NCBI GenBank assembly: GCA_029245245.1
Contig: JAQWPT010000021.1
Location: 62,001 to 126,000, forward strand
Origin: Phycisphaerales bacterium
Lineage (GTDB): Bacteria > Planctomycetota > Phycisphaerae > Phycisphaerales > SM1A02
Direction: 5' to 3'
DNA length: 64,000 nucleotides
The translations under genes and the position numbers were made by a program. The notes under the pieces are model-generated. The model did no database searches. It saw nothing but the letters and a program-made list of their open reading frames with translations, and was not told where the DNA came from. How positions within the stretch are numbered: position 1 is the stretch's first letter; the number at the start of each line of letters is the position of its first letter. This document shows, piece by piece, positions 1 through 64,000 of the stretch.

Positions 1-99
1 GTTCCAGGTGAGGATTCGCATGCAGCGCTACTGTAGCAGGGTTGCAGTGGACCTCGTGGACGATGAGAATGGTGGATCGAAATCACCTGGAGATCATTC

Positions 100-2217
100 A
101 TGCACGCCCGCGTTCTGTTGCCGACACTTCTTCTTCTCATGACAGGATGCCGATCCATGTCTACCCAGACTCCGCCCGATGCGCCAGAGCGACCCGTCAA
201 GGTCACGACCCACGGCGATGTCCGTATCGACGAGTACGCCTGGCTCCGTGAGAAGGAGAATCCCGAGGTCATCGAGTACCTCGAACAGGAGAACACGTAC
301 GCGCGAAACCGGATGTCGCATACCGAGGTGTTCCAGGAGACGCTCTACGAGGAAATGCTCGGTCGGATCAAGCAGGATGACGCCGACGTGCCCTGGCCGA
401 AGAACGGGTACCTGTACTACGACCGGACCGAGGAAGGTCGCCCATACCGGATTCTCTGCCGTCGCAAGGGTTCCATGGATGCTCCCGAGGAGGTCATGCT
501 CGATGTCAACGAGCGGGCTGACGCAGGTGGATACATCAGGGTGACGGCTTCGTCCGTCAGTCCCGATGGCACTCGGCTCGCCTGGCTGGAGGACCGCAGC
601 GGGTACGAGCGATGCGATCTCTTCGTCAAGGATCTCCGCAGTGGGGAGATCATCGAAGAGTCCCTGCATGAACTCAGCCCATGGTCTCTGGTCTGGGGAA
701 ACGACAATGAGACCCTCTTCTACACCAGGCAGGACGAAACGAACCGCCCCGATCGGGTGTACCGCCACCGCCTTGGAACGGAGTCAACTTCGGATGAACT
801 CGTGCTGCACGAACCAGATGGTCGATTCTTCGTCGGCATCGGTCGGACTCGCAGCGGCCGCTGGCTCATGATCAACCTCGGATCGCAGATCACCAGCGAA
901 TACCACGTCCTGGATGCAGATGATCCCTGGGGAGACTTCACCGTCCTGTCACCACGGCGGCAGGGCATCGAGTATTCCGTCGATCATCGGGGTGAGCACT
1001 TCTACATTCTCACCAACGACCAGGCGATGAACTTCAAGGTCATGCAGGTGCCCACGTCGAACCCCGGCTCCGAGCACTGGACGGACCTCGTGGCTCATGA
1101 TGACGGCACCTACATCCTCGGTGTCGATGCGTTCCGCGATCACCTTGTGATCTCACAACGCAGCGGGGGCTACCGGCAACTCAGGGTGCTGGACCTTCGT
1201 GACGGCTCGTCGCGGGTGCTTGAATTGCCCGAGGAGGTTTCGACGGTCCGCCCCGACGTGAACAGGGAGTTCGATACGGACGTCTACCGGTTCGGGTACA
1301 CCTCCATGACGACGCCTTCGTCGATCTACGAGGAAGACCTCGACGGCGGGACGCGTACGTTGTTGAAGCAGGACGAAGTGCTCGGCGGCTACGATCCCAG
1401 CCGGTACGTGACGCGGCGCATCATGGCGACCTCCGCCGATGGCACCGCCGTGCCGATTTCGGTCGTCCATCGGAATGATCTTGAGCCCGATGGAACGAAT
1501 CCGGTCCTGCTCTACGGGTACGGTTCCTACGGCGCCTCGATGGATCCACGGTTCTCCTCGACGCGCGTGTCCCTGCTGGATCGCGGAGTCGTCTTTGCCG
1601 TGGGACACATCAGGGGAGGCAGCGAGATGGGTCGCCGCTGGTACGAGGACGGCAAGTTTCTCAACAAGCGACATACCTTCGAAGACTTCATCGCCTGCGC
1701 TGAAGCGTTGCGTGACAGCGGGTGGGCGGATCCAGACCGTATCGCCATCCAGGGTGCCTCGGCTGGGGGACTCCTGATCGGCGCCACGATCAACATGCGG
1801 CCGGAACTCTTCTGCGCCGCCCATGCCGGGGTGCCGTTCGTCGATGTCATGAATACCATGCTCGACCCGACCATTCCGTTGACGGTCATCGAGTACGAGG
1901 AGTGGGGCAATCCGAACGACCCGGTCTACTACGAATACATGAAGTCGTACTCGCCGTACGACAACATTGCGGCCCAGGACTATCCGGATCTGCTGGTGAC
2001 GGCCGGGCTCAACGATCCGCGTGTGCATTACTGGGAGCCGGCCAAGTGGACGGCTCGACTTCGCGACCAGTGGACGGGTGATTCCGTGCTCCTGCTGAAG
2101 ACGAACATGGGCGCAGGCCACGGGGGGGCCAGTGGCCGGTACGAACGGTTGCGGGAGATCGCCTACGAATACGCGTTCCTGCTCGACCGTCTCGGTGCCC
2201 CCATGGACGACAGGTAG
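100..2217 (+). CDS. ptrB: Oligopeptidase B-like S9A serine peptidase, lipoprotein
   Basis: Prolyl-oligopeptidase-family (S9A) enzyme that cleaves short peptides, here probably after basic residues in the periplasm or at a membrane. The N-terminal motif HGDVRIDEYAWLREKENPEV and the C-terminal stretch EEWGNPNDPVYYEYMKSYSP are hallmarks of oligopeptidase B rather than of prolyl oligopeptidase itself. The N-terminal two thirds should form the seven-bladed propeller. The alpha/beta-hydrolase domain carries the visible triad Ser554 (GASAGG), Asp639 (GLNDPR) and His674 (GAGHGG). A lipobox (LMTGC, Cys17) follows a leucine-rich signal peptide, so the protein is probably a lipoprotein, whereas the E. 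coli enzyme is cytoplasmic. GGAG lies 8 nt before this ATG. The next gene starts 3 nt after the stop. Substrate preference is inferred from family only. Confidence 0.93.
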   Translation: MHARVLLPTLLLLMTGCRSMSTQTPPDAPERPVKVTTHGDVRIDEYAWLREKENPEVIEYLEQENTYARNRMSHTEVFQETLYEEMLGRIKQDDADVPWPKNGYLYYDRTEEGRPYRILCRRKGSMDAPEEVMLDVNERADAGGYIRVTASSVSPDGTRLAWLEDRSGYERCDLFVKDLRSGEIIEESLHELSPWSLVWGNDNETLFYTRQDETNRPDRVYRHRLGTESTSDELVLHEPDGRFFVGIGRTRSGRWLMINLGSQITSEYHVLDADDPWGDFTVLSPRRQGIEYSVDHRGEHFYILTNDQAMNFKVMQVPTSNPGSEHWTDLVAHDDGTYILGVDAFRDHLVISQRSGGYRQLRVLDLRDGSSRVLELPEEVSTVRPDVNREFDTDVYRFGYTSMTTPSSIYEEDLDGGTRTLLKQDEVLGGYDPSRYVTRRIMATSADGTAVPISVVHRNDLEPDGTNPVLLYGYGSYGASMDPRFSSTRVSLLDRGVVFAVGHIRGGSEMGRRWYEDGKFLNKRHTFEDFIACAEALRDSGWADPDRIAIQGASAGGLLIGATINMRPELFCAAHAGVPFVDVMNTMLDPTIPLTVIEYEEWGNPNDPVYYEYMKSYSPYDNIAAQDYPDLLVTAGLNDPRVHYWEPAKWTARLRDQWTGDSVLLLKTNMGAGHGGASGRYERLREIAYEYAFLLDRLGAPMDDR

Positions 2218-2220
2218 ACG

Positions 2221-3303
2221 ATGGGTGCATTCATCGGTGAACTTGCCGCACTGGGGGCAGCCTCATGCTGGGTCATCACGGCGATGGTCTTTACCGAGGC
2301 CGGGCGCCGTGTCGGCGCCACCGTGGTCAACGTGACCCGCCTCTGGGCGGCACTGGTGATCCTGCTGCTGGTGCATGTCGTGCTGTTTGGTTCCTGGTGG
2401 CCGTCGCTTCCGTCGGAAGGCTGGTGGTACCTGGGAATTTCAGGCGTGATCGGTCTGGCCCTTGGCGACCAGTTCCTGTTCCGAGCGCTCGTGGACGCCG
2501 GTCCACGCATCAGCACCCTGATGATGACGGTATCACCGGCGTTGACGGCGATCATCGCCTGGCCGGTGCTCGATCAGCCCCTTGGATGGTTTGCGGTGCT
2601 CGGCATGACCCTCACGCTTGGAGGCATCGCCTGGGTGGTCTGTGAGCGACGGGCCGATGCACCGGGTCGAACGTATCCTCATCCGACCCGCGGTGTCCTG
2701 CTGGGACTGCTTGGTGGTGTCGGCCAGGCAGTTGGTCTCATCTTCGCCAAGTTGGGCATGGGCAGCGTGGCGGAGGGAACCATGGTCGATCCCTGGTCGG
2801 CGACGCTGGTCCGGATGCTCTTTGGGACGGTGTCCGCCAGCCTGCTGCTGGTCGCCCTGGTTGGAACACGAACCATCGATCGCGGTACCCGGTCGACCGG
2901 GGAGGGTCGAGGCCGGTTGTCGACGGTCTCACTGCTGATCCTGGTGGGCGCGATCTTCGGTCCGGTGCTCGGGGTCTGGCTGAGCCTCGTTTCCATCGAG
3001 CGCATCGACGCGGGAATCGCCGCCACACTGATGAGCCTGTCGCCAGTCTTCATCCTGCCCGTCGTCAGGATCATCGAGCACGAGCACATCGGCCCCCGGG
3101 CGGTCTTCGGAGCCTTGCTTGCGGTTCTTGGTGTCGGCGTGCTCGTGGCCTTCGATGACGGCGGAGACGGCCTGGCGCCTCAGGACGATGAGACCATCAG
3201 CATGGAGAGGTCGTCACCGTCCGTGAGGTCACGTGGTTCGGATCCCCTGGTGAAGAGTCGGGCATTGGATCCCACCAGCTGGATCGAACCATCCCGGACC
3301 TGA
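2221..3303 (+). CDS. EamA/DMT-family permease
   Basis: Drug/metabolite-transporter superfamily inner-membrane protein of 360 residues with about ten hydrophobic segments arranged as two EamA halves (roughly residues 5-140 and 155-310). Typical EamA signatures are visible, such as the GDQFLFRALVDAGPR stretch after the fourth segment and a repeated 'SPALTAI/SLSPVFI' helix in each half. The substrate cannot be predicted. It begins 3 nt after the oligopeptidase stop, so the two are probably co-transcribed. The C-terminal 45 or so residues after the last membrane helix are hydrophilic and lie antisense to the last 124 bases of peptidase E. This tail is therefore either a late-acquired extension or a stop codon lost by drift. 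The membrane domain is complete without it. Confidence 0.9.
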   Translation: MGAFIGELAALGAASCWVITAMVFTEAGRRVGATVVNVTRLWAALVILLLVHVVLFGSWWPSLPSEGWWYLGISGVIGLALGDQFLFRALVDAGPRISTLMMTVSPALTAIIAWPVLDQPLGWFAVLGMTLTLGGIAWVVCERRADAPGRTYPHPTRGVLLGLLGGVGQAVGLIFAKLGMGSVAEGTMVDPWSATLVRMLFGTVSASLLLVALVGTRTIDRGTRSTGEGRGRLSTVSLLILVGAIFGPVLGVWLSLVSIERIDAGIAATLMSLSPVFILPVVRIIEHEHIGPRAVFGALLAVLGVGVLVAFDDGGDGLAPQDDETISMERSSPSVRSRGSDPLVKSRALDPTSWIEPSRT

Positions 3304-3902
3304 AGGAACCCGCCTTCCCAGAGCCCGACAACCGGCGTGTCGTTCATCTCGTGGAATTCACGAATGCGATCATCACGGGTTTCGCCGAAGTGCTCTACGA
3401 AGTCGGAGCCCGATTTCACGTGGATCTGTCCGTCGTAGTAGTGGGCGTTGACCTGGAAGGGGACGAGCCCGAGTGTTTTGAATGATGCGGGCATCGTGAT
3501 CGGCATGTCGTTGGTGGTCTGCATGGTTGGACAGGCAACATTCGTTCCGGCGCTGACGCCCATGTAGGGAAGACCGTCCGCAACACGCTGCCGCACCAGG
3601 TCGATCAGTCCCGCCTGGTGCAGTTGGGCCGTGAGACGAAAGGTGTTTCCACCGCCGATGTAGATCCCATCGCACTGTTCCACGGCCGCCGCGGGGTCCG
3701 GAAAGGTGTGAATGCCCTCGAGCACGTACCCGGCATCCAGTCCCTTGTCCTTCATGAGGGAGACGTACCGGTCGTGGTCGTCCAGGGCCCAGGGGATGAA
3801 CAGCACTCGCTCGATGTCTCCGAAATGATCCCGCATCCGCTCGACGTAGATCGCGCGTCGTTCATCGGTTCGAAAACCGCCGCTTCCAAGCAAGAGTTGC
3901 AT
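3180..3902 (-). CDS. pepE: Peptidase E (alpha-aspartyl dipeptidase)
   Basis: Family S51 dipeptidase that hydrolyses Asp-Xaa dipeptides in the cytoplasm. The 240-residue length matches the family (E. coli about 229). Visible motifs are the opening MQLLLGSGGF, the loop YIGGGNTFRL at residues 81-90, the nucleophile elbow GVSAGTN with Ser117, Asp132 in TTNDMPI, and His154 in VNAHYYDG. These match the E. coli catalytic Ser120/Asp135/His157 with a constant offset of three. The ATG at 3902 is chosen over an upstream in-frame one because it opens the conserved N-terminus and has AAAGGA upstream. Its 3' end overlaps the convergent DMT permease by 124 bases. It is transcribed divergently from the DUF1592 gene out of a palindromic promoter region. 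Confidence 0.95.
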   Translation of the reverse strand: MQLLLGSGGFRTDERRAIYVERMRDHFGDIERVLFIPWALDDHDRYVSLMKDKGLDAGYVLEGIHTFPDPAAAVEQCDGIYIGGGNTFRLTAQLHQAGLIDLVRQRVADGLPYMGVSAGTNVACPTMQTTNDMPITMPASFKTLGLVPFQVNAHYYDGQIHVKSGSDFVEHFGETRDDRIREFHEMNDTPVVGLWEGGFLQVRDGSIQLVGSNARLFTRGSEPRDLTDGDDLSMLMVSSS

Positions 3903-3928
3903 CGGTCGTCCTTTCAGCAGGGATTGCA

Positions 3929-3958
3929 AGCCTACCACGGCCCGGTCGGTGGTAGGCT
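3929..3958. promoter_or_regulatory. Palindromic divergent promoter with two TAGGCT boxes
   Basis: A perfect 10-bp inverted repeat (AGCCTACCAC and GTGGTAGGCT, 10-nt centre) occupies most of the gap between pepE and the DUF1592 gene. Each arm ends in TAGGCT facing its own gene. The plus-strand copy lies 7 nt before the ATG at 3966. The same hexamer recurs 8 nt before the phosphatase gene at 7572. I read these as -10 elements, with the palindrome possibly also an operator. No convincing -35 is visible. Confidence 0.45.
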
Positions 3959-3959
3959 C

Positions 3960-6194
3960 ATGGGCATGCTGACTTCGTTCCTCGTGTCCGTACTCACCAT
4001 GTCACCGCCGGCATTCGAGCAGTACTGCTTCGACTGCCACGGAGACGGCATGTCCAAAGGAGAACTGGCCCTGGACGAGGTGCTGACTGCACGGAGCGTC
4101 GAAGATGCGGAGGCGTGGCTGGCCTTGCGGGCGAGGTTGCGATCCGGGGACATGCCACCCGAGGGTGAGGACCGTCCTTCCGAGGCCGACTTCCAGCAGA
4201 TGCGGGACTGGGTGAACGAGCGGATCGAGTCGCTGGCTCGAACTGCGGCCGCACCGGGCCGGGTGGGTCCTCGCCGACTCAACAATGTCGAGTATGAGCA
4301 CACCGTCAATGATCTCTTCGGCGTCGAACTGGATGTCATGGAGCGATTTCCCGCCGATGGAGTCGGGGAGGGCTTCGATACCACTGCCGATGTTCTTTCC
4401 CTGCCACCATTGCTGCTGGAGAAGTATTTCGATGCCGCGGAAGAAGTAGCCCGCCGGGCCGTTCGTGACGAGTCGCATCCCGGGTGGGCGGAAGTCCGTA
4501 TCGAAGCCGGCGAGCTGGAAGTGCGTGGCAAGGTGACCCACCGAAGCGGGGTGCAATGGATGCCGTCGCGGGCTGCCGCCGGTTCCACCTGGTCGCTCCC
4601 CCGGGAGGGTGCATACCTGGTCCGGATCGGTGCGTTCGGGCAGCAGGCCGGTGACGAGCCGGTGAAACTCGAGTTGCGTGTCGAGGGAAAGCCCCGGGGC
4701 GTGATCGAGGTGCCTGCGATCCGATCCGATCCCGGTACCTACGAGCGTCGCCTCGAACTTCCCGGCGGCGACGTGCCCATCGAGGTGGTCTTCATCAACG
4801 ACTACTACAGGCCCGAGGATCCTGATCCCAGCCAGCGCGATCGAAACGCGGGCGTGCAGTGGCTGAGCGTGACCGGACCGGTCGATCACGTGCAGCCGAC
4901 CCCGTTCCAGCGTTCATTGCCCGTGGCTGATGAAGGGGAATCTCACCGGCAGCATCTCGGACGCATTCTTCGCGTCGTTCTTCCGCGAACGTGGAGGCGC
5001 CCGGTTTCCGATGAGGAGATCCGGCAACTCGTGGAGCTCGCCGAAACACACTGCTCCGGGGCATCGACCATGGAAGATCGAATCCGTGTCTGCCTCACGG
5101 CCATGCTCGTCAGTCCCTCCTTCTTGATTCGAACGGAAGAAGACCCTTCCGGGCCCGAGCCCCGTACGCTGCATGATCATGAGATCGCGGTGCGCATGGC
5201 CTCGTTTCTCTGGAGTTCGACTCCCGACGACGAACTGCTTCGAGCCGCCTCGGCGGGCGAACTTTCCGATGCGAACGGGCGGCATGCCCAGGTTCGGCGC
5301 ATGCTCGAGGACAGTCGTTCCCGCTCCCTGGCGGAGCACTTCGCCACCCAGTGGCTTCAGATCCGCTCCCTTCCGGAACGGACGCCCGACCCAGGGCGCT
5401 TCCCCGGCGTGAATCCGGCACTGTTGAACTCGATGCGCGAGGAGACGGTGTTCTTCTTCGATGAGATTCTTCGTACCAATCGTCCGGCATGGGACATCCT
5501 CGAGGGTGACTTCACCTACATCGATGCACCATTGGCGGCGCACTACGGCATCGAGTGGTCAGAGGAGGATGACGGGATGCGACGCATGGTGATTGCCGGT
5601 GATCGTCCCCGGGGAATCTTCGGACATGCCAGCATGCTGACGGCCACCTCGAACCCGACCCGCACGGCACCTGTCAAACGCGGGAAGTGGATCCTCGAGA
5701 CGCTGCTCGATGATCCACCACCGCCACCGCCACCGTCGGGCATCGATGCACTGCCGGAAGCGGAAGGAGATCGCGAACACCTCGGGCTTCGGGAGTTGAT
5801 GTCCCTGCACACTGTGGATCCGACCTGCCGTTCCTGCCACGCCCGCATGGACCCGCTGGGCCTGGCCATGGAATCACTCGATGCGGTCGGTCGGCTCCGA
5901 GCACCCGCGGACATCGAGTTGCTCCATCTGGAAGCAACCCTTCCCGACGGGCGTGTATTTGAGGGGGTTCAGGGACTGCAGGAGATCCTGGTTGGAGATC
6001 CAGCCTTTCTCCGGTCACTGGCTCGCCATATGCTGGTCTACGCACTTGGTCGTCCCATGCGATTCACCGATGAAGCGCTGCTCCTGGATCTGACCGATAC
6101 ATTGTTGAAGGATCCCCGCTTGCAGCGACTGGTCTTCGAAATCATCGACTCCGATGCCTTCCTGCGTCGCTCGCCTCCAGGAGTGTCGTCATGA
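3960..6194 (+). CDS. Planctomycete cytochrome c protein (DUF1587-1595-1592-1588-1585)
   Basis: Large exported protein (744 residues) of the planctomycete-specific cytochrome family. Domain order is visible from short motifs. A CFDCH heme site near residue 22 comes first, then DUF1587 (RRLNNVEYEHTVNDLFG, about residue 104), a central beta-rich region, and DUF1595 (RRPVSDEEIRQLVELAE). DUF1592 (ASFLWSSTPDDELL), DUF1588 (SNPTRTAPVKRGKW, then a proline run) and DUF1585 with a second heme site CRSCH follow. The family is thought to act with DUF1552 proteins in an uncharacterised periplasmic redox or polymer-degradation role. That pairing is seen here, as its stop overlaps the DUF1552 start (ATGA). 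The long upstream in-frame extension is antisense to pepE and was rejected. ATG 3960 or 3966 are both possible, and 3966 fits a leaderless transcript. Confidence 0.9.
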   Translation: MGMLTSFLVSVLTMSPPAFEQYCFDCHGDGMSKGELALDEVLTARSVEDAEAWLALRARLRSGDMPPEGEDRPSEADFQQMRDWVNERIESLARTAAAPGRVGPRRLNNVEYEHTVNDLFGVELDVMERFPADGVGEGFDTTADVLSLPPLLLEKYFDAAEEVARRAVRDESHPGWAEVRIEAGELEVRGKVTHRSGVQWMPSRAAAGSTWSLPREGAYLVRIGAFGQQAGDEPVKLELRVEGKPRGVIEVPAIRSDPGTYERRLELPGGDVPIEVVFINDYYRPEDPDPSQRDRNAGVQWLSVTGPVDHVQPTPFQRSLPVADEGESHRQHLGRILRVVLPRTWRRPVSDEEIRQLVELAETHCSGASTMEDRIRVCLTAMLVSPSFLIRTEEDPSGPEPRTLHDHEIAVRMASFLWSSTPDDELLRAASAGELSDANGRHAQVRRMLEDSRSRSLAEHFATQWLQIRSLPERTPDPGRFPGVNPALLNSMREETVFFFDEILRTNRPAWDILEGDFTYIDAPLAAHYGIEWSEEDDGMRRMVIAGDRPRGIFGHASMLTATSNPTRTAPVKRGKWILETLLDDPPPPPPPSGIDALPEAEGDREHLGLRELMSLHTVDPTCRSCHARMDPLGLAMESLDAVGRLRAPADIELLHLEATLPDGRVFEGVQGLQEILVGDPAFLRSLARHMLVYALGRPMRFTDEALLLDLTDTLLKDPRLQRLVFEIIDSDAFLRRSPPGVSS

Positions 6195-7552
6195 GCAGGT
6201 CGCAGCTGACAAGGAGGACGGTACTGCGTGGGTTGGGAACGACCATGGCCCTGCCATGGCTGGAAGCGATGGCGCCATCGGCAGCAGGAATATCGTCGGC
6301 CCTGGCCGCCGGATCCGTGGAAGGTCCACCGGTTCGCCTGGCATTTCTCTTCGTACCCAACGGGGTGCACGCGCCGCACTGGACGCCTGATGGAACGGGC
6401 CGGGACTGGACTCCGTCGCCGCTGCTGGAACCACTGGGTCGAGTTCGCGAGCATGTCAACGTGCTCAGTGGCCTCGCGCACCACAATGCCAAGGCACTGG
6501 GTGACGGCCCGGGCGACCATGCGCGATCCTCGGCGTGCTTCCTGACAGGAGCACACCCACACAAGACTTCAGGTGCCGACATCTCCGTGGGAATTTCCGC
6601 GGACCAGGTTGCGGCCCGCCACCTGGAAGGTCGGACCCGGTTCTCGTCTCTTGAACTCGGCTGCGAGGGGGGGCGGCAATCCGGCGAATGCGACTCCGGG
6701 TATTCCTGTGTCTATTCGACAAACATCTCCTGGCGATCATCCCGGACTCCGAACGTCAAGGAGACGAATCCGCGACTGGTCTTCGAGCGTCTCTTCTCGA
6801 TCGGTCCCGAACGCGAATCACTGGCCGCCCGACATGAACGACTTCGCCTGCGCCGGAGCATCCTTGACTACGTGCGTGCCGATGCACGAAGCATGGAGTC
6901 CAGGCTGGGGCAGGCCGATCGACTTCGTCTTGACGAGTACTTCGAGTCGGTCCGGGCCCTGGAGCAGCGGATTCAGCTTGTCGAATCGATGGAACAGGAT
7001 CCTTCCCAGTTGACGAGTTTCGAGCGACCGGCGGGTATCCCCGGTGACTACCGCGAACACCTCGATGTCATGTCGGAGCTGATGATCCTGGCGTTCAAGC
7101 TCGATCAGACCCGGGTGGCGAGTTTCATGTGGTCCAACGAGGGATCGAATCGGTCGTATCCATTCCTGGATGTGGCCGAGGGACACCACCAGTTGTCACA
7201 CCACAAGGGCGACGAGTCGATGATCGAGAAGATCCGCCGCATCGACCGATTCCACGTGGATCGGTATGCCCGGTTCGTGGAGCGTCTGGCCGCCGAACCG
7301 GAAGGTGATGGAACCATGCTCGACAACTGCATGGTGGTCTTCGGCAGTGCCATTGGTGACGGCAACCGGCACAACCACGACGATCTGCCGATCCTGCTTG
7401 CCGGTCGAGGAGGTGGGTCACTGACACCGGGTCGGCATCTCTCCTGCAAGCCGGGAACGCCGTTGTGCAACCTCTATGCATCCCTCCTGGATCGCATGGA
7501 TGTGCCGGTGGACCATTTCGGAGATTCCACGGGTCGACTCGCCGAACTCTGA
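6191..7552 (+). CDS. DUF1552 Tat-exported protein
   Basis: DUF1552 protein of 453 residues. The N-terminus carries a twin-arginine-type signal (TRRTVLRGLGTTMALPWLEA), so it is probably exported folded, perhaps with a cofactor. The conserved family segment LAFLFVPNGVHAPHW follows at about residue 50, and the C-terminal region contains LDNCMVVFGSAIGDGNRHNH and LPILLAGRGGG, also typical. The biochemical role is not established. Members belong to the alkaline-phosphatase-like fold near DUF1501 and are nearly always encoded beside a DUF1592 cytochrome. Here the start codon overlaps the stop of that cytochrome gene, so translation is coupled and a complex or shared pathway is likely. The segment ERPAGIPGDYREHLDVMSEL matches the middle of the family. 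Confidence 0.92.
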   Translation: MSRSQLTRRTVLRGLGTTMALPWLEAMAPSAAGISSALAAGSVEGPPVRLAFLFVPNGVHAPHWTPDGTGRDWTPSPLLEPLGRVREHVNVLSGLAHHNAKALGDGPGDHARSSACFLTGAHPHKTSGADISVGISADQVAARHLEGRTRFSSLELGCEGGRQSGECDSGYSCVYSTNISWRSSRTPNVKETNPRLVFERLFSIGPERESLAARHERLRLRRSILDYVRADARSMESRLGQADRLRLDEYFESVRALEQRIQLVESMEQDPSQLTSFERPAGIPGDYREHLDVMSELMILAFKLDQTRVASFMWSNEGSNRSYPFLDVAEGHHQLSHHKGDESMIEKIRRIDRFHVDRYARFVERLAAEPEGDGTMLDNCMVVFGSAIGDGNRHNHDDLPILLAGRGGGSLTPGRHLSCKPGTPLCNLYASLLDRMDVPVDHFGDSTGRLAEL

Positions 7553-7557
7553 ACGGG

Positions 7558-7563
7558 TAGGCT
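7558..7563 (+). promoter_or_regulatory. TAGGCT -10-like box, leaderless start
   Basis: TAGGCT ends 8 nt before the ATG at 7572. A TCGACT hexamer lies 18 nt upstream as a possible -35. No Shine-Dalgarno is present between the box and the ATG. Confidence 0.4.
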
Positions 7564-7571
7564 GTCCACCA

Positions 7572-8975
7572 ATGTCGATGACAGGAATCCTGACAGCACG
7601 GTCGAGTTCACTCAACGATGCACGGCTTCGCAGTGAAACGCTGCGAATCACCGGACTGCTCGGGCTGTTCGTGCTGCTGTGCATCGTCGCGATACTTCGC
7701 TGGGCCGTTCCAAATCCCTGGCAGGGGGAGGCGCCGCAACTGGCCCTGATCGTGCTTCTGTTCATGGCGATCTTCGAAGGGGCCATGCTCCACCAGGTTC
7801 GCCGAGCCGTTCGCCTTGGCAAGGTGATCCCGCGTGGTCTCTGGATCATCACCGTTGTCGTCGAGAGCGTGCTTCCCGCCGCGATCCTGTTGATCATCAT
7901 CGATTTCTCCGTGCTCTCTCCGTACCTGATGCTGCTGAGCCCGTTCATCCTCATCTACTTCCTGCTGACGATTCTCTCGACGCTCCATCTGGACCCGCTC
8001 CTGTCCCGACTGTCCGGGATCATCGGCGGGGTCTCCTACATCGCGCTGCTGCTGCATGTGCAGGCGGAGCACGCTCACGACACGGCCGACCAGGCGTTCA
8101 TTCACCCGGCCCCCATGTACTGGTTCGCTGCCTTCCTGATCATTCTTGGTGGCTTCCTTGCCGCGTTCGTGGCAAGACAACTGCATGTTCATGTCCATGC
8201 GGCCCTGCTTGAACAGGAGATGCGCCAGGCCAAGGAGCAGATGGAGCGTGATCTCGACATTGCACGCAGTATCCAGCAGGGCCTGCTGCCGGACGGAGCT
8301 CCGAATCTCGAGGGGTTCACCATCGCGGGCTGGAGCCGTCCGGCGGATCAGACGGGCGGCGACTACTACGACTGGCTCACGTTGGAGGATGGTCGTTTCG
8401 TCTTCAGCCTTGCCGACGTTACGGGCCATGGGATCGGGCCGGCCATCGTCACCGCTGTCTGCCGCGCCTATGCCAGGGCGTCCGTCAATCCGGATCGGGA
8501 AGTCCATGACGTCATCACGCGCATCAACCAGATGCTGCACGAGGATACGCCTGCGGATCGATTCATCACCTTCGTGCTGGGTCAACTTGACCCGGCACGT
8601 CATCATCTGCACATGCTTTCGGCAGGCCATGGTCCGATCCTGCTGTACGAAGCGGCAGGAAATCAGGTCCGGCACATCGAGGCCCAGGGCATCCCCCTGG
8701 GCATGCTCGACGACTACGAGTTCGAGCCTCCCGTGGAACTGGACTTCCAGCCCGGAGACACCCTGGTTCTGGTTTCAGACGGTTTTTTCGAGTGGGCCAT
8801 CGAAGGCGGAGAGCAGTACGGTGTCGAGCGACTCGAAGCGGCGATACTCGAAGCAGCGCACCTGCCTCCGGCCGAGATCATCGTGCACCTCGAACAATCG
8901 ATTTCTGATTTCGTCGGCAGCACGCCCCAGCCCGATGACATGACGGCAGTCATCCTGCAGCGTCATCACGCATGA
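7572..8975 (+). CDS. Membrane-anchored RsbU/SpoIIE-type PP2C phosphatase
   Basis: Serine/threonine phosphatase of the RsbU/SpoIIE class (467 residues), of the kind that dephosphorylates anti-sigma-factor antagonists in partner-switching control. The N-terminal half has about six hydrophobic helices (for example LLGLFVLLCIVAIL and FLIILGGFLAAFV) and no recognisable sensor domain. A helical linker with the usual RDLDIARSIQQGLLP motif joins it to the phosphatase domain. That domain shows GGDYYDW, FSLADVTGHGIGPAIV, LSAGHGPILL, and near the end LVSDGFFEW and PQPDDMTAVIL, so the metal-binding aspartates are intact. The start at 7572 is preferred, as longer readings run into the DUF1552 gene. The stop overlaps the tag start by ATGA. 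No cognate antagonist or anti-sigma gene lies nearby. Confidence 0.9.
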   Translation: MSMTGILTARSSSLNDARLRSETLRITGLLGLFVLLCIVAILRWAVPNPWQGEAPQLALIVLLFMAIFEGAMLHQVRRAVRLGKVIPRGLWIITVVVESVLPAAILLIIIDFSVLSPYLMLLSPFILIYFLLTILSTLHLDPLLSRLSGIIGGVSYIALLLHVQAEHAHDTADQAFIHPAPMYWFAAFLIILGGFLAAFVARQLHVHVHAALLEQEMRQAKEQMERDLDIARSIQQGLLPDGAPNLEGFTIAGWSRPADQTGGDYYDWLTLEDGRFVFSLADVTGHGIGPAIVTAVCRAYARASVNPDREVHDVITRINQMLHEDTPADRFITFVLGQLDPARHHLHMLSAGHGPILLYEAAGNQVRHIEAQGIPLGMLDDYEFEPPVELDFQPGDTLVLVSDGFFEWAIEGGEQYGVERLEAAILEAAHLPPAEIIVHLEQSISDFVGSTPQPDDMTAVILQRHHA

Positions 8976-9535
8976 CGGTTTCCCGCTGCAGCTGGTGTGG
9001 TGATGATCCGCTGTACGTCGAGTACCACGACACCGAATGGGGCGTGCCCATCCATGACGACGAGGACCTGTTCGCAAAGCTCCTGTTGGACGGATTCCAG
9101 GCCGGCTTGTCGTGGATCACGATTCTTCGCCGTCGTGAGGGATTTCTCGCGGCAATGGATGGGTTGGATCCCCAGAAGATCGCCCGCTACACGCCTCGGC
9201 GGATCGAGAAACTGATGCAGGACAAGCGGATCATCCGGAATCGGCAGAAGGTGGTGGCGTCGGTCCGCAATGCACAGGCGTGGCTGGAGGTGATGGACTC
9301 GGGGAGTTTCGCGGAACTGCTCTGGGATCACGTCGGTGGTTCCCCGCGGATCAACAGGCGGAACCGATCCCGCGACATTCCGACGGAGACGGAGCAGAGC
9401 AGGGCGATGTCACGCCAGCTCAAGAAACTCGGATTCGGGTTCTGTGGGCCGACGATCTGCTACGCGTTCATGCAGGCGACGGGGATGGTCAACGACCACC
9501 TTGTCAGTTGCTTCCGGCATCCAGAGCTGTCCTGA
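8972..9535 (+). CDS. tag: DNA-3-methyladenine glycosylase I
   Basis: Base-excision-repair glycosylase that removes 3-methyladenine from alkylated DNA. Its 187 residues match the family exactly. The zinc site is intact: Cys6 and His19 (CSWCGDDPLYVEYHD) and His176 and Cys180 (NDHLVSCFRH) correspond to E. coli Cys4, His17, His175 and Cys179. The conserved core FQAGLSWITILRRRE is present. The base-recognition glutamate of E. coli (Glu38, in LEGQQAGLSW) is an aspartate here (LDGFQAGLSW), a conservative change. Translation is coupled to the phosphatase gene through an ATGA overlap. The last 32 bases overlap the convergent cyclase-like gene. Confidence 0.95.
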   Translation: MTVSRCSWCGDDPLYVEYHDTEWGVPIHDDEDLFAKLLLDGFQAGLSWITILRRREGFLAAMDGLDPQKIARYTPRRIEKLMQDKRIIRNRQKVVASVRNAQAWLEVMDSGSFAELLWDHVGGSPRINRRNRSRDIPTETEQSRAMSRQLKKLGFGFCGPTICYAFMQATGMVNDHLVSCFRHPELS

Positions 9536-10688
9536 CCCGGGGATCGTTCTGCGAATCGGAAAGTGCCCGGTGCGTCGATTGCAGGACGAGCAGCCCGTAG
9601 GCGGTGCCATAGGGGTGACCGTATCCGTAGAGCGGGTAGTCGAACCAGCTTCCGCCGGGATCCTGCACGTCGATCATCACGTCCTGCAGCCAGGTCGCCA
9701 GATCCTTGCGAGCCGGCTCCTCGAGTTCCTCGATCACGAGTCCGGCGTAGTAGTGGCCGTAGAAGTAGTAGTAGCCGGATGTCGAGTAGTAGGCCTCGTG
9801 GGGTCGCTTTCGCCCGCGGCCGATCTCGATGTAGTGGTGGTCCCGTCGCAGGGCTTCGACACCAGACTGCATCTGTTGGAGCGAGATATCCCGCCCCAGT
9901 TCATGGAGAGACAGGTTGCACGGTTGCGATCGTCCAAGCGAGCCCTTGACCATGTTGTACGGGGCCTGGGGTCGGTACTGGGCGTAGGTTCCGTAGACGT
10001 ATGCCCCACTGGGCAGTCGCATGCGCTCGACCGCCTGAATGCCGTCATCGACCATGTCCTGGTCGACGTCGAAGCCCCGGGCACGGGCTTCTTCCAGAGC
10101 GAGCAGCACGGAGGCGGTGTTGAAACTCGTGCTCTGGTCGCCACTGGGATTGGGAAGGATGTACTCGAAGTCGTAGTAGCCCCAGCCGCCATCAAGCGAC
10201 TGTCGGTTGTGGAGAATGTCGAGTTCCCGTTCCAGGACCGAGGCGATCTGATCCCGATGTTCCGCAAAGCGGGAGTCGTCGACCAGTCGGCACATGGCGG
10301 AGAGCAGGTAGGTGTGCGTCCAGATGTCGTAGAAGGTCTTTGCACTTGCCTTGCCGACCGGGGGCATCGTCAGCAGGTGCTCGATGCCGCGCCGCAGGCT
10401 TGCTTCCGCTGCGGGATCCTTCCGACTCGGTTCGATGAGACTCATCACTCCCAGGGCGGAGGTGGCGCCACCAAATGCGGCATGGCTCGACTGGGTGTCC
10501 AGGTAGATCTGGTAGGGGCGCGAAGCATCGATGGTTCCCCAGGATCCATCCGGGTTCTGGTGCTCGATCATCCAGGCCACGGCCGCATCGTGGGCCTCCA
10601 TGGCCGTGCGACGTGGAGCCGAGCAGCCCACGAGACTGCACAGCACGAGGATGCCGGAAATCGTCATGCAGAAACGCATGGAGCTCAT
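9504..10688 (-). CDS. Squalene-cyclase-like repeat lipoprotein
   Basis: A 394-residue exported protein with prenyltransferase/squalene-oxidase-type alpha/alpha repeats. Repeat signatures QNPDGSWGT, QSLDGGWGYYDFEY and QDPGGSWFDYP are spread along the chain, and the C-terminus has GYGHPYGTAYGLLVLQ. No DxDD catalytic motif of squalene-hopene cyclase was seen, so a binding or structural role, or an unknown activity outside the cytoplasm, is more likely than hopanoid synthesis. The N-terminus is a lipoprotein signal (CSLVGC). Its ATG at 10688 overlaps the stop of the adaptor gene (ATGA), implying translational coupling. A second ATG at 10679 is better spaced from a GAGGA box. It may work with the HlyD-type adaptor next to it. 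Confidence 0.82.
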   Translation of the reverse strand: MSSMRFCMTISGILVLCSLVGCSAPRRTAMEAHDAAVAWMIEHQNPDGSWGTIDASRPYQIYLDTQSSHAAFGGATSALGVMSLIEPSRKDPAAEASLRRGIEHLLTMPPVGKASAKTFYDIWTHTYLLSAMCRLVDDSRFAEHRDQIASVLERELDILHNRQSLDGGWGYYDFEYILPNPSGDQSTSFNTASVLLALEEARARGFDVDQDMVDDGIQAVERMRLPSGAYVYGTYAQYRPQAPYNMVKGSLGRSQPCNLSLHELGRDISLQQMQSGVEALRRDHHYIEIGRGRKRPHEAYYSTSGYYYFYGHYYAGLVIEELEEPARKDLATWLQDVMIDVQDPGGSWFDYPLYGYGHPYGTAYGLLVLQSTHRALSDSQNDPRVRTALDAGSN

Positions 10689-12112
10689 TCCTCTTTCTGC
10701 GAAGTAATGACGATTTCGTCACCAGTCTTGAGGCCGCGGAGCACCACGATGGACGTGCCGTTGTCGAGCCCCAGGACCACGTCCTGCTCGACCATGTTTT
10801 CGCCGCGTCGAATCTTCACGAAGGTCCTGTCATCGTCACGGTGCACCGCATCCATCGGGATGGCAAGTACGTTGCGAAGGGACTTCATGGCCGAGACGCT
10901 GCAGGCGAGCCCGAGTCGAAGGCGATCATCCTGAGAGGCGATGTCGACCTCGATGGGAAACGAGGTGGACTTGCCCGATGGAGAACCGATGAGTCCGATG
11001 GATTGGATGGTGCCGTCGAGTTCCAGTCCCGGGAATGCAGGGACGTTGATCTGCACCTTCATGCCTTCGTTGACGACGTTCAGATCAGTCGCGTCGATGG
11101 TTCCCTTGAGAGCCATCTGCGATGGATCGTGTACCTGGGCGAGATTCTGCTGCATGCTCACGTCGTCTCCAGGCTCCAGGTCAATTCGGGTGAGTATGCC
11201 GTCAATGGGGGCCTTGACGATGAAGCGTTCCCGGTCGCCCTGCAGTTCCGCGAGTCGCTCCTGGAGATCCTTCAGGGAACGCTGCTCCTTGGCCATGTCA
11301 AGTTCACGTCGCATGAGGGAAAGCATCTGCCGGATACGAGCGTGCTCAAGATCCGAATGCTGCCACCGCGCGGAGTCCCGAATGTCCTGTTCACGTTCAG
11401 GAAACTCGTACTTCTTGAACAATGTGTCCTCGGTCTTGTCCATGGAAAGGCTGCGCTGCGACTGGTCGAGGCTTCGCTTGGCACGGTTGAGCACGATGTC
11501 CTTCGTGCGATCGGCCAGGGTCGTGCCCCCATACATTTCCTGCAGCTGCTTCAGCTCCTCGTCCGCGTCATCGACCCGGTACTGGCTCCATTCAAGACTC
11601 ATCTGCTGCCGCTGCTTCATCATCTCGGCGCGATATTGCTCGAAGAGCTGGAGGTTGCGCTGCGCTCGTTCATCGGATTTTCCGGCCCGCTCCATGGCGA
11701 TCTTCATTGCCTCGTCCTCGATGCCCCGGTTGCGGGTTGCGATCTCGAGTTGGGTCTTCTTTTCATCCAGGGCGGTGGTGGCGTCCTCGATCGCTTCGTC
11801 GATGTCAGTCGTATCCAGGCGGAGGATCACATCACCCTTTCGGACCATGCCCGATCGAACCAGGACCTCGGCCACTTCGGCGCTGCGTCCATACTGATCG
11901 GTGCCGATCTTGACCGGCCGTGATCGATTGGTTTCAAGGCGAAGGCTGCCGTCCCACTCGATTTCCAGGAGCCCGAGTTTGACGGAATGCACCTCGTCGG
12001 ACGGCGGAGGCACGATGTCCTGTTCATCAGCGACAGCGAATGCAAGCGTACAGCCGGCGAAGGCGCAGGCGAGCAGGCGAGGAGTTCGAGCGATCGATTC
12101 TGTACGAGACAT
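10685..12112 (-). CDS. HlyD/RND-type periplasmic adaptor (membrane-fusion protein)
   Basis: A 475-residue adaptor with a Sec signal (LLACAFAGCTLAFAVA). It has a biotinyl-lipoyl-like half-motif (SGMVRKGDVILRLDTTDID), a long acidic and basic heptad region of about 200 residues that should form the alpha-helical hairpin, then the second lipoyl half (IVKAPIDGILTRIDLEPGDDV). Beta-barrel segments and a membrane-proximal domain (NVLAIPMDAVHR, GLKTGDEIVITSQKEE) end the protein. Such adaptors bridge an inner-membrane pump and an outer-membrane channel, but no pump or TolC-like gene is in the window, so its partner is elsewhere. The ATG at 12112 is preceded by AAGGAAG. A longer frame upstream was rejected because it crosses the divergent promoter. 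It is coupled to the cyclase-like gene downstream. Confidence 0.85.
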   Translation of the reverse strand: MSRTESIARTPRLLACAFAGCTLAFAVADEQDIVPPPSDEVHSVKLGLLEIEWDGSLRLETNRSRPVKIGTDQYGRSAEVAEVLVRSGMVRKGDVILRLDTTDIDEAIEDATTALDEKKTQLEIATRNRGIEDEAMKIAMERAGKSDERAQRNLQLFEQYRAEMMKQRQQMSLEWSQYRVDDADEELKQLQEMYGGTTLADRTKDIVLNRAKRSLDQSQRSLSMDKTEDTLFKKYEFPEREQDIRDSARWQHSDLEHARIRQMLSLMRRELDMAKEQRSLKDLQERLAELQGDRERFIVKAPIDGILTRIDLEPGDDVSMQQNLAQVHDPSQMALKGTIDATDLNVVNEGMKVQINVPAFPGLELDGTIQSIGLIGSPSGKSTSFPIEVDIASQDDRLRLGLACSVSAMKSLRNVLAIPMDAVHRDDDRTFVKIRRGENMVEQDVVLGLDNGTSIVVLRGLKTGDEIVITSQKEE

Positions 12113-12192
12113 GTGGTCTTCCTTTCCTGGGCAATGGTGCCTGACGGGGTCCGCCGCGACAGGCCCTTTCACGATACTCCATGGATGCTGGC

Positions 12193-12223
12193 TTGTCCGA
12201 TTGTGGCAGCTCCCTGCTATGGT
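12193..12223 (+). promoter_or_regulatory. Candidate promoter, leaderless start of asparaginase gene
   Basis: TTGTCC (12193-12198) and TATGGT (12218-12223) are 19 nt apart, and the -10-like box ends 6 nt before the ATG at 12230. There is no clear Shine-Dalgarno. Confidence 0.4.
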
Positions 12224-12229
12224 GGGGTC

Positions 12230-13147
12230 ATGGATGCCAAGCGTGAAGTCAACTGGAATTCCTGGGCTATTGCGCTGCATGGCGGTGCAGGGGCTATTTC
12301 TCGTGAGATGCCAGCCGAACGTGAACAGGCCTGCCGACATGCTCTGAAGACCGCTCTCGAGGCGGGGCGGAGCCAGTTGTCGCAGGGGGCATCTGCGCTC
12401 GATGTCGTGGAGGCGGTGGCGACCCTGCTGGAGGAGGATCCACTGTTCAACGCCGGCCATGGGGCCGTCTTCACCAGCAAGGGAACCCACGAACTGGAGT
12501 CGTCAATCATGGACGGCTGCACGCTTCAGTGTGGCGCGGCATCGAATCTCATGACGGTCCGCAACCCGATCCAACTGGCACGCCTGGTCATGGAGTGTAC
12601 GCCGCACATCCTGCTCTCCGGTTCCGGGGCGGAGGAGTTCGCCGATGAGATGAACGTCGAGCGGGTGGACAACGACTGGTTTGACACTCCGCATCGACGT
12701 CATGAATACGAACGGTTCCGAGATCGACAGCCGCTTGAGCAGGAAGGTTCGACGATCGGGGTCGTGGCACGTGATGTCGAAGGTCGCCTGGCCGCGGCCA
12801 CGTCCACCGGCGGCATGACGGGCAAGTTGCCCGGTCGCATCGGGGACACGCCACTTCCGGGAGCGGGAACCTGGGCCGACGGGCGCTGTGCGGTGTCCTG
12901 CACGGGGCAGGGAGAGGAGTTCATCCGCCATGCCGTCGGGCACGAGGTGTCATCGGGCATGCGATGGGGATTGCTTCCACTGTACGAGTCGGTGGAGCAG
13001 GCGGTGGCGTCATTGCCGCCTGCAGCCGGTGGCGTAATCGCCGTCGGAGAAGACGGCCCGCCAGTGGCCATCTTCAGTTCAAAGGGAATGTACAGGGGGC
13101 TTGCTGATGCGGCCGGCCTCTTCGAGGTTTCCATCTGGGAGAACTGA
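12230..13147 (+). CDS. Isoaspartyl peptidase / L-asparaginase (Ntn-hydrolase)
   Basis: Plant-type asparaginase of the N-terminal-nucleophile family (305 residues). It hydrolyses isoaspartyl dipeptides and L-asparagine after cleaving itself into two chains. Visible motifs are WAIALHGGAGAI at the start, FNAGHGAVFT, the autocleavage site EGSTIGVVARD with nucleophile Thr175, and the binding loop STGGMTGKLPGRIGDTPLPG. The residue before the threonine is serine rather than the usual glycine or aspartate. The C-terminal GGVIAVGEDG is also typical. The start at 12230 is chosen because it opens the conserved N-terminus, and upstream in-frame sequence lies in the adaptor gene region. The next gene begins 2 nt after the stop (TGATCATG). 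Confidence 0.93.
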   Translation: MDAKREVNWNSWAIALHGGAGAISREMPAEREQACRHALKTALEAGRSQLSQGASALDVVEAVATLLEEDPLFNAGHGAVFTSKGTHELESSIMDGCTLQCGAASNLMTVRNPIQLARLVMECTPHILLSGSGAEEFADEMNVERVDNDWFDTPHRRHEYERFRDRQPLEQEGSTIGVVARDVEGRLAAATSTGGMTGKLPGRIGDTPLPGAGTWADGRCAVSCTGQGEEFIRHAVGHEVSSGMRWGLLPLYESVEQAVASLPPAAGGVIAVGEDGPPVAIFSSKGMYRGLADAAGLFEVSIWEN

Positions 13148-13149
13148 TC

Positions 13150-13629
13150 ATGACTGATCGTGCAGTTGCCGATTCACGTCCGCGGTACCGCAATACGCAG
13201 CCAGGGACGGTCATCCGTGTCTCGATGCTGGCGATCATCATCGTGTTCCTGATACTTGGCCTCAAGACGTACTCGGCCATGTACCTGTACTTGATTCCGA
13301 CGGCCCTGGCCCTTGCACTCTTTCATTCCCTGACCACCGAGGTCACGGATGATTCGATCGTGATCTGGTTCGGCGTGGGCCTGATTCGGCGCACCATCGC
13401 CATTGCACAGGTGAAGGAATGCGCACCGGTCCGCAACCCGTGGTACATCGGGTGGGGCATCCGACTGGTTCCCGGCGGGGGCTGGCTCTGGAGCGTGTCC
13501 GGGTTCGACTCGGTGGAACTCGAGTACGTCAACGGCAAGCGATTCCGTATCGGGACGGACGAGCCTCAGGAACTCACGGCGGCGATCATGCAGGCAGTCG
13601 CCGGGCAAAAAGACACCGACCCGGCCTGA
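13150..13629 (+). CDS. Membrane protein with PH-like C-terminal domain
   Basis: Small inner-membrane protein (159 residues) with two adjacent hydrophobic helices near residues 24-60 and a soluble C-terminal part. The segments TDDSIVIWFGVGLIRRTIAI and GFDSVELEYVNGKRFRIGTD resemble the bacterial PH-like domains found in many two-helix membrane proteins. No catalytic motif is present and the function is unknown. It follows the asparaginase gene with a 2-nt gap, so the two are probably in one transcript, though a functional link is not obvious. Its last codons form one arm of a hairpin that may terminate the opposite-strand gene. Confidence 0.75.
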   Translation: MTDRAVADSRPRYRNTQPGTVIRVSMLAIIIVFLILGLKTYSAMYLYLIPTALALALFHSLTTEVTDDSIVIWFGVGLIRRTIAIAQVKECAPVRNPWYIGWGIRLVPGGGWLWSVSGFDSVELEYVNGKRFRIGTDEPQELTAAIMQAVAGQKDTDPA

Positions 13630-13637
13630 GCCGGGTC
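13607..13637 (-). terminator. Hairpin terminator of the opposite-strand dockerin gene
   Basis: A perfect 8-bp stem (GACCCGGC / GCCGGGTC, 4-nt loop) at 13618-13637 is followed on the minus strand, after 6 nt, by five Ts (13611-13607). It lies 45 nt downstream of the minus-strand gene and inside the end of the plus-strand gene. A second dyad (CCGGTCC / GGACCGG) sits at 13660-13674. Confidence 0.5.
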
Positions 13638-13681
13638 GATGTTCAAGGGGAATCATATTCCGGTCCTGGACCGGTACCGGA

Positions 13682-14878
13682 TCATCCCCAGTTTTCCAGA
13701 ACCATCAGGAGATCCATGACATCTACGGTGCCGTCGCCGTTGAGATCGGCAGGGCAGTCGCCACTGCAGGCTCCCCATGCCTGGATGACTGCCAGCAGGT
13801 CCATGACGTCGACCGTACCGTCACCGTTGGTGTCGCCGGGCTTGGACTGGTTGCCGTTGGAATCACCTTCGAGGCAGTCGAGCCAGAGTTCCTGGCCGCC
13901 GATGCCCAGCGTACTGACGGTACCGGTGAGCACCATCGTGCCGCAGTCGTTGCCGAGTCCGCCGTAGGGGATGGAAACCAGCACGCCGCCGATGACACTT
14001 CCATCAAGGTCGATGAAGTTGTGGGCATTGCGGAAGTCACCGTTGATCTCGACATTGACGTTGCCGCCGTATTCACCGAACTGGATGCTGACGTTGTCCA
14101 TGGGGCCGGTCGAAGCGGCGAAATCGTGAACCACGGTGCAGTTGTTGACCCACAGTTCGTTGCCGGTGGCGCAGGCCAGTCCGGTCGTGTCGACCTTCAT
14201 CAGGCCGCCGTAGGTCCACGTGCCGCCCCACCACTGGAATCCCGCGACGTAAAAGTCGATGCCGTCGGTGGTGAACGTATCACCGGGAGTCCCGACCGCG
14301 ATGCCGGCGAGGTCTTCGTAGCCGTACTGGCAGGGGTCGTTCGGAGTCGAGGTGATGTTGTCGAGCCAGAGTTCCTGGCCGCCGACACGCAGCTTGTGGA
14401 CGAGTCCGGAAATCTCGACGCGACCACAATCATGGCCGTATCCGCCGGAGACGACGTTGAAGGTCGTACCACCGATGACAAGGCCGTGGAGATCGATGAA
14501 GTTGTCGGTGTTGTACGCGTCGCCATTGATGGCGACGTTGATGTTGCCACCGTGTTCGCCGAAGTCGAAACTGACGTCGGTCGAAGAGCCGACCGAGCCG
14601 ACGTAGTCGAAGATGACGTTGATGTTGTTCAGTCCGAGTTCATGCGTCGTGCCGCAGGCCCAGCCTCCGTTGCCGACGGTGGCTTCGCCGCCACTGGTCC
14701 AGGTGCCGTCCCACCACTGGAAGTCACGGAACAGCATGCTGACGCTCTCGGAGGCGGTGCTGCCTCCGGGGTAGTAGGTGGAGCCCAGGGAAAGATCGTC
14801 GTATCCCGGGGTGCCGAAGGTTGTTGAAACGCAGGCCAGCAGGCAGCTTGCGACGATGGTGGTGTTCTTGGTCTTCAT
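13682..14878 (-). CDS. Secreted two-repeat protein with C-terminal dockerin-like pair
   Basis: Exported 398-residue protein of unknown function. After a signal peptide (IVASCLLACVSTTFG) come two clearly homologous units of about 160 residues. Each contains FQWWDGTW or FQWWGGTW, an FGEHGGNINVAINGD or FGEYGGNVNVEINGD block, and ends with GGQELWLD. Four cysteines per pair suggest disulfides outside the cytoplasm. The last 55 residues are a paired dockerin-like calcium-binding module (DTNGDGTVDVMDLLAVIQAW and DLNGDGTVDVMDLLMVLENW), which is common at the C-termini of exported Phycisphaerae proteins. No cohesin or scaffoldin is nearby, so it may act as a surface-anchoring or sorting tag. The leader carries the TGTGAGA motif, and a terminator separates it from the upstream gene. 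Confidence 0.85.
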   Translation of the reverse strand: MKTKNTTIVASCLLACVSTTFGTPGYDDLSLGSTYYPGGSTASESVSMLFRDFQWWDGTWTSGGEATVGNGGWACGTTHELGLNNINVIFDYVGSVGSSTDVSFDFGEHGGNINVAINGDAYNTDNFIDLHGLVIGGTTFNVVSGGYGHDCGRVEISGLVHKLRVGGQELWLDNITSTPNDPCQYGYEDLAGIAVGTPGDTFTTDGIDFYVAGFQWWGGTWTYGGLMKVDTTGLACATGNELWVNNCTVVHDFAASTGPMDNVSIQFGEYGGNVNVEINGDFRNAHNFIDLDGSVIGGVLVSIPYGGLGNDCGTMVLTGTVSTLGIGGQELWLDCLEGDSNGNQSKPGDTNGDGTVDVMDLLAVIQAWGACSGDCPADLNGDGTVDVMDLLMVLENWG

Positions 14879-14944
14879 TTGGTTTACCTCGCTTGATGAT
14901 GTGGTCCAGATGGGGAGGAGATACGAGTCCTCCCTGTAGGGAAC

Positions 14945-14970
14945 TGCGTCTGCCGGGCCGGCTTCTCACA
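14945..14970 (-). promoter_or_regulatory. Shared leader motif TGTGAGA-N12-AGACGCA
   Basis: Minus-strand TGTGAGA is followed by AGCCGGCCCGGC and AGACGCA, 67-92 nt before the ATG at 14878. Three other secreted-protein genes in the window have the same arrangement. A small hairpin (TCCC TACA GGGA) follows. Confidence 0.45.
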
Positions 14971-14979
14971 GCACCAATG

Positions 14980-15013
14980 AAAAAGGCCGTTTCCAGCCTG
15001 GAAACGGCCTTTT
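14980..15013 (-). terminator. Strong intrinsic terminator
   Basis: A 16-bp perfect stem (AAAAGGCCGTTTCCAG and its complement, minimal loop) at 14981-15013, with a five-T run on the minus strand, lies 40 nt after the stop of the C39-like gene. Ts on both sides could let it work in both directions. Confidence 0.85.
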
Positions 15014-15052
15014 CTGGGGGGGATCCCCCATGGAATGGCTTCAGTTGGGCGT

Positions 15053-16945
15053 TCAGAACGTGGGGCAGGGTCCCCAGCCTTCGAGGATGACCAGGAGATC
15101 CATCACGTTGACGGCAGCATCCCCGTTGAGGTCGGCTGGAGAGGCGTCCTTGTTCCAGTCCGACAGCAGGATGAGCAGGTCGGTGACGTCCACGGACTGG
15201 TCGAGGTCCACGTCGGCAAGGCAGTCCATGACCTCCACGAGATCCTCCGGCGGTGTCATGAGTTCCCATGAGGGTTCATCGTGGAAGTCCGGATCCCAGT
15301 TGGTGTGATTTCGTGCCAACATGATCCGGTCCCCGGTGGTCTTCCCATCGAGGAAATGCTTCTCGTTGCGATGCAGTTGCCCGTCCGCATCCCGGGAGAA
15401 CGCGGCCAGAGTTCCGTTGTCGGACACGACAATCGTGCCTCCATCGGTCATCTGCACGTCGGTCGGCATTCCCAGTTCGGGATGCTGCATCTGCTGCAGC
15501 GGACGATCCGGATCACCATCGAGGAACCAGAGCCCGGAATCGGGATCGGCGATCCACCAGCCCGAGCCATCGTTGTGGGCAGCAATGCGGGCCTTGGCAC
15601 CGATGCTGGAACCTTCGGGCAGGGGGCGGTGATCGGCGATGAAACCGTATTCAATGAGTTTCAGGATGACCACTTCGCTGGAATCCTCATTCAACGCGAC
15701 CAGGGACCGGTTGTACGCGTCCCAGTTCAATGAACGAATGGGGGCGCCGGGAATTTCACGCACGTATCCAATACGAGGATCCGTTTCCAGTCCGTCGATT
15801 CGAACGACCGAGGAGCCATCGACGACCCACATGCTGCCGCGATCGTCCATCGCGAGTGAGCGGGGATCGGTGAACTCCAGGTGCTCGAACGTCGTCGACT
15901 GACCACTGGTGAGGTTGACGCGGCGAAGGGATCCACCGCTTCCCATGGTGTCCAGGACCCAGACCCACCGCAGTGCTTCCAGCCCACCGAAATCGATGAT
16001 CTGGAGCTTGGGCTCGGGGGGGACGCCGATGGGCTCCCAGTGAGAGTTTTCGGGATCGGCGATCACGACCTGGACCTGATGACTGATCACGGTCAGGCCC
16101 CATGAAGGGTAGACCGTGCTGGTCCAGTCCAGGTGCTTGTTTGTCTCTTCTTGATCTTCGTAGAACAACTGGGACATCGTGTAGGGCCCACGCAGTTCAC
16201 CGTCGTCGCGCCTCCGGTAGAAGGTGTTCTCCGCCGGAAAGTATTCCGTGCAGGAAAATGTTGATTGGCTGAAGTGACTTTCTGGATCCTTGGTCCAGGG
16301 ATTCCTGACACGGATTCGCCGGTCATCGCCGTTGATGCGGATGTCCCGGAGCGTCACGAGGTGTCCACCGTCCCGTACGCGGATCGGAATGCCGTCCTCT
16401 GCGAACTCGCCTGTTTCGTCGTACCTGTAGTAGGCGAAGACACTCATGCCTCCAGCGAGCGAGGCTTCCAGCAGGGAGCGGAAGTTCGGGCTCTCGTCGT
16501 CATCGCGGACCCGTGTGACGACCGTGTACCGATCCGGATCAAGCCGGCTCACGAGTGAATCGTGCACGTCGACGGATCCGACGCCGCAGCAATCCATTTC
16601 GACGCCAAGTTCCTCGATGAAGTCCGTGGCCTGGTCGTAGTACAGGTCCGACTGCCAGTCCCCGGCCCCCGGGGCCAGCCCGGGTTCGTGGTACGTGGCG
16701 AACCAGGCCAGCAGGTTGGCCGTGGCGGATGGCCCACAGTGCTTTCTGCCGTCACCGGGAAGTCCGTTGACGAATTTTCCCGTTTCTCGTCGTTGATCGA
16801 AATCGATCATCGATCGGCAGGTCCATCCGGCGTGGTTTTCGTCGTTGTACCAGCCAAGGGGATCAAGCACCGATGCCTGTGTAGCAGCAGAACATGCGAG
16901 GGCCAACCCGAGGGCAGGCTGAATTAGTTTCTTGATGGAGTTCAT
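15053..16945 (-). CDS. Secreted C39-like peptidase with propeller and dockerin pair
   Basis: Exported multidomain protein of 630 residues. After a signal peptide (LIQPALGLALACSAATQAS) there is a papain-like C39 peptidase domain with Cys70 (KHCGPSATANLL), His195 (GGHLVTLRD) and Asn215 (VRNPW) in the expected order. The middle (about residues 310-540) is a series of short beta-sheet repeats such as RSLAMDDRGSMWVVDG and SGWWIADPDSGLWFLDG, resembling a propeller. The C-terminus is a dockerin-like pair (DVDLDQSVDVTDLLILLSDW and DLNGDAAVNVMDLLVILEGW). The first calcium loop is less canonical than in its neighbour. I infer a cell-surface or secreted protease, but activity is untested. The start at 16945 is preferred over 16990 because it opens the signal peptide and has AGGTGAAAG upstream. 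Confidence 0.82.
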   Translation of the reverse strand: MNSIKKLIQPALGLALACSAATQASVLDPLGWYNDENHAGWTCRSMIDFDQRRETGKFVNGLPGDGRKHCGPSATANLLAWFATYHEPGLAPGAGDWQSDLYYDQATDFIEELGVEMDCCGVGSVDVHDSLVSRLDPDRYTVVTRVRDDDESPNFRSLLEASLAGGMSVFAYYRYDETGEFAEDGIPIRVRDGGHLVTLRDIRINGDDRRIRVRNPWTKDPESHFSQSTFSCTEYFPAENTFYRRRDDGELRGPYTMSQLFYEDQEETNKHLDWTSTVYPSWGLTVISHQVQVVIADPENSHWEPIGVPPEPKLQIIDFGGLEALRWVWVLDTMGSGGSLRRVNLTSGQSTTFEHLEFTDPRSLAMDDRGSMWVVDGSSVVRIDGLETDPRIGYVREIPGAPIRSLNWDAYNRSLVALNEDSSEVVILKLIEYGFIADHRPLPEGSSIGAKARIAAHNDGSGWWIADPDSGLWFLDGDPDRPLQQMQHPELGMPTDVQMTDGGTIVVSDNGTLAAFSRDADGQLHRNEKHFLDGKTTGDRIMLARNHTNWDPDFHDEPSWELMTPPEDLVEVMDCLADVDLDQSVDVTDLLILLSDWNKDASPADLNGDAAVNVMDLLVILEGWGPCPTF

Positions 16946-16997
16946 TGGTCTTTCACCTGTTGATTGAATACAGGAAATGAGCGATTGCACTCCATAG

Positions 16998-17024
16998 TGC
17001 GTCTACGCCCATCGGGATCTCACA
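16998..17024 (-). promoter_or_regulatory. Shared leader motif TGTGAGA-N13-AGACGCA
   Basis: Minus-strand TGTGAGAT with AGACGCA 13 nt on, 53-79 nt before the ATG at 16945. A small hairpin (GCACT ATGG AGTGC) follows directly. It lacks the GCCGGC seen in the other three copies. Confidence 0.45.
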
Positions 17025-17169
17025 CCGATTGAGGGAGTTCTCTGCAAATCGAGGCTGATGCCCCCGGAACCAGCCGCCGGCCATCCGGATGTGGGCTCGC
17101 GGTACCATGGCACGGATCCCCGATTCACGTTTTCCGGGGCCAGCCAGTACTTGCAGGAGCCAACGAGCG

Positions 17170-17511
17170 ATGAGCAGTGGATTCAAGGAACGGGAAGAAG
17201 GCAACGAGGCCAAGCTCAAGCACGATTCCGATGTGCATTTCAGGATCCAGGCTCGCCGGGACAAGTTGCTCGGGGAGTGGGCGGCTGGCCAGATGGGTCT
17301 CGAAGGAGACGAGGCTGCCAACTACCCCATTGACCTGGTGAAGGCCGACGTGCAGGAACCGGGTGACGATGACGTCCTCAGGAAACTCATGGCCGACTTC
17401 TCCGCCCACGGCGTCGAGGTCTCGGAAGAAGCGCTCAGCCAGCGAATGGCAGAGTTCGAATCCATCGCCACTGAGCAGCTCCAGGGCGAGGGCTACGACG
17501 CAGACGACTGA
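17170..17511 (+). CDS. DUF1476 protein (F1-ATPase inhibitor zeta-like)
   Basis: A 113-residue soluble protein matching DUF1476, the family of the zeta subunit that inhibits the F1-ATPase in Alphaproteobacteria. Matching segments are the opening FKEREEGNEAKLKHD, then ARRDKLLGEWAAGQMGL, then DDDVLRKLMADFSAHGVEVS. In Paracoccus, zeta inserts its N-terminus into F1 to block ATP hydrolysis. Whether this copy does so is inference. No ATP synthase genes are nearby. The start at 17170 is chosen because GGAG lies 11 nt upstream and it opens the conserved N-terminus. The longer frame from 17089 has no homology. The family is rarely noted outside Alphaproteobacteria, so transfer is possible, although base usage looks like that of its neighbours. 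Confidence 0.82.
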   Translation: MSSGFKEREEGNEAKLKHDSDVHFRIQARRDKLLGEWAAGQMGLEGDEAANYPIDLVKADVQEPGDDDVLRKLMADFSAHGVEVSEEALSQRMAEFESIATEQLQGEGYDADD

Positions 17512-17534
17512 ATCCCGGGAGCGTCGTCATCAGG

Positions 17535-18923
17535 TTGAACCTTTCCGATCGCCCGCTGATCCGGCTCCTCACGCTGTGTGTGCTGTACGTGGCCCAGGGC
17601 ATTCCCTACGGGTTCGTCGTCGTGACCCTTGCCGCCTACCTGGCTGAACGGGGATTCGACGCCGGCACGATCGGTGCACTCGCCGCTGCGGGAACGCTTC
17701 CCTGGACCTTCAAGTGGGTCTGGGGGCCGATGATCGACCGGTTCGGGATTCCATCGATGGGACGTCGTCGCCCCTGGATCATCCTCGCCCAGGCCGGCAT
17801 GATCCTGTCCATCGCCGCGATGGCCCTGGTGCCCATGGAGCCGGTACTGAAATCGTTCTGGCTCTGCATTCCCGGCCTTGGGTACGCGGAAATTCCGTAC
17901 ACGGAAGTTTCCGAACGGAGCCTGGCCATCCTGGGCTGGATGGTGTTCGTGCACAACATCTTCAACTCGTTGCAGGATGTATCCGTCGATGCGCTGGCGG
18001 TCGACCTGCTTCGAGAGGAGGAGCGAGGTCGGGTCAGTGGCCTCATGTACGGGTCCAAGTTCATCGGGACATTCATCGGCGGCGCCGTGCTCAGTCGCGT
18101 ACTGACCTCGGAAGGGCTGTCGGGCGTCTTCGTGTGGCAGATCATGATTCTCTCGGGCATCATGCTTCTGCCGCTGCTGCTGCGCGAGCGAGCGGGGGAG
18201 CGGCTGCTTCCGTGGACGAAGGGCAGCATCCAGCTCAAGCCGTCCGAGGCGTTGTCGAACTCCGCGATGATTCTCTTCCGCCGACTCGGGAAGGCATTTT
18301 CACTCAAGTCGACGTTGATCGCCGGGGCGATCGGCCTGGGCATGTTCATTGCCAACGGCGCGCTGGGGCCAGTGCTCCAGGTCTTCTATCAGGAAGATCT
18401 GGGCTGGAAGCGGACCGACTACACCGACATCAGTGGCGGCTGGGGCGTCTTCATGGGGCTGGCGGGGGCCATGGGAGGCGGGTTCCTTGCCGACCTCTTT
18501 GGTGCCAAACGCATCATCGCCATCGGGTCCATCGGGCTGGGCATCTGCTACCTCGGCTTCGCAGCGATGTCGCCTGACGAGTTCGGTGCCGGCTGGTTCT
18601 CATGGGAGTCCAGGGGGGCCATGACGATGTTCATTCTCGCCGAGGGGTTCCTGGTCTCGCTGGCCAGCGTCGGCCTGTTCTCGATGTACATGACCGTGTC
18701 GTGGCCGATCGTGGCCGGAACGCAGTTCACCGCGTACATGGCCCTGCTGAACCTCAGTACGACCACCGGCCAGTGGATGGCCGGCGTGGTGGACAACTAC
18801 GGTTTGGTCAAGGTGATCCTTGCCTTCGGCATCTTCCAACTGCTGCTGGTCCTGCTGCTGCCCCTGATTGATGTGCACCAGACCCGCCGGGTGCTTGGTG
18901 ATGGAACTTCCGCCTCCACTTGA
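17535..18923 (+). CDS. AmpG-like MFS permease
   Basis: Major-facilitator permease of 462 residues with about twelve hydrophobic helices. The first half has TLPWTFKWVWGPMIDRFG and GRRRPWIILAQAG, typical of the AmpG/acetyl-CoA-transporter branch, which in bacteria imports muropeptides for cell-wall recycling. QDVSVDALAVDLL is also characteristic. Substrate assignment is tentative, because Planctomycetota have an unusual, thin peptidoglycan. The start appears to be TTG at 17535, 23 nt after the DUF1476 stop. No in-frame ATG occurs before the second transmembrane segment and the TTG opens the hydrophobic N-terminus properly. The last 25 codons are hydrophilic. Confidence 0.82.
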   Translation: MNLSDRPLIRLLTLCVLYVAQGIPYGFVVVTLAAYLAERGFDAGTIGALAAAGTLPWTFKWVWGPMIDRFGIPSMGRRRPWIILAQAGMILSIAAMALVPMEPVLKSFWLCIPGLGYAEIPYTEVSERSLAILGWMVFVHNIFNSLQDVSVDALAVDLLREEERGRVSGLMYGSKFIGTFIGGAVLSRVLTSEGLSGVFVWQIMILSGIMLLPLLLRERAGERLLPWTKGSIQLKPSEALSNSAMILFRRLGKAFSLKSTLIAGAIGLGMFIANGALGPVLQVFYQEDLGWKRTDYTDISGGWGVFMGLAGAMGGGFLADLFGAKRIIAIGSIGLGICYLGFAAMSPDEFGAGWFSWESRGAMTMFILAEGFLVSLASVGLFSMYMTVSWPIVAGTQFTAYMALLNLSTTTGQWMAGVVDNYGLVKVILAFGIFQLLLVLLLPLIDVHQTRRVLGDGTSAST

Positions 18924-18954
18924 TCTCAGTGGTGCACTGGGGGAGAATCTCCAC

Positions 18955-19758
18955 ATGAAATCTGAAATCAAACATCGCAAGGCACTGACCATTTCCACCG
19001 TCGTCGTGATCGTTCTGGCGATCCTGGTGGTGGTTGGCCTGCGCCTGGTCGACGTGATCGCCAAGTCGGTCATCGATGGACAGGTGACGGCCATTCTCGG
19101 CGTGGAGTCGACAGTTGGTGGAGTCAGCCTGGGCGTACTCACGTCCCGATCCTCATTCACCGACATCACGGTCAAGAACCCGACGGGGTTCGAATATGAC
19201 TACATCCTCTCCGTGGAACGAGCCGAGATCGATTGTGGGATCGGCACGTTGATGTCGGACGACATCGACATTCCACGGATGCTGCTGGAGGGCCTTCACT
19301 TCGACCTGGAGCAGATCGATGACAGAATCAACCTCGAGATTCTCATCAAGCACATCCAGGAGTACATGAAGAGCCTGCCGCCATCGAGTTCCTCCACGGA
19401 GTTGATGATCCACGAGCTGGAGGTTACGAACGTCCACCTGACAGCCAAGGGGAAGATCGTGACGGCAGCCGGTGGCACGATCGACGAGAAGATCCCCGAT
19501 TTCACGGTCAAGAACATCGGCACGACCGGCAATACCGGCCAGATGACCAGCCAGTTCGTATCCATCCTCACCCACGTGGTGATGTCCCGCGTCTTCAAAC
19601 ACCCCATTGACGGGTTGTCGAATGTCACCGTCAGCAGCATCAATTCGGTGCTTGGGAAGATTCCCATCTTCGAGGGGCTCAAGGGCCTTGGGGGGATCCT
19701 GTCCGGTGATGAGAAGGACAAGCCCTCTGCGTCCGAGCCGGACAAGGGCAAGGACTGA
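18955..19758 (+). CDS. Membrane-anchored AsmA-like protein
   Basis: A 267-residue protein with one N-terminal transmembrane helix (TISTVVVIVLAILVVVGLRL) and a periplasmic beta-rich part. The stretch GVESTVGGVSLGVLTSRSSF and its continuation resemble the start of AsmA/DUF748-type proteins, which transport or organise lipids between the membranes. The resemblance is weak and the protein is short, so function is not assigned. It ends in a charged, lysine-rich tail. The ATG at 18955 has GGGAG 11 nt upstream. An in-frame upstream start at 18868 would overlap the permease gene and was rejected. It lies between the permease and the nuclease pair on the same strand. Confidence 0.6.
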   Translation: MKSEIKHRKALTISTVVVIVLAILVVVGLRLVDVIAKSVIDGQVTAILGVESTVGGVSLGVLTSRSSFTDITVKNPTGFEYDYILSVERAEIDCGIGTLMSDDIDIPRMLLEGLHFDLEQIDDRINLEILIKHIQEYMKSLPPSSSSTELMIHELEVTNVHLTAKGKIVTAAGGTIDEKIPDFTVKNIGTTGNTGQMTSQFVSILTHVVMSRVFKHPIDGLSNVTVSSINSVLGKIPIFEGLKGLGGILSGDEKDKPSASEPDKGKD

Positions 19759-19788
19759 CGCCCGGGGCAATCGGCCGACGAGCACGGG

Positions 19789-19794
19789 TATACT
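19789..19794 (+). promoter_or_regulatory. TATACT -10-like box before the AddB-like gene
   Basis: TATACT ends 11 nt before the ATG at 19806. No Shine-Dalgarno lies between, which points to a very short leader. Confidence 0.4.
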
Positions 19795-19805
19795 TGTCCC
19801 TCGGC

Positions 19806-22595
19806 ATGAGTATCGAGCGAGTCTTTCTTGGCAGCGGGCGACATTGCCTGCACGCGGTCGTCGATCATCTCGAGACACGCTTTCCTTCCACGGACAATCA
19901 ATGGGATCTGGAACCGCTGCTCCTGTTGCTGCCCGGCTCGCGTGCCGCCCGCAGGCTCGGTTCGCTGCTTCGCGAACGAGCTGCTGCCGGGAATCTGCAG
20001 TTGATCGCACCCACGATCACCACGCTGGGCAGATTGCCCGAGCGTGTCCTCGTTCCCCGGCTTGAGACCGCCAGCACGATGGCGGAGGTCCTGGGCTGGG
20101 TTTCGGCCATCCGCGCTGCGGATCGCCCCGTGCTCGAGCGACTGCTGGGACGCCGGCAGTTCGTGCAGGGTGAAGCCAGTGATGAGTCGATTGAATCCAT
20201 GGCGGATCGCCTTGCGAGCATGGCGTCGGAGGTTGCTGGCGGCGGCTTGAGCTTCCAGGAGGTGGTCGAGCATGATGTCATGCAGACCAATCCGGATGCA
20301 TTGCGCTGGCGGGATCTGGCCAGCCTGCAGCAGTGGCAATGCAACTGGCTTCATGACAACGGCCTCGAGGGACGTGATGTCAGGTTCCGTGCCGCCATCG
20401 AGGGTGACGTTGAAATCATTCATCCTCGTCATGTCGGCATCATCAGCGCCGACATGAATGCGCTGCAGCGCCAACTGCTGGAAACACTGGCCAGTCGTGG
20501 ATCGGAGGTGTTTGCCATGATCCATGCCGACGACAGCATGGCCGATGCCTTTGACGAGCATGGTTGCGTCGATCCCGAGGCATGGCGCCATCGGACGATC
20601 GACATCGATGACGAGGTTCAACATGTTGCTGACAGTCCGGACGACCAGGTGGCCTGCATCGTGGACCTGCTTGGTTCAATGGGTGGGCTGCATGTCGACG
20701 ACGTGTCCATCGGTGTTTCCGATGCGAAACTGCTTCCGCACTGCCATCGCATTCTGCCTTCCTGGGGCGTGCCGATGCATGATCCCTCCGGCGTGCGGAT
20801 GGATCGAACGCGAATCGGCCGACTGCTGTCAACCATTGAACGGTTCCTTGAAGGCGGCCAGGCATCCGAGTTCGCGACACTGCTGCGCGACCCCATCTTC
20901 GAGCGATGGGCGCTCGAGCAGGGGGGGGACGCGAAAATAGATCTGCTCGACGCATTCGACCGGTACCGCCAGGACTGCCTTCCGATGGAACTGGAGCACC
21001 ACCTGCCGGAGGACCATGTCCGCCTTGCCAGGGTCCTGCGCCCCTGTCTTGAGCGACTGGAACTGTTGCAAGGCGAGCCGATGGACGTGTCCGGGTGCGT
21101 CGATCTGCTCGAGCCGCTGCTTCTGGAACTCCTGGCTCCGTCCATGGAGTTGCTGGAGGAGGATGATCGACGCGTTCTCGGTGACCTCGGCCGCACGCTT
21201 GAGGAGCTGCTTCATCTTTCATGCCTGATCAAGGATGTGACCTGCGCAGCGTTGCTTCGCATGGTTCGACGTGCTTTCGAGAACGCGACGCTGTCACGCC
21301 GGGCGGACGAGCCGAGCGTTGAACTGCTGGGCTGGCTCGACTGTCATCTTGATGACGCCCAGACGCTGCTGCTGGCCGGCTGCAATGAGGGCATGCTGCC
21401 CAAGTCGCTCGAGTCTGATGCATTTCTTCCCAATGAACTGCGGCGAGCGCTGGGCCTGGTCGACGACGATCGTCGATGGGCACGTGACGCCTATCTTCTG
21501 CAGGCCACACTGCACAGTGGTCGTGAAGTCCATGTCGTTTCGGGTCGCCGGGCGCTGGATGGCGACGCGCTTGCTCCCAGTCGACTCCTGCTGACTGGGG
21601 AATCGACCACGATCGCCCGACGCATCATGGCCTTTACCGGTGGTTCGGTTCGATTCCAATCCGACGCTCCGGCCACGTCGTCGACCACGACCCTCGAGCG
21701 GTGCCCTGTTCCCACCCATCTTCCTGCCGTCGATACGCTGAGCGTGACCGCATTCGCCGACTACCTCACTTGTCCCTACCGGTTCATGCTCAAGCATGTT
21801 CTGGGGATCAAACTGCAGGAAGACGAGCCGGAAGAGTTGACGGCATTGGCATTCGGTTCGCTCGCCCACGACGTGCTCGAAGCATTCGGCCGAACGGAGA
21901 TGAAGGAAGCCGCCCCGACGACGGACAGCGGGAAGATCAAGGAGATCCTCGACGCGGCGCTGGATCACGAAATCAAAACCCGTTTCGGCCGCTCGCTTCT
22001 GCCGACGGTGACCCTGCAGGTCAACCTGCTGCGGTGGCGACTGCACGAGTTTGCCCGACGCCAGGCCGACCAGGCTCGCGCAGGGTGGAAGATCGCCCGG
22101 GTCGAGTTGAGTTTCGGACATGAATCGTCCCGGAGAACATACGACCACCTCCCGGTTCCGTTCCCGGGCCGCGAGTCCATGCTGGTTCGTGGCCGAATCG
22201 ACCGTGTCGATGTGCACGAGGACGGGCAGCGCATCCGGGTACTCGATTACAAGACCGGCAACTCCCACAGGAAGCCGGCGGAGGTTCATCGCAAGAGCGA
22301 CCAGTGGGTGAACCTGCAGTTGCCGTTGTACCGGCACCTGGTCCAGGCGGCTGGGTTCGACATCAAGCACTGTGAACTGGGGTACGTCAATCTTCCGTCC
22401 ACCCTCGAGAAGGTCGACTTCCAACTCGCCACGTGGACGCAGGACGACTACGACACGGCCGATGTGGCCGCGGTGTCGGTGATCGACGGCGTGCTCGCGG
22501 GTGCGTTTGCGCCATCGGAGACTGCTCCGCCGTTCCACGATGACTGGGGGCGGATCTGCGGAACGTCCGTGATCGATTTGGAGGACATCGAGTGA
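19806..22595 (+). CDS. AddB-like PD-(D/E)XK nuclease subunit
   Basis: A 929-residue protein that fits the AddB/RexB role in processing double-strand DNA ends together with the helicase encoded next to it. The N-terminal region (VFLGSGRHCLHAVV, LLLLPGSRAARRLG) aligns with the inactivated helicase half, with no usable Walker A motif. The middle shows LLLAGCNEGMLPKSLESDAF. The C-terminal nuclease has FGSLAHDVLEAFG (about residue 684), RGRIDRVDV (about 796) and VLDYKTGN (about 812), which supply the PD-(D/E)XK active site. Only one cysteine sits at the nuclease entrance (LTCPYRFML), and the C-terminal cysteine triplet of classical AddB is missing, so an iron-sulfur cluster is unlikely. The stop overlaps the next start (GTGA). 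ATG 19806 is preferred to TTG 19794. Confidence 0.85.
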   Translation: MSIERVFLGSGRHCLHAVVDHLETRFPSTDNQWDLEPLLLLLPGSRAARRLGSLLRERAAAGNLQLIAPTITTLGRLPERVLVPRLETASTMAEVLGWVSAIRAADRPVLERLLGRRQFVQGEASDESIESMADRLASMASEVAGGGLSFQEVVEHDVMQTNPDALRWRDLASLQQWQCNWLHDNGLEGRDVRFRAAIEGDVEIIHPRHVGIISADMNALQRQLLETLASRGSEVFAMIHADDSMADAFDEHGCVDPEAWRHRTIDIDDEVQHVADSPDDQVACIVDLLGSMGGLHVDDVSIGVSDAKLLPHCHRILPSWGVPMHDPSGVRMDRTRIGRLLSTIERFLEGGQASEFATLLRDPIFERWALEQGGDAKIDLLDAFDRYRQDCLPMELEHHLPEDHVRLARVLRPCLERLELLQGEPMDVSGCVDLLEPLLLELLAPSMELLEEDDRRVLGDLGRTLEELLHLSCLIKDVTCAALLRMVRRAFENATLSRRADEPSVELLGWLDCHLDDAQTLLLAGCNEGMLPKSLESDAFLPNELRRALGLVDDDRRWARDAYLLQATLHSGREVHVVSGRRALDGDALAPSRLLLTGESTTIARRIMAFTGGSVRFQSDAPATSSTTTLERCPVPTHLPAVDTLSVTAFADYLTCPYRFMLKHVLGIKLQEDEPEELTALAFGSLAHDVLEAFGRTEMKEAAPTTDSGKIKEILDAALDHEIKTRFGRSLLPTVTLQVNLLRWRLHEFARRQADQARAGWKIARVELSFGHESSRRTYDHLPVPFPGRESMLVRGRIDRVDVHEDGQRIRVLDYKTGNSHRKPAEVHRKSDQWVNLQLPLYRHLVQAAGFDIKHCELGYVNLPSTLEKVDFQLATWTQDDYDTADVAAVSVIDGVLAGAFAPSETAPPFHDDWGRICGTSVIDLEDIE

Positions 22596-25500
22596 GTGCT
22601 TCACGCAGCATCACGATCGCCTCCGCCGGCTCGGGCAAGACCTACACCCTGGCCAACCAGCTCATTGCCTGGATGATTGATCGGTTGCGCACCGAGGACG
22701 ATCCGGGATGCGATCGGATACTCGCCTCGACGTTCACGCGAAAGGCAGCGGGAGAGATCCTGGACCGGGTCCTCGAGCACCTGGCCAAGGGCGTGCTCGA
22801 TGCGTCCGTCTGCAGGCAGTACGCACTGGGCATGGGGCTTGATCCGACGCCGACGACGGAGGAGTTCGCCGTGGTGCTGCAGGCGGTCGTTCGTTCGATG
22901 CATCGCTTGAAGATCAGCACGCTCGACGGGTTCTTTTATCGCGTCGCCAGGTCATTCTCGTCGGAACTCGGGTTGCCGGACCACTGGACCATGGCCAACG
23001 AGTTTGAAGAGAAGTCTCTGCACATGGAGGCGCTTACGGCGCTGTTGCAATCCCCAAAGGGTCCGATGGTTGGCGATCTGCTCCAGATGCTCCAGCGTGG
23101 GAAGGAAAGTCGTTCGATCGTCGAAGTCGTGCAGAACCACGTCTGGGGTCGCGACGGCGCCATCGAGCAGTACCGGCTCACACGCCTGCTTTCTGACCAG
23201 GCTTCGGCCTGGTCGTGGCTGCGCCCTGGCGACGATGGTCGCACCCTTGATGGGGGGCGATTTCATTCGAAGGACGAGCGGTCCGCAGCCATTGAACAGA
23301 TGGACGAGGTCACGCTGCCGCGAACGAAGCAGGGACATGAAAACAAGACGTTCAAGACCGCCTGGCTCAGGCTGAAGCAGATCGCCTTGAACGAGGAGTG
23401 GGAAACGTTTCTCAATGACAGTTTCATTCTCCGCGGCTATTTCGGCCCGCAGGTCTTCAGCCGCGTCCACGTCGATCCCGAGTTGCGGGAGGTGATCGAA
23501 CCTCTCGTGGATCATGCCAGGTCGGTCATCATCGAGTCCCGGCATCGGCAACTGGTCTCAGCGCTGGGACTGCTTGAACTGCTGGAGCAGCATTACCGGG
23601 AACTCCAGGAACATTGCGGCCGATTCACGTTTGGTGACATTGCCCAGCGGCTGGCCGAAGCGGGGCTGGTTCGACACGGAGAACTCGGCCACCTGTGGTA
23701 TCGCCTCGATGGGATCGTGCGTGACATCGCCCTGGACGAGTTCCAGGACACATCGCGATCCCAGTTCGATGTGCTCAACCCGATCATCGAGGAGATTCTC
23801 AGCGGCATCGGCAGTGAAGAGGATCGCGGCTTCCTGGTCCTGGCCGATCCCAAGCAGTCCATCTACGCGTGGCGAGGCGGCACGCCTGCTCTGGTTGATC
23901 TCCTGGAGCAGCGCCATGCCGACCAACTCCAGGCCTCGGTGCCATTGACCCGGAGTTGGCGTTCTTCGCAGGTCGTGCTCGATGCCGTTGACGCCATCTT
24001 CGGCGGCCTGTCATCAAACACCGTGTTTTCATACGACGGCCTGCAGGGTGCGGCGCAGGAAGGAGCCGAGGCGTGGGCGTCGCGATACGAGCCGCACGAG
24101 GCGGCTCGGGACCTTCCCGGGCATGTTCGAGTCGTCGTCCCGAAGATTGCGGAGCACGCGAACCCGAGTCAGCGCGATACCGTCGACGCCGCGGTCGACC
24201 TGATCGTCCAGCGCCAGTCGGAGGACCCCGGCCGGATCATTGGAGTTCTGACCAGCAGCAACAAGGCGGCGACCCGGATTGCGACGATGCTGCGTCACCG
24301 GGGTGTCGAGGCCAGTGAGGAGGGGGCAAGTGCCCTGACCGATTCACTGGCGGTGGGAGCGATCCTCTCGATGCTGCACCTTGCGGATCATCCCGGTGAT
24401 CATCGTTCCTTCTTTCACGTGACCACCACGCCTCTTGCCGGGCTGCTGGGCCTGACGGGTTCCGAAGGGACTGACCGAGCCACGTGGAGAGACCGTGCCC
24501 GTACGGTGGCACGGGACATACGTGAACGCTTGTCTCTGCAGGGGTACGGAGCCTTCATGCAGGAGTCGGCGGACTGCCTGCTTCCTTCCTGCAACGAGGC
24601 GGATGTTCGCCGCCTGGGTCACATGGTGGAGATGGGTGAACTGTGGGACGAGCAGGCCACGGGGCGCCCCGCAGGGTTCGTGCAGTTCGTCGAGCAGTCC
24701 TCTCGCGGGTCCGTGGCTTCTGCATCGGTTCGGGTGATGACCATCCACAAGTCCAAGGGCCTCGAGTTCGACGAGGTCGTGCTCCCGGAACTCGGCCGCC
24801 TTCTGGCGAAAGCTCCCAAGGGCTTCTTCACATGGAGTGATGCTCCTACGGAACTGCCGTCGCGAATCGTTCCGACGTTCACGAAGCCGCTCCTTCCGTC
24901 CTGGCCGACCATCGAGGAGGAGTGCTACGGAGCCTGGTCGCACCAGCAGATCCAGGAATCACTTTCGATGCTGTACGTTGCGATGACCCGTGCCAGGTAC
25001 GCGCTGCACATGGTCCTCCGGCCGCACGACCCCACGAAGAAAGGGGTTCCCAAGAACATCCTGACGCACGAGGGGCTTCTGCGTGGTGGATTCGAGGGGC
25101 TTGATGACGCCATGCGGGATCACCAGGAGCAGAAGAACACCACCGTCTGGTACCGGGGTGATCCAGACTGGTATCGACATGTCGTTGCTGACGGGGAGGC
25201 CACGTCACTCACCGTGCCGCAACGGCCGACCCTGGCGATGGATCCCAGGCGAGAGTCACGGCAGACCGTGACCGTGTCGCCATCGATGCATGAAGCCGCA
25301 GAGGGAGCGATTGAATCGCTCGTGGATCGTGGTGACTCCCGGTTTGCGATGCTGCGCGGAACGCTGATGCACGAGTTTCTGTGTCTCGTGGAGTGGTTCG
25401 AGGATGGTCAGCCGGATGAGGCTTCACTGGCATCGACCGTGCGCAAGGTCTCCATGGAGATCGGTCGCCCGATTCCGGAGGATGTGCTCGAGAGCGCCAT

Positions 25501-25897
25501 GGGTGCGTACCAGCACGCCCTGGAGGCACCGGCGATCATCCATCGCCTGTCCCGGTGCTCCTACCAGGAGCGGGACCATGATCAACTGGTGGTTCGCAAC
25601 GAACTTCCATTCATCGCCCGTACCGACTCCGGGGAGACCTGGGGGCGATTCGATCGACTGGTACTGGGCATGCGGGATGGGCGACCGGTCTGGGCGGATC
25701 TGGTCGATTTCAAGTCGGATACGGCAACAATGGAGACCGCTCCGGATGTTTTGGAGAGCCACCGGGGGCAGTTGGAGGACTACATGTCTTCGATCCAGTC
25801 GATGTACCACCTGGATGCCTCGGTGGTGACGGCGCGACTGCTCTTGACGGGACCAGGCCTCGATGTGGTTCTCCACGGAAGCGGAGAGAACCCCTGA
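22592..25897 (+). CDS. AddA-like UvrD-family helicase-nuclease
   Basis: A 1101-residue superfamily 1A helicase with a C-terminal nuclease, the AddA/RecB-like partner of the preceding protein in recombinational repair of DNA ends. Motifs in order are Walker A ASAGSGKT (residues 10-17), ILASTFTRKAAGEI (Ia), ALDEFQDTS (about 381-389, Walker B), LADPKQSIYAWRGG (motif III), TIHKSKGLEFDEVVLPEL (V, about 718) and LYVAMTRARYALH (VI, about 793). The nuclease shows RGTLMHEFL (about 922), GRFDRLVLG and LVDFKSD (about 1037). It starts at GTG, overlapping the AddB-like stop by four bases, so synthesis is translationally coupled. Whether the enzyme responds to a Chi sequence cannot be seen from here. Confidence 0.9.
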   Translation: MSASRSITIASAGSGKTYTLANQLIAWMIDRLRTEDDPGCDRILASTFTRKAAGEILDRVLEHLAKGVLDASVCRQYALGMGLDPTPTTEEFAVVLQAVVRSMHRLKISTLDGFFYRVARSFSSELGLPDHWTMANEFEEKSLHMEALTALLQSPKGPMVGDLLQMLQRGKESRSIVEVVQNHVWGRDGAIEQYRLTRLLSDQASAWSWLRPGDDGRTLDGGRFHSKDERSAAIEQMDEVTLPRTKQGHENKTFKTAWLRLKQIALNEEWETFLNDSFILRGYFGPQVFSRVHVDPELREVIEPLVDHARSVIIESRHRQLVSALGLLELLEQHYRELQEHCGRFTFGDIAQRLAEAGLVRHGELGHLWYRLDGIVRDIALDEFQDTSRSQFDVLNPIIEEILSGIGSEEDRGFLVLADPKQSIYAWRGGTPALVDLLEQRHADQLQASVPLTRSWRSSQVVLDAVDAIFGGLSSNTVFSYDGLQGAAQEGAEAWASRYEPHEAARDLPGHVRVVVPKIAEHANPSQRDTVDAAVDLIVQRQSEDPGRIIGVLTSSNKAATRIATMLRHRGVEASEEGASALTDSLAVGAILSMLHLADHPGDHRSFFHVTTTPLAGLLGLTGSEGTDRATWRDRARTVARDIRERLSLQGYGAFMQESADCLLPSCNEADVRRLGHMVEMGELWDEQATGRPAGFVQFVEQSSRGSVASASVRVMTIHKSKGLEFDEVVLPELGRLLAKAPKGFFTWSDAPTELPSRIVPTFTKPLLPSWPTIEEECYGAWSHQQIQESLSMLYVAMTRARYALHMVLRPHDPTKKGVPKNILTHEGLLRGGFEGLDDAMRDHQEQKNTTVWYRGDPDWYRHVVADGEATSLTVPQRPTLAMDPRRESRQTVTVSPSMHEAAEGAIESLVDRGDSRFAMLRGTLMHEFLCLVEWFEDGQPDEASLASTVRKVSMEIGRPIPEDVLESAMGAYQHALEAPAIIHRLSRCSYQERDHDQLVVRNELPFIARTDSGETWGRFDRLVLGMRDGRPVWADLVDFKSDTATMETAPDVLESHRGQLEDYMSSIQSMYHLDASVVTARLLLTGPGLDVVLHGSGENP

Positions 25898-25913
25898 GAG
25901 TCCCGTTGGGTAC

Positions 25914-26393
25914 TCAGTTCTTCGCGGATTCCTCGGTGGATTGCATGGCGAGCCCATCGGGGACATCGCCCTCGATCCCGGATCGGACCGACTGCAACTG
26001 CACTCGCCAATGATTCACTTCCTTGCGGAAGTCCTGGATGATCGGTTCAGGCACGCTGTTTCGGCGTGAGACGAGGACACGTCGATACACCACGCCCGGG
26101 AGCACTTCGTCATCGGCAGGGCCCCACAACTGGCGGTAGAAGGCGATCTCGAGTGCCGAAACTTCGAACTTCTTGGCCAGTTGCTCGACGCCAGGGAGGG
26201 CGTCCAGTTGTACGCCCTCGATGATCTTCCACATGAAGTTGTCGAGGCCCGCGGGTCGATTTGTTTCATCGACCTTCATGCCGACCATCTGGATGGCGAG
26301 GTGTTCGGGAAGGGAAAGAAGACGACCATTGGACAGCCGCCCTTTCTTCCACTCCAGAATGCTCTGCTCGAGATTGTGGATGCTGTCAGCCAT
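25914..26393 (-). CDS. Hypothetical soluble protein
   Basis: A 159-residue cytoplasmic protein with no signal peptide or membrane helix and no motif I recognise. It is mixed in charge, contains LPEHLAIQMVGMKVDE and a helical segment FEVSALEIAFYRQLWGPADD, and has no cysteine. A strong Shine-Dalgarno (GAGGTGAC) precedes the ATG at 26393, and codon use matches the neighbours, so it is very likely a real gene. It converges on the AddA-like gene with a 16-nt gap and lies downstream of the small membrane protein on the same strand, separated by a terminator. Confidence 0.72.
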   Translation of the reverse strand: MADSIHNLEQSILEWKKGRLSNGRLLSLPEHLAIQMVGMKVDETNRPAGLDNFMWKIIEGVQLDALPGVEQLAKKFEVSALEIAFYRQLWGPADDEVLPGVVYRRVLVSRRNSVPEPIIQDFRKEVNHWRVQLQSVRSGIEGDVPDGLAMQSTEESAKN

Positions 26394-26489
26394 GTCACCT
26401 CTTCACTGGAGGCTTCCATGATATCTCGATGCGTATGCACCTCGGACAAACAGTTTGTGCATGAATGCACGAACCGCGGTCAGGCACCT

Positions 26490-26525
26490 AAAAAGACACC
26501 TGCCCGCCTGGAAGGCGGGCAGGTG
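26490..26525 (-). terminator. Intrinsic terminator of the small membrane protein gene
   Basis: A 12-bp perfect GC-rich stem (CACCTGCCCGCC and its complement, 5-nt loop, 26497-26525) is followed on the minus strand by TCTTTTT. It begins 28 nt after the stop of the 82-residue protein gene. Confidence 0.9.
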
Positions 26526-26552
26526 CCATGTATTCAGTTTCGTGAAGCGTGG

Positions 26553-26801
26553 TCAGGAAGTGGTGCGACCACTGTAGAGACCCACGATCACCAGAAGGGC
26601 GATCAGGCCAACTACTCCAGCTTGTCCAAGCTGCTTCACAAGATCGATCAGGTTGGCAACTACATCGCCGAAGTACGGGATACCGGCATCCAGGTCACCA
26701 GTGCCAAAGATGATCTGTACCAGCACACCGAGAACGATGAAGACCAGCAGAAGATCAATCAACTCACGTGCCCATGACTTCACAGTTGTCAGGCCCTTCA
26801 T
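26553..26801 (-). CDS. Small two-helix membrane protein
   Basis: An 82-residue protein with two hydrophobic helices (LIDLLLVFIVLGVLVQIIFG and AGVVGLIALLVIVGLYSG) joined by an amphipathic stretch, and a short N-terminal cytoplasmic part. It matches no family I know. The gene is well marked, with a near-perfect Shine-Dalgarno (AAGGAGC, 7 nt before the ATG) and a strong intrinsic terminator 28 nt after the stop, so it is probably a single-gene transcript with high translation. Small porin-like, stress or membrane-stabilising functions are all possible and none is supported directly. Confidence 0.75.
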   Translation of the reverse strand: MKGLTTVKSWARELIDLLLVFIVLGVLVQIIFGTGDLDAGIPYFGDVVANLIDLVKQLGQAGVVGLIALLVIVGLYSGRTTS

Positions 26802-27135
26802 ACACTGCTCCTTTTAAACGTCCATGTTCTGACCCGCAGCGTAGCGGGCTGGAGTGAATACCATGCTCACGCGAGCATGAAATAGCGTCTCCTCGGGATG
26901 CAGATATCGGTGAAATTCCCCGGGATACGCCAGATTCAAGTTGGTGATCCTGTTTCCGCCCCCCTTTTTTGGCTTAAATCAAGGGTGTTTTCAGGTCCGC
27001 CCGAAAAACTCCGCCGCAGAGCCTCTTGTAAGACGCTGTAAACGCACGAGTTAGAACTTCGTGTCAGATTTTTATGCATCATCCTTGAGAGCGTTTGAAA
27101 CCCAGATGATGACGGCCTTCTGGCATCATGCACCC
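26802..27135. other. Intergenic region with small hairpins
   Basis: A relatively AT-rich gap of 334 bases between a small minus-strand gene and a small plus-strand gene. It contains two short dyads (CCCGC/GCGGG at 26833-26848 and CATGCTC/GAGCATG at 26862-26879). It probably holds divergent promoters. I see no convincing gene or known RNA. Confidence 0.5.
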
Positions 27136-27336
27136 ATGGATGTGAATCAGGACTCTTCAAAGGGGTGCATGCAGTGCCTGCATTGCGGGTTCGAGCAGGA
27201 TCTTGGTGCCTTCAACCTCGTGCGACTGCCCCTTGGTGAAGAACACTGCACCTTTCGAACGTGCAGTCGCTGCGGTTGTTTCTGCTGCCAGGTGATCAAG
27301 GAGAATCGCAAGCAGCGTGAATCCATCGAAGACTGA
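27136..27336 (+). CDS. Small cysteine-rich (zinc-ribbon-like) protein
   Basis: A 66-residue protein with an N-terminal CMQCLHC cluster and a central CTFRTCSRCGCFCC cluster, ten cysteines in all, spaced as in small zinc-ribbon or treble-clef proteins. The C-terminus is basic and charged (KENRKQRESIED). It is likely a cytoplasmic metal-binding protein, and no partner or function can be named. The ATG at 27136 is chosen because it sits just before the first cysteine pair. A longer frame from 27061 would add an unrelated tail. No strong Shine-Dalgarno is visible, so the start is uncertain. It converges on the MFS gene with a 15-nt gap. Confidence 0.55.
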   Translation: MDVNQDSSKGCMQCLHCGFEQDLGAFNLVRLPLGEEHCTFRTCSRCGCFCCQVIKENRKQRESIED

Positions 27337-27351
27337 TTCACCCCGGAGCGT

Positions 27352-28722
27352 TCAACCGTGGGTTGTTTCATCGGATGGCTGGGCATGTGTTTCCTTGAGC
27401 AGGAAACACAATCCGATGCAGACAAGAAACAGGATCGGCATCACGGCGATGGCCCACATGAAGTCCGCAGGGGTCACGTTTGCATATGCATCCTTGACAT
27501 GATTCGTTTCATCATGCAGAAGAAGCGTGACATCCACGGCCTGGATCTTCGCTTCAGAACCGCTGTTTGAGATCGCGTCAAGGATGTACCCGACGGCAAT
27601 CTGCAGTCCGGCCGCGGCCAGCATGGTCAGGAAGTTGCAGGCGGAGACCGCAGTTGCAGCCATCGAACGTGGATTGATTTCGATTGCAAAGGCGAACGCA
27701 AGCGTCTGTGAGCTCGTCACGAATCCCATGACGAACATCAGGACCAGCATGGCGGTCAGCGACATGTCTTCCGCGAGCAGGAACAGGCTCATGGTGATGA
27801 AGCCGCCGATGCTTCCAATCAGAAGGGGGATTCTTCGGTTCTGGTACTGATCTGACAGTTTGCCGAAGAGGGGACAGCCCACCAGCCAGCCGACTGCCAG
27901 CAGGCTCATGCAGAGGCTGGCGTCATTGGTACTGATCTCCATGGTCTTGTTCAGATAGGTCGTGCCCCACAGAGCGGCGATCACGCTCAGGGGCAGGTAG
28001 AGGATGCCGCTGAGGCAGCCGATGATCCAGATCTGTGGATTCCTGAAGATCAGGCCCAGTCTCTTGATCGGACTTTCTTGCGCTGTCGAGTCGTGCTTGA
28101 ATCGATTCTCGAACCACGAGGGGCGTCTTGGAATCACGGCCATCATGAACAAGCCGATCCCGATGCCGACCAATCCGGACCAGAGCACGACGTCTCGCCA
28201 GGTGTATTCCTTCACGAGATCCGCGACCGGTACCTGTCCGATGACTTCTCCGATCATGCCCACGGCAGTGGTGATGCCGGCGATCATGCCCAGCTGCTTC
28301 GGAGGGAACCAGACGGTTGCGATGTAAATCGCTCCGACGAACGCAAAGGCGGACCCCATGCCGATCAGGCCACGGCCGAGGCCGGCGGAGGCGAGGTCTG
28401 GTGCATACGAGAAGATGATGCAGCCGATACCGCAGACCATCGCGGCGGAGGACACGATGAACTTCGAGCCCCACTTGTCCAGCAGCAGCCCGACGACGAG
28501 TTGCATCGGGGCGTAGACCCACAGGTAGGTGGACATCGCGGTTGCAGTTGAACCAGGCGTGCCCCCGAGATCCTCCTGCAATTGGGGCAGGATGACGTTC
28601 GGTGTGACCCGGATGAAGAACTCATACAGGAAAAAGAACGAGACGATGCCCCAGAAGACCCACCTGTACCACTGGCCACGCTGGAGTTCATTGCCGGTGA
28701 TCGGGTGCGGGACGGGTGGCAT
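27352..28722 (-). CDS. MFS permease
   Basis: Major-facilitator permease of 456 residues with about twelve transmembrane helices. The second-to-third helix loop has GLLLDKWGSKFIV (the family motif GxxxDrxGxr), and the seventh-eighth region has LFGKLSDQYQNRRIPLLIGS. The first half contains VRVTPNVILPQLQEDL-like sequence of the sugar-acid/anion porter groups. The substrate cannot be called. The start at 28722 has AAGGAAC just upstream, and the C-terminus is a histidine- and threonine-rich hydrophilic tail. It is a monocistronic-looking gene with no metabolic neighbours that would hint at the substrate. Confidence 0.87.
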   Translation of the reverse strand: MPPVPHPITGNELQRGQWYRWVFWGIVSFFFLYEFFIRVTPNVILPQLQEDLGGTPGSTATAMSTYLWVYAPMQLVVGLLLDKWGSKFIVSSAAMVCGIGCIIFSYAPDLASAGLGRGLIGMGSAFAFVGAIYIATVWFPPKQLGMIAGITTAVGMIGEVIGQVPVADLVKEYTWRDVVLWSGLVGIGIGLFMMAVIPRRPSWFENRFKHDSTAQESPIKRLGLIFRNPQIWIIGCLSGILYLPLSVIAALWGTTYLNKTMEISTNDASLCMSLLAVGWLVGCPLFGKLSDQYQNRRIPLLIGSIGGFITMSLFLLAEDMSLTAMLVLMFVMGFVTSSQTLAFAFAIEINPRSMAATAVSACNFLTMLAAAGLQIAVGYILDAISNSGSEAKIQAVDVTLLLHDETNHVKDAYANVTPADFMWAIAVMPILFLVCIGLCFLLKETHAQPSDETTHG

Positions 28723-28830
28723 CGTGTTCCTTCAAATCCTTGCGTGCAGAACATGCACTGTACCGCATCAAGTTGCTCGTGCCAGTGATCGCTGCTGCCG
28801 CCAGGCGAATCCAGATGCGAGCGCTCCGAC

Positions 28831-28953
28831 TCAGGCAGTCAATGTGTCGAGTGAGAGGATGCAGGCCATGGCGGCACAGAGCAGCAGGCCTGAGATCGCG
28901 GCCCAGCCCGAATATTGCCGTTCGTCGCAGCGCAGCGGGTTCTGGAGATTCAT
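28831..28953 (-). CDS. Possible 40-residue membrane peptide
   Basis: A short reading frame in the gap between the MFS gene and the propeller gene. It opens MNLQNPLRCDERQYSG, followed by one hydrophobic helix (AAISGLLLCAAMACILSL). This is a plausible one-helix membrane protein, but there is no Shine-Dalgarno and no homologue I recognise. Treat it as tentative. Confidence 0.3.
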   Translation of the reverse strand: MNLQNPLRCDERQYSGWAAISGLLLCAAMACILSLDTLTA

Positions 28954-28995
28954 CAGGCGAGTTCACTGTCGCATTCTGCCGGGGTTGAAGCACGC

Positions 28996-29001
28996 TACCA
29001 T
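28996..29001 (+). promoter_or_regulatory. TACCAT -10-like box, leaderless start
   Basis: TACCAT ends 9 nt before the ATG at 29011. The same hexamer precedes the related fusion gene at 44822 by 6 nt. There is no Shine-Dalgarno. Confidence 0.35.
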
Positions 29002-29010
29002 CTGTGATCA

Positions 29011-32000
29011 ATGCTCCCGTGTTTTCTCATCATTTCATGTGTATTGCAGGCGCCTGCGCCGCAAGACGTGTCTCCACCTCGTATCGAGGTCGACGAGGGG
29101 CTCGTGGTGGAGACCTGGGCGTCGGACCCGATGCTGGTCGATCCGGTGGCGTTCTGCATTGACGCACAGGGCCGGGTGTATGTCGCGGAAACCGCCCGGC
29201 AGGAACGTGGTGTAGAGGATACGAGGTCCCAGCCCTATTGGAATCTTGACGACATCTCGCTGCAGACGGTCGAGGATCGCCTGGCGATGTACCAGGAATG
29301 GGCGCACAAGCGACCCAATGGCATGGGGCACTACACCGAGTATGAGGACCGGATTCGTCGCCTTGTCGACGAGAACGGTGATGGGCGTGCCGATTCGAGC
29401 ACGATCTATTCCGATGGATACAACGAGCCACTGGATGGAACCGGCTCCGGAGTGCTGGCGCATCGCGGTACGGTCTACTACACCAACATTCCCCACCTCT
29501 GGATGCTCCGTGATACGGATGGCGACGGAGTCGCCGATTCGAAGGTGTCTCTTCTGGAGGGGTTTGGCATCCGCATTGCGTTGCGCGGCCATGACATGCA
29601 CGGCCTGACCTGGGGACCCGATGGTCGACTCTACTGGTCGATCGGTGATCGTGGGTACAACGTCGTCAGCCAGGAGGGCACCCGGCTCAAGGATCCGACA
29701 TCCGGAGCCGTGTTCCGCTGCGAACCAGATGGATCAAACCTCGAAGTATTCCACACCGGGCTGCGCAACCCGCAGGAACTCGCCTTCGACGACTACGGAG
29801 TGCTCTTTACGGGTGACAACAATTCCGATGCCGGCGATCGAGCCCGCCTCGTGCACGTCGCCGAGGGTGGACAGACGGGGTGGCGCATGGAGTACCAGAC
29901 CCTGGGTGGCGTGAACACGCGCGGTCCCTGGGTCCAGGAAGGTCTCTGGGAGACGCACCATGAGCATCGGCCCGCATGGTCCCTGCCACCGGTGGCGCAC
30001 GTGGGCAATGGTCCTTCGGGCCTGGTGCACTACCCGGGTCTGGGGCTGGATGACCGTTACGACGATCACTTCTTTCTCTGCAACTTCAGCGGCTCTCCCG
30101 GGCACAGCCAGGTCAAGTCGTTCGCGGTGAAACCCGATGGTGCCGGGTACGAGGTTGCAGATGTGCACGACTTCGCCGCCAAGGTGCTCTGCACGGATGT
30201 CGACTTCGGGTACGACGGTCGGATGTACATTTCCGACTGGGTCGAAGGATGGGAACAGGCGGAGAACGGACGCATTCTTACCATCCATGATCCTCGCCAC
30301 GTCGCGGATCCCGCGATTGCGGAGTCCAGGGATCTGTTCATGACGGGCTTCGAAGAGCTCGAGGACCACCACCTGGCTCGACTGCTCGGACATCAGGACC
30401 AGCGGGTCCGCCTGCAGTCACAGTTTGAACTGGCTTGGCGTGGTGACGAATCGATCGACATCTTCGGGGAGGTGGTCCGATCCGATGATCGACAACTCGC
30501 CCGGCTGCATGCCATCTGGGGACTTGGAATGCTGGGCCGGTTGACGGGTGATCCGACGGTCGTGACGGGTGCATTGCGTCCATTGCTGCTGGACCCGGAC
30601 CCGGAGATTCGGGGCCAGGTCGCCAGGGTGCTGGGTGAAGCGGGTGATCCGCAGGTTGGTGCGGACCTCGTTGAACTGATCTTCGATCCCGAACCACGTG
30701 TCGTGTACCACGCCACCATGGCGGTGGGGCGATTGGGCTACACGGAAGGGATGGATGCGATCACGGAGATGCTCTGGTCCAATGACAACCAGGACCTGCT
30801 GCTTCGCCATGCCGGGGTGATGGCATTGACATGGCTTGATGATCGCGAGGCCCTGCTTGCGATGTCTCGTGACGAGTTTCCCGCAGTTCGCCTTGCCGTA
30901 CTGCTGTCTCTTCGGCGGATGCACGATTCCGCAGTGGAAGTCTTCCTGCAGGATCCGGATCCGTTCATCGCCGCCGAGGCGGCTCGGGCGATCAATGATC
31001 TTCCTCTCGAGGATTCCATGCCGGCGCTTTTGGACCAGTTGCGCATCTTCCAGGCGGATGCCCCGGCATCCATGATGCACGATGCGCCGGAACAGGAGCG
31101 GACGGCCGTGCTGCGACGAGCACTGAATGCGGGTATCCGCAGTGGTCGCAGTGAGGATGCCGCGGCCGTTGCCGCCGTCGCCTTGAATGAAGCGAACCCT
31201 CCCGCCATGCGCCGCGAAGCCGTTGCCGTGCTCGCGGACTGGCCGGAACCGTCCGTACGTGATCGCGTCAACGGTGCATACCGTCCTGTTCCCGATGGAG
31301 ATCGTGATCTGGAGGCCTGGAACAGCGTGCTTGCACGTGCGCTCCCAAGATTGGTCCAGGATGAGGATGCCGAGTTGGCGACGTCGGCCCGAGAGCTGGC
31401 GGCTGCCCATGCGATCACGCTGGATGACACGATGACCTGGGCGATTCTGCGAGACCCGGAGGCGGGAACACGCGAACGGATCGCCTGCCTTCGACAGTTG
31501 CAGTCATCCGAGGCTGATCGGGCAGAAGCCATGAAGGTGGCGATGGATGCCGAGGACGTTCGATTGCGGGGAGCCGGAATGATGATTCTGGCCGACCAGG
31601 ACCCCGCCGCAGCGATGCAGCGGATCAAGTCCGATCTCCAGTGGGGCGATGTCGATCTGCGGCAGGAATCGCTCCGGGTCCTGGGCACCATTGATACGCC
31701 CGAGGCGTACCAGGTTCTTCTTGATCTGGTGGGACAGGTCCAGAGCGGAGCATTGCCGGTTGCATTGCACGTGGATGTGCTTGAACTCGCCCGTCTGCGC
31801 AAGGGTGACGCCATGGAACTGCTGCTCATCCTGTCCAAGGGTGATTCCGATGATGGCACAGCCTGGTACGAATCAGCCTGGACCGGAGGCGATGCAGAAC
31901 GTGGTCGTGCACTGGTGCTCTACCACCCGGGAGCGGCTTGCATACGCTGCCACGCGATCGATGGACATGGTGGCATCGCCGGCCCCGACCTCTCGATGGT

Positions 32001-32163
32001 GGGGGATCGTCTTGACCGAGCTGCTCTGCTGGAGTCGATCATCCGCCCCGGGGCCGTCATCACGGAGGGGTATGGAGAAGTCACCGCGATGCCGGAGATG
32101 ACCGAGCACCTCGATCCCCGGGATGTTCGAGATATCGTCGAGTATCTTTCGACCCGCCGGTAG
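29011..32163 (+). CDS. PVC-type dehydrogenase: propeller, HEAT repeats, cytochrome c
   Basis: A 1050-residue exported protein of the planctomycete 'membrane-bound dehydrogenase' class. After a short signal peptide comes a beta-propeller (about residues 20-420) with acidic calcium-type turns (DENGDGRADSSTIYSDG, DTDGDGVADSKV) and the motif FHTGLRNPQELAFDDYG, resembling PQQ-type sugar dehydrogenases. HEAT-like helical repeats follow to about residue 900. The C-terminal cytochrome c domain has the heme site CIRCH at residues 977-981, with a distal methionine in TAMPEMTEH. It probably oxidises a sugar or other polyol outside the cytoplasm and passes electrons to its heme. The substrate is unknown. 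It is followed 33 nt later by the SGNH/azurin gene, which supplies the domains fused in the larger protein at 44822. Confidence 0.88.
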   Translation: MLPCFLIISCVLQAPAPQDVSPPRIEVDEGLVVETWASDPMLVDPVAFCIDAQGRVYVAETARQERGVEDTRSQPYWNLDDISLQTVEDRLAMYQEWAHKRPNGMGHYTEYEDRIRRLVDENGDGRADSSTIYSDGYNEPLDGTGSGVLAHRGTVYYTNIPHLWMLRDTDGDGVADSKVSLLEGFGIRIALRGHDMHGLTWGPDGRLYWSIGDRGYNVVSQEGTRLKDPTSGAVFRCEPDGSNLEVFHTGLRNPQELAFDDYGVLFTGDNNSDAGDRARLVHVAEGGQTGWRMEYQTLGGVNTRGPWVQEGLWETHHEHRPAWSLPPVAHVGNGPSGLVHYPGLGLDDRYDDHFFLCNFSGSPGHSQVKSFAVKPDGAGYEVADVHDFAAKVLCTDVDFGYDGRMYISDWVEGWEQAENGRILTIHDPRHVADPAIAESRDLFMTGFEELEDHHLARLLGHQDQRVRLQSQFELAWRGDESIDIFGEVVRSDDRQLARLHAIWGLGMLGRLTGDPTVVTGALRPLLLDPDPEIRGQVARVLGEAGDPQVGADLVELIFDPEPRVVYHATMAVGRLGYTEGMDAITEMLWSNDNQDLLLRHAGVMALTWLDDREALLAMSRDEFPAVRLAVLLSLRRMHDSAVEVFLQDPDPFIAAEAARAINDLPLEDSMPALLDQLRIFQADAPASMMHDAPEQERTAVLRRALNAGIRSGRSEDAAAVAAVALNEANPPAMRREAVAVLADWPEPSVRDRVNGAYRPVPDGDRDLEAWNSVLARALPRLVQDEDAELATSARELAAAHAITLDDTMTWAILRDPEAGTRERIACLRQLQSSEADRAEAMKVAMDAEDVRLRGAGMMILADQDPAAAMQRIKSDLQWGDVDLRQESLRVLGTIDTPEAYQVLLDLVGQVQSGALPVALHVDVLELARLRKGDAMELLLILSKGDSDDGTAWYESAWTGGDAERGRALVLYHPGAACIRCHAIDGHGGIAGPDLSMVGDRLDRAALLESIIRPGAVITEGYGEVTAMPEMTEHLDPRDVRDIVEYLSTRR

Positions 32164-32184
32164 CGCCACGATTCCCCCCTCGGG

Positions 32185-32190
32185 TATCCT
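32185..32190 (+). promoter_or_regulatory. TATCCT -10-like box, leaderless start
   Basis: TATCCT ends 6 nt before the ATG at 32197, with a T-run between and no Shine-Dalgarno. It suggests this gene has its own promoter within the pair. Confidence 0.4.
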
Positions 32191-32196
32191 TTTTCG

Positions 32197-33603
32197 ATGC
32201 TCTCCCCCCCCCGATGCATTCCGATGCTGCTGTGCCTCTGCCTTTCGATGGTTGCCGGTGCCGCACCGGTATTCCAGGAGGGCGACGAGGTACTCGTGGT
32301 CGGCGACGGGTTTGCCGAGGAACTTGCCGCTCGTGGCGTGCTTGAGCACATCATCCAGTCCGCCGATCCGGATCTGCACGTCACGTTTCACCATCGTGGA
32401 CTCGGTGGCACCGAGGTCGCGGACCTGCCTCGATCAGATGACGTCGCCTCGCTGGAGCCGGACGTGATCATCGTGTGCGTCGGCATGGTCGACGCGATCC
32501 GGGGGGATGGGCACCTTCGGCGATTCACCCACGCACTTGTGGAGTTCACGAGGGCATGGCCGAATCAGCGCGTCCTGCTGGTGACCCCGATTCCCACGGA
32601 ACCGTCTGCAAACCATCTTGAACGTTCACATGCCCTGGCGGTCGGCCGATTTGCCGATGCCGTTCACGAGGCGGCGGGGCGGACCGAGGCGATCTCGATC
32701 GATCTGCATGGCCCATTGCGTCGTGCCGCTGTCAACGGGCAACCAGCATTGACGTACGACGGCATGCATCTGTCGAATTCCGCATGGGGCCTTGCGCAGG
32801 AGGAACTTGCCTGGCAACTGGGACTCGCCGGAAACGATCCCAGGCTGGAAGTGCTCCCCGTGCATGGACGCGAGGAAGGTTCGACCGACCAGTCCATGGA
32901 GTTCGCGTTGCGCATCGAACCGGGATCCATGCCGGAGTTGGCGACACGCGAGAATCCAATCGAGGCACCGGCGCCCGTGGGGCTGACCTGGGACGATGCC
33001 ATGGCCACCGTGAAATCAGTGGACTCTGGCTCGAAGATCTCCATCGAGGCACTGCGTGCCGCCATGGGCCGACTGGTGAGCGAACCGGGGCGGGGCGAGG
33101 CAGCGCGGCGCGTGCTGCTGCCACTGGCGAATCCAGATCGGAACGAAGCAGTTCGCCTTGCAGCTCTGGCAGCGCTTGATGATCTGCCGGTCGAGCATCG
33201 GCCTGACGAAAGCATTCAGACGATCCGCATGCATGCCGTCCCGGTCAAGATGGTCTACGACGTGAATCGATTCGAGGTGGTAGCGGGGCTGCCGGTGCGG
33301 ATCGTGCTCGACAACCCCGATGCCCAGCCGCACAATCTTCTGGTGCTGAAGCCTGGTTCGCTTCGAGCGATCGGTCGGGAGGTTGATGTGCTGGGCGCCA
33401 CGAAGGAGGCCAAGGCACGGCACTGGGTACCGGACTCGCCCAGGATTCTGCACGTGATGCCGATGGTGGATCCGGGAGGCAGCGGTGAACTTCGATTCAT
33501 CGCGCCGTCACGGCCGGGTCGATACCCATTCGTCTGCACCTATCCCGGTCACTGGCGAATGATGAACGGCGTCATGACCGTGCGACCCGGTCCGGAAGAT
33601 TGA
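32197..33603 (+). CDS. SGNH-like plus azurin-type copper protein
   Basis: Exported 468-residue protein with two recognisable parts. Residues about 30-215 follow the SGNH hydrolase fold. Block I reads VVGDGFAEEL, with no GDS serine, and the late block is YDGMHLSNSAWGL with its histidine. A short HEAT-like helical stretch follows (VRLAALAALDDLP). The C-terminal 120 residues are a cupredoxin with all four azurin ligands: His379 (QPHNLLVL), Cys447, His452 and Met456 (CTYPGHWRMMNGVM). The Cys-x4-His-x3-Met spacing equals azurin. Without the serine it may bind rather than cleave carbohydrate esters. With the upstream cytochrome protein it may form an electron-transfer pair, which is inference from adjacency and from the fused homologue. 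Confidence 0.85.
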   Translation: MLSPPRCIPMLLCLCLSMVAGAAPVFQEGDEVLVVGDGFAEELAARGVLEHIIQSADPDLHVTFHHRGLGGTEVADLPRSDDVASLEPDVIIVCVGMVDAIRGDGHLRRFTHALVEFTRAWPNQRVLLVTPIPTEPSANHLERSHALAVGRFADAVHEAAGRTEAISIDLHGPLRRAAVNGQPALTYDGMHLSNSAWGLAQEELAWQLGLAGNDPRLEVLPVHGREEGSTDQSMEFALRIEPGSMPELATRENPIEAPAPVGLTWDDAMATVKSVDSGSKISIEALRAAMGRLVSEPGRGEAARRVLLPLANPDRNEAVRLAALAALDDLPVEHRPDESIQTIRMHAVPVKMVYDVNRFEVVAGLPVRIVLDNPDAQPHNLLVLKPGSLRAIGREVDVLGATKEAKARHWVPDSPRILHVMPMVDPGGSGELRFIAPSRPGRYPFVCTYPGHWRMMNGVMTVRPGPED

Positions 33604-33613
33604 CACCACCCAG

Positions 33614-35080
33614 ATGAGTTCGCTGCCCACACAACCCGAAGCCGCGCCACGGCACCCTCTGGCCGAGGTCTGGGCCCTGGCCTGGCCCACGATCATCACC
33701 ATGACCAGTTACACGGTCATGCAGTTCGTCGACAAGTTGATGGTCGGGCAGATCGGCCCCCTCGAACTGACTGCGCAGGGGAACGGAGGGATCTGGGCCT
33801 TCACACCGCTTGCCTTCACGATGGGAGCGCTGGTGGTTGTCAATACCTATGTCAGCCAGCACATTGGGGCGGGAAGTCCGGAGCGGGTGGCCCGGTATCT
33901 CTGGGGTGGAATCCATATCAGCATCGCGATCTGGATCGTTGTTCTCCTGCCTTGGGCTGCAATGCTGCCCTGGTTCTTCGAGTCCATCGTGCATGCAGGT
34001 CATTCCATCGACGAGATGGATCGCCTGCTGGAACTTGAGAGCGAGTATGGACAGATCCTGCTGCTGGGTGGCCTGTTCACGATCTGCGCCCGCAGCGTTC
34101 ACCAGTTCTTCTTCGGCATCATGCGGCCGAAGGTCGTCACGGTGGCCGTCATCATCGGCAACATCGTCAACGTGGTGCTCAACTACATCCTGATCTTCGG
34201 TGAACAGGGGCTGCCGATCCTGAATCTTCCCGGAGTGCCGGGCATTCCGTCGTTGGGTATTCATGGAGCAGCCATCGGCACGGTCGCAGGCGTCTTTGTC
34301 GAGCTGATGATCCCGCTGCTTGTCTTTCTCGGCCCTCGCTGCCAGCAGGCATACCGCTCTCGATGCAGTTGGCGGCTGCACCTGCCGACCATTCGTGAAC
34401 TGGTTCGGCTTGGTTGGCCCGGTTCACTGGTCTCGGGCAATGAACTTGTCTGCTGGTCTCTCTTCATGACGGTCCTGGTCGGCATTTTCGGTGAGAACTC
34501 GATGACTGCCGGCTGGATCGTGCTCGGATACATGCACCTGAGTTTCATGCCTGCAGTCGCGATTTCGTTCGCCGCCAACACGCTGGTCGGGAACTCGATC
34601 GGAGCCGGAAATCCGGAACAGGCGGTGCGTTTCGCGCGCTGGAGCGTAGGGCTTTCCATCGTGTTCATGACGGTCTGCGCAATCTTCTTCATCGTATTTC
34701 GCGCGCCGATGATCGAACTCTTCATCGGGGGAGACGTGGATCCTGCCCAGTACGATGAAATTCTCGAGATCGGCGTGCAGTTGATGCTTGTCATGGCTTT
34801 CTGCCAGGCCCTCGACGCGCTTGGCATCACCTACAGCGGAGCCCTGCGTGGAGCTGGCGATGTCATCTGGCCCGGTTTCTTCATCGCGATCAGCAGTTGG
34901 CTCTTCATCATCGGCCTCGGGTATGGCCTGGCACACTGGATGCCGCAGTGGGGCGCGATCGGGCCGTGGATCGGCGCAGTCATCTACATCGTCGTCGTCG
35001 GCATCGGCATGGCATGGCGGTTCGAATCTGGTCGGTGGCGATCGATCAAATTGCTCAGGAATGATGAAGACAACACATGA
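33614..35080 (+). CDS. MATE-family efflux transporter
   Basis: Multidrug and toxin extrusion permease of 488 residues with about twelve helices in two bundles. MATE signatures are visible: AWPTIITMTSYTVMQFVDKLMVGQIG at the first helix (shown in parts), and in the second half ALDALGITYSGALRGAGDV. It exports cationic compounds in exchange for sodium or protons. Which ion and substrate are used cannot be told from the sequence. The gene begins 10 nt after the SGNH/azurin stop and is followed 16 nt later by the VIT-like gene, so the strand may be one long transcript, although the VIT gene has its own -10-like box. Confidence 0.92.
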   Translation: MSSLPTQPEAAPRHPLAEVWALAWPTIITMTSYTVMQFVDKLMVGQIGPLELTAQGNGGIWAFTPLAFTMGALVVVNTYVSQHIGAGSPERVARYLWGGIHISIAIWIVVLLPWAAMLPWFFESIVHAGHSIDEMDRLLELESEYGQILLLGGLFTICARSVHQFFFGIMRPKVVTVAVIIGNIVNVVLNYILIFGEQGLPILNLPGVPGIPSLGIHGAAIGTVAGVFVELMIPLLVFLGPRCQQAYRSRCSWRLHLPTIRELVRLGWPGSLVSGNELVCWSLFMTVLVGIFGENSMTAGWIVLGYMHLSFMPAVAISFAANTLVGNSIGAGNPEQAVRFARWSVGLSIVFMTVCAIFFIVFRAPMIELFIGGDVDPAQYDEILEIGVQLMLVMAFCQALDALGITYSGALRGAGDVIWPGFFIAISSWLFIIGLGYGLAHWMPQWGAIGPWIGAVIYIVVVGIGMAWRFESGRWRSIKLLRNDEDNT

Positions 35081-35082
35081 TG

Positions 35083-35088
35083 TATGAT
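35083..35088 (+). promoter_or_regulatory. TATGAT -10-like box, leaderless start
   Basis: TATGAT, close to the bacterial -10 consensus, ends 8 nt before the ATG at 35097, in the 16-nt gap after the MATE gene. No Shine-Dalgarno is present. Confidence 0.4.
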
Positions 35089-35096
35089 CACGTGTG

Positions 35097-35618
35097 ATGA
35101 TTGACCCATCGAAGGAAGAGGCCCTGGTAGCAGAAACAGGCAATGACGCTCCCGAGCGCCAGTTTGTCCTGCAGGTCGTGCAGCCGGGACTGGCCGGTCT
35201 CATGGATGGGTCGGTTTCGACACTGGCCCCGATCTTCGCCGCGGCCATCGCCACGGAAGACACATGGAAGACATTCCTGGTTGGGTTGGCGGCATCGCTG
35301 GGCGCTGGTATCAGCATGGCATTTGCCGAAGCGATGTCCGATGACGGCAAGATCAGTGGCCGTGGCGACCCCTGGGTTCGTGGCTGGGTCTGTGGCCTGA
35401 TGACGACCCTTGGCGGCATCGGCCATACCCTCCCATTCCTGATCCCACACTTCCTGACGGCGATGATCGTTGCGACGATCGTGGTGGGGGTCGAACTGGT
35501 CGCCATCGCGTTCATACGCAACCGCTACATGGATACACCGTTCCTGTCGGCGTCCTTCCAGGTGATCATCGGGGGAGTGCTTGTCTTTCTCGTGGGGATC
35601 GGGATCGGCAGCCTCTGA
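35097..35618 (+). CDS. VIT1/CCC1-like iron or manganese transporter
   Basis: A 173-residue membrane protein resembling the vacuolar-iron-transporter family, which moves Fe(II) or Mn(II) out of the cytoplasm. The first helix contains [20 protein letters not shown] and the second [20 protein letters not shown]. These match the form often fused to an erythrin domain, which is absent here. Four or five hydrophobic segments are visible. An in-frame GTG lies immediately before the ATG at 35094, so the start is uncertain by one codon. It follows the MATE gene by 16 nt. Its stop codon abuts the stop of the convergent DUF1501 gene (TGATCA), leaving no room for a terminator between them. Confidence 0.82.
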
Positions 35619-37031
35619 TCACGCGATGATGTCGTGGATCACGTGGCCATGGACATCGGTCAACCGCATGTCGCGGCCGGCGTGTCGCGTCGTCAACTGG
35701 GTGTGGTCGATTCCGACCAGGTGCAGCATCGTCGCGTGCAGGTCGTGCATTTCCATGACTCCATCGACGGCCCGGTAGCCGAACTCGTCCGTTTCACCGT
35801 GGATCATTCCGCCGCGGACTCCACCGCCGGCCATCCAGATGGTGAATCCGAATGGATTGTGATCGCGTCCGTCAGCGCCCTGGGCGAATGGCGTACGCCC
35901 GAACTCGGCTGCCCACACCACCAGTGTTTCATCAAGCAGTCCCCGTGACTTGAGATCCTTGAGGAGGCCTGCAATGGGCTGGTCGACGGCTCGGGCATTG
36001 TTTTCATGCCCTTCCTTCAGGTTGTCGTGCTGATCCCATCGGTCTCCACTGACCACCGGACAGGTGAGTTCCACGAAGCGGACACCCCGCTCGACGAGAC
36101 GTCGAGCCAGCAGGCACTGGCGGGCATAGATCCTGGTCGGTTCGTACTCGGCATCAATGCCGTAGAGTTGCTTCGTCGCCTCGGATTCACCGGCGATCTC
36201 CATCAGTTCCGGAACGGCCCATTGCATTCTGAATGCCAGTTCATGGTTGGCGATGGCCGATTCCACGGCACCATCACCACCGGTGCGGGCAAGGTACTCC
36301 GCATCGATGTCACGAAGAAGGTTGCGCTTTCGCTGCTGACTGGAAGCCGCGTCGCCCGGTCGGACGTTGGCCAGTCCCGTGCCGGCGGGCTTGATGATCG
36401 AGCCCTGGTGGGTGGCGGGAAGAAACCCGTTGCTGAAGCAGTCGAGCCCACCCGGGGGCGTGAGTCCCCCGTTGAGTACGACGAAGCCGGGCAGGTTCTG
36501 GTTTTCACTGCCGAGGCCGTAGCTCGCCCACGCGCCCATGCTCGGCCTTCCGGCGAGCCCGAGCCCGGTATGCAAAAAGTAGTTTGCATTGGTGTGCTCG
36601 GAGAACTCGCTGGTCATCGATCGGATCACGCAGAGGTCGTCGGCGCATGTCGCGACATGTGGAAAGAGCCTGCTCACGGGCAGCCCACTCTCGCCATGGC
36701 GATCGAAGGACCAGGGGGACCCCAGCACGTTGCCCACGTCGTTGAACTGGGTTCGCTCCATCTGCATCGGGAACGGTTTGCCATGGAGATCCGTGAGTCG
36801 TGGCTTCGGATCGAACGTGTCCACCTGGGAGGGTCCGCCATCCATGTACAGGAAGATGATGTTGCGAGCCCTGGGAGCGAAGTGCGGAGGTGTGGAACCC
36901 GACAGTGGACCGGCGAAGGTGCGATCAGAAAGGAGCCCGGCCATGGCAACTCCACCAAACCCCGCAGCACATTGCCTGAGCATCGTGCGTCGGGAGCAGG
37001 GACGTTCGAGATATCTGCCACAGTGGTGCAT
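35619..37031 (-). CDS. DUF1501 Tat-exported protein
   Basis: DUF1501 protein of 470 residues in the alkaline-phosphatase/sulfatase-like fold. A twin-arginine-type start (SRRTMLRQCAAGFGGVAMAG) points to export of a folded protein. Conserved blocks are NIIFLYMDGGPSQVDTFDPK near residue 60, THQGSIIKP, VRFVELTCPVVSGDRWDQHD, and VVWAAEFGRTPFAQGADGRDHN. The catalytic activity is not known. It is encoded directly after the DUF1549/DUF1553 gene with a 9-nt gap and probably forms one functional unit with it. This is the second such cytochrome/DUF pair in the window (the first is at 3960-7552). Confidence 0.92.
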   Translation of the reverse strand: MHHCGRYLERPCSRRTMLRQCAAGFGGVAMAGLLSDRTFAGPLSGSTPPHFAPRARNIIFLYMDGGPSQVDTFDPKPRLTDLHGKPFPMQMERTQFNDVGNVLGSPWSFDRHGESGLPVSRLFPHVATCADDLCVIRSMTSEFSEHTNANYFLHTGLGLAGRPSMGAWASYGLGSENQNLPGFVVLNGGLTPPGGLDCFSNGFLPATHQGSIIKPAGTGLANVRPGDAASSQQRKRNLLRDIDAEYLARTGGDGAVESAIANHELAFRMQWAVPELMEIAGESEATKQLYGIDAEYEPTRIYARQCLLARRLVERGVRFVELTCPVVSGDRWDQHDNLKEGHENNARAVDQPIAGLLKDLKSRGLLDETLVVWAAEFGRTPFAQGADGRDHNPFGFTIWMAGGGVRGGMIHGETDEFGYRAVDGVMEMHDLHATMLHLVGIDHTQLTTRHAGRDMRLTDVHGHVIHDIIA

Positions 37032-37040
37032 TCGGGTTCT

Positions 37041-39740
37041 TCAGTCGATGAAGATGAACTCCTTGCTGTTGAACATGACATGGGCGAGGTCGTCCCACCC
37101 GCTCTCCGGTGAAGCGGCAACGAACGCCACGGCACGCCGGGCCTCCATTGGTGAAGGGGGCCGTCCGTAGGCGTCGAGGTACATCATGCGTACGCGGCGC
37201 TCGTCCGTTGCGTCTGCCACGGCGGTGATGCGATCCGCCCAGGCTTGGGATTGCAGATCGATGAACGGATCATTCATCATCGCAAGTGCCTGAGCAGGCA
37301 CGTTCGAGTCGTGCCGCCGTCCCTGGCAGGTGGACGGTATCGGCAGGTCGAAGGCAAGCATCATCGGTGGCAGGAAGTTGCGTCGGACTTCCTGGTAGAT
37401 GCTCCGGCGGCCAGCCCCATCCAGGGGACCGGAGGATCCAGGGCGACCTCGTCCGGTCATGAAATCAGTGAGATGAACGGGGACAGGTGGGCCGTACATC
37501 GACGTGTCGAGTTCCCCGGAGATCATGAGCACTGCATCACGGATCGCCTCGCCCTGGAGCCGCCGGCGGTTCATGCGGTGCAGCAGCATGTTCTGAGGAT
37601 CGAGCTCAACACACCGGGCATCTGGATTGATGCTGGCCATGCGGTAGGTGTTCGAGAGCACGATGCGGCGAATCAACTGCTTCAAGGACCAGTCGTCCTG
37701 GAAATCCCGGGCCAGTGCATCAAGGAGTTCCGGGTGCGTGGGAGCCTGTCCCAGCAGTCCGAAGTCATCGGTCGTGGAGGAAAGTCCACGGCCCATGAGG
37801 TGCATCCACGTCCTGTTCACCATGACCCGCGCTGGAAGCGGATTCGACGCATCAAGCAGTCGGTCGGCGAGTTCGAGCCGACCGGAGCCGGATTCGATCA
37901 CGGGCTGGTCGTTACCGGCGATCACTTCCAGGAATTGCCGTTCGACAAACGGTCCGGGCTGTGCATGGCGCCCGCGAATGAAGACATGCTCGTTCTCGGG
38001 CGTTCCGTCGGTGATGGCCAGTGCACGCAGGGGTTCGGGAATGCCCGGGGGCGGCTCGGCGGGAGCGGGGCGCTCTTCCGGGGATTCGACCGTGGGGGAT
38101 GCCGGCCATGGTGCTTCATGCTCGTCGTTGAACTGGATTTCATCGATGTCGATCCAGCCCGGCCCATCATCAATGAACGCGAGGTGGGCCCGGTGTCCGT
38201 GGTACCGGGAGGTGTCCATGGCATGCGATTGCCACTGTTCGCTGTCGAGGTCGATGATGAAGCCCTCGAACAGGAGGGGGTTGTACTCGTTGAGCAGGAA
38301 CCCATCGATGATCAGGCGGATTCGTGTGTCCCTGCCACGTGCGTGCAGGTGGATCCGGTCGTGATCGATCAGGAACGTGGGTGATCGGAGTGTTCCCTGC
38401 AGTTCACGGGCAATTCCGTCACTGCTGGCCATGGAGGTTTCAGCTTGGCGTGGCTGTCCGTCCGACACGTACCACTGTCCAACGTTGATCGGGCCCGTGC
38501 TGAAGGCATGGCCGGCATCGAACCAGTCCGCCCAACTGGTTCGGTTGAATGATTCAAACGCGCCGGATGCAGGATCGGCGGTGTTCAACGGGCGAGGGGA
38601 GTGTGACTTCTGGACATCGGAGAGCAGTCGTTCGTTCCAGTCCGTTCGCATTCGGACTGCATCGGCGATGCGGCCACCGGGATCGAGGTACGCATCCTGC
38701 CGGCGCGAGGATTGGAGAAAGCCAGCCAGCGCGTAGTAGTCCGCGGTCGAGATCGGGTCGAACTTGTGGTCATGGCAGCGAGCACAGGCGATCGTCAGGC
38801 CGAGAAATGCCTTGCCCATCACGTCGACCTGGTTTTCGATCCGGTTGGCTTCATCCTGCCGGACATCGACCGGGGCATGGGTGCTCTGGCTGAGAAACCA
38901 GAAGCCTGTTCCGATGATCGACTCGTCATATCCCTCGACTGGGTGACGCCGTGGTGTCTCGACAAGGTCGCCCGCCAGTTGTTCAAGCACGAACTGGTCG
39001 TAGGGGACGTCCTCGTTGATCGCCCGGATGACCCAGTCCCGGTATTTCCAGGCATGCGGGATGGGGTAGTCGAACTCGTGTCCACATGTTTCCGCATAGC
39101 GGACCACGTCAAGCCAGTGGCGTGCCCATCGTTCTCCGAAACGAGGTGATGCAAGGAGGCGATCGACGACGCGTTCCCATGCATCCGGAGCATCGTCCGA
39201 TTCAAACGCTGCCAGTTCCTCCGCGGTGGGGGGAAGCCCGACCAGGTCGTAGTTCAGTCGTCGCAGCAGGGTGGCCCGATCGGCCTCGGGAGCCGGTTCC
39301 AGGCCCACCGATTCGAGCCGCGACAGGACAAAGCCGTCAATCGGGTCACGACACCAGGCCTGCTGCATGTTCGGAGGGTGCGGGTCAGCCAGGGGTCGCC
39401 AACACCAGTGTTCGGACCAGTTCGCACCCTGGTCAATCCAGTTCCGCAGCACCTCGATCTCGTCATGGGAGAGGGCGGGGCGATCGTCCGGCGGCATTCG
39501 ATCCTCATCGTGTGCCGTGATCCGCTGGATCAGTTCGCTCTGGTCGGCACGACCAGCCACGATGGCCGAGGCCAGTGCTTCACTGCGCAGATCAAGTCGC
39601 AATCCAGCTTCTCGCGAAGAGGGATCCGGTCCGTGGCAGAGGTAGCAGTTGCTGGCCAGAATCGGCTGCACGTCACGCGCAAAGTCGATTGCTTCGGACG
39701 GAGTTGATGACAGCAGGACAAGGAATGTACACAGGAGCAT
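37041..39740 (-). CDS. Planctomycete cytochrome c protein (PSCyt1-DUF1549-DUF1553)
   Basis: An 899-residue exported protein. After a signal peptide (MLLCTFLVLLSSTPSEA) is a PSCyt1 heme domain with CYLCH (DFARDVQPILASNCYLCHGP in parts). DUF1549 follows (LLRRLNYDLVGLPPT, RFGERWARHWLDVVRYAET), then a middle beta-rich segment (ADWFDAGHAFSTGPINVGQW), and then DUF1553 (VNRTWMHLMGRGLSSTTDDF, SNTYRMAS). The family is confined to Planctomycetota and relatives and is linked to periplasmic redox or polymer breakdown. Its exact role is unknown. I use the ATG at 39740 because it opens a clean signal peptide, with GGAGG about 12 nt before it. A TTG at 39785 would extend it by 15 residues. The DUF1501 gene follows with a 9-nt gap. 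Confidence 0.9.
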   Translation of the reverse strand: MLLCTFLVLLSSTPSEAIDFARDVQPILASNCYLCHGPDPSSREAGLRLDLRSEALASAIVAGRADQSELIQRITAHDEDRMPPDDRPALSHDEIEVLRNWIDQGANWSEHWCWRPLADPHPPNMQQAWCRDPIDGFVLSRLESVGLEPAPEADRATLLRRLNYDLVGLPPTAEELAAFESDDAPDAWERVVDRLLASPRFGERWARHWLDVVRYAETCGHEFDYPIPHAWKYRDWVIRAINEDVPYDQFVLEQLAGDLVETPRRHPVEGYDESIIGTGFWFLSQSTHAPVDVRQDEANRIENQVDVMGKAFLGLTIACARCHDHKFDPISTADYYALAGFLQSSRRQDAYLDPGGRIADAVRMRTDWNERLLSDVQKSHSPRPLNTADPASGAFESFNRTSWADWFDAGHAFSTGPINVGQWYVSDGQPRQAETSMASSDGIARELQGTLRSPTFLIDHDRIHLHARGRDTRIRLIIDGFLLNEYNPLLFEGFIIDLDSEQWQSHAMDTSRYHGHRAHLAFIDDGPGWIDIDEIQFNDEHEAPWPASPTVESPEERPAPAEPPPGIPEPLRALAITDGTPENEHVFIRGRHAQPGPFVERQFLEVIAGNDQPVIESGSGRLELADRLLDASNPLPARVMVNRTWMHLMGRGLSSTTDDFGLLGQAPTHPELLDALARDFQDDWSLKQLIRRIVLSNTYRMASINPDARCVELDPQNMLLHRMNRRRLQGEAIRDAVLMISGELDTSMYGPPVPVHLTDFMTGRGRPGSSGPLDGAGRRSIYQEVRRNFLPPMMLAFDLPIPSTCQGRRHDSNVPAQALAMMNDPFIDLQSQAWADRITAVADATDERRVRMMYLDAYGRPPSPMEARRAVAFVAASPESGWDDLAHVMFNSKEFIFID

Positions 39741-39818
39741 CAGGAAAGAGCACCTCCAGCAGCACGATTGTATCGATGCGGGCAATCGGACTGAAGTGGA
39801 GAGTTGGCACTTTTTAAA

Positions 39819-41585
39819 TCAGCCTTCCCCCGGGATACGAATCGATTCCACGAGTTTTTTAACGTCATCCGGTGGGGGTGATGTCAACATGGATACGCCG
39901 ATTCCCGTGATGAAATTCAGCAGCATTCCGATGATCCCGATGCCTTCGGGAGAGATGCCCAGGAACCAGTGATCCGCGTTGTTCGTTTCCGGTGATATGA
40001 ACTTGAACCAGACGATGTACGCAGTCGTGAAGAGGAGTCCACAGGTCATGCCGACGATGGCGCCCTCACGGTTGAATCGTTTCGAGAAGATGCCCATCAC
40101 GATCACCGGGAAAAACGACGACGCAGCCAGGCCGAAGGCAAATGCGACGACGGCCGCGACATAGTCGGGTGGGTAGATGCCGAGAACACCAGCCATGATC
40201 ACGGCGAAGGCGGCGGCGATCCGTGCAGCACGCAATTCGCCTCGTTCGCTGATCTGCGGGGCGATGGTGCCCTTGAGCAGATCATGCGAGACTGCGGAGG
40301 ACACCACGAGCAGGAGGCCGGCCGCGGTGGAAAGGGCTGCGGCCAGTCCACCGGCGGCGACCAGCGCAATGACCCAGGGAGGCAGCCCCGCAATCTCCGG
40401 GTTCGCGAGCACCATGATGTCCCGGTCGATGTACAACTCGTTTACACCATCCACATCATCATTCTTGACGAGTCGTTGTCCATGTTCGCCTCGCATCGGG
40501 CGACCATCGGGGTGTGCTTCGTACGACGGCTTGCCCTTGAAGGCACTGCCATCGGTGTAGTGAATGGCTCCGTTTCCATCGTGGTCACGCCAGGCGATGA
40601 GTCCGGAGTCCTCCCACGCAGACACCCATGTCGGCGCATTGGCATAAGACTGTCCCGGGACGTTTTCCAGGAGATTCGTACGTGCAAAGACGGCGATGGC
40701 CGGGGCCGACGTGTAGAGCACGGCAATGAACAACAGCGCCCAGCCGGCCGAGATCCGGGCGTCGCGGACGCGGCGAACGGTATAGAAGCGGATGATGACG
40801 TGTGGCAGCCCCGCGGTGCCCAGCATCAGGGCCCCGGTGATGCAGGCGATGTTGATCATCGACCAGTCGTACTCGGTATACGAACTGAAGCCCAGCTCGT
40901 GCTGCAATCCATCCAGGCGATCAAGAACCCAGAGACCGGCTTCGTTGGCGCCGCCGAATCCGAGTTGAGGCAGCGGGTTGCCCGCGATCATCAGTGACAG
41001 GAAGATTGCCGGAACCATGTAGGCGAAGATCAGGACGCAGTATTGCGCGACCTGGGTGTAGGTAATGCCCTTCATGCCGCCGAGTACGGCGTAGGTGAAG
41101 ACCACTCCCATGCCGATGATCACGCCCAAGGTGATGTCCACCTCGAGAAACCGGCTGAAGACGATGCCGACACCGCGCATCTGACCGGCGACGTAGGTGA
41201 ACGAGATGAAGATGGCGCAGACGACAGCGACCAGCCTGGCAGTCTGCGAGTAGTACCGTTCACCAACGAAGTCCGGCACGGTGTACTTGCCGAATTTCCG
41301 CAGGTAGGGAGCGAGCAGCAGGGCGAGGAGCACATAGCCGCCTGTCCAGCCCATCAGGTAGACGGCGCCATCGGCACCAAGAAACGAGATCAGACCGGCC
41401 ATGCCGATGAACGAGGCGGCACTCATCCAGTCTGCGGCGGTCGCCATGCCATTTGCGATTGGAGAGACGTGCTTGCCGGCGACGTAGAACTCGCCGGTGG
41501 ATCGGGCGCGGGACCAGAACGCGATTGCGATGTACAGCGCGAAACTGCTTCCAACGAAGATCCATGTCCAGGCCTGCACATCCAT
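39819..41585 (-). CDS. Sodium:solute symporter large subunit (VC_2705 type)
   Basis: A 588-residue SSS-family symporter with about thirteen helices. The first helices carry GEFYVAGKHVSPIANGMATA and DWMSAASFIGMAGLI, followed by YLRKFGKYTVPDFVGERYYS. The middle has GTAGLPHVIIRFYTVRRVRDA and the late part ALSTAAGLLLVVSSAVSHDL, all typical of the ActP/VC_2705 branch that pairs with a small DUF4212 subunit. That subunit is encoded directly upstream with a 2-nt gap. The substrate is probably a short organic acid such as acetate or lactate, though this is inference from the branch. A loop of about 90 residues rich in histidine and aspartate lies before the ninth helix. The ATG at 41585 opens the first helix. 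Confidence 0.9.
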   Translation of the reverse strand: MDVQAWTWIFVGSSFALYIAIAFWSRARSTGEFYVAGKHVSPIANGMATAADWMSAASFIGMAGLISFLGADGAVYLMGWTGGYVLLALLLAPYLRKFGKYTVPDFVGERYYSQTARLVAVVCAIFISFTYVAGQMRGVGIVFSRFLEVDITLGVIIGMGVVFTYAVLGGMKGITYTQVAQYCVLIFAYMVPAIFLSLMIAGNPLPQLGFGGANEAGLWVLDRLDGLQHELGFSSYTEYDWSMINIACITGALMLGTAGLPHVIIRFYTVRRVRDARISAGWALLFIAVLYTSAPAIAVFARTNLLENVPGQSYANAPTWVSAWEDSGLIAWRDHDGNGAIHYTDGSAFKGKPSYEAHPDGRPMRGEHGQRLVKNDDVDGVNELYIDRDIMVLANPEIAGLPPWVIALVAAGGLAAALSTAAGLLLVVSSAVSHDLLKGTIAPQISERGELRAARIAAAFAVIMAGVLGIYPPDYVAAVVAFAFGLAASSFFPVIVMGIFSKRFNREGAIVGMTCGLLFTTAYIVWFKFISPETNNADHWFLGISPEGIGIIGMLLNFITGIGVSMLTSPPPDDVKKLVESIRIPGEG

Positions 41586-41587
41586 GA

Positions 41588-41872
41588 TCAGTCGGACTCC
41601 TCGACGCCGTAGGCGCGGTCGAGTCGGTTCATGATCCAGACGTAGATGAAGATCAGGAGGACGAAGACGTAGATCGAGCCCTGGTTGGCCATCCAGAACC
41701 CAAGCTTGAACCCGGTTCCCGGGATTCGGAACTCGTTGAGCCACGGGGCCAGGAAGATCCCGCACCCGAAGGAGACGAATGCCCAGATGGCCAGCAGCAC
41801 TGCGATGACCTTCAGGTTCGCCTTGAAGTAGGCGCGATGCCGGTCACCGGGTTGCATGGGCGTCTTCGACAT
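41588..41872 (-). CDS. DUF4212 symporter small subunit
   Basis: A 94-residue membrane protein with two helices (IAVLLAIWAFVSFGCGIFLA and GSIYVFVLLIFIYVWIMNRL), joined by the WLNEFRIPGTGFKLGFWMANQG loop in parts, which defines DUF4212. These proteins are the small subunit of the VC_2705-type sodium:solute symporter. Its stop lies 2 nt before the large-subunit start (TGA TC ATG), so the two should be translationally coupled. It has its own apparent promoter: a TAGCAT -10-like box ends 8 nt before the ATG, with no Shine-Dalgarno. Confidence 0.93.
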   Translation of the reverse strand: MSKTPMQPGDRHRAYFKANLKVIAVLLAIWAFVSFGCGIFLAPWLNEFRIPGTGFKLGFWMANQGSIYVFVLLIFIYVWIMNRLDRAYGVEESD

Positions 41873-41880
41873 GATTCGAC

Positions 41881-41886
41881 ATGCTA
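41881..41886 (-). promoter_or_regulatory. TAGCAT -10-like box, leaderless start
   Basis: On the minus strand TAGCAT ends 8 nt before the DUF4212 ATG at 41872. TTCCGG lies 17 nt upstream as a weak -35 candidate. No Shine-Dalgarno is present. Confidence 0.35.
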
Positions 41887-41912
41887 GCGGACGAGTGGGC
41901 GTTCCGGAATTG

Positions 41913-41946
41913 GAACACCCCGGCCGACGAATCGGCCGGGGTGTTC
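41913..41946 (-). terminator. Long perfect hairpin after the GACC-repeat gene
   Basis: A 15-bp perfect stem (GAACACCCCGGCCGA and its complement, CGAA loop) lies 25 nt after the stop of the minus-strand secreted-protein gene. No T-run follows, so it may stabilise the 3' end rather than terminate by the intrinsic route. Confidence 0.6.
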
Positions 41947-41970
41947 ACCCCATGAACTTCGTTGCGAGGA

Positions 41971-44439
41971 TCAACCGCAGGGTGTTCCCCAGTTGGCGAT
42001 GACGCCGAGGAGATCCGCGATGTTGATGACACCATCACCGGTGACATCGGCTGGGCAGCCCGAGCACGTCTGGCCCCATTGGGAGAGCACGGCCAGGAGG
42101 TCGGCGATGTCGATGATCATGTCACCATTGACATCACCGGGGCAGGGGTCGTTGCACTCCGGGAACTCGACGCAGAACAGGGAGGTGCAACTGGCAGCTC
42201 CATGCTGGTAGTACACGGTGACCTCGAAGCAGTACTCGCCTCCACCGGTTGCACCGTACACATCCGTGTTGAAGAGGTAGCTGGACATCGGAGCAAACGG
42301 TCCGACGAAGTAGTCCTGCGATACCGTCACGCCGGCGGGGGGAGTGATCTGCAGAGCAGCAATGTTCCCAGCTCCGGTATGACTCATGTAGAAGCCCATC
42401 TCGTGGTAGGAGCCATCGGTTCCCATCAGGCAGTCGACGTAGTTCAGTCCCACGGGCACGCAGTAGTCGATGTCCGTGACGACCAGGTCGCCGATGAGGG
42501 TCTTGTCCTGTGTGGTCAGGTTGTCCTGATAGTCCACGAGCTTGCTGGTGGTGATGTCGCCACCGGGCATGGGAAGGGCCTGGAATCCGTAGATGTTGTC
42601 ACCAGCACCGAGGTGCAGTGCATCGCCGGAAGCAAAGACCAGTTCCCTGGTGGCATCGATGCCACCGGAGGCATTGTGACCCGGAAGGAACCCGACCTTG
42701 AACCGACTGACATCGCAGGTCCACAGTCCATCGATGCATTCGAACTCGAGAGCACGTGCGTCGTGGGCAGTGATGTTGTCCCAGCCGTTCATGCTCCGTT
42801 CAGCCACGAGCATGCTGCCCTCGATGGTGAAGCGGATGTCCGAAACCGGGGAACTGTACTCATCGCCACCATCGATGCTGTAGCCTTCGATGCTGACTTC
42901 AAACCGCTCAAGACCGATGGGCTGACCCAGGGCGTCGAGTTCGACGGACCAGATCTCGTTTTCCTCGGTCGCGGACTTGTTCTGACGATCTTCGTTCCAG
43001 ATCGAGTAGTAGAGGCGGCCACCATGGACCTCGACGGCCCAGACGCGATCACCAAGTGCAGCGGGTCCGGCTCCGCCACCCCAGGGGGTGCCGTGGTCGA
43101 ACGTGTCGAGGATGGTGCCGGCGGCATCAAGCCGATAGACAAGGCCATCTTCGATGTTGGAGACGAAGAACTGATCGTGATCGCAGTCGTAGGCGATGTT
43201 GCCCAGCGAGGCGCCCTGGTTGGGGAGCGACGCGAAGAGGGTGATGTCGCCGGTGATGTGATCGAGTCGATAGACGGCACCCCATCCACCGGAAGCGGTG
43301 TAGTCCGAGTTCCAGCTTCGAGTAGCGGTGACGAAGATGTTGCCGTCACCATCAACGGCCAGGCCGAAGATGCTGCCGAGATTCTGAGGAGACCAGTCCG
43401 GATCGCTGTAGCGGTCCATGGCGAACCACGAATCGTTGGGAGCGGAGTTGATGTTGGTCACGTCGAAGACCTTGACGACCTGGCCACCAAGGATGGACGG
43501 TGAGGACGTTTCAATGGCGACTCGCCCACCGAGGAACACGTCCGCGAAGTCGGGATCACTGTAGTGGGGGCGTCCAGCGCAGTTGGACGGAGCGTGCAGT
43601 TCGCAGTCGTGGGTGGGGGGGTCGTCGCACTCGATCGAGGGGTCACTGCAGTTCGTGCCCAGGCCGTACCACGTGCCGTTGAGGTCGATGCAGAACTCTT
43701 CGATCATGTTCAGGCAGTAGAAGGTTCCATTTTCCTCGAAGCAGCAGGCGCCGGTGTCATTCTGCGGAACGCAGTCGACCTGTGGATCGGTGCAGAGCGT
43801 GCCCTGTCCGTACCAGGTGCCGCCGAGATCGATGCAGTGTGCCTCGATCATCTCATTGCAGATCAGGGTGCCCTGTGCTTCGTAGCAGCAGGCACCATCG
43901 AGGTCGATCTGGATGCAGTGGACTACGGGATCGGTGCAGAGCGTGCCCGCTCCGTACCAGGTGCCGCCGAGTTGCAGGCACTTCTGGTCGGTGATCTCGG
44001 CACAGGTCATGACACCGTCCTTGTCAAAGCAGCAGGCTCCTTCGGTCGGGGGTGGATCGCACTCGACGAAGGGGTCGGAGCAGAGGGTGCCATTGCCGTA
44101 GTAGTAGCCATTCTGTCCGGCGCACTCGTCCGCAGAGAGGATCAGGCACAGAAGCGTGCCATCATCCTGGGGAACGCAGCACGCCCCATCGTGTGCTGGG
44201 GGGTCGCATTCAACGAATGGATCGGAGCAACTGGTGTTGTCTCCGTAGTAGTAGCCGTTGTAGTCCGTACAAACATGTTCGGTGACGATCTGGCAGACAA
44301 GCTGACCTGTATCGGCGTCCTCCATGCAGCAGGCACCGGTGTCAAGATTGCTGGTGCTGGCCAGGGCGGTCATGCCCAGGGCGAGGGATGCGATACAGGT
44401 ACAAGCGAGTGTGATTGGGTTTGTCTTGAGGTCTCTCAT
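41971..44439 (-). CDS. Secreted GACC cysteine-rich repeat protein with dockerin pair
   Basis: An 822-residue exported protein of unknown function. After the signal peptide come five tandem repeats of about 48 residues (residues about 35-285). Each opens with GACC and has six cysteines in a fixed pattern ending in a G-x-W/Y-Y-G then C-S/T-DP then C block. Three disulfides per repeat are likely. The next 350 residues look like a beta-propeller (GSIFGLAVDGDGNIFVTATR, AYDCDHDQFFVSNIEDGLVY in parts). A beta-sandwich follows, and then a C-terminal dockerin-like pair (DVNGDMIIDIADLLAVLSQW and DVTGDGVINIADLLGVIANW). A surface-exposed binding or adhesion role is likely. The leader holds the shared TGTGAGA motif, and the gene is divergent from the 1404-residue fusion gene. 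Confidence 0.85.
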   Translation of the reverse strand: MRDLKTNPITLACTCIASLALGMTALASTSNLDTGACCMEDADTGQLVCQIVTEHVCTDYNGYYYGDNTSCSDPFVECDPPAHDGACCVPQDDGTLLCLILSADECAGQNGYYYGNGTLCSDPFVECDPPPTEGACCFDKDGVMTCAEITDQKCLQLGGTWYGAGTLCTDPVVHCIQIDLDGACCYEAQGTLICNEMIEAHCIDLGGTWYGQGTLCTDPQVDCVPQNDTGACCFEENGTFYCLNMIEEFCIDLNGTWYGLGTNCSDPSIECDDPPTHDCELHAPSNCAGRPHYSDPDFADVFLGGRVAIETSSPSILGGQVVKVFDVTNINSAPNDSWFAMDRYSDPDWSPQNLGSIFGLAVDGDGNIFVTATRSWNSDYTASGGWGAVYRLDHITGDITLFASLPNQGASLGNIAYDCDHDQFFVSNIEDGLVYRLDAAGTILDTFDHGTPWGGGAGPAALGDRVWAVEVHGGRLYYSIWNEDRQNKSATEENEIWSVELDALGQPIGLERFEVSIEGYSIDGGDEYSSPVSDIRFTIEGSMLVAERSMNGWDNITAHDARALEFECIDGLWTCDVSRFKVGFLPGHNASGGIDATRELVFASGDALHLGAGDNIYGFQALPMPGGDITTSKLVDYQDNLTTQDKTLIGDLVVTDIDYCVPVGLNYVDCLMGTDGSYHEMGFYMSHTGAGNIAALQITPPAGVTVSQDYFVGPFAPMSSYLFNTDVYGATGGGEYCFEVTVYYQHGAASCTSLFCVEFPECNDPCPGDVNGDMIIDIADLLAVLSQWGQTCSGCPADVTGDGVINIADLLGVIANWGTPCG

Positions 44440-44514
44440 GGGTATCTCTCATCTAGGCAGGTGCTTCTGCAGGCATCCAGAGGGAAGCTGCCGCACCTTG
44501 CGTCACAATGCTTC

Positions 44515-44538
44515 TGCGTGGGGCCGGCTGATCTCACA
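44515..44538 (-). promoter_or_regulatory. Shared leader motif TGTGAGA-N12-ACGCA
   Basis: Minus-strand TGTGAGATCAGCCGGCCCC then ACGCA, 76-99 nt before the ATG at 44439. It shares GCCGGC with the copies at 14945 and 61143. Confidence 0.45.
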
Positions 44539-44575
44539 CTTGATTTCAAGAAATTGCCCACGATTCAATACCCAA

Positions 44576-44615
44576 CGACAGCCCCCCAGGCCGCAGGGGG
44601 CATGGGGGGCTGTCG
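44576..44615. other. 13-bp hairpin between divergent genes
   Basis: CGACAGCCCCCCA (44576-44588) pairs perfectly with TGGGGGGCTGTCG (44603-44615) across a 14-nt GC-rich loop. It lies about 140 nt before the minus-strand ATG. No T-run follows in either direction, so it is not an obvious terminator. Confidence 0.6.
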
Positions 44616-44809
44616 TGGTTGCGAGAGGAGATTGGTTCAGAAGCAGGGAGAGAGAAGGATGTGGTTCTACTTCCAGTCTGCTCACCAGGGCCATTCCTAG
44701 CCAGTGGGATCCAGAAAGAAGGAAAAAGCACTTCACGGCACCCTCAGTGCCTGTTTGTAGACCACACATCGTTCGTTCAAGGGGCGTCAGGGGCGGAAAG
44801 TCCGCTTGG

Positions 44810-44815
44810 TACCAT
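44810..44815 (+). promoter_or_regulatory. TACCAT -10-like box, leaderless start
   Basis: TACCAT ends 6 nt before the ATG at 44822, and no Shine-Dalgarno lies between. The same hexamer lies 9 nt before the related gene at 29011. Confidence 0.35.
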
Positions 44816-44821
44816 GGCCGG

Positions 44822-47800
44822 ATGCATTTGAATCATCTCCGTGTACTGCTCTGCATCCTGATGGCACTTGGATCCTGCAGCGACGAGAGTTCAAGTCCTC
44901 CTCCAGCGCCTGCGATGGCCCATGGCCATGGAACACCCCGGGAAGCCCCTTCGGGGCCCCTGCCATTGACCGAGGGGCATCGAATCGTTCTGGTCGGGAA
45001 TACCTTTTCAGAGCGATTGGGGCAGTCCGGCCGCTTTGAAACCTTGCTGCAGCATGCCTCCCCGGAGCTCAAGTTGGAGGTTCGCAACCTGGCCTGGCCT
45101 GGGGATACTCCCTCACTGCAGCCTCGCCCCCTGGATTTCGGAACCATGGAGGAGCACCTTCTGCAGCAGGAGGCGGACATCATCATCGCCTGCTTCGGCA
45201 TGAACGAGTCCTTTGATGGTCCAGCAGGCATCGAGTCGTTTCAGGAGTCGCTCCGGGACTTCATCGCCTCGGTGCGTGACCTGCAGCCGGGTGGGAGTGA
45301 GCCGGAGGTCGTTCTTGTTTCACCGGTGGCCCACGAGCAGCTCGGGGGGAATCTACCCGATGGAGCAGTGCACAACGCCGATCTGGCCGAATACACGGAG
45401 GCGATCCGGTCCGTTGCCAGTGAACAAGGGGCGCGGTTCATCGATCTGTATTCGCCAACGTGGGCTCGCATGGTCGACCCGACGACAGCACCCATCACCA
45501 TCAACGGCATTCATCTCAACGATGCCGGTCATCGACTGGCAGCCGAGGCCATGATGCAGGCGCTCTTCGGAGCGCAGCCTGATCCGGATTGGGATGCCCT
45601 GGAGCCGCTGCGTGAGGCGATCGCCGAGAAGAACCTCCAGTTCTTCCATCGCTACCGGCCGATCAACTCCTATTACGTCATGGGTGGGCGCAAGAATCCC
45701 TTTGGAGTCGTCAACTTCCCGGCCGAGATGAACAAACTCGATGGGATGGTGCAACGTCGTGATGCCCGAGTGCACGCTCTTGCGAATGGTCTTGACCCCG
45801 CCCCGGTAGACGATGGTGAGGCGGGCGAACTTGCGGACATCCAGACGAACTACGAGGGACCGGAGATCATCTACCGTGATCCCTCGGAAACCATCGCGGG
45901 GTTCGAACTTCCGGAGGGATACGAGGCGCAATGTTTTGCGAGCGAGCTGGACTTTCCCGAACTGGCCAACCCGGTCGCGCTGACGTTTGACGGAAAGGGT
46001 CGGCTCTGGGTGCTCGCCATTCCAACCTATCCCCAGTACCTGCCGGGCGTGAAGCCCGAAGACAAACTGCTCGTTCTCGAGGATGTTGACGGTGATGGCC
46101 GTGCCGATACCTGTGAAGTCTTCGCCGATGGACTGCATGTGCCGACCGGATTCGAACTCGGTGATGGCGGTGTCTACGTTGCCGCCCAGCCGAACCTGTT
46201 GTTCCTCAAGGACACGGATGGAGATGGACGTGCGGATACCCGCGAGACCGTTCTGCATGGATTCGGCACCGAGGACAGTCACCATGCCCTCAGCGCGTTT
46301 GAATGGGGGCCAGGCGGGGGGCTGTACTTCCAGGAAGGGACCTTCCACCACTCACAGGTCGAGACGCCGCATGGTCCTGTTCGAGTCAAGAACGGTGCCG
46401 TCTTCCGATACGAGCCACGGACCGGCAAGGTCCGCGTGCATGTGTCCTACGCCTTCGCCAACCCTTGGGGACATGTCTTCGACGGGTGGGGTCAGGATTA
46501 CGTGGCGGATGCCTCGGGCGGCGCAAACTACCTTGGGGCCAACATCGCGTCCCGCATGAGCTACGACCGCAAGCATCGCGGGGTTCCGACCTTCAACGAC
46601 AAGGGAATCCGTCCTACCGGCGGCTGCGAGGTCGTCTCCAGCGAGCACCTTGGTGAATCCATGCAGGGCGACTACCTGCTGACCAACGTCATCACGCTGC
46701 GCGGCATCCGGCAGCACAATCTTCTGGACGATGGCTCGGGCATTCTCGGCCGGCACCAGCAGGATCTGCTGGTATCCGACGACCCGCTGTTCCGTCCGTG
46801 CGACATCCAGGTCGGTCCGGACGGGGCGTTGTGGTTCGTGGACTGGTACAACCCGCTGATCGGGCACATGCAGCACTCGCTTCGTGACCCCAACCGGGAC
46901 CATTCGCATGGACGGGTCTGGAGGATCGTGCGCAGCGGGGCTCCGTTGACCGAGATCGTCGACGTGACAGGCATGTCGGCATCGGAACAACTTTCCGTAC
47001 TGGAGCATCCGGAGCGGCGCACTCGGGACCGAGCCCGCCTCGCCCTTCGCATGCAGCCGACCGATGCGGTGACGGCGGCGATCGAACAGTGGCTTGCGCG
47101 ATCGGACGCAACCGAGCACGATCAGCTCGAAGCGCTCTGGGTTCTTCAGAATCATGACGTGGTGGATGAGTCCAGGCTGCGACGCGTGCTGTCCAGTGAA
47201 AATCCTCGAGCCCGTGCCGCCGGCGTCCGGGTACTTTCGACATGGTCCGATCGCATTCCGGACACGGTGGAGCTTCTGCATGCTGCGGCCAACGATCCGG
47301 CACCACGGGTGCGACTGGAAGCGGTGGTTGCTGCATCCTGGCTCGACAACCTCGATGGAGCCGAGATCGCATTGGAAGCATCGCGGCACCCGACGGACCG
47401 AACACTCGACCATGTGCTGGAGCAGACCACCATCGAACTCGCACCGCATTGGACGATCGCACTGCAGGAAGGCTGGCCCTACGCCGAGGCGAATCCCACT
47501 GCAATCGACAATCTGCTCGTCACGGTGTCGACCGGTGCCCTGTCACGGATGCAGCCGTTGCCTGCGGTGCAGCGTGCCATTCTGCAGCGTGCCGACGCTT
47601 CGATCGAACAGCGGCGTGCCGCCCTGGACGCCGTCTCCGCTGAACTCGAAGTTGCCCCCGCTGATGGATGGCTGATGGAACTTGAGCGTGATGATGCTCG
47701 GACTGCCGGTGAGTCCAGTGAACCGGGGCAGTTGCTGGCATCGATGACGCCCGATGAACTGGCTGCGATCGAGCCGAAACTCGAATTGACCATGGCATCG

Positions 47801-49036
47801 GCTCGCCTGGAACCAACGCGGCGCGCCCTGCTGGCTGCAAGGATGCTTGCGGAAGACGATGCATTGGCCCACCTGTCCCGCAGCGATCTTGACGAGCAGT
47901 CGGTGACCCGCTGGCTGGAAGCGGTCCGCCTTCTTCCCGAGGGTGACATGCGTGACGGAGCCAACGAGCATGTCGCCAAGCTCATCGTGGATCCGCTTCT
48001 GTGGCGAGACGGAGATGCGTCCGCCATGGGTACCGTGGAAGGTCGCTACGTTCGCATCGATCTGCCGGGAGCCGAGCCACTGACCCTGGCCGAAGTGGAG
48101 GTGTACTCGGCGGGACGAAACATCGCAGGAGAGGGAATCGCGACCCAGTCCTCCGAGGCATGGGGCGGGGTGCCCGCCAACGCCATCGATGGCGATGCGA
48201 GTCCGTCGTTCGCCAGTGGATCACAGTCGCATACCAACGAGGGCCAGCCGGATCCCTGGTGGGAAGTGGACCTGGGTTCCCTGCAGCCCATCGATGCGAT
48301 CCATGTCCACAACCGGCAGGATGAACCGTATTGGCAGCGGATCGACGGGTACACCATCACGATTCTCGATGGTGAACGCGGTACGGCCTGGCAGCGAGTC
48401 GAGCAGCCCGCGAGCCGATCGGTGGTCGAGTACCAGCTCAACGATGATCCGACGCATCGAATCCAGCATGCGGCCCTGATGACGCTTGCCGATGGTGGAG
48501 TCGTTCCCTGGTCGGATCGACTTGGCGACACCGTGCACGCCATGGTGGAACCCATCCCACTTGCGTCCCAGGACGACCCGGTACTCGTGGCTGCGATGGC
48601 TGTTGCGGACCGCGAACCGAACCTCGCTTCAAGGCTGTCCTCCCTGCGTGTCCCGACTATCGAGATCGCCGCGGCACCCTATCGAATGGATTACGACCTC
48701 AAGGAGTTCACGGTCGAGGCCGGTGCCCCGGTACGACTGGTGCTCACGAACCCCGACGACAAGCCGCACAACCTGGTGATCGGTGTGCCCGGGAGTCTCA
48801 AGGAAATCGGCCGCAAGGCCACGCTGCTGGGAACAACCTCACGCGCCAAGGATCGTCACTACGTTCCGAAGATGCGCGAGATCCTGCACTGGATCCCGAT
48901 CGTCGAGCCCCGCTCCTCCGCGGAACTCGTCTTCACCGCCCCCGAGCAGCCCGGGGAGTACGTGTACGTGTGCACCTACCCCGGTCACTGGACCACGATG
49001 AACGGGGTCATGAAGGTTCGTCGTCCGGGTTCGTAG
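44822..49036 (+). CDS. 1404-residue SGNH/propeller/HEAT/discoidin/azurin fusion
   Basis: Exported giant protein, probably a lipoprotein (ALGSC lipobox). Order of parts: an SGNH-like domain (residues about 55-260) with block I LVGNTFSERL, which lacks the GDS serine, and late block GIHLNDAGH. A PVC-type propeller follows (about 345-700) with DVDGDGRADTCE and DTDGDGRADTRE. HEAT-like helices run to about 1050. A discoidin/F5-F8 type C domain (about 1075-1200) carries NAIDGDASPSFASGS and WWEVDLGSLQPIDAIHVHN. The C-terminal azurin domain has His1316, Cys1384, His1389 and Met1393. No CxxCH is present. It therefore joins in one chain what the 29011 and 32197 genes carry separately, and replaces the heme with copper. 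An extracellular, carbohydrate-bound oxidoreductase is my inference. Confidence 0.87.
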   Translation: MHLNHLRVLLCILMALGSCSDESSSPPPAPAMAHGHGTPREAPSGPLPLTEGHRIVLVGNTFSERLGQSGRFETLLQHASPELKLEVRNLAWPGDTPSLQPRPLDFGTMEEHLLQQEADIIIACFGMNESFDGPAGIESFQESLRDFIASVRDLQPGGSEPEVVLVSPVAHEQLGGNLPDGAVHNADLAEYTEAIRSVASEQGARFIDLYSPTWARMVDPTTAPITINGIHLNDAGHRLAAEAMMQALFGAQPDPDWDALEPLREAIAEKNLQFFHRYRPINSYYVMGGRKNPFGVVNFPAEMNKLDGMVQRRDARVHALANGLDPAPVDDGEAGELADIQTNYEGPEIIYRDPSETIAGFELPEGYEAQCFASELDFPELANPVALTFDGKGRLWVLAIPTYPQYLPGVKPEDKLLVLEDVDGDGRADTCEVFADGLHVPTGFELGDGGVYVAAQPNLLFLKDTDGDGRADTRETVLHGFGTEDSHHALSAFEWGPGGGLYFQEGTFHHSQVETPHGPVRVKNGAVFRYEPRTGKVRVHVSYAFANPWGHVFDGWGQDYVADASGGANYLGANIASRMSYDRKHRGVPTFNDKGIRPTGGCEVVSSEHLGESMQGDYLLTNVITLRGIRQHNLLDDGSGILGRHQQDLLVSDDPLFRPCDIQVGPDGALWFVDWYNPLIGHMQHSLRDPNRDHSHGRVWRIVRSGAPLTEIVDVTGMSASEQLSVLEHPERRTRDRARLALRMQPTDAVTAAIEQWLARSDATEHDQLEALWVLQNHDVVDESRLRRVLSSENPRARAAGVRVLSTWSDRIPDTVELLHAAANDPAPRVRLEAVVAASWLDNLDGAEIALEASRHPTDRTLDHVLEQTTIELAPHWTIALQEGWPYAEANPTAIDNLLVTVSTGALSRMQPLPAVQRAILQRADASIEQRRAALDAVSAELEVAPADGWLMELERDDARTAGESSEPGQLLASMTPDELAAIEPKLELTMASARLEPTRRALLAARMLAEDDALAHLSRSDLDEQSVTRWLEAVRLLPEGDMRDGANEHVAKLIVDPLLWRDGDASAMGTVEGRYVRIDLPGAEPLTLAEVEVYSAGRNIAGEGIATQSSEAWGGVPANAIDGDASPSFASGSQSHTNEGQPDPWWEVDLGSLQPIDAIHVHNRQDEPYWQRIDGYTITILDGERGTAWQRVEQPASRSVVEYQLNDDPTHRIQHAALMTLADGGVVPWSDRLGDTVHAMVEPIPLASQDDPVLVAAMAVADREPNLASRLSSLRVPTIEIAAAPYRMDYDLKEFTVEAGAPVRLVLTNPDDKPHNLVIGVPGSLKEIGRKATLLGTTSRAKDRHYVPKMREILHWIPIVEPRSSAELVFTAPEQPGEYVYVCTYPGHWTTMNGVMKVRRPGS

Positions 49037-49433
49037 CGTGCTCGCTGTCGTGCGTGCCGTCTTCAGAAAAAGCTGATGGGAGCAGGCGGATTCCGACCTT
49101 CCCGGCCCCGTAGATCGCCAGGGGCAGCAGCAATGCGCTGCCGGGGACGAGGGTAAAGAAGGTACCCATGCCCGCAAGGCGAAGCAGGTCGCCGAATTGC
49201 TCGTTGGCCCGGTGGATCTCTTCCTTGGACGCCTTGCCCTCCGAGGCGCGGTGGTAGATGTCGAGCATCTCCTTCGTTTCCTCCTTCTCCTGTCCGAGAT
49301 GCTCCTTGAGCCGGGCGAATCCGGCCTTCGCTTTTTCACGGCGTTCCGTCACACGCTTGAAGAATGATCGCCTTGCGGTCTCCTCGGAGACCGGATGATC
49401 ATCTTGATTCGGCATGTCGGTGTCGGGAGCCAT
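49008..49433 (-). CDS. LETM1-like membrane protein (tentative)
   Basis: A 141-residue protein with a charged, probably coiled N-terminal half (KRVTERREKAKAGFARLKEH, EEIHRANEQFGDLLRLAG) and one hydrophobic C-terminal segment (GTFFTLVPGSALLLPLAIYGAGKVG) ending in RLLPSAF. The hydrophobic segment and the LLPSAF end resemble the core of LETM1-like proteins, but the rest is too short for a firm assignment. The ATG at 49433 has AGGA 8 nt upstream. A longer in-frame start at 49469 was rejected for lack of a ribosome site. The last 29 bases overlap the end of the convergent fusion gene. It is divergent from lemA. Confidence 0.55.
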   Translation of the reverse strand: MAPDTDMPNQDDHPVSEETARRSFFKRVTERREKAKAGFARLKEHLGQEKEETKEMLDIYHRASEGKASKEEIHRANEQFGDLLRLAGMGTFFTLVPGSALLLPLAIYGAGKVGIRLLPSAFSEDGTHDSEHATNPDDEPS

Positions 49434-49514
49434 GATGCATCCTGAACAGGAGGGACCAAATGCGTGCATCTGCTAGTGTATGGAGAATCGCATGATTTCA
49501 CTGGAGGAACTTCA

Positions 49515-50135
49515 ATGCATCTGAACCTGGCACTTGGCGGCGGGATCATCGTCGCAATCGTCATTGGCGTGGTGATCCTGATCCTGATTTTCATGGTCGT
49601 CGCGATGTACAACAAGCTCGTCGTCGGTCGCAATCGCGTGAAGAACGCCTTTGCCCAGATCGATGTGCAACTCACGCGTCGTTATGACTTGATTCCCAAT
49701 CTCGTCGAGACGGCCAAGGGGTACATGAAGCACGAGAAGGAGACCCTCGAGGCGGTGACCGAGGCCCGCAATCAGGCGGCGCAGGCTGCCAAGGCGGTGG
49801 CGGGTGACCCCACGAACGCCACCGCGATGAAGGGACTCATCGGTGCGGAAGGCTCGCTGATGGGGGCGCTTGGCAAACTCAACGTCACCATGGAGGCCTA
49901 TCCGGATCTGAAGGCCAGCGCGAACATGCTGCAGGTCCAGGAGGAACTGACCACGACCGAGAACAAGGTCGCCTTCTCCCGCCAGGCCTACAACGATTCG
50001 GTCATGCACTTCAATGTGCAGCGGGAATCCTTCCCGGATTCCATCATCGCCAACATGTTCAGCTTCCAGGAAGCCCAGATGTTCGAGGTCAAGGATGACT
50101 CGGTTCGGGAAGTGCCCAAGGTCAGTTTCACCTGA
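49515..50135 (+). CDS. lemA: LemA-family protein
   Basis: LemA-family membrane protein of 206 residues, with one N-terminal helix (IIVAIVIGVVILILIFMVVA) and a long helical domain. Motifs are YNKLVVGRNRVKNAFAQIDV, QLTRRYDLIPNLVETAKGYM and the C-terminal FSFQEAQMFEVKDD. LemA proteins are of uncertain function, often encoded with an M48 protease that may process or cooperate with them. That arrangement is seen here, as the M48 gene starts 26 nt after the stop. The ATG at 49515 has GGAGG 7 nt upstream. A longer frame from 49464 was rejected. The pair probably responds to envelope stress, which is inference. Confidence 0.95.
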   Translation: MHLNLALGGGIIVAIVIGVVILILIFMVVAMYNKLVVGRNRVKNAFAQIDVQLTRRYDLIPNLVETAKGYMKHEKETLEAVTEARNQAAQAAKAVAGDPTNATAMKGLIGAEGSLMGALGKLNVTMEAYPDLKASANMLQVQEELTTTENKVAFSRQAYNDSVMHFNVQRESFPDSIIANMFSFQEAQMFEVKDDSVREVPKVSFT

Positions 50136-50161
50136 GATACTCCTTCCCGAGGTGACCAGTC

Positions 50162-52090
50162 GTGGCAATGGACTTTTTCGCACACCAGGATCACGCCCGC
50201 CGCAGAACCGGCCGGTTGGTCCTGTATTTTGCGATGGCGATCGTCTCGATCGTCATCGTGCTGTACATCGTGGCGATGATCCTCTTCAACTGGTCGGAAG
50301 TGAGCGCCAGTTCCAACCAGGGCGGTGCTGGAAACAGCGTTGTCGTCGTCGAGTACTGGAACTGGACCATTTTCCTGGGCATCCTCGGGCTCTGCACCCT
50401 CATCATCGGCGGCGGAAGCCTGTACCGGATTCTTCACCTGGCCTCCGGCGGCAGTGTCGTGGCCGAATCGCTCGGTGGAAAACTGCTTGATTACGAACAT
50501 GCGGGACCTGATGAGCGCCGCCTGCTGAACGTGATCGAGGAAATGGCCATTGCCTCCGGTGTTCCTGTTCCTCCCGTGTACCTGATCGAGGATGACACCA
50601 TCAACGCATTCGCGGCCGGGTACCGACCCACCGATGCAGTCATCGGTGTGACCCGGGGGTGCGTGGAAGGGCTGTCCCGTGATCAACTGCAGGGCGTCAT
50701 GGCCCACGAGTTCAGCCACATCTTCAATGGTGACATGCGCCTGAACATCCGCCTCGTCGGCGTGATTCACGGCCTGCTGGTCATGGGCGTCATCGGGTAC
50801 TACGTCCTCCGGACCGCCGGGCTCTCTTCTGGAGGCAGAAGCAGTTCCAACAACAAGGGCAACGGTGCAGCCTTCTTCCTGATCTTTGGCCTGGCCATGA
50901 TGGCCGTCGGATTCATCGGCACCTTCTTTGGGCGCCTCATCCAGGCCGCGGTCTCTCGCCAGCGTGAGTTTCTGGCCGACGCATCGGCCGTGCAGTACAC
51001 GCGAAACCCGGACGGTATCGGGGGAGCGCTTCGGGCCATCGGTGGCATCAAGAAGAAGACTTCCATGCCACATACGGCCAGCGAATACAACCACATGTTC
51101 TTCGCCCAGGCGCTCGACTCCGTCTTCGCCTCCCACCCGCCTCTGGCGGATCGGATTTCCCGCATCGAAGGGGTTCCCGTCTCGGAAGTCGGGGAGGCAC
51201 CGGCATCGCAGGCATCACGCATCGCGTCCGCAGCCGGTGCCAGTGGATTTGCGGGAGAGGTCTCGACGTCGGCCGTTCATGCGGCGGTGGAAAGCATCGG
51301 GGTCGTCAACCCGGAATCCATCAAGGCCGTCGGGCACGTGATCAGCACGCTGCCGGATTCGATCAAGGCGGCGACGCACGATCCATGGGGTGCCAGGTTG
51401 GTCATTCTCGGCCTGCTTCTTCCGCCGGGGGGGACGGATGCTTCACGGGAGTTGACCTCCCTGGAAGCATCACTGGATGAGCAGCACCTGAAGATGCTGC
51501 GCAACCTGCACGCCACGATTCGGAACCTGCACCCGTCACAGCGACTTCCACTGATCGACATGGCGATTCCCGCCCTGTCGAGAATGTCCCAGCCGCAGTA
51601 CGACGAGTTCATGGGCATCGTGACCAGTGTCATTCGTAGTGACGGCCAGGTCAGCCTCTTCGAGTGGTGCATTCACACGACCCTGGAGCGGCACCTCGGT
51701 GAACGATTCCAGGCTGACTCGAAGCATCCGCCGCGCAATCGTCGACTTTCCAAGTCCATCGATGATGCGAACCTGGTACTGGCAATTGTCGCACGGCTGG
51801 GCAGCGACGATGCTGGCTCGGCCATGCCGGGCTGGAAGGCCGGCATCGAGCGGCTCGGTTCATCCAATCTGCGGATGCCCGAAGAAAGTCAGTGCTCGCT
51901 TCGAAATCTTCGCACCGCTCTCAACCGACTGCAGCGCATCCGGTTCCAGGATCGCAGGGTCCTCCTGGAAGCCTGTGAGGCGACGATCGATCACGACGGT
52001 AAAACAACCATCGAGGAAGCCGAACTGCTGCGAGCCATCGCCGACAGCCTGGGCTGTCCGATGCCGCCGGTCATTCCCGATGCCGCGTGA
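50162..52090 (+). CDS. M48 metalloprotease with C-terminal TerB-like domain
   Basis: A 642-residue integral-membrane zinc protease of the M48 (HtpX/Ste24) family. Two helices lie near residues 20-45 and 65-90, and a further pair flanks the active site. The zinc site is HEFSH (His182, Glu183, His186) with Glu269 (REFLADASAV) as third ligand. The last 250 residues are not part of typical M48 proteins. They contain SRMSQPQYDEFMGIVTSVIR and SDGQVSLFEWCIHTTL, resembling the TerB-like helical domain, and a second copy-like stretch near the end (EACEATIDHDGKTTIEEAEL). The start is GTG at 50162, 6 nt after GAGGTGA. An ATG at 50168 is the alternative. The stop abuts the stop of the convergent gene (TGATCA). 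Confidence 0.9.
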   Translation: MAMDFFAHQDHARRRTGRLVLYFAMAIVSIVIVLYIVAMILFNWSEVSASSNQGGAGNSVVVVEYWNWTIFLGILGLCTLIIGGGSLYRILHLASGGSVVAESLGGKLLDYEHAGPDERRLLNVIEEMAIASGVPVPPVYLIEDDTINAFAAGYRPTDAVIGVTRGCVEGLSRDQLQGVMAHEFSHIFNGDMRLNIRLVGVIHGLLVMGVIGYYVLRTAGLSSGGRSSSNNKGNGAAFFLIFGLAMMAVGFIGTFFGRLIQAAVSRQREFLADASAVQYTRNPDGIGGALRAIGGIKKKTSMPHTASEYNHMFFAQALDSVFASHPPLADRISRIEGVPVSEVGEAPASQASRIASAAGASGFAGEVSTSAVHAAVESIGVVNPESIKAVGHVISTLPDSIKAATHDPWGARLVILGLLLPPGGTDASRELTSLEASLDEQHLKMLRNLHATIRNLHPSQRLPLIDMAIPALSRMSQPQYDEFMGIVTSVIRSDGQVSLFEWCIHTTLERHLGERFQADSKHPPRNRRLSKSIDDANLVLAIVARLGSDDAGSAMPGWKAGIERLGSSNLRMPEESQCSLRNLRTALNRLQRIRFQDRRVLLEACEATIDHDGKTTIEEAELLRAIADSLGCPMPPVIPDAA

Positions 52091-52417
52091 TCACACGCTG
52101 AAGGCGATGATGCAGAGCACGATCGCGAACAGGATGTAGATGGCGTTGAGGGCGGTCACGAGGTGCACGAACTTCGTGGCATGGTCGCTTGTGTTGTGCG
52201 CGGCCATGCCCATGAGCAGTCCGACGATCGCGACGGGAATGAAGATGACGGATGCGAACTCGCTTCCGACCAGAACTGCTTCGTCCTGGTCGATCGACCT
52301 TCGCACGAGTCCCGTCACGAACCACCCCAGTCCCCATCCCCAGGAGGCGAGTCCCAGCAGGAGTGCTCCGTACGCCTTGGTCTGAGCCGTTCCCTGTCCT
52401 GCTGCATCAGCCATCAT
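52091..52417 (-). CDS. Four-helix membrane protein, unknown
   Basis: A 108-residue protein with three or four hydrophobic helices (YGALLLGLASWGWGLGWFVT, VIFIPVAIVGLLMGMAA, LNAIYILFAIVLCIIAFS). A short loop carries the charged segment RRSIDQDEA between the first two. No family is recognised. AAGGGG lies 5-6 nt before the ATG at 52417, and the downstream ATG at 52414 is equally possible. It converges on the M48 gene with abutting stop codons. The next minus-strand gene upstream starts 34 nt away, so the two may be co-transcribed. Confidence 0.65.
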   Translation of the reverse strand: MMADAAGQGTAQTKAYGALLLGLASWGWGLGWFVTGLVRRSIDQDEAVLVGSEFASVIFIPVAIVGLLMGMAAHNTSDHATKFVHLVTALNAIYILFAIVLCIIAFSV

Positions 52418-52450
52418 GATCCCCTTTTCTGTCAACCAGCCTGTTTCAGG

Positions 52451-52999
52451 TCACCAGGATGAAAATAGTGAAATTCCAAGCACCGTCAAGGCAGATGCCG
52501 CTGCACCGATGAGGCACCACACGCTGGAGCCGACTACGGCAGTCTGGAAACCATTCTCTCCGAAGCCGCTCTTGCACACGCTGCCAAGTCCCAGCACGAC
52601 CGCGGGCCTGCCGTGTCTTGCTGGTACGTATGGAATGAGCGTGCGGATACTGTGGATGCAGGCCATCAAACTTGCCAGTGCACACAGGGCGGCAGCTGGC
52701 CACGGTATCGGTGACTGCCACGGCAGGACAATGGCAATTCCACCACCCAGGAAGAAACACAGCAGGCTTGCGAGCCACCATGCCATGGAGAATCCCCTGC
52801 GTAGTTCCTTGGAACTGGAAAAAGCGGCAGTGAGCAAACCGAGATTTCCAAGGAAAAACATGATGATGGTCGCTGTTGAGAAGCCGGCCACATCAAAGCT
52901 CGTGTAGATCGCCCAGAGACCGACAGCAACTCCCAGTGCGCTGATCGACATGGAACAGATTTGGAGGCCACTTCTGTCGCTTGGGGGGCTTGTGTGCAT
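52451..52999 (-). CDS. Hypothetical multi-helix membrane protein
   Basis: A 182-residue protein with about five hydrophobic helices (SISALGVAVGLWAIYTSF, ATIIMFFLGNLGLLTAAF, MAWWLASLLCFFLGGGIAIV, AALCALASLMACIHSI, and a C-terminal SSVWCLIGAAASALTVLGIS). It contains five cysteines in or near membrane segments, and no motif I recognise. The start at 52999 has GGAG about 6 nt upstream. An in-frame start at 53032 would overlap the stop of the M24 gene and has no ribosome site. It lies 20 nt downstream of the M24 peptidase and probably belongs to the same transcript. Confidence 0.62.
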   Translation of the reverse strand: MHTSPPSDRSGLQICSMSISALGVAVGLWAIYTSFDVAGFSTATIIMFFLGNLGLLTAAFSSSKELRRGFSMAWWLASLLCFFLGGGIAIVLPWQSPIPWPAAALCALASLMACIHSIRTLIPYVPARHGRPAVVLGLGSVCKSGFGENGFQTAVVGSSVWCLIGAAASALTVLGISLFSSW

Positions 53000-53019
53000 G
53001 ATGCTCCGTTGCAGGTGTT

Positions 53020-54174
53020 TCAGGGAGTCCACTTCAAGCCTTCATGCAGATGGTTGAAGTTCTCGCAGCCATCCGTCGTTACGGCAACCATGTCCTCGAT
53101 GCGGACCCCGCCGACCAGTCGACCATACAGGCCCGGTTCGATGGTCAACACGTCGCCTGCGACCAGTTCGGGCCCCTTGAGATCAAGCAGGGGGGGCTCG
53201 TGGACATCCAGTCCGACGCCATGGCCGGTTCCATGAACCATGCCCACGAAATCATCGGCGGGTGCATCGGACGGCGGCCCGACCGGCCAGCCGGCGGCCT
53301 CGATCGATGCGATCGTCGCCTTGTGCACATCTTCGCCGGTCACTCCAGCCCGGACGGCATCGATCGCCCTGGCCTTGGCCTCGACGACCGCGGCATGGAT
53401 CGCCTGGACTGCATCGGGAATGTCACCGTGCACGACCGTCCGGGTGCAGTCGCCGTTGTAGAGCGAGGACCGGTTGCGGGGAAAGATGTCGATGATGACC
53501 GTCTCACTGGTGCGAATGGGGCCGGAGCCGACCTCGTGGCAATCGGCGCACTGGGGGCCGCAGGCGACGATGCTCGCGGGGTTCGCGTAGTTTCGGGCGA
53601 GCAGGAACACGTCGATGGCGTTGCGCACCCGCTCGGATGTCAGTGGTGCGCCGTCGTGGTGGAGAATGCCGTCAGCGCCGGCCTCGGATCCGGCGACGAG
53701 TCTGCAGGCCATCTCGATGGCGGCCTCGGTGTCGGCCTGGGCGGTTCGCAACGCGTCCAGTTCCTGTTCACTCTTGGCGCGGCGTTGCGTTACGCCGAGA
53801 TCATGGTCGTAGACGAGTTCGATGCCCACCTGGTCGATCTCGTGGGCGAAACTCATCGGAAGGGTTCGATCGACGATTGCCGCGGTGACGCCGGCTCGAC
53901 GAAGGAATTCCGCGGCCGCCTGGGCAGTCGCGGTTTCGCGGTCGCCCGAGAGCCCTCCTTCGGGAGCGAAGTCCGCCGGGCATGCCACGGCGTCCGCGAC
54001 CGCGTGTTTCTTCGCACGCTGCATCTCGATGTCACGGACGATCATCGTGCTGTGGCCGTTCACGTCGATCCAGGCGGCGGGATCGCCGACGTTGAACTGG
54101 ATTCGATGGAAGAGCGAGTTGTTGTGAGCGGGAATGCCCGCCATCATCGTCGCGGTGATTCGTTCGGCTGCCAT
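53020..54174 (-). CDS. M24 Xaa-Pro aminopeptidase-like protein
   Basis: M24 metallopeptidase of 384 residues in the creatinase/aminopeptidase-P fold, which usually removes N-terminal residues before proline. The dimetal site is visible. IIDIFPRNRSSLYNGDCTRT supplies two aspartates, GTGHGVGLDVHEPP a histidine, LTIEPGLY a glutamate, and VRIEDMVAV another glutamate. The N-terminal half is the shorter creatinase-like domain. The ATG at 54174 has AGGGAC upstream. The cysteine pair CGPQCADCHEVG before the metal site is unusual for the family. It is divergent from the metallophosphatase gene and heads the small membrane-protein genes downstream. Confidence 0.88.
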   Translation of the reverse strand: MAAERITATMMAGIPAHNNSLFHRIQFNVGDPAAWIDVNGHSTMIVRDIEMQRAKKHAVADAVACPADFAPEGGLSGDRETATAQAAAEFLRRAGVTAAIVDRTLPMSFAHEIDQVGIELVYDHDLGVTQRRAKSEQELDALRTAQADTEAAIEMACRLVAGSEAGADGILHHDGAPLTSERVRNAIDVFLLARNYANPASIVACGPQCADCHEVGSGPIRTSETVIIDIFPRNRSSLYNGDCTRTVVHGDIPDAVQAIHAAVVEAKARAIDAVRAGVTGEDVHKATIASIEAAGWPVGPPSDAPADDFVGMVHGTGHGVGLDVHEPPLLDLKGPELVAGDVLTIEPGLYGRLVGGVRIEDMVAVTTDGCENFNHLHEGLKWTP

Positions 54175-54249
54175 GAGGTGTCCCTGGTTCTTTCAGACGG
54201 ACACGATACTGCACTTGCCCGGGACGAGCCATCAAGGTTCAATGGGTGC

Positions 54250-56247
54250 ATGCCCAAGTACACCATCGCTCTTATCGTCCTGGCCGGCACCTCGATGCTG
54301 TCGGCCGATGTGACGGATCCACTGCACCCGGATCCACACCCCACCACCACGGACTCCTCCCGGTTCATCACGAACCGCACCGGTGCACCACTGGAGCTTC
54401 CGGTGGAGCAGGATGCCTTCATGTTCGCCATCTTCGGAGATCGGACCGGTGGGCCTGCCGCTGGAATCGCGGTGCTCGCGGATGCCGTCGAGGACGTGAA
54501 CCTCGTCGAGCCGGATTTCGTGATGACTGTCGGCGACCTCATCAACGGCTACAACGAGGCACCCCAGTGGATGGTCCAGATGACGGAGTTCAAGGACACC
54601 ATGAATGGACTGCTCATGCCCTGGTTTCCCGTGGCAGGCAACCATGATGTCTACTGGAGAGGGGAAGGCCCGCGGCCGGAAGGTGAGCACGAGGGCAACT
54701 ACGAAATGCATTTCGGCCCACTGTGGTACGCCTTCGAACACAAGGGTTCCATGTTCATCGTGCTCTATACCGATGAAGGTGACCCGGCCACGGGTGCCAA
54801 GACGTTCGGGCGACCCGAGGCCCAGCGCATGAGTCCAGAGCAGTTCGCATGGCTTGAATCGACGCTGTCGCAGGCCCGGGACAAGACGCATGTCTTCGTC
54901 TTCCTGCATCACCCACGGTGGCTTGGCGGGGGATACGGAGATGACTGGAATCGCGTTCACCAGCTGCTGGCCGACGCCGGAAACGTTCGCGCGGTGTTCG
55001 CTGGCCACATTCACCGGATGCGGTACGACGGTCCGCACGACGACATCGAGTACGTGACCCTCGCCACGGTCGGCGGTGGGCAGTCCGAAGCGGTCCCCGA
55101 GGCGGGCTACCTCCACCAGTATCACCTCGTCACCGTGCGTGACGACCAGATCGCCCTTGCCGCCTTTCCCGTCGGCGAGATCATGGATGTGCGCGGCATC
55201 ACGGGAACGGTCAGCGACGAAACCGGACGACTGGCCGCCCTGGATCCACGACTCGACGATCCAATCGCCTTTGACATGAAGGCGGGCATCGAGGACGAGT
55301 TCGTGGTGGAACTGCACAACCCCGTCAGTCAACCGATCGAGGCACTGGTGATTCCCCACAGCGAGGACAGTCGCTGGATCTTTCGTCCCGAGCACGAGCA
55401 CCGTACGCTTGCGCCCGGTGAGCGTGTTGCGATCACATTCAAGGCCTGGATGCCGCCGGGAAGCATGGATGCGGCCTGGCGATCACCGGAACTGTCCGTG
55501 CAGTACGACTACCTCGCCGAGGGGGGCAGGTACCACGTGCCGCCTCGGCATCACCCGATTCCCATGGTGGGTTCGTTCGGTGATGTCGCCGCCGCCGACC
55601 CGGATCTCGCCATCGAACTGGACGGCACCGACGATGTCCTTCGCATTCCATCCGGGCAGGTGGCACTGGGTGATGGACCGATGACACTCGAGACCTGGTT
55701 CCGTGGTGACGCGTACACCGGTCGGCGTGGATTGATCGCGAAGACCGAAGGATCGGAGTACGGGTTCTTCGTGTCCGAAGGACATCCGTCCTTCTATATC
55801 CACCTCGATGGTGCGTACGTCGAATTGGAGGATCCCGGAACGACGCTCGCGCCGGGCCGCTGGTACCACCTGGCCGGTGTCTACGACGGGGCGGAGGTCC
55901 GGTTGTACCTCGACGGAAAACTCCTGGGCAGGTTGCCCGGATCCGGTACGCGGACACGAAACGAGTTGCCGCTGCTCGTAGGTGCGGACGTCGGTGCCGG
56001 TGGAGTGGGAACGTCCTTCTTCGATGGTGCCATTGACGAGGTGCGTCTCTCGAGCACGGCACGCTACGCGAGCGATGCATTTCAGCCGACGGCTCGGCAT
56101 GACGGCGATGACGAGACCATTGTCCTTCTGCACATGGATGCCTGTCGAGGCCCCTGGGTGCCCGGGGATGCGTCCACGGACGTCAATGCCGTGGTCACGT
56201 CCGACCCGGTTCTCGTGGAATCCGGCATTCCTGCTGCTGCAAAATGA
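54250..56247 (+). CDS. Exported metallophosphatase with LamG domain
   Basis: Exported 665-residue calcineurin-like metallophosphatase. After a signal peptide (ALIVLAGTSMLS) the metal site reads FGDRTGG, MTVGDLINGYN, AGNHDVYW, FLHHPRWLGGG and FAGHIHRMRYD, all in order. A beta-rich middle follows (about residues 345-440). The C-terminal 190 residues are a concanavalin-like LamG domain (MTLETWFRGDAYTGRRGLIA, RWYHLAGVYDGAEVRLYLDG), usually a glycan-binding module. I infer a secreted phosphatase or phosphodiesterase attached to polysaccharide. The ATG at 54250 is chosen since it opens the signal peptide. The longer in-frame extension lies antisense to the M24 gene. Confidence 0.87.
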   Translation: MPKYTIALIVLAGTSMLSADVTDPLHPDPHPTTTDSSRFITNRTGAPLELPVEQDAFMFAIFGDRTGGPAAGIAVLADAVEDVNLVEPDFVMTVGDLINGYNEAPQWMVQMTEFKDTMNGLLMPWFPVAGNHDVYWRGEGPRPEGEHEGNYEMHFGPLWYAFEHKGSMFIVLYTDEGDPATGAKTFGRPEAQRMSPEQFAWLESTLSQARDKTHVFVFLHHPRWLGGGYGDDWNRVHQLLADAGNVRAVFAGHIHRMRYDGPHDDIEYVTLATVGGGQSEAVPEAGYLHQYHLVTVRDDQIALAAFPVGEIMDVRGITGTVSDETGRLAALDPRLDDPIAFDMKAGIEDEFVVELHNPVSQPIEALVIPHSEDSRWIFRPEHEHRTLAPGERVAITFKAWMPPGSMDAAWRSPELSVQYDYLAEGGRYHVPPRHHPIPMVGSFGDVAAADPDLAIELDGTDDVLRIPSGQVALGDGPMTLETWFRGDAYTGRRGLIAKTEGSEYGFFVSEGHPSFYIHLDGAYVELEDPGTTLAPGRWYHLAGVYDGAEVRLYLDGKLLGRLPGSGTRTRNELPLLVGADVGAGGVGTSFFDGAIDEVRLSSTARYASDAFQPTARHDGDDETIVLLHMDACRGPWVPGDASTDVNAVVTSDPVLVESGIPAAAK

Positions 56248-56248
56248 A

Positions 56249-56277
56249 CAAGGGGGCCTCCATGGGAAGCCCCCTTG
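56249..56277. terminator. Bidirectional hairpin between convergent genes
   Basis: CAAGGGGGC pairs perfectly with GCCCCCTTG across an 11-nt loop, 2 nt after the metallophosphatase stop and 25 nt from the metalloprotease stop. The T-run is short on both sides. Confidence 0.7.
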
Positions 56278-56301
56278 CGTGCAGTCAAGGTTGGTGGAGG
56301 A

Positions 56302-59229
56302 TCAATCCACTTCTCCGCGGCCGGGGAATGAGATCGTGATGGGGCCACCACCGCCACCCATTTCGTGGCTGTTGTAGATGTACTGGGCATCACGGACGCG
56401 ATCGATCATTGCGACGACCTCCTTCAGGTGGGCCTTCGTGTAGGGATCGATCGTGCTCTGGTTGGCGTTCATGAAACTGCTCGCGTTGCCCCGCAGTGTC
56501 TGCAGGTGCATTCGGCTGAGATTCTGAACGGGGGTGGCGGCCGAGCCGAAGCCATTGGCCGGCATGCTCATGTCGATGAGCCGTTCCAGGTGTTCACGCT
56601 GGAGGTTTCGACGCAGCGATGTGATGTATGGGGACCTCGCATCGTACTGGTCGTTCGGTTCCTCGTAGATCTCTGTCCACACGGCCTGGTGCACCGTGTC
56701 GAGTACTTCGGGCATCGTCACCACATCCTCGTCTTCCAGGGCCCGGAACTCGTTGTCGTGGATCCGGTTCATGGTGGTCGGGTTCATCAGCTGCGACAGC
56801 GCGGAAGCCTGGATACCGGAGATGCGGGAGTGCACCGGCCAGGTTTCGTCCGAGAAACTTCTGCTGCTGCCATCGAACCATCGGTCGACGGTCATGTGGC
56901 GCAGCAGTTCGGGTGAAAGACCGAAGGCTTCGTCGTACATGGTGTTGTCGAGCACGACCTGCAACGCTCGTCGCTGCTGCTCGGCCTCGATGGGTGCGAT
57001 GGGAGGCCGGTTGCCCGGATCACCCTTCTTGTCGCGATTGACCTTGCTGCCGCCGACCCAGTTCGAAGCAATGCTGACGGCCTGGACATGCTTGTTCAGC
57101 AGCATCTCGTAGGCACGTCGTGCCTTGGCCCAGCTGTCACCATCTTCGACCATCTCTTCGAGAATCTTCTCACGCAGGGTTCGCACGAGTTTCATCTGTG
57201 ACTCGGTGTAGTTCAGCGGATTCTTGCCGTGATCGAAACGACGTGCGCGTGGATCCGGTCCGCCGGTGTCTTCATCCGTTGCGTAGATGAGTTGCGGTTC
57301 GGCGACCCGTGCAAGGATCGGCTCAAGACTCTCGTTCGTGTATCCGTACTCGATGGCCCAGTAGTCGTAGGGACCGATGGTGACCATGGTGTAGTCACCC
57401 TGGACGGCGTCCTCATCGGTGTTGATGTTCACCGGCATGTAGTCCATGACCGAGCCGGCCTGGGCGGTACCGATGAAGCCTTCTTCGTTCATTTCTTCGA
57501 GGCTGTAGATGGTCGAGGCCTTGAAGTTGTGGCGAAGGCCGAGGGTGTGACCAACTTCGTGCATGATCACGTCCCGGAGCATCGGTCCGATGAAGTACTC
57601 GGGGACACCGTCAAGCTTCTGAACCTCTACCACGACTTCTTCAGTGGAAGGATTCTCTTCGGCGGCATCGTCAGTCTTCTTCTTTTTCTTCCTCTTGCCC
57701 TTGCGTGATCCCTGCTCCTGGAACAGTTCGGGATTGAGCCGGAACATGGCGACGTCCATTGCACGCACGGCACAGTGCTGGCAGGAGCCATTCACCTGGC
57801 TGATGCGGTGCACGAGGCCGTCGTACTCATCGTCTCCGAGCAGGGTGGGGTCGGACTCGAACGCGGGGTGACCGGTCGTGGTGCGACTTGCGCGAGCAAC
57901 GGCCAGTTGCTTGAGGACCGTCTCCCGCATGGAGGGATCGACGAGCCGGACACGGGGGTCGTAGTCCGGGCGATCCTCGAGCCACTTGAGAGTCAAGGGG
58001 CCGAAGTTCTCCATGGCGGTCTGGGGAACGAGCTTCTGCCAGGTCCTGACCCAGCCGGTGATGAAGCCTTCATCCATGACGATGTCGGCGTCGAGAATCT
58101 GTCCAGTCTTGGGATGCACGCGGCTGGGGCCGATTGCAAAGCCCATGCCCGAGTTCGTCCAGAGGATGAAGTTGTATCGTGCGTCTTCGGGATCCTTCTC
58201 CATGTGGGCGCCGGTGGTCTGATCCTGCTGGTAGACCTCGATGGCGTTGACGATGCCAACCTTCTCGAATGCCTTGTTCCATTCCAGGATGCCGTCACGA
58301 ACCCATCGGCGATAGCGGACGGGGGTCGTGTGCTCGATGTAGAAGACGATGGGCTTCTTTGGGGGGCTCATCTGGAGGGAAGGATCCGCCTTCTCCACGT
58401 GCCACCGGTTGATGTACCGGACGTAGGGCGTCTCCTCGGAGGCGTTGCCGATGTCACGGTGGCTCGTCACGAAGTACCCGATGCGTTCATCCGCTTCGCG
58501 CGGCTTGTAGCCGGTGTTCTCCGGGATTTCAGCGAGGGAGTAGTAGATGGTGCCGAAACGTCCGTTGCTCAGGGGCATTTCGAAGGCCAGTTCGACGTTG
58601 CTCGGGAAGGACTTGGCCTTGACCGTCTTGGCCAGTTTCGTGTTGGCGCCCCGGGTTCTGCTGCCGAAGAAGTTGGAGGCGCGACCAAGGAACAGGTCTG
58701 AAAGGTTGATGACAGGTCCGCCGCCGGGGCCCATGGTCAGGATGGGCACGTCCAGGATCACTCGATCCGTGTAGACCCGCTTGTGACCGCTCTTGGACTG
58801 CGCATCACCCGTGGATCGAGTTGCGTAGTTGGGTTCGACCAGGGCCAGTTGCTTGCCGAACTGCTTCCAGTAGGCATACATGTCGCCGGTCTGGACACCA
58901 GAGGTCGAGACGCCACCCTTGATCGTGTAGGCAAGGAAGATCTTCTGTTTCGAAAAGTTCCTCGGCAGTTCGGCGAGGAGGTCGCCCTCCTTGTCCCTGT
59001 AGATCGTGTACATCCCGGGATCACCGTCCGCGGACGAAATCACCTTGTTGTAGTTCTTCGTGACTTCCTCGAACTTCGGAAACTCGGGATTGGAGTCACC
59101 ACTGGGCTGCCGCATTCCGGGGCGAGCGATGGTGGTGTCTTCCTGGGCCTGCGTTGCCGGAGTGGGAAGTACGAGGGCACTGGCCGCCAGGGCCAGGAGA
59201 GCGGTCGTCAGGGTGCGGTACGTGGACAT
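56302..59229 (-). CDS. Large zinc-dependent metalloprotease (DUF5117/DUF4953 type)
   Basis: A 975-residue exported metalloprotease. After a signal peptide (ALLALAASALVLPTPATQAQ) come the DUF5117-like N-terminal part (GDLLAELPRNFSKQKIFLAY) and the conserved block VRYINRWHVEKADPSLQMSP. The gluzincin-like active site is HEVGHTLGLRH (His557, Glu558, His561, His567), and the Met-turn is SVMDYMPVN, about 45 residues later. A low-complexity lysine/glutamate insert (KGKRKKKKKTDDAAEENPS, about residue 508) sits just before the active-site domain and is unusual. The start at 59229 has AGGAG 9 nt upstream. A secreted protein-degrading role is inferred from family. Confidence 0.9.
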   Translation of the reverse strand: MSTYRTLTTALLALAASALVLPTPATQAQEDTTIARPGMRQPSGDSNPEFPKFEEVTKNYNKVISSADGDPGMYTIYRDKEGDLLAELPRNFSKQKIFLAYTIKGGVSTSGVQTGDMYAYWKQFGKQLALVEPNYATRSTGDAQSKSGHKRVYTDRVILDVPILTMGPGGGPVINLSDLFLGRASNFFGSRTRGANTKLAKTVKAKSFPSNVELAFEMPLSNGRFGTIYYSLAEIPENTGYKPREADERIGYFVTSHRDIGNASEETPYVRYINRWHVEKADPSLQMSPPKKPIVFYIEHTTPVRYRRWVRDGILEWNKAFEKVGIVNAIEVYQQDQTTGAHMEKDPEDARYNFILWTNSGMGFAIGPSRVHPKTGQILDADIVMDEGFITGWVRTWQKLVPQTAMENFGPLTLKWLEDRPDYDPRVRLVDPSMRETVLKQLAVARASRTTTGHPAFESDPTLLGDDEYDGLVHRISQVNGSCQHCAVRAMDVAMFRLNPELFQEQGSRKGKRKKKKKTDDAAEENPSTEEVVVEVQKLDGVPEYFIGPMLRDVIMHEVGHTLGLRHNFKASTIYSLEEMNEEGFIGTAQAGSVMDYMPVNINTDEDAVQGDYTMVTIGPYDYWAIEYGYTNESLEPILARVAEPQLIYATDEDTGGPDPRARRFDHGKNPLNYTESQMKLVRTLREKILEEMVEDGDSWAKARRAYEMLLNKHVQAVSIASNWVGGSKVNRDKKGDPGNRPPIAPIEAEQQRRALQVVLDNTMYDEAFGLSPELLRHMTVDRWFDGSSRSFSDETWPVHSRISGIQASALSQLMNPTTMNRIHDNEFRALEDEDVVTMPEVLDTVHQAVWTEIYEEPNDQYDARSPYITSLRRNLQREHLERLIDMSMPANGFGSAATPVQNLSRMHLQTLRGNASSFMNANQSTIDPYTKAHLKEVVAMIDRVRDAQYIYNSHEMGGGGGPITISFPGRGEVD

Positions 59230-59371
59230 GGGGGTCGACTCCTAGGGGATACTGTCCTAACCAGTGAACCCCCGATCCTAGCTGGAACTTGCACCGGGTG
59301 GCGAAAAAAACCACTCTTCCAAGCACAGAATCCAGTGTGGGGCCGTTGGGGGCCTCGTGGCTGGAATTGAA

Positions 59372-59404
59372 CACCGGCCCGCTCCACGGGGGAACGGGCC
59401 GGTG
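59372..59404 (-). terminator. Hairpin after the beta-helix gene
   Basis: CACCGGCCCG pairs with CGGGCCGGTG (10 bp, 13-nt loop), starting 24 nt after the stop of the minus-strand beta-helix gene. No T-run is seen. Confidence 0.55.
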
Positions 59405-59428
59405 CGATGCAGTCGAAATGAAGGCGCC

Positions 59429-61027
59429 TCAGGGGCAGGTGGTGGAGATCGTATTTCCACCAAGATCCACGAAGAGGCCATTGATGTTGACGGCACTGTT
59501 GGCACAGATGAGCGAGGTGCCGACGAAGGACACCGAGGACCCGTCTGTGGTCAATCCACCGGCGGCGAAGGCCGAGCCCCATGCCTGGTTGCTGCGGATC
59601 TTGCAATTCCTGACGGCGGCCTGGGAGTTGATCTCGTTCAGGATTGCTCCGCCTTCACTGGCCTGGTTCTCGTCGAAGGTGCTGTCGCCCATGTGGAAAT
59701 CACTCTGGTTGGTGACGTAGCACGCACCGCCGAGGTACACGCCCATGTTCGCGTAGAACTCCATGCGGGTGAAGTAGCCCTCGGACTGGTCCAGTTTCAG
59801 GCCGCCACCATCGTTGCCGGCGGCGTTGGAAGCGAATGCAGTCCTGTCGGAGTCCACACGGGTGTTCTGGGCGTAGAGACCGCCACCATCCTGCTGGGCC
59901 TGGTTGGCTTCGAAGCGGGAGTTCCTGATCAACAGGGGCTGCGGCGAAGCCGTGAAGATGCCGCCACCATTCATGGCGATGTTCTCCTTGAGCTCGGTGT
60001 CGAACACGGAGGCCGTTTCGGTCTTGAAGTAGCACACACCGGCGCCCTGATCGGCGGCATAGTTGTGGTGGATGCTGCTCATGTTGATCTGGTGGTCACC
60101 AAGCCGCTTGCGGACGAGGATGCCTGCGCCGTCGCGGTTCGCCCGGTTTTCCCACAGGTTGCAGAATTCCAGCAGCACGTCGCCGATGCCCTGGTGGTAC
60201 ATGCCACCACCGTTGTTGTATGCCAGGTTCCTGGCGGCATCGACACCCAACAGGTGCAGTTGCGTATCACCGCTGAACATGCCACCGCCATCATTCGACT
60301 CGTTGGAGTCCAGGAGGCACTGTTCCATGTAGATCCGGGATTTCTTGTAGTACACACCTCCGCCACTTCGGGTGGATCGGTTGTATTGGACGGTGGTTCG
60401 TGCGATGAACATGTCGGTCTTCGAGCCATGGATGGCGCCACCGAATCCGACGATTCCACCGCCGGCCATGCCGTTGATCATCTGGCAGTCAAGGACCTGT
60501 GGTCTGCCACGACGGGCATCAAGGTGTCCACCACGAGTGGTTGCGGTATTCATGTCGAACAGGCAGTATTGGAAGACCGTCTTGCTGTTGAAGACAGCCG
60601 CTCCGCCACCGGTCATGGCCTGGTTGTTCAGGATGTGGCATTCATGAACCCGCGGGCTGCTCCCGTTGATCCACAGGCCTCCGCCATTGGGGGCCAAGCC
60701 ATTGGTCAGGATGAGTCCTTCGAGCATGGTGGCACTGGTTTCGCCACTGACGCAGGAGACGACCGGACCAGCACCGCCGCCATCGACGGTGACGCTTCCA
60801 AGGCCGGCGTTGGCACGGATCTGAAGGTCCTTGCCAAGCAGGTTCAGGTTTTCAATATAGAGTGCGGGATAGACTTCGATCGAATCACCAGTTGCCGATG
60901 CGTTGATCGCCTGCTGGATGAGCGGGAAGTCGTATCCGCCACCAGGACCGACGGTCCAGGTTGCGGCATGCGTCATGGTGGCGAGTCCGAGGGCGGCGGC
61001 CGTCATGGTGAGTGTTGAGTGCTTCAT
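59429..61027 (-). CDS. Secreted parallel beta-helix protein
   Basis: A 532-residue exported protein that should fold as a right-handed beta-helix. After a signal peptide (ALGLATMTHA) it has about fifteen irregular turns of 20-25 residues with a repeated GGG motif (NGGGLWINGS, SGGGVYYKKS, DGGGMFSGDT, DGGGLYAQNT, DGGGLKLDQS). These motifs and the end NTISTTCP are typical of pectate-lyase-like repeat proteins, but no catalytic residues are evident. A surface adhesin or polysaccharide-binding role is likely. The ATG at 61027 has AAGGAA upstream, with a longer in-frame start at 61075 rejected because it precedes the signal peptide. It has the shared TGTGAGA leader motif. Confidence 0.83.
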   Translation of the reverse strand: MKHSTLTMTAAALGLATMTHAATWTVGPGGGYDFPLIQQAINASATGDSIEVYPALYIENLNLLGKDLQIRANAGLGSVTVDGGGAGPVVSCVSGETSATMLEGLILTNGLAPNGGGLWINGSSPRVHECHILNNQAMTGGGAAVFNSKTVFQYCLFDMNTATTRGGHLDARRGRPQVLDCQMINGMAGGGIVGFGGAIHGSKTDMFIARTTVQYNRSTRSGGGVYYKKSRIYMEQCLLDSNESNDGGGMFSGDTQLHLLGVDAARNLAYNNGGGMYHQGIGDVLLEFCNLWENRANRDGAGILVRKRLGDHQINMSSIHHNYAADQGAGVCYFKTETASVFDTELKENIAMNGGGIFTASPQPLLIRNSRFEANQAQQDGGGLYAQNTRVDSDRTAFASNAAGNDGGGLKLDQSEGYFTRMEFYANMGVYLGGACYVTNQSDFHMGDSTFDENQASEGGAILNEINSQAAVRNCKIRSNQAWGSAFAAGGLTTDGSSVSFVGTSLICANSAVNINGLFVDLGGNTISTTCP

Positions 61028-61142
61028 TGGATGGTTCCTTGCTTGATGCAGAATGAGGCTGGCAAGGATGATCACGCTTGTGATCGGTCTCCACGGGCGT
61101 TGCGAGGGCCGCGTGGTTGTGTGGCCTGCCAGCTACAGGTGA

Positions 61143-61169
61143 TGCGAACGAGCCGGCATGAATCTCACA
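61143..61169 (-). promoter_or_regulatory. Shared leader motif TGTGAGA-N16-CGCA
   Basis: Minus-strand TGTGAGATTCATGCCGGC, then CGCA 16 nt after the heptamer, 116-142 nt before the ATG at 61027. A small hairpin (CCTG/CAGG) follows. Confidence 0.45.
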
Positions 61170-61185
61170 GGGATCTGGCTGAGAT

Positions 61186-61217
61186 GAGAAAAGAAGCCCT
61201 GGAGGTTATTCCAGGGC
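61186..61217 (-). terminator. Intrinsic terminator, second of a tandem pair
   Basis: GCCCTGGA pairs with TCCAGGGC (61196-61217, 6-nt loop), followed on the minus strand by TTCTTTTCTC. Confidence 0.75.
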
Positions 61218-61218
61218 C

Positions 61219-61268
61219 AAAAAAGAGAAGGGCCGGGATCGCACCTGTTCAGGCGATCCCGACCCTTC
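61219..61268 (-). terminator. Intrinsic terminator, first of a tandem pair
   Basis: A 16-bp stem with one mismatch (GAAGGGCCGGGATCGC at 61227-61242 with 61253-61268, 10-nt loop) is followed on the minus strand by six Ts. It lies about 300 nt after the Gfo/Idh stop, an unusually long 3' distance. Confidence 0.85.
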
Positions 61269-61566
61269 CTCCGATTCCCCACAGGAGCCAGGGGGGGCAT
61301 CGTGCGAAGCGAGAGAGTCCCGGAAGGACTCGGTACGAAAGACCCCGTGGGGGGCCGTCGCGGCGAATCGATGCCTGCGACCGATGCAGGAGACCGCAGG
61401 CATCGCGGTTCCAGGCGCGTGGCGTCTGGAAATCTCTTCCCTTCTCTTCGCACTTGAATCAACGTGGCGTGTGTGCCGCCGGTGTTGAGTTCGTACCCCG
61501 GCCCGCGAAGGTTGCGGAAAGGTTGCAGAATTATTCGGTTGTGCCCTGGGGTCACGGATGGGGGGA

Positions 61567-62925
61567 TCAGGCGGGACGCATGGTCTCGGTTTCCGCATCC
61601 CAGAGCATGACCTTGTCCTGGCGGTAGGACTCCACGGCCATCTTGATGGCGACCATCGTGGATGCCCCGAGATCCACGTTGCAACTGAGTCGGTCCCCGT
61701 TGCGGACGGCATCGAGGAAGTTGCCCATGTGATCGCGTCGGCCCTGCACGTCATGCCGGCTCACGGCTCGCCCGTTGGCGGGTTTGGTGATCTGCTTGCC
61801 GTCATCGTCGGTTTCGGTGGTGACGGTCACGGTGTCCGAGTTTGCCTTGCGGAACTCGTCGGCCCAGGCCGCCTGCTCATGCAGTGCGATCCCATTCTCG
61901 AACTTCATGGTGCCGTACTGACCTCGAATGATGTCCGGGACCCCGAGGTCGTTGGTCATGACGCTCACCAGCACCACCGTGTGCTCCGAGGGATAGTCCA
62001 CCATCATCATGAAGGAGTCGGGAATGTCCCGCTCGTCCTTCTCGAGATAGCGACCTCCGGAGGCCACGACCCGGCGGGGGTATTCCCCCTCGTGTCCGCT
62101 GATGGCGAGCAGGAACGGGGCGAGCTTGTGGTAGAGCAGGTCGGTGGCGACGCCGCCGTTGTAGGCGAAGTACTTGCGGAAGCGGAAGAAGTGGTCCGGG
62201 TTCCACTCGATCTTTTCGGCGAGGCCGTGCTCGTGTCCGAGCCATCGATCCCAGTCCACGTAGTCCGCACTGGAGGGGTCGTTGCCGGGTCCGGCGCCGG
62301 GGTCGATGGTCCAGTTGAACTGACCGCCGCGTGAATTGCGACAGTAGCTGCTCTGGCTCCAGACGGGCTTGCCGATCCGTCCCTCGCCGATGAGTTTCCT
62401 CGCGGTCCAGTACTCACCGAGACTCGTCCGCTGGGGCCCGACCTGGAGCGTGCGCCCGGTCCGCTTGACCGCATCGCGGCATTCGAGGGCCTGGGGAATC
62501 GTCAGGGACAACGGCTTCTCGCAGTAGACGTCCTTGCCGGATTCCATGGCTTCGATGGCGATCTTCGTGTGCCAGTGATCCGGGGTGGCGATCACGACGG
62601 CATCGACATCACCGTTGTCGAGCACCTGCTCGTAGCGCATCGTGCCGCACCCGTCGCCATGGCCGATGACGTTCATCGCGTTGTTGAGTCGCTTGCGGTA
62701 GACGTCGCACACCTGGATGACATCAAGGTTGTCATCGTTCTTCCGCTTGACGAGGCTGTTGGTGTGGCCGGTTCCCATTCCGCCGGTGCCGACGACCGCC
62801 ATGTTCAATCGATCGTTGGAACCCATGATCCTGGCGTAGCTGCTGGCGGGCAGCCAACTGGCGGCGGCCGCCGCCGCGGAGGTCTTGAGAAACAGTCGAC
62901 GGGACGAACTGGATTCATGCGGCAT
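61567..62925 (-). CDS. Tat-exported Gfo/Idh/MocA oxidoreductase
   Basis: A 452-residue NAD(P)-dependent oxidoreductase with a twin-arginine signal (SSSRRLFLKTSAAAAAASWL). The Rossmann motif is NMAVVGTGGMGTGHTNSLVK (about residue 42). Typical family blocks follow: ATPDHWHTKIAIEAMESGKD, VYCEKPLSLTIPQALE with the catalytic lysine of the EKP motif, and KYFAYNGGVATDLLYHKLAP. Substrates in the family are sugars and inositols. This one is exported, probably with its cofactor bound. The ATG at 62925 is chosen because it directly precedes the twin-arginine region and has AAGGAGC upstream. It is separated by 52 nt from the nitroreductase gene upstream. Confidence 0.92.
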   Translation of the reverse strand: MPHESSSSRRLFLKTSAAAAAASWLPASSYARIMGSNDRLNMAVVGTGGMGTGHTNSLVKRKNDDNLDVIQVCDVYRKRLNNAMNVIGHGDGCGTMRYEQVLDNGDVDAVVIATPDHWHTKIAIEAMESGKDVYCEKPLSLTIPQALECRDAVKRTGRTLQVGPQRTSLGEYWTARKLIGEGRIGKPVWSQSSYCRNSRGGQFNWTIDPGAGPGNDPSSADYVDWDRWLGHEHGLAEKIEWNPDHFFRFRKYFAYNGGVATDLLYHKLAPFLLAISGHEGEYPRRVVASGGRYLEKDERDIPDSFMMMVDYPSEHTVVLVSVMTNDLGVPDIIRGQYGTMKFENGIALHEQAAWADEFRKANSDTVTVTTETDDDGKQITKPANGRAVSRHDVQGRRDHMGNFLDAVRNGDRLSCNVDLGASTMVAIKMAVESYRQDKVMLWDAETETMRPA

Positions 62926-62977
62926 GGGGAGCTCCTTGTGCTCACAGCCTACCTCCGAATCGGATCGGGGCGAGGCC

Positions 62978-63733
62978 TCAGTCCAGGCTGGCACCTTGTT
63001 GTCGGTAGTACGGTGCGACGGAGACGCGGCGGGGAGCGATGAACTTTTCGATCATCTGGGAGTTCCAGTCCCGGCGGGGGGTGGTGGCATCGGGTGAGCC
63101 GCCTTCCCGGGCCTGGTAGTAGTCCGCGACGACCTGGTCGTATTCGTCCATGGCGGCGAGCATTGCTTCATCCTCGGGCCACTGCTCCTCGAAGAGCACC
63201 TGCTCGAGGGGAAGCCTGGGACGGCGCATCGGATCCTGGTCCGGGTGTCCGATGCACAGTCCGAAGAGCGGGTAGACCCCGTGGGGAAATCCAAGCAGTT
63301 CCTGAACCTGCGGCAGATCGTTTCGGAGGCCGCCGATGTAGCACGCGCCGTACCCGAGAGACTCGAATGCCAGGACGACGTTCTGGGCGAACAGGGTGGC
63401 GTCGACAATCGCCAGCAGAAAGGCTTCGAACCGTGCGTCGTAGGTTTCGTCGGCACGCTCGGCCAGGAGTCGATGTCTCCTCGTGTCACCGCAGACCACG
63501 AAGAACGCTCCGCATCGTGCCACCTTCGTCTGGTTGCCGGTCAACTCGATGAGGCGGTTTCTTCGTTCCACGCTGCGGATGCGGATGATGCAGTAGGACT
63601 GGATGCTTGCGCTCGTCGACGCCATCTGCCCGGCCTCGATGGCCGCAGCGACATGGGCTTCCTCGACGGGCTCATCGGTGAATCGGCGGATGGAGCGGTG
63701 AGCGAGCATCTGCTCGATGACGGCATTCATCAT
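62978..63733 (-). CDS. Nitroreductase-family FMN oxidoreductase (NfsA-like)
   Basis: A 251-residue flavoprotein of the NfsA/FRP branch of the nitroreductase family, using NAD(P)H to reduce quinones, nitro compounds or flavins. Signatures are LAHRSIRRFTDEPV at the start (FMN phosphate), GQMASTSASIQSYCIIRI, LAFESLGYGACYIGGLRND, and FGLCIGHPDQDP. The C-terminal basic NADPH-binding tail is present. Two ATGs at 63733 and 63730 are possible. AGGAG is 3 or 6 nt upstream respectively, so the second is slightly better placed. It lies between the ThiF-like and Gfo/Idh genes on the same strand, 9 nt after the ThiF-like stop. Confidence 0.92.
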   Translation of the reverse strand: MMNAVIEQMLAHRSIRRFTDEPVEEAHVAAAIEAGQMASTSASIQSYCIIRIRSVERRNRLIELTGNQTKVARCGAFFVVCGDTRRHRLLAERADETYDARFEAFLLAIVDATLFAQNVVLAFESLGYGACYIGGLRNDLPQVQELLGFPHGVYPLFGLCIGHPDQDPMRRPRLPLEQVLFEEQWPEDEAMLAAMDEYDQVVADYYQAREGGSPDATTPRRDWNSQMIEKFIAPRRVSVAPYYRQQGASLD

Positions 63734-63742
63734 GTTCTCCTG

Positions 63743-64000
63743 TCAGGTCCCGATGTAGCGGGCATAGATCGTGCGTGCATGCTCGGGAGTCGTGCTTCCC
63801 TTGATCAGGGCTCGTCCATCGGGGAAGACGGTCAAGTCGACACCGGCTTCCTCCAGTCGCCCGTGAAGGACTTCGCTGGATTCACGGAAGGTGCCGTGTT
63901 TCGCCAGCCGACCCGCCAGGGCGTTCAACGGCAACGCGTCGCATCCGGGATCCGGCTTCACCTGGACCGCATCACGGCCACAGAGCACGGTGGTGGTGGA
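63743..64000 (-). CDS. ThiF/MoeB-family adenylyltransferase, C-terminus only
   Basis: The C-terminal 85 residues of a protein that continues past the window edge. The open frame runs to base 64000 with TTTVLCGRDAVQV, the usual end of the catalytic domain of ThiF/MoeB-type adenylyltransferases. It is followed by a small C-terminal domain (FPDGRALIKGSTTPEHARTI) and the end YARYIGT. Such enzymes adenylate the C-terminal glycine of sulfur-carrier proteins in thiamin or molybdopterin synthesis. The GTG at 63988 is within the frame and is not the true start. Which carrier it serves cannot be told from this fragment. Confidence 0.85.
   Translation of the reverse strand, partial: STTTVLCGRDAVQVKPDPGCDALPLNALAGRLAKHGTFRESSEVLHGRLEEAGVDLTVFPDGRALIKGSTTPEHARTIYARYIGT

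Follow-up and report, generated by a model that had tools for sequence, protein, structure and literature searches.

The window analysed here, a 64-kb stretch of DNA from an uncultured Phycisphaerales bacterium, carries a gene for a Gfo/Idh/MocA oxidoreductase (62925–61567; PF01408, PF22725), a downstream gene for a beta-helix-type secreted protein (61027–59429; weak match to PF02415) and a gene for a Met-zincin metalloprotease (59229–56302), and all genes at this place lie on the minus strand. The first two are separated by a gap of 539 nt, which holds a conserved structured RNA of 235 nt (61453–61219, minus strand), bounded by its closing stem P1 and by the T-run that follows the terminator T1. 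In two further genomes of the genus, L044 (= G001, UBA854) and L005 (= G002, UBA3160), the same block is located directly 3' of Gfo/Idh and before the beta-helix gene. In L006, L007, L008, L011, L012 and L018 the Gfo/Idh gene is followed by the metalloprotease gene without a beta-helix gene, and in the Gfo/Idh–metalloprotease interval of the relatives L006–L008 neither the RNA nor the beta-helix gene was found. Orthologues of the beta-helix gene occur, among the loci compared for gene order, in L005 and L044 only. In this genus the RNA and the beta-helix gene thus lie together between genes that are adjacent elsewhere. The two are linked historically, from which a functional link does not necessarily follow.

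Conservation and distribution of the block

A search at the DNA level in 101 genomes, its own included, recovered the gap region in its own genome and in the two congeners with 74–76% identity over 61451–61224, so that the block is present in 3/3 genomes of the genus. Across 61457–61223 the mean pairwise identity of the three genomes, taken per 40 nt, is 0.56–0.77, compared with 0.37–0.52 in the spacer between Gfo/Idh and the block and with pairwise values of 0.435, 0.508 and 0.446 at the fourfold-degenerate sites of Gfo/Idh. Behind T1 the identity is 0.39–0.40 over the second terminator-like hairpin T2 and 0.50–0.56 between T2 and a point shortly ahead of the beta-helix start. As the identity of the block is above that of the spacer and of the fourfold sites and falls after T1, we conclude that the block is under selection and that this selection ends at T1; that it represents a structured RNA under selection is, in our judgement, very likely.

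Using the model R1 on 181 genomes of the family and 400 of the order, we obtained no convincing further homologue, with the limit that stricter filters lose weak matches. The family search gave seven matches at E ≤ 0.5, those of the three genus genomes being full length; the matches of G136, G137 and G138 covered T1 only (16–19 bits) and were dropped, as was that of G050 (15 bits). In the order the four matches at E ≤ 0.05 were the genus three and G138. Matches in L023 (20.0 bits, overlapping a metalloprotease match), L109 (18.4 bits, partial) and L091 (15.0 bits) were not accepted as homologues, and a DNA match of 32 nt in G089 was rejected because it lies inside an open reading frame resembling a pseudopilin, a name taken from its translation. 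The RNA has so far been seen in three genomes of one genus and is presented as a candidate.

None of the known RNA families accounts for the block. With Rfam 15 at gathering score neither the window nor any of 8 related loci gave a match, and a permissive scan returned 15 sub-threshold matches (best E 0.18), none near its own gathering score. ARAGORN found no tRNA or tmRNA gene in the window. The 96%-complete own genome (G000) gave no match to 6S RNA (RF00013, E ≤ 1). 6S RNA is one long bulged hairpin; the candidate falls into the same size class and would share with it independent transcription, but it has a branched core instead.

Folded structure and covariation

The three-sequence alignment A2 folds with RNAalifold at −99.8 kcal/mol versus −50.9 ± 4.4 kcal/mol for column shuffles (z −11.0, 0/200), and without T1 the minus strand still reaches z −7.9. 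The plus strand scores z −9.3, or −7.4 without T1, which is expected because the helices are read in reverse; these values are weaker than those of the minus strand, and the T-run is present on the minus strand only. In the combined structure a two-sided change with pairing kept was observed in 12 of the 78 pairs and 92.6% of the cells are paired, values of which neither was reached in any of 500 shuffles, and sliding the partners left 0–3 two-sided pairs and 39–50% paired cells; these counts come from three sequences, and one of the controls is biased towards the structure, since it was this alignment that yielded it. We therefore regard the covariation as strong but not final evidence for the predicted fold. 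Together the data describe a noncoding stretch with conserved RNA structure, as looked for in a small RNA gene, in three sequences. The original prediction had offered lack of structural conservation in relatives as its refutation; with a covarying fold kept in all three genus genomes it has withstood this test.

Folded singly, the three cores follow a similar plan with the closing stem P1, the branches P2, P3, P4 and the P5 region, and P6 outside the core. Without T1 the sequence of L044 is weakly better than its shuffles (z −1.40, 21/200), and the other two genus sequences reach z −2.95 and −5.84 (0/200 each). A stretch of 375 nt of the window including T1 and T2 gives z −6.71 (0/100). By comparison, the RNA is built from P1 enclosing P2 to P5, then the small hairpin P6, then T1.

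Fold and alignment place P1 with its 5' strand GUGCGAAG at 61446–61453 and its 3' strand CUUCGCAC at 61302–61309 (minus strand, like all following elements). It has 8 bp with a two-sided change in 2/8 pairs, one of which is broken in L044. P2 (61409–61431) is the core branch with most covariation, showing two-sided change in 3/10 pairs and 83.3% paired cells. P3 (61369–61405) carries UCUCCUGCAUC in its loop in the window and is the hairpin of 11 bp that had been noticed ahead of the first terminator; it is real and folds with 12 to 14 pairs. P4 has approximate ends (61336–61360) and two-sided change in 2/11 pairs, and P5 (61315–61331) was read from the sequence as GAGUCC-UUCCG-GGACUC. P5 is weak in L044, where its pairs differ and it is missing from the centroid. 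Outside the core, P6 (61277–61294) has the form CCCC-UGGCUCCUGU-GGGG with CUCCU in the loop. Its GGCTCCTGTGGGGA is invariant in the 3 genomes, and the string CCCCNGGCTCCTGTGGGG of P6 occurs in one copy per genus genome and nowhere else among the 151 genomes searched (3/151). A possible pseudoknot between the loop of P3 (61405–61369) and the linker after P1 (61302–61297), GCAUCG with CGAUGC on the minus strand, was considered by eye and rejected, having 6 bp in the window and 5 bp in L005 and being absent from L044.

Terminators and a possible promoter

The T1 stem (61269–61226, minus strand) is followed by a T-run at 61225–61219; it folds into 19 pairs with one bulge at −35.8 kcal/mol, then TCTTTTTT, and it begins 298 nt past the stop codon of Gfo/Idh, whose final base is 61567. 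A hairpin/T-run scan identified T1 as the most stable such site in the 64-kb window, and the best sites of 30 randomised order-1 Markov windows had −16.5 to −30.5 kcal/mol. All three genus genomes have T1 as a complete, stable hairpin, and the T-runs of L044 and L005 behind it are short (CTCGTTTT). The RNA thus has the intrinsic terminator end that is looked for in a small RNA gene. A stock terminator scan with a loop limit of 8 listed T2 and not T1, and between 59000 and 64000 it gave 5 sites versus 3.5 ± 2.1 in shuffles.

T2 (61218–61195, minus strand) is found in the window species only and has 9 pairs at about −17 kcal/mol, and it ends about 168 nt short of the ATG (61027) that starts the beta-helix gene. 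Sites at −14 kcal/mol or below number 13 in the window versus 8, 10, 5 and 6 in four controls. The strength of T2 is what chance gives, and T2 is ordinary and not conserved. Two such sites at most 80 nt apart on one strand were observed in 1 of the 30 randomised controls. The original prediction of two terminators was correct in that both hairpins with T-runs exist, on the minus strand. As T1 beats all 30 randomised windows and T2 is unremarkable, T1 is the part of the pair that matters. Other good intrinsic terminators on the minus strand are located at 56248, just past the metalloprotease stop (−24.9 kcal/mol), and at 26496 (−27.3 kcal/mol).

For the 5' end a weak promoter had been proposed. 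A sigma-70 promoter scan of 59000–64000 found none, and what the alignment offers in its place is a different, conserved promoter-like footprint, GSAACC-N14-TRCGAA at 61515–61490 (minus strand), in an ungapped part of alignment A1. Judged by eye in the three genomes, 10 of the 12 hexamer columns but only 1 of the 14 spacer columns are invariant, with a constant spacing of 14 nt, which resembles that of ECF sigma-factor promoters. In simulated neutral alignments (100 columns, spacings 12–20) such a dyad arose with a frequency of 0.12% at an identity of 0.40, 0.68% at 0.46 and 2.26% at 0.51, and these chances are optimistic since the footprint was sought post hoc, after inspection of the sequences. 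The pattern has 8 matches in the three genus genomes, 3 of them being this same site, versus 4 for the reversed control; being no commoner than the control by that count, it does not indicate a regulon. The footprint is perhaps the promoter of the RNA. Transcription from it would begin near 61485 and yield an RNA of about 267 nt; alternatively the RNA may start near 61455, and in both cases it would be released at T1.

Stand-alone RNA or part of a neighbouring transcript

The best reading of these data is a stand-alone small RNA of about 235–270 nt ending at T1, a candidate to which we assign a probability of about 60%. The main point of the earlier suggestion, a small RNA about 300 nt long and separate from its neighbours, is supported, as a conserved and covarying structured RNA does precede T1 and its conservation stops there, while its independent transcription is our inference. 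The main rival, which we consider possible though on the doubtful side, is a structured 3' UTR: transcription would run from upstream of Gfo/Idh into T1, and the fold would stabilise the Gfo/Idh mRNA or be cleaved off as a 3'-derived small RNA. The RNA lies on the Gfo/Idh strand and directly after this gene in all 3 genus genomes, and T1 is the first strong terminator past the stop, all of which fits such a UTR. However, 108–118 nt of poorly conserved spacer separate the stop from the core, and the promoter-like footprint sits inside that spacer. Furthermore, 14 gaps 3' of Gfo/Idh in other Phycisphaerales contain no such RNA, showing that Gfo/Idh does not need it.

It had also been proposed that the RNA is a leader of the beta-helix gene controlled by termination, and an attenuated leader or riboswitch with T1 and T2 as regulated terminators would be in line with the co-occurrence of RNA and beta-helix gene in the genus and the lack of both in the L006–L008 interval. 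We consider this improbable, and the comparison does not support the proposal: T1 is complete in each of the three genomes and T2 exists in the window only, no antiterminator common to the three was seen by eye, and the identity falls to 39–56% after T1. Judged by eye, the loop of P5 is complementary to the 5' strand of T1 in both the window and L044, whereas L005 lacks this complementarity. In addition, R1 found no like element at 26 non-genus beta-helix or paralogue loci apart from weak partial matches, and T2 is followed by conserved elements that belong to the beta-helix gene itself, such as the inverted repeat near 61081–61064. Overall, the original prediction is partly supported.

This inverted repeat, GATCAC-N4-GTGATC on the minus strand, lies about 40 nt upstream of the beta-helix start, shows a symmetric change in L044 (GATCGC/GCGATC) and is present in a shorter version in L005. 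It is a candidate operator or 5'-UTR hairpin of the beta-helix gene.

That the block encodes a short protein and owes its conservation to codon constraint is very improbable, even if long open frames cross it (61206–61754, 182 aa) and some short peptides, DAPPGSCG among them, are shared by the window and L005. The mismatches by codon position are 20, 22 and 22 between the window and L044, with no third-position excess, and 12, 20 and 27 between the window and L005, a mild one; indels change the relative frame inside the block in all pairs, leaving no consistent reading frame, and the 182-aa frame has no Pfam match. Chance folding of a GC-rich spacer next to an ordinary terminator is very improbable as well: GC-rich DNA folds easily and L044 without T1 is unremarkable, but the identity above that of the fourfold sites and the two-sided changes already disfavour it.

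Possible mode of action and comparison with known RNAs

For the stand-alone small RNA we propose, tentatively and as a possibility of rather low probability, an anti-Shine-Dalgarno mode via the loop of P6. The branched core might serve as a scaffold of high stability that leaves the P6 loop GGCUCCUGU exposed; acting in trans, this loop might pair with ribosome-binding sites of the AGGAG type and so repress translation without Hfq. The own 96%-complete genome gave no match to Hfq (PF17209), the control being positive in 5/14 genomes. The loop carries CUCCU, is conserved and is predicted to be single-stranded, as looked for in an anti-Shine-Dalgarno sRNA. Its pairing with the regions upstream of 42 crude gene calls beats that of 97 of 100 shuffled loops; in the same test shuffles were as good or better in 6/100 cases for P5, 39/100 for P3 and 91/100 for P2. 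AGGAG precedes 9 of the 42 calls, and the CUCCU of the P3 loop is lost in L005. The predicted pairing lends weak support to a mode like that of AbcR1/2.

AbcR1/AbcR2 and NfeR1 of Sinorhizobium meliloti are described as trans-acting sRNAs with anti-Shine-Dalgarno loops (PMC8844928), and the candidate has in common with them a CUCCU-type motif that sits in the loop of a hairpin and could base-pair with ribosome-binding sites. According to the same source AbcR1/2 have CUCCUCCC and UUCCCCUC and tested targets, whereas the candidate has a single invariant CUCCU loop with predicted pairing, a larger branched core and a genome without detected Hfq; a sequence relation is not claimed. Lineage-restricted structured RNAs found by comparison include whalefall-1 and Gut-1, and like these, which are given there without affiliated function, the candidate emerged from comparative structure in uncultured bacteria (PMC2864571). 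Unlike the RNAs of that study, it is known from only three sequences. Rhodopirellula-1 is listed there for Planctomycetes without an Rfam number (PMC2864571). For the PVC group as a whole a review table contains 8 small RNAs (PMC9029176), and a literature search for small RNAs of Phycisphaerales had none among the matches listed. In a group with very few catalogued small RNAs such as the Planctomycetes, the candidate is compact and covarying with clear ends and offers a precise target for transcriptomics, as well as an example of a lineage-specific RNA whose genome gave no match to Hfq.

An alternative that we regard as unlikely is a new class of branched RNA restricted to one Phycisphaerales genus and acquired with the beta-helix gene at the Gfo/Idh–metalloprotease junction, whose multi-branch core would bind a protein or ligand rather than act through a simple antisense loop. 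In this connection a second, strongly folded element was observed in L006, a locus of another genus (g5), in the gap after Gfo/Idh and on the strand opposite to this gene (1745–2010, minus strand; z −6.10, 0/200; plus strand z −2.24). It ends in a GGGCCGGG...CCCGGCCC hairpin, and a DNA search of 181 family genomes recovered it in its own genome only (1/181). R1 gave L006 23.5 bits on the opposite strand, and it was not accepted as a homologue; its element aligns poorly with the RNA of the genus and is apparently unrelated. If the reading as a new class were true, the L006 element would suggest that new RNAs settle in this gap repeatedly.

An apparent resemblance of the metalloprotease leader of L007/L008 to the RNA (GGGAAGAG, GCCACGCG) was dropped as well: nhmmer gave no match for L007/L008 at E ≤ 10, and the window's metalloprotease gene retains a promoter of its own. 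Before the metalloprotease gene a TAGGAT-type box is present in the window (about 59270–59240, minus strand), L006, L007, L011, L012 and L018, with TACGAT in L008 and a CTAGGATCnGGGGTTCACTGG-like sequence in the window, L006 and L007. The box is likely a promoter type of this lineage.
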